Below are positions 1 through 8,228 of a stretch of 8,228 nucleotides of DNA, one piece after another. The notes beneath the pieces were generated by a model. That model was not told the origin of the DNA, made no database searches, and saw only the letters and a list, made by a program, of their open reading frames with translations. Source of the DNA: Deltaproteobacteria bacterium RIFOXYA12_FULL_61_11 (GTDB lineage: Bacteria; Bdellovibrionota_F; JAHFAK01; YA12-FULL-61-11); contig MGSU01000190.1 of the NCBI GenBank assembly GCA_001799195.1, positions 1-8,228 of the forward strand, written 5' to 3'. The position numbers were made by a program, and so were the translations under genes. Position 1 is the stretch's first letter, and each line of letters starts with the position of its first letter.

Positions 1-59
1 CTAGGAAGGTCAATCACCTGCAAATGGTGCCCCTCTGCGTGCTGAGGTGATGTTGTTTG

Positions 60-1013
60 CTATTTGATAGCGCGAAAATCGGTGATCAGGTCTTTTCTGC
101 TCAACGGAGGGATCTCCTCTACTGGGATTACCTCGTTGAATGACATTCTGGGGACAGTTGGCGAATAGTTCCACGGAACATCAAAGTCCTTTTCATCAAC
201 GGGTCGATGAAATCTGCACTCGCTGCCCTTGATACCATTGCGAATCTTAAGGGCCGATACGACGTTTTTGAGCGACATGGAAACGAGGTGTAAGAGAGCT
301 ACTGTTTGCTCGATACTCCAATTCAAGGCGACGCGCTTGGAAATGAGATTTCGATCACCTTTTTCTTCCCGAGCGGCGCCGATAGTTAAAAAGGAACTGC
401 CAAATTCCGACCTACCAAGGAGTTGCATTTCCTCAGGCGGTGGCGCTTGCCCGTAGGTTTGCTCCAAGCCAACTGCGAGGGCAAAACCTCCAGATGAAAT
501 CCGAAAACCGTGTTTGATGCTATTGTACTCGTCGATAAAATCCTCATCTAAGGCCATCTTTGAAAGGCGCCCCCACAAAATACCGAATTTTTCAGCAGTA
601 CATTTGCTTTTGTCACTACCGAAATCTGTCTGACGGAATACCTGGGTTGCTATTTGAAGCCATGAAACTCGCTCTATTGGTAGTTTCGTGAACAACGTTC
701 GATCTTCTCGGTCGATTGCTTCGAGTAGACGCCGAAGAGTCGTGTTGTTGCATTTCGGAATCCATGCGTGTGGGCAATCGGGTGCCTGGACAAACGCACC
801 AATTAAGGAAAACATTGTCTCAAGAGCGTGGTGGAGTGTCGTTCGAAGCGAGATTGCAGCCCGTTTTTCGTCCTCCGCAGATAAATGAAGATTTAGAAGG
901 TAGTCAAAGTAGTCGGTGTCAATGCCGCCGAGGAACTGTCGCGCAGTAACTTTCGTTTCAAAATCCCAAATGCAGAATGGCTCCTCGTGCACATAAAAAC
1001 CTGATCCCTGCAT
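60..1013 (-). CDS. Unrecognised 317-residue protein with a YNSIKHG motif
   Basis: I do not recognise this gene. It encodes a soluble-looking protein of 317 residues with no signal peptide or membrane segment. The most distinctive stretch is DEYNSIKHGFR, near residues 161-171. This resembles the Y-N-x-I-K-H-G-x-R element of several uncharacterised bacterial proteins that are mostly helical and sometimes HEPN-like, but that link is only a suggestion. The ATG at 1013 is well supported: a strong Shine-Dalgarno AGGAG (complement of 1019-1023) sits 5 bases upstream. The gene is visibly less GC-rich than the genes to its right, which suggests separate acquisition. It stands alone: its stop is near the window edge, and the next gene upstream on the same strand (radC) is closed off by its own terminator. 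The gene call is sure; the function is unknown. Confidence 0.85.
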   Translation of the reverse strand: MQGSGFYVHEEPFCIWDFETKVTARQFLGGIDTDYFDYLLNLHLSAEDEKRAAISLRTTLHHALETMFSLIGAFVQAPDCPHAWIPKCNNTTLRRLLEAIDREDRTLFTKLPIERVSWLQIATQVFRQTDFGSDKSKCTAEKFGILWGRLSKMALDEDFIDEYNSIKHGFRISSGGFALAVGLEQTYGQAPPPEEMQLLGRSEFGSSFLTIGAAREEKGDRNLISKRVALNWSIEQTVALLHLVSMSLKNVVSALKIRNGIKGSECRFHRPVDEKDFDVPWNYSPTVPRMSFNEVIPVEEIPPLSRKDLITDFRAIK

Positions 1014-1018
1014 GATCT

Positions 1019-1023
1019 CTCCT
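1019..1023 (-). promoter_or_regulatory. Shine-Dalgarno AGGAG of the 317-residue gene
   Basis: On the minus strand AGGAG is followed by five bases (AGATC) and then ATG at 1013. The spacing is ideal and fixes the start of the gene. Confidence 0.75.
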
Positions 1024-1253
1024 GCGGTGAATATTGCCGCCGACTTCCTACGATACTAGGCCGCCTAACCAGTACTTATACAGTTCCCGCTATCACCTAC
1101 TTCCAAACGCGCACTCTTGCCAAGCAACGCCCTGTCGAGTGGGAAAACTATCAATGCAATCCACAGATTGCTAAACCCAATAACCACGCCCCTGCAAGCG
1201 AAATCTCACTGGTGTTCATTGTTTATTCGTCCTGCAAAATTACCATAATGTAT
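1024..1253. other. Intergenic stretch with one small palindrome
   Basis: No convincing gene is visible. The stretch holds a perfect inverted repeat TAGGC-C-GCCTA at 1057-1067, about 45 bases upstream of the 317-residue gene. It could be an operator or be chance. Around 1210-1255 the sequence turns AT-rich (for example CATAAT at 1244-1249), but I cannot assign a promoter with adequate -35 and -10 boxes and normal spacing. Confidence 0.4.
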
Positions 1254-1500
1254 TTATTGCAGTTTCTTCAGGATTCGAGCGAGAACTGCACCTCTTTGAT
1301 GGCCGCTGTCTTGTCGGTATCTGTAGCCGCGCGGGAACCTGACCTTTAGCTGCATGGTTGCACCGTCGCGTTTGACAAAGCGTGACCAGGTATTCTCACC
1401 CACACCGAGCAGTGCTGAGTGCAACGGTCGACAATCGGCTTGTTGATCCCCCAACCAGAGAACCCCTAGGTATATCCGGAACCTCATGAGAAAAAAAACA
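1254..1500 (-). pseudogene. Possible eroded coding remnant
   Basis: The minus strand shows protein-like sequence split over two frames. One frame contains GVGENTWSRFVKRDGATMQL followed by KVRF. After the stretch near 1330-1345 another frame reads DKTAAIKEVQFSLES and stops at a TGA. A two-base frameshift would join them. The first block faintly resembles the helix-turn-helix of small AlpA-like regulators (LLGV-x(4)-W), which would fit an island, but the similarity is too short to name. The open frame that covers the region runs through the radC terminator, so it cannot be an ordinary gene in its present form. This may also be non-coding sequence. Confidence 0.2.
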
Positions 1501-1519
1501 GCCGGACGATAGCCGGCTG
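1491..1519 (-). terminator. Intrinsic terminator of the radC transcript
   Basis: Read on the minus strand, a perfect 7-bp stem CAGCCGG / CCGGCTG (1513-1519 and 1499-1505) with a 7-base loop runs directly into eight U residues (1498-1491). It lies about 55 bases past the radC stop codon, where a terminator for that gene is expected. The plus-strand side has no U run, so it acts in one direction only. Confidence 0.92.
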
Positions 1520-1573
1520 CTGTTTCTGCCTCGATTGCGAACGTCATGTGCGGTGGAGTTGGCTACACCCATT

Positions 1574-2032
1574 TTACAATTCGCAATGGTCGCAGAAGCT
1601 GTAGTGGTCACCCTTGGCGACGATGATGTGGTCGAGGAAGCGGAAGCCGAGCAAAGCGCAGGCTTCTTTGACCTTGCGGGTGAGCAGCCTATCTTCGGTG
1701 CTTGGCGTGGGGTTGCCGGACAGATGGGCATGGCAGAGCACGAGACCGACAGCATTCTTCTTGATGGCGATCTTGAACAGGTCGCGGAGTTCGAGACCGG
1801 CGCGGTTGGGAGAACCGACGGCGACCTCATCGAGGCCGATGACGTGGTTGACGCTGTTCAGGCACAGCGCGACCACGATTTCGCGATCGCGGTCGGCCAG
1901 GTGGGCGACCAGCTTGGCGACGTCGGCCGAACAGCCTACGGGATAGGGGCGATACTCGTCGGCTCCTTCGCGGACGAGACGCAGAGAATAACGCAGACCG
2001 TGATACCTATCCTTATATATGGAGGGGCGTAT
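1574..2032 (-). CDS. radC: RadC-like JAB/JAMM-domain protein of mobile elements
   Basis: This is a small RadC-family protein (RadC-like JAB domain) of about 152 residues. That is the usual size of the island and plasmid versions, which lack the N-terminal helix-hairpin-helix of chromosomal RadC. The JAB fold is metalloprotease-like; the biological role of the family is unsettled. The metal-binding motif is HAHLSGNPTPSTED, which keeps H-x-H and the final D but replaces the usual N-H-P context. LLGFRFLDHIIVAKGD follows, typical of the C-terminal half. The start is unusual. Family-like sequence continues well upstream of the GTG at 1876, yet no ATG, GTG or TTG occurs in frame before the stop at 2099-2101. 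A perfect AGGAG (complement of 2039-2043) lies 6 bases before an ATA codon at 2032, so the start is either a rare ATA or a lost ATG. The DUF932 remnant lies immediately upstream on the same strand, the usual island order, and the gene ends in a strong terminator. Confidence 0.82.
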   Translation of the reverse strand: MRPSIYKDRYHGLRYSLRLVREGADEYRPYPVGCSADVAKLVAHLADRDREIVVALCLNSVNHVIGLDEVAVGSPNRAGLELRDLFKIAIKKNAVGLVLCHAHLSGNPTPSTEDRLLTRKVKEACALLGFRFLDHIIVAKGDHYSFCDHCEL

Positions 2033-2038
2033 AGGCTT

Positions 2039-2043
2039 CTCCT
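2039..2043 (-). promoter_or_regulatory. Shine-Dalgarno pointing to an ATA start of radC
   Basis: AGGAG on the minus strand is followed by AAGCCT and then ATA (2032-2030). The placement is what one expects before an ATG, and the protein from this point has the family length. This decides the likely original start even though the codon is ATA. Confidence 0.6.
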
Positions 2044-2082
2044 GTTGGGGGTTACAGTTAAAAGGGAGTGAGAGTCGTACCT

Positions 2083-2221
2083 CCCACTCCCATATTGTTT
2101 ACGCCGCCAGTTTCAAGGCCTCACTGAAGGCGAGGTCTTTGAGCTGGGCGCCACTGCCGAACCAGGCGGACTGCAGACGCTTGTCATCGCTGCCGCGGAC
2201 GTGGTCGATGAAGTGGGTGAC
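2083..2221. repeat. 139-bp dispersed repeat, copy 1 (DUF932 gene tail)
   Basis: This segment matches 6441-6579 in the same orientation without gaps. By eye there are about 13 mismatches in 139 bases, roughly 90% identity. It contains the last ~40 codons of a DUF932 gene plus 16 bases beyond its stop. The two copies bracket the 4.2-kb cargo of ATPase gene, three-gene operon and helicase fragment. Similarity ends sharply at both sides. Confidence 0.9.
2099..2221 (-). pseudogene. C-terminal remnant of a DUF932 (phage/plasmid-like) protein, copy 1
   Basis: The minus strand reads VTHFIDHVRGSDDKRL, then SAWFGSGAQLKDLAF and ends EALKLAA-stop. This is the conserved C-terminus of DUF932 proteins, which are common on plasmids and integrative elements and often lie directly before a radC gene, as here. 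Only about 40 residues remain. Upstream of 2222 the frame continues into sequence unlike the family and reaches a stop at 2288-2290, with no start codon supporting a gene. The break coincides with the end of similarity to the second copy. The function of DUF932 proteins is not established. Confidence 0.8.
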
Positions 2222-2484
2222 ACGTAAAGCCTTCGACCTGCTCGGGGGCCTGGAGCCACGGTGGGGAGTTGAAAAAGAACAAGGGGATTATTGCGAAGAG
2301 CACGAGAGACGCGCTGCTATCTTGCTAAAATCTCGCTATTCCTTTTTCCTCGCCAACTACCACCCGACTTGCTACCTTCGATCGGGTTCGCGACCGGAGC
2401 TTGAACGAGGTTCATTGTGAACAATTGGTTGTTTTTGTTTCGACACGACGCCTTCACGAGGGTAGTCGGAGATCGATGATGACG
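2222..2484. promoter_or_regulatory. Leader region of the ATPase gene with two small dyads
   Basis: No gene is visible here. Two overlapping inverted repeats stand out: GTTCA-TTG-TGAAC at 2410-2422 and AACAA-TTGG-TTGTT at 2420-2433. Together with the hexamer array just downstream, they make the 190 bases before the ATPase gene look like a control region. I see no clear sigma-70 promoter, so the transcription start is not assigned. Confidence 0.4.
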
Positions 2485-2553
2485 AGCATTGAAAACAGCA
2501 TTGCACGCAGTCGAATGCTCACGACAATGCTCACGCAGCATTTCGAGAGCATT
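2485..2553. promoter_or_regulatory. Array of six AGCATT/AATGCT hexamers, probable operator
   Basis: AGCATT occurs at 2485-2490, 2497-2502, 2537-2542 and 2548-2553. Its complement AATGCT occurs at 2514-2519 and 2526-2531. The first four form an exact mirror arrangement: hexamer, 6 bases, hexamer, 11 bases, inverted hexamer, 6 bases, inverted hexamer. The last two lie 11 bases apart in direct orientation. Start-to-start distances are 12, 17, 12, 11 and 11, so most sites fall on nearly the same face of the helix. Several extend to the octamer GAGCATTG. The array ends about 50 bases before the ATPase start. It most resembles a multi-site operator; binding of the downstream winged-helix protein (autoregulation) is inference. 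Confidence 0.6.
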
Positions 2554-2595
2554 GCAATCTGCCCAAACTCCCTCAAGGGTCAGCCATGAGTGCAT

Positions 2596-2599
2596 GGAG
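2596..2599 (+). promoter_or_regulatory. Shine-Dalgarno GGAG choosing the start at 2605
   Basis: GGAG is followed by CCTTC and then ATG at 2605. The in-frame GTG at 2590 lacks such a site and sits directly after an in-frame stop, so the ATG is preferred. Confidence 0.65.
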
Positions 2600-2604
2600 C
2601 CTTC

Positions 2605-4101
2605 ATGAACCGCAATGATCTGCGCGAGTTGATCGCCAATGGCGAGAATTCCGGTGTGGAGTTCAAGCTGGACACGGTGCGACCGGAACAGCTCGCCAAA
2701 GAAGTGGTGGCTCTGGCCAACCTCAAGGGCGGTCACATCCTGCTCGGCGTTGCCGACGACGGCACCATCGTCGGTATCACTCGCGAGAACCTGGGCGAGT
2801 GGATGGCCGACACCGTATTCGCGCGCTATGTGCACCCTCTCCTCCTGCCGTATTACGAGGAAATGCGCATGGAAGACGGCAAGATCGTCGTCGTCCTCAC
2901 CATCGAGCAAGGTATTTCCAAACCTTACGTCGTCCGGGCGAATGACCGTGAAACGGCCTATGTCCGCATCGGACCTGTATCGCGGCAAGCAACCCGGGAA
3001 CAGCTCTTGATGTTGGGTTCAGCCAGCGGGTTCCTGCATACCGAGAGCATGCCGGTCCACCGGACGAACCTCGAGTCTCTGGACCGATCTCGTCTGGAGA
3101 ACTATCTGAAAGACATCTTGAACGACCCGGACCTTCCCGTTACCGAGGAGGCGTGGCTCACCCGGTTGATGGCGTTGGGGCTGATGACGGATGGTCCTGC
3201 TGGGGGAGAGCCGGTCTGCAGCATCGCCGGCTTGGTTCTGTTCGGGATTCGCCCTCGGCAAACGCTGCGGCAATCCGGTGTGCGCCTGATATTTTTCAGC
3301 TCCCTGGAAAAAACCTATCAAGCACAAGTAGATAAAATCCTAGACGCTCCGCTGGTCGGACGTTTCCAGGTCGGCAAGACGGGTAAAACGCTCATTGATT
3401 CTGGGTTGATAGAGAAGACGCTGGAGCTGATGGAACCGTTCGTCACGCAGGAGGCAGCCACCCTGGATGCGCATTTCCGACGGGACAAGGCCTGGCTATT
3501 TCCCTTCGAGGCCCTGCGTGAGCTGATCGTCAACGCGCTCGCCCATCGTGACTGGACCCGCTTCGTCGAGGTGGAAATCGTCGGGTATCAGGACCGTCTC
3601 GAGATAACCAGCCCCGGGTCCCTGCCCAATTCCATGACCGTCGAGAAAATGTTGGCCGGTCAGCGTGTGGCCCGCAACCCTATCATCGTCGAGGTGCTTC
3701 GCGATTACGGCTACGTCGATGCACGAGGCATGGGGATCCGCGCCAAGGTCGTGCCCGCGCTCAAAGCCATCGGGTCCACCTGGCAGGTGCAGGCGACCGA
3801 TGATTTCGTGAGGGCGTCCGTCGGCAAGGCTGCCATGGGCCAGCCCATGGAGCCAGCTCGGTCCACTGCAGCACGACCTCTGGCGAGAAAGAGTCGGGAA
3901 AGAGTCGGGAAAGAGTCGGGAAAGCTCCTGGCCCTGTGTCGGGAGAAACCTGCCATAACCATCCCCGAACTAGCAGCGGTCCTCGGTATCAGCGAGCGAT
4001 CGGTGCAACGGAACCTCCAGCATCTCCAACGCGAGGGCCTGCTACGGCGGGTCGGCGGTCGCAAAGAGGGCCAGTGGGAGGTAATGAATGAGAACACTTG
4101 A
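2605..4101 (+). CDS. AlbA_2 / GHKL-ATPase / winged-helix protein (Schlafen-like, RecG-like annotation)
   Basis: From the ATG this is 498 residues in three modules. Residues ~1-125 form an AlbA_2 (Schlafen AlbA) domain: GENSGVEFK near 13-21, ANLKGGHILLGVADDGTIVG near 38-57, and YVRIG near 119-123. Residues ~160-400 contain a divergent HATPase_c_4 domain: the N-box FPFEALRELIVNALAHRDW at 299-317 gives the E and N expected for magnesium-ATP binding, followed by EITSPGSLP and GMGIRAK near 375-381. Residues ~440-493 form a winged helix (ITIPELAAVLGISERSVQRN), joined by a repetitive linker, KSRERVGKESGK. Such proteins are often annotated as transcriptional regulators or RecG-like helicases, but no helicase motifs are present; regulatory and phage-defence roles have been suggested. 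Its own hexamer array lies upstream. The end of this gene recurs in decayed form at 6703-6918. Confidence 0.93.
   Translation: MNRNDLRELIANGENSGVEFKLDTVRPEQLAKEVVALANLKGGHILLGVADDGTIVGITRENLGEWMADTVFARYVHPLLLPYYEEMRMEDGKIVVVLTIEQGISKPYVVRANDRETAYVRIGPVSRQATREQLLMLGSASGFLHTESMPVHRTNLESLDRSRLENYLKDILNDPDLPVTEEAWLTRLMALGLMTDGPAGGEPVCSIAGLVLFGIRPRQTLRQSGVRLIFFSSLEKTYQAQVDKILDAPLVGRFQVGKTGKTLIDSGLIEKTLELMEPFVTQEAATLDAHFRRDKAWLFPFEALRELIVNALAHRDWTRFVEVEIVGYQDRLEITSPGSLPNSMTVEKMLAGQRVARNPIIVEVLRDYGYVDARGMGIRAKVVPALKAIGSTWQVQATDDFVRASVGKAAMGQPMEPARSTAARPLARKSRERVGKESGKLLALCREKPAITIPELAAVLGISERSVQRNLQHLQREGLLRRVGGRKEGQWEVMNENT
3888..3920 (+). repeat. Three tandem 11-bp repeats in the linker of the ATPase gene
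   Basis: AAAGAGTCGGG occurs three times in a row without mismatch (3888-3898, 3899-3909, 3910-3920), followed by a partial AAAG. It encodes the KSRERVGKESGK linker before the winged helix. Because 11 is not a multiple of three, gain or loss of one unit would shift the frame and remove the DNA-binding end. Confidence 0.9.
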
Positions 4102-4147
4102 GCTGTTGCCGGCCTGGAGGCCGCTCTCCCTACTCGGCTCATCTCGA

Positions 4148-4160
4148 CGGTGCTGCACCG
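4148..4160. repeat. Perfect 13-bp palindrome between the ATPase gene and the trio
   Basis: CGGTGC-T-GCACCG is a perfect 6-1-6 inverted repeat about 110 bases upstream of the TIGR04255 gene. The one-base centre makes a hairpin unlikely, so a small dimer-binding site is possible. The gap 4102-4268 contains no gene and no clear promoter; GGCCT-GG-AGGCC near 4113-4124 lacks the U run of a terminator. Confidence 0.4.
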
Positions 4161-4268
4161 TATGCTTCTCAGGAGCTGTTCCCCTGCCGTTTCCCATCTT
4201 GTCACTGGCTGTAGAGCAGTCACAGTCATCGACCACTTCGGTAATGAGGATTGGAAGGTGTTGAGCGT

Positions 4269-5048
4269 ATGACGAAACAACCATCGAAACCGAATAGGAT
4301 CAAGTTTCCCTTGACGCACGCTCCGATCGTCGAGGCACTCCTGGACCTCGACTGCGACCTTCCTCCAACCCTCGACTTTGAGGCGCTGCGGGAGCGGGCA
4401 CGCCAGCGACTGGCCGAGCGCTACCCCATCTGTCGCACCAAGTATAGCCGTCAGGTCGAATTCCCGGTCGCTCCTGAGACCCCCAACACACTTCGGGTGG
4501 GCGATCGCATCGAGGCCTACGGCTTCTGGCAGCAGGACGAGCAACAGCTCATCCAGCTCCGGCAACAGGGCTTTTCCTTCAACCGCATGAAGCCTTACAC
4601 CACGCTCGACGATTACCTGGCGGAGATCGAACGAACCTGGGGCTTGTTCGTCGAACTGGCCGAGCCGGTGATGCTGCGAACGGTGCGCTTACGCTACCTC
4701 AATCGTATACTCCTACCGTTGAAGTCGGGCCGAGTGAAGCTCGATGATTATTTACACATCGGTCCGCGCCTCCCTGCTGGTAAGCTTGCCTTGAGCGGCT
4801 TCTTGACTCGGTTCTCGCTGCTCGACCCAGACACCTCCTTCTCGGCTCAGCTCGTGCTGGCCAGCGAACAATGGACCGAGGATGAGCTGCCCCTGATTCT
4901 CGACCTCGCCGTTACTGCAGCAGTTTCCCTGCCGGTCGATGCAGCCACCTGGTCGACAATTCGGCCGACGCTCGACTCGCTGCGGGTATTCAAGAACGAC
5001 CTCTTTTATCGGAGCTTGACCGAGAGATGTCTGAATTTATTCAAGTAA
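4269..5048 (+). CDS. TIGR04255-family protein, first gene of a three-gene operon
   Basis: This 259-residue protein matches the TIGR04255 family, sporadically distributed bacterial proteins of about 250 residues with unknown function. Visible family marks are HAPIVEALLDLDCDLPP near residues 17-33, GFSFNRMKPYTTLDDY at 101-116, the long helix ending in RTVRLRYLNRILLPL at 137-151, and LDSLRVFKNDLFYRSLTE near 235-252. There is no signal peptide or membrane segment, so it acts in the cytoplasm. A TTG at 4251 is in frame, but the ATG at 4269 is the better start, since the family sequence begins soon after; AAGG at 4255-4258 is a modest Shine-Dalgarno. The stop overlaps the next gene by 22 bases, a sign of translational coupling. 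Family assignment is confident; the biochemical role is not known. Confidence 0.88.
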   Translation: MTKQPSKPNRIKFPLTHAPIVEALLDLDCDLPPTLDFEALRERARQRLAERYPICRTKYSRQVEFPVAPETPNTLRVGDRIEAYGFWQQDEQQLIQLRQQGFSFNRMKPYTTLDDYLAEIERTWGLFVELAEPVMLRTVRLRYLNRILLPLKSGRVKLDDYLHIGPRLPAGKLALSGFLTRFSLLDPDTSFSAQLVLASEQWTEDELPLILDLAVTAAVSLPVDAATWSTIRPTLDSLRVFKNDLFYRSLTERCLNLFK

Positions 5049-5596
5049 AACCATACTCGAGCGGGGGAGTATTTTATGGGGGTCGGTTTCCCTCAAGCAC
5101 AGCAAAGTGTAACTATTTCACGATAACGCAGAGAGATTTTATCAACAACGCAGCTTCTCCCGTGGCGTCTCCGGTGCTGCGTAAACACGGTGAGGACTTG
5201 GAGCGAAACCTCGACACTTTGCGCACTCCGTATCACAAGAAAGAAGCTCTGTTGGAGGCTCTCGACGAACTGGATCGGGAGTGCTCGACCCCGAACTGGG
5301 ATTGTTACCATGCACTACCGTTACATCAAGATGCCGTTGAGCAAACTCGGATGTTCCTTCGAGTTTTACCGAATGACCTGCCTTTACCAGAAATCGCGCC
5401 GGAACCTGATGGATCCATCTCGCTCGACTGGTCTATGTCGAGGGTGTGCAGTTTGACGATAAGCGTGGGATCCTCCAATCGTTTGCCTTACGCTTGGCTC
5501 GATGGCATCCAAAGGGGGCACGATGTCGAGTGCTTCGATGGACGAACGATCCCAGCTCCGTTGGAGTTCCGTCTGCGTTCCCTAGTGAGGTTGTAG
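5027..5596 (+). CDS. Uncharacterised partner protein, second gene of the trio
   Basis: This 189-residue protein has no name I can give. Its core resembles a family I recognise only as uncharacterised companions of TIGR04255 genes: a charged helix (KKEALLEALDELDRE, 71-85), then NWDCYHALPL at 90-99, a helix to LRVLPNDLPLPEI, and the acidic PEPDGSISLDW at 125-135. After that come beta-like strands ending in VECFDGRTIPAPL at 167-179. The first ~50 residues look less conserved and have poorer codon use. The ATG at 5027 lies inside the end of the upstream gene (22-base overlap), with GGAG at 5011-5014 and a purine-rich GAGAG just before it. It carries neither signal peptide nor membrane helix. The tight layout implies it works with its neighbours, perhaps as a complex; this is inference. 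Confidence 0.8.
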   Translation: MSEFIQVKPYSSGGVFYGGRFPSSTAKCNYFTITQRDFINNAASPVASPVLRKHGEDLERNLDTLRTPYHKKEALLEALDELDRECSTPNWDCYHALPLHQDAVEQTRMFLRVLPNDLPLPEIAPEPDGSISLDWSMSRVCSLTISVGSSNRLPYAWLDGIQRGHDVECFDGRTIPAPLEFRLRSLVRL

Positions 5597-5602
5597 TCCC
5601 CC

Positions 5603-6007
5603 ATGCTCGCTTCCGGTCTACCCGAACATATCGCTGATGATGAGCATTTGGCGCGTTTTCTCTTCCAGAGCAACCAGTTCAAGGCTGCTGAGGTAAAATC
5701 GTCGGCTTTCATGCCTCACCGCCAATCTCAGGAGACTTCGGTATTTCGCCATGGAGTAACGCCATTGGAGACCCTCTGGGCACTAGCCGGGGTGGCTGGA
5801 GCGCAACGCAAGGTCTATGGGGCTGCCATCCTGACAGCTCGCCAAGTCAGAGCGGTCGCCCTCGATCTCATGGCGGACGAACCCCCCGCGCGTCATGCAG
5901 CGATACGGGGTTGGCCCTCTGTTGCAGACCCAGAATTACAGAAGGCACTCCAACTCGAATGTGCCAAACTGCTTGCTCAAGCGGCCGGACGACCTTTCTT
6001 GAAATGA
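5603..6007 (+). CDS. Uncharacterised small protein, third gene of the trio
   Basis: This 134-residue cytoplasmic-looking protein starts 6 bases after the preceding stop; GAGG at 5587-5590 may be its Shine-Dalgarno. I recognise the pattern but no function: LARFLFQSNQF at 17-27, SAFMPHRQSQETSVFR at 34-49, and LDLMADEPPARHAAIRGWP at 88-106, followed by a helix rich in leucine and alanine. Proteins with this pattern recur as the last gene of TIGR04255-containing trios. The three conserved blocks contain histidines and arginines (RH in EPPARHAAI) that could be catalytic or nucleic-acid contacts, but nothing in the sequence proves either. Because the two neighbours upstream are of known recurrent type, the operon is probably complete. 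Confidence 0.82.
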   Translation: MLASGLPEHIADDEHLARFLFQSNQFKAAEVKSSAFMPHRQSQETSVFRHGVTPLETLWALAGVAGAQRKVYGAAILTARQVRAVALDLMADEPPARHAAIRGWPSVADPELQKALQLECAKLLAQAAGRPFLK

Positions 6008-6028
6008 TTGAACCAGGTTGGATCACCG

Positions 6029-6139
6029 ATGAACCTCTACACCGACAACACCTTTGCGAAGCTAGTGCAGCACGACACGGTCGACCTGCGCGCCGGGAGC
6101 CAGCGCCGCTGCACGGGAGATTTGCATGAAACTCACTGA
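6029..6139 (+). CDS. Possible 36-residue leader ORF overlapping the helicase start
   Basis: A short frame begins MNLYTDNTFAKLVQHDTVD and ends with a TGA at 6137-6139, 14 bases inside the helicase fragment. The overlap would suit translational coupling, and the opening residues look protein-like. I recognise no family. It could also be the fused end of an older gene. The Shine-Dalgarno (AGG at 6015-6017) is far from the start, so confidence is low. Confidence 0.25.
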   Translation: MNLYTDNTFAKLVQHDTVDLRAGSQRRCTGDLHETH

Positions 6140-6443
6140 TCTCGCCCGCGGTCAGGCCATACTGGGGCTCGAGCCCGAGCTGGTGTGCACCGTGGTCGCG
6201 GTGGAGTTGCTCGGTGCCGAGGCTGCTCAGGTCGTCTACAAGCTGCCAGCCGGGGGTATCAAAGAGCGGTTGCTCTCCGCGCAGGAGGCGGCCAACCTGA
6301 CCTTGGCGACGGTGACCCGGCCCTGGACCTTCGCCGGAGACCCCGCGCGCTTCCAACTGACCTGCGAGGCCAAGCGGCTCGACCTAGCCTTCCTGTTCGA
6401 CCCGATGATGGCCGTGCACACCTCCAACGTGGAACCGCTACCC
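6126..6443 (+). pseudogene. Truncated SNF2-type helicase, N-terminal ~106 codons (DrmD-like)
   Basis: The protein opens MKLTDLARGQAILGLEPEL and continues to EAKRLDLAFLFDPMMAV and HTSNVEPLP. This is the conserved N-terminus of large SNF2-family helicases found in defence islands, including DISARM DrmD and helicases linked to DUF1156/DUF499 genes. In those proteins VEPLP is followed by HQ and, some tens of residues later, by the Walker A motif. Here the match stops at 6443. The frame then runs for 19 unrelated codons through the antisense of the DUF932 repeat, to a stop at 6498-6500. The start is well marked by GGGAG at 6115-6119, 6 bases before the ATG. The whole ATPase core is missing, so no helicase activity is possible. 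The family match is from memory of conserved motifs; which subtype it belonged to is inference. Confidence 0.78.
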
Positions 6444-6579
6444 ACTCCCCTATTGTTTACGCCGCCAGTTTCAAAGCCTCGGCGAAGGCTTGGTCCTTGA
6501 GCTGGGAGCCGCTGCCGAACCAGGCCGACTGCAAACGCTTGTCATCGCTGCCGCGGACGTGGTCGATGAAGTGAGTGAC
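6441..6579. repeat. 139-bp dispersed repeat, copy 2
   Basis: It is collinear with 2083-2221, with about 13 mismatches and no gaps. The left edge coincides with the point where the helicase similarity ends (6441-6443), so this copy marks a recombination junction. Outside the shared block the flanks differ completely. Confidence 0.9.
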
Positions 6580-6606
6580 GGCGTTATAGGCCGCCCACAG
6601 GGTATT
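6457..6606 (-). pseudogene. C-terminal remnant of a DUF932 protein, copy 2
   Basis: The minus strand reads NTLWAAYNAVTHFIDHVRG, then SDDKRLQSAWFGSGSQL and ends with a TAA at 6457-6459. It keeps about 10 more family residues (TLWAAYNAV) than copy 1, showing that the two tails broke at different upstream points. A stop at 6607-6609 closes the frame, so no gene remains. Unlike copy 1, it is not followed by radC: the helicase fragment lies there instead, pointing in the opposite direction. Confidence 0.8.
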
Positions 6607-6702
6607 CTATCTTTCAGAATTCCTTTTTGGCCAGCCAAGGAGAGCTGGAACCCTTTCCTGCAGAGCACCTCGCTGGTCAGCTCGGTTTTCTACGGCACAG
6701 CT

Positions 6703-6918
6703 TTGGCGGGAAAGAGTCGTGAAAGAGTCGGGAAAGAGGCCGGAAAGCTCCTGGCCCTGTGTCGGGATATACCTTCACGACCATCCCCGAACTCGCCGCG
6801 GCCCTTCGGCATCGCCGAACTCGAACAAATTCGCAAGATTCTCAACCGTTGGCGTGCCGAGGGCCATCTCGAGATCCTCGGCCGCGGCCGGGACGCACGG
6901 TGGCGCACACTCCGATAG
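6703..6918 (+). pseudogene. Decayed second copy of the winged-helix end of the AlbA_2/ATPase gene
   Basis: From about 6703 the sequence is clearly homologous to 3873-4090. It encodes AGKSRERVGKEAGKLLALCR, against ARKSRERVGKESGKLLALCR in the intact gene. At about 6772-6790 one base is missing, so the expected TIPELAAAL is read in another frame. Near 6803-6806 one extra base restores the frame, and GIAELEQIRKILNRWRAEGH completes the winged helix, ending in a TAG at 6916-6918. The AlbA_2 and ATPase domains are absent, and no start with a ribosome site serves this piece. A continuous 142-codon frame does cover it, but its first part is only the antisense of the DUF932 tail. Confidence 0.75.
6711..6743 (+). 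repeat. Degenerate 11-bp triplet in the second copy
   Basis: Three 11-bp units (6711-6721, 6722-6732, 6733-6743) correspond to the perfect triplet at 3888-3920. Units one and three have diverged, while the copy number is the same. Confidence 0.75.
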
Positions 6919-7342
6919 GGGGTAGCGCCGACGTTAATATGGTATTGAAGGTGGTATTGTCTTCGGTGCACTCAACAGTCATCGAGCGGAGCAGGAATTA
7001 CCTTCGTCGTAAAGAGATCCTCTCGTCGATGGAACGGATTTATGCGTCCTGACCACGCACTCGTCCACCGCGATCTTCCTCTCTTGATCAAGACCATCGA
7101 ACCCTTGATACCAACGGACGAGCGGCAGCGGCCACAGACCTGAGCGGCACTTGACCTCCCCCGGCGCAGATCGGCATCAGAGCATTTCTCGTGAGAGCAG
7201 GGCGAGAAGGCAAGGCCGGTATGGTCCATGAAGAGCCACTGCTGGTGGCGATACAGTCCACGATCAACCTTGGTGGCGGCTGCCACCGTGGCTCTGCAGC
7301 TCTGCTTTCGCTGCGAATTTTGAATCACCATGTGCTTTTCTT
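6919..7342. other. Gene-poor stretch with no supported gene
   Basis: Open frames exist on both strands but none has family-like sequence, a good Shine-Dalgarno or consistent codon use. Two tiny plus-strand frames look faintly protein-like: 6939-7052 (ending NYLRRKEILSSMERIYAS) and 7041-7142 (beginning MRPDHALVHRDLPLLIK). They overlap each other and could be fragments of older genes, but I cannot assign them. I see no insertion-sequence ends or tRNA. Confidence 0.5.
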
Positions 7343-7345
7343 TTA

Positions 7346-7379
7346 CCCCTCCCCTGGTGGGAGGGACCGTGGGAGGGGA
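7346..7379 (+). repeat. GC-rich palindromic repeat, unit 1
   Basis: CCCTCCC-CTGGT-GGGAGGG (7347-7365) is a perfect 7-bp stem with a 5-base loop, followed by ACCGTGGGAGGGGA. The design (C-rich arm, G-rich arm, then a second G-rich block) is that of REP-like intergenic elements in many gammaproteobacteria. It is the mirror partner of the unit at 7411-7447. Confidence 0.65.
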
Positions 7380-7410
7380 ACATGTCGATTTCTTCAGCTT
7401 GCTCCGGGAT

Positions 7411-7447
7411 CACCCCCACCTCGATCCTCCCCCATCGAGGGGGAGGA
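7411..7447 (-). repeat. GC-rich palindromic repeat, unit 2 (inverted)
   Basis: TCCTCCCCC-ATCGA-GGGGGAGGA (7425-7447) is a perfect 9-bp stem. It is preceded on the plus strand by CCCCCACCTCG, so read on the minus strand it has the same layout as unit 1: stem, then a trailing G-rich block. The two units are therefore head-to-head and separated by about 30 bases. It lies just past the stop of the minus-strand FGE-like gene and could also weaken transcription out of it. Confidence 0.65.
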
Positions 7448-7473
7448 GGGTTCGATTCTATCGCGGCCAGCTC

Positions 7474-8228
7474 TCACAGAGATCTGGCGAGGCGGAAGCC
7501 AAGGTTGCGGTCTTGGTCGACGGGGTCGAAGTAGTTGCGGTTGGCCGCCCGGCAGTACCCGGCGTAGGAGTCCCAACTGCCGCCGCGAACGACCCGGCGC
7601 GAGCCCGATATAGGACCCGTAGGATCAGCCACGCTGCTCGATGGATAGTTGCCTAGCCAGTCCCAGACCCACTCCCAAACATTGCCCAGCATGTCATACA
7701 AACCCCAGGCATTGGCCTGTTTGCCTCCCACCACATGCGTCGTGCTCCCAGAATTCTGGTCATACCATGCAATGGCTCCAAGTTTTCCGTAATGGGCACT
7801 CATTGATCCGTCCCGCACAGCATACTCCCACTCCGCCTCGGTCGGCAAACGGTAGCCCGTGCAGGAGTGATCCCAACTCACCGAATTGCCACTGCCCGTA
7901 TAACATGGTCGCAACCCTTCCTTAGCCGACAGCTTGTTGCAGAACTCGACTGCCTCGGTCCAGCTCACCCGCTCCACCGGGCAGTCCGCCCCGCAGTTCT
8001 CGGAAGCGCTCGGGTTCCAGCCCATCACCGCCTGCCACTGCTCCTGCGTCACCTCGGTCTTGCCCAGGAGGAAGGACCTGCTGAGCGTGACCTGGTGTTG
8101 GGTTTCGTCGTCCTCCCGGCCTTCTTCCCCTGATGGAGAACCCATGGTGAAGGTGCCGGGCTCGAGGCGGATCATGGTGATACCCGCGGGAGAGACGGGC
8201 GCACCGCCGTGCGCCCCTTGAGGGTGAC
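7474..8228 (-). CDS. Formylglycine-generating-enzyme-like (SUMF1-domain) protein, 5' end probably beyond the window
   Basis: The frame holds a complete FGE-sulfatase (SUMF1) domain. From the ATG at 8175: PGTFTMGSPSGEE at 6-18, EVTQEQWQAVMG at 41-52, PVERVSWTEAVEFCN at 66-80, GYRLPTEAEWEYAVRDG at 107-123, GLYDMLGNVWEWVWDW at 158-173, RRVVRGGSW at 193-201, and NLGFRLARSL at the end. The fold is C-lectin-like. True FGE oxidises a sulfatase cysteine using two active-site cysteines. Here the region RGGSWDSYAGYC keeps only the second, so sulfatase activation is doubtful and a binding or other non-haem-iron-type role is possible. The frame stays open upstream of 8175 to the window edge, in sequence compatible with a domain lead-in (GITMIRLEPG), so the real start probably lies outside. 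Cysteine pairs (CGADC, 61-65) may be structural. Confidence 0.85.
   Translation of the reverse strand, partial: HPQGAHGGAPVSPAGITMIRLEPGTFTMGSPSGEEGREDDETQHQVTLSRSFLLGKTEVTQEQWQAVMGWNPSASENCGADCPVERVSWTEAVEFCNKLSAKEGLRPCYTGSGNSVSWDHSCTGYRLPTEAEWEYAVRDGSMSAHYGKLGAIAWYDQNSGSTTHVVGGKQANAWGLYDMLGNVWEWVWDWLGNYPSSSVADPTGPISGSRRVVRGGSWDSYAGYCRAANRNYFDPVDQDRNLGFRLARSL

What the first reader, a model, noticed from the sequence alone, without database searches (positions are those of the whole stretch)
4269..6007. Compact three-gene operon: TIGR04255 protein plus two uncharacterised partners
Three co-oriented cytoplasmic genes overlap or lie within 6 bases of each other. The first belongs to TIGR04255, a family with no known function. 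The other two have recurrent conserved blocks (NWDxYxALPL with PDGSISLDW; FMPxxxxxTSVFR with DEPPARHAxIxGWP) but no assigned role. Here they sit in an island between an AlbA_2/ATPase gene and a defence-type helicase fragment. Sporadic distribution, strict gene order and island context make a defence, toxin-antitoxin-like or element-maintenance system plausible. The sequence alone does not show which.
Basis: partly seen in the sequence, partly recalled or inferred. Interest (0 to 1): 0.75.

Follow-up and report, generated by a model that had tools for sequence, protein, structure and literature searches.

The report
Three-gene toxin-antitoxin-like defence operon
Three tightly packed bacterial genes of unknown function look like a widely shared, probably anti-virus 'poison, antidote and regulator' set, in which the regulator gene stays constant while the poison is exchanged between genomes and here looks like an enzyme that consumes NAD.

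Summary
Three intact, overlapping or near-touching genes lie at 4269-6007: A (TIGR04255), B and C. C was used to scan 84,980 prokaryote species; 38 of the 43 loci found carry A-B-C in the same order and strand, across many phyla.

Two results go beyond the finding. (1) In other genomes TIGR04255 also usually opens a three-gene operon, with an exchangeable third gene: PIN (5 loci), HEPN (9), PemK/MazF (1), DUF7689 (2), an unnamed family (6), or remote C relatives (5). Half are toxin-type families. [quoted passage not shown] (2) The confident model of C (pLDDT 95) matches mainly ADP-ribosyltransferase folds (KptA/Tpt1, AvrPphF ORF2, Tse2, TreTu; best Z 7.7). R18, S46 and H98 lie on beta-1, beta-2 and beta-5.

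In the window's own subclade, 10 of 19 relatives have a type III methylase upstream, often with a UvrD-like helicase downstream. B and C are distant relatives of the two halves of PADLOC's uncharacterised candidate PDC-M32.

Best reading: a tripartite abortive-defence module with an ART-like toxin. Toxicity, NAD chemistry and phage defence are untested.

The parts
4269..5048 (+). Gene A: TIGR04255 protein, 259 aa; constant first gene of tripartite modules; predicted two-repeat alpha/beta (TBP-like, helix-grip) fold
   Evidence: NCBIfam E 1.3e-27; AlphaFold pLDDT 93; fold comparisons; operon survey
5027..5596 (+). Gene B: 189 aa, predicted antitoxin; conserved C-terminal WDxYxA...PDGxIxLxW domain related to the C-terminal domain of PADLOC PDC-M32A
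   Evidence: weak PDC-M32A hit E 1.5e-5; hhalign 97% against PDC-M32A C-terminal/B-like proteins; adjacent to C in 48 loci
5603..6007 (+). Gene C: 134 aa, predicted ADP-ribosyltransferase-fold toxin with conserved R18, S46, R49, H98
   Evidence: AlphaFold pLDDT 94.9; VIA-align top rows ART superfamily, Z up to 7.7; residue conservation; hhalign 95% against the PDC-M32B/C-like group
2590..4101 (+). Upstream neighbour: SLFN_AlbA_2 + HATPase_c_4 + C-terminal winged helix protein; context, not part of the module
   Evidence: Pfam 1.9e-18 and 7.1e-16
6126..6500 (+). Downstream neighbour: N-terminal fragment of an HmaA-type SNF2 helicase; context
   Evidence: PADLOC HmaA positions 2-108 of 1176, E 1e-35
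2083..2221 (.). Left copy of a 139-nt direct repeat that brackets the AlbA_2 gene and trio
   Evidence: two further diverged copies elsewhere in the genome
6441..6579 (.). Right copy of the 139-nt direct repeat, 91% identical, overlapping the end of the HmaA fragment

Best explanation
The trio is a tripartite toxin-antitoxin-like module, most likely an abortive anti-phage defence system. C is the toxin: a minimal protein with the ADP-ribosyltransferase (ART) fold that would bind NAD+ and either ADP-ribosylate a target, perhaps RNA or DNA, or destroy NAD+. B, encoded directly before C and its most constant partner, is the antitoxin that holds C inactive. A (TIGR04255) is the third, regulatory component: it stabilises the B-C complex or B itself in uninfected cells and acts as the sensor that lets B go when a phage, or failure of a linked restriction system, is detected. 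This parallels how SecB-like chaperones act in toxin-antitoxin-chaperone systems such as CmdTAC. Shown: gene order, conservation, exchangeable third genes, linkage to R-M operons, C's fold similarity and conserved polar residues. Inferred: toxicity, antitoxin role, sensor role, NAD use, defence.
For: A-B-C order conserved in 38 of 43 loci anchored on C. B-C adjacent in 48 loci, A in 43 of them; median A-B gap -4 nt, B-C gap -23 nt. In 29 non-trio loci with a classified third gene, TIGR04255 leads a compact operon whose third gene is PIN, HEPN, PemK/MazF, DUF7689, the unnamed TQDCDL family, a C-like protein, or a protein after a SocA_Panacea antitoxin. On the A tree the cargo type is strongly clustered yet changed at least 10 times; DUF7689 cargo is nested inside the trio clade. 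The C model has pLDDT 94.9; its top seven structural rows are all ART-fold proteins (KptA/Tpt1, AvrPphF ORF2, Tse2, TreTu), by my knowledge of those folds. R18 is conserved in 43/45, S46 in 45/45, R49 in 43/45, none selected by the scan; R18, S46 and H98 lie on three separate predicted strands (15-20, 45-49, 98-102). Type III Mod lies upstream in 10 loci and UvrD downstream in 7, all in the window's 20-row clade. A PDC-M32B protein that pairs with a B-domain protein is a remote C relative. Precedent for an ART toxin in a tripartite anti-phage system: CmdTAC (PMC11618068; PMC9519451).
Against: Z 7.7 is within the range the tool calls possibly coincidental, Foldseek alone found nothing (best E 0.7), and profile comparison with KptA and RES families gave 0.1% and 1.1%. 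The third ART residue is His, not Glu. A shows no SecB-like sequence, so the sensor/chaperone role rests on operon analogy only. No complex was modelled. Many loci sit among housekeeping genes rather than defence genes. The window itself has no intact R-M system. The search for a disordered, chaperone-addiction-like extension in second genes was negative.
Confidence: 0.52

Rival explanations
1. The trio is a toxin-antitoxin-like tripartite module as above, but C is not an NAD-using enzyme: it is a different small toxin that only resembles the ART arrangement.
For: Best Z is 7.7, below the level at which a fold match is safe, and no sequence similarity to KptA or RES was found. The operon-slot argument does not depend on ART chemistry.
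Against: The top seven rows, from four families with no evident sequence similarity to each other, are all ART-fold proteins, and the conserved polar residues sit at the three canonical strand positions.
Confidence: 0.22
2. The trio is an accessory or control unit of restriction-modification systems (for example a regulator of type III Mod/Res) rather than a stand-alone toxin system.
For: Mod lies upstream of the trio in 10 loci and a UvrD-like helicase downstream in 7, often within 50 nt. A type I methylase lies next to the trio in L100/L101. PDC-M32 in L145 lies between genes that look like HsdM and HsdS (by eye).
Against: Most trio loci have no such R-M gene nearby, and the same A gene works with PIN, HEPN and PemK cargo away from Mod.
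Confidence: 0.12
3. The module mainly maintains the mobile element or island that carries it (addiction), without a role against phage.
For: The window island is bracketed by 139-nt direct repeats and contains gene fragments. Toxin-antitoxin modules commonly act this way (general knowledge). Two copies were found on IMG/VR contigs.
Against: A tblastn search of 72,556 plasmids found no B or C and only two TIGR04255 genes. No C in 50,697 phages. Repeated coupling to R-M systems points to defence.
Confidence: 0.1

Closest known systems
PDC-M32 (PADLOC phage-defence candidate, PDC-M32A + PDC-M32B; function unknown)
   Same: PDC-M32A ends in a B-like domain (hhalign 97%) and is followed by PDC-M32B, a remote C relative (hhalign 95% with the C-like group).
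   Different: PDC-M32A carries a different 250-aa N-terminal domain, unrelated to TIGR04255 (hhalign 0.1%). The window's B matches only about 50 residues of the model, and its C does not match PDC-M32B.
Toxin-antitoxin-chaperone systems, especially CmdTAC (PMC11618068)
   Same: Three genes; one constant component combined with exchangeable antitoxins and toxins; an ART toxin in CmdTAC.
   Different: The constant gene is TIGR04255 and comes first; it has no SecB or other Pfam match. The conserved residues are R-S-H rather than the HY-[EDQ] reported for CmdT. No disordered addiction extension was detected.
R-M-linked suicide factors such as PrrC in the EcoprrI type Ic operon
   Same: A predicted toxin encoded inside an R-M operon, possibly unleashed when restriction is blocked.
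   Different: Type III R-M rather than type I, three genes, and a predicted ART rather than an anticodon nuclease (PrrC biology from the literature found and general knowledge).
VapBC, HEPN-type and MazEF/PemK toxin systems
   Same: Their toxins occupy the third slot behind TIGR04255 and a small second gene in other genomes.
   Different: Those toxins are nucleases; here the slot is filled by C, and a TIGR04255 gene precedes the pair.

Membership tests
TIGR04255 (NCBIfam) | Score over the curated cut-off of 30 bits across the model | tested here: met
   97.2 bits, residues 15-259 against model 2-252
PDC-M32 (PADLOC) | Full-length PDC-M32A protein | tested here: not met
   B matches positions 281-332 of 375 only; A unrelated to the PDC-M32A N-terminal domain
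PDC-M32 (PADLOC) | PDC-M32B protein adjacent | tested here: not met
   C gives no PDC-M32B hit at E 1; only profile-level kinship with a set that includes PDC-M32B
Toxin-antitoxin-chaperone (TAC) | SecB-like chaperone as third gene | tested here: not met
   No Pfam family in A at E 1. At fold level SecB was not among the listed matches, which is inconclusive
Toxin-antitoxin-chaperone (TAC) | One constant component with exchangeable antitoxins and toxins | tested here: met
   At least six third-gene families behind TIGR04255; 10 cargo changes on the A tree
Toxin-antitoxin-chaperone (TAC) | Antitoxin unstable without the third component | not testable with these tools
   needs an in vivo stability assay
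ADP-ribosyltransferase superfamily (C) | ART fold | tested here: inconclusive
   Top seven VIA-align rows are ART-fold proteins, Z 4.3-7.7 over 90-106 residues, but Foldseek gave no significant hit and hhalign against KptA and RES was negative
ADP-ribosyltransferase superfamily (C) | Conserved catalytic residues on beta-1 (R/H) and beta-2 (S/Y) | tested here: met
   R18 43/45 and S46 45/45, on predicted strands 15-20 and 45-49
ADP-ribosyltransferase superfamily (C) | Acidic (E/D/Q) third catalytic residue | tested here: not met
   The position at strand 98-102 holds His98; His is also invariant in six C-like proteins not selected by the scan pattern. Some ART clades, such as KptA, also lack the acidic residue (general knowledge)
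ADP-ribosyltransferase superfamily (C) | NAD+-dependent activity | not testable with these tools
   biochemistry required
Type III R-M operon membership | Mod and Res genes linked to the trio | tested here: not met
   Absent from the 8.2-kb window, although Mod is present in 10 relatives
Hma defence system | Complete HmaA helicase with its partners | tested here: not met
   Only positions 2-108 of 1176 are present

The most novel reading that the evidence does not exclude
TIGR04255 defines a new class of tripartite toxin-antitoxin defence systems in which a non-SecB, TBP-like or helix-grip protein is the constant sensor or stabiliser for many unrelated antitoxin-toxin pairs, and C (with PDC-M32B) is a previously unrecognised ART clade with an R-S-H active site.
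Probability: 0.4. Interest if true: 0.85.

Novelty: new variant of a known kind. Interest (0 to 1): 0.74.

Why it matters
TIGR04255 is annotated as a family of unknown, sporadic distribution, and the paper library held no paper that names it. Showing that it usually leads three-gene operons with exchangeable, often toxin-type third genes gives it a testable role. If A is a sensor that can be wired to PIN, HEPN, PemK or ART-like killers, it would be a second independent solution to the problem that SecB-like chaperones solve in TAC systems. It would also give a mechanism to the uncharacterised candidate PDC-M32, and another example of a suicide device embedded in restriction-modification operons.

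Tried and rejected
Sequence relatives in the PDB: none for A or C; only chance-level hits for B. Close relatives in viral contigs with single-sequence queries: none. Plasmids and phages: no B or C on plasmids, no C in phages. C as a KptA- or RES-family member by sequence: rejected. A as the N-terminal part of PDC-M32A: rejected. A disordered N-terminal 'addiction' extension in second genes: composition test negative. A by fold: two-repeat alpha/beta, with guanidino kinases (Z 8.6) and TBP (Z about 7) as nearest; no function inferred. SecB was not among the listed matches.

Full report
What is in the window. Three intact genes run on the + strand: A 4269-5048, B 5027-5596 and C 5603-6007. A and B overlap by 22 nt; B and C are 6 nt apart. 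A is a full-length TIGR04255 protein. B and C hit no Pfam or NCBIfam family above chance; B has a short, weak match to the C-terminus of PADLOC's PDC-M32A. Upstream is an AlbA_2/ATPase gene, downstream the first 107 residues of an HmaA helicase. A 139-nt direct repeat (91% identical) brackets the AlbA_2 gene and the trio, and a 74-nt repeat of the AlbA_2 gene's 3' end recurs at 6701.

How conserved the trio is. In 386 diverse genomes A occurs in 49, and B and C in 6 each. All five strong C hits sit in the A-B-C order. A C profile was then used to scan 84,980 species and gave 43 loci. Local HMMs found A-B-C, same order and strand, in 38 of them. Of the five others, L093, L098 and L102 have B-C without A, L103 is cut by the contig end, and L129 is a fragment. 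Over all collected loci B and C are adjacent in 48 and A precedes them in 43, with a median A-B gap of -4 nt and B-C gap of -23 nt. Host groups, by record titles, include proteobacteria, Planctomycetota, Nitrospirota, Nitrospinota, Verrucomicrobiota, Desulfobacterales, Methylomirabilis and others. Two IMG/VR contigs also carry B-C, one of them with A.

What A does elsewhere. I read the genes behind TIGR04255 in the non-trio loci. Nearly always a small gene starts within about 25 nt, followed by a third, often overlapping gene. Third genes were typed by Pfam and by local profiles: PIN in L038, L039, L060, L043, L071; HEPN in nine loci (Pfam support for L061, the rest by profile); PemK/MazF in L041; DUF7689 in L058 and L059; an unnamed family with a TQDCDL-type motif in six; remote C relatives behind B-like genes in L047, L048, L050, L052 and L072. 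The evidence is weakest for L072, which the C profile does not score above background. In L046 the second gene is a SocA/Panacea antitoxin. A maximum-likelihood tree of 77 A proteins shows cargo type strongly clustered but changed at least 10 times, with the DUF7689 pair nested inside the trio clade. The slot that C occupies is therefore one that is often filled by known toxin-type families (15 of 29 typed loci).

What C is. AlphaFold with 45 relatives gave pLDDT 94.9. Foldseek found nothing significant, but the VIA-align re-ranking put KptA/Tpt1 (Z 7.7, 90-92 residues, rmsd 2.6-2.8), AvrPphF ORF2 (6.2), another Tpt1 (5.9), Tse2 (5.1) and TreTu (4.3) on top, with NarE lower. All of these are ADP-ribosyltransferase-fold proteins by my knowledge of those entries. 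ART cores are split beta-sheets (fold description in PMC9503650), with catalytic residues on strands 1, 2 and 5 (general knowledge). In C the conserved R18, S46 and H98 lie on predicted strands 15-20, 45-49 and 98-102. R18 and S46 were not selected by the scan and are conserved in 43 and 45 of 45. His is also invariant in six C-like proteins that were not selected on that motif. The third residue is His, where classical ARTs have an acidic residue, and profile comparisons with KptA and RES were negative. ART is therefore a supported but unproven reading.

B and PDC-M32. B is related to the C-terminal domain of PDC-M32A and to B-like genes (hhalign 97%). C is related to a set that includes PDC-M32B (hhalign 95%; PDC-M32B identity of those proteins). 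PDC-M32A in L145 is a fusion whose N-terminal domain is unrelated to TIGR04255; that domain also occurs without B but directly before PIN-like genes in L146-L148 (PIN by eye). So B-C looks like an antitoxin-toxin pair that can be combined with different third components.

Context. In 10 loci, all within the 20-row clade that holds the window (SH-aLRT 99), a type III Mod methylase lies upstream on the same strand, within 50 nt in 8. A UvrD-like helicase follows in 7, within 50 nt in 5. Res, and in L120 a YhcG-type nuclease, complete the operon. A type I methylase follows the trio in L100/L101, a DpdE/ZorD-type helicase precedes it in L094, and a GajB-type UvrD is near it in L097. The remaining flanks are mostly housekeeping, so defence linkage is real but not universal.

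Mechanism. The best reading is a tripartite toxin-antitoxin-like module: C the toxin, B the antitoxin, A the constant stabiliser or sensor. CmdTAC is the nearest working model, in which an ART toxin is freed when a phage capsid protein titrates the SecB-like chaperone (PMC11618068), and an unrelated TAC cargo also defends (PMC9519451). For the R-M-embedded form, PrrC in EcoprrI is the analogue (literature found). A is not SecB-like by sequence, so this is 'works like', not 'is a' TAC.

Limits. No function was measured, B was not folded, no complex was modelled, many loci are short MAG contigs, and the C-anchored scan could only find C proteins with the RHANIxGWP-type motif.

Noticed in passing
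window 2083-2221 and 6441-6579; 3878-3951 and 6701-6774: Two pairs of direct repeats (91% identical). The first brackets the AlbA_2 gene and trio; the second duplicates the AlbA_2 gene's 3' region, suggesting recombination that built or trimmed the island. Two further diverged copies of the first repeat lie on contigs C157 and C52.
   Followed up: partly
L146:651-2020, L147:1411-2828, L148:1477-2806: The N-terminal domain of PDC-M32A occurs as a separate gene directly followed by a PIN-like gene, so PDC-M32A looks like a fusion of two antitoxin-like domains.
   Followed up: partly
L145:3-4093: PDC-M32A/B lies between genes that by eye look like type I R-M HsdM and HsdS, another R-M-embedded B-C pair.
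   Followed up: no
L120:10403-12505, L110:12582-14660: The UvrD-like helicase behind the trio has a weak, below cut-off match to a HigB/RelE-like toxin domain near its N-terminus.
   Followed up: no
L037, L040, L044, L045, L053, L073 (third gene behind TIGR04255): An unnamed family with a QGDI...(T/S)QxCDL motif recurs as third gene; the two members scanned have no Pfam match; a candidate new toxin family.
   Followed up: partly
L058:11172-11606 and L059:8490-8951: DUF7689 proteins replace C inside the trio's own A clade, so DUF7689 may be another effector.
   Followed up: partly
L048:4874-5302 and L056:11618-12013: The C-like gene (L048) and C gene (L056) are each interrupted by a stop codon while A and B are open, as expected for a toxin gene that can be lost.
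   Followed up: no
L098:1085-1465 and L132:2021-2758: Where A is missing, a different protein precedes B-C: a 127-aa protein, and on a viral contig a 246-aa protein, with no detectable similarity to A.
   Followed up: partly
window 7474-8226 (-): FGE-sulfatase (formylglycine-generating-enzyme-like) gene at the window edge, complete at its 3' end.
   Followed up: no
window 60-1013 (-): 317-aa ORF with no match in Pfam, NCBIfam or PADLOC.
   Followed up: no
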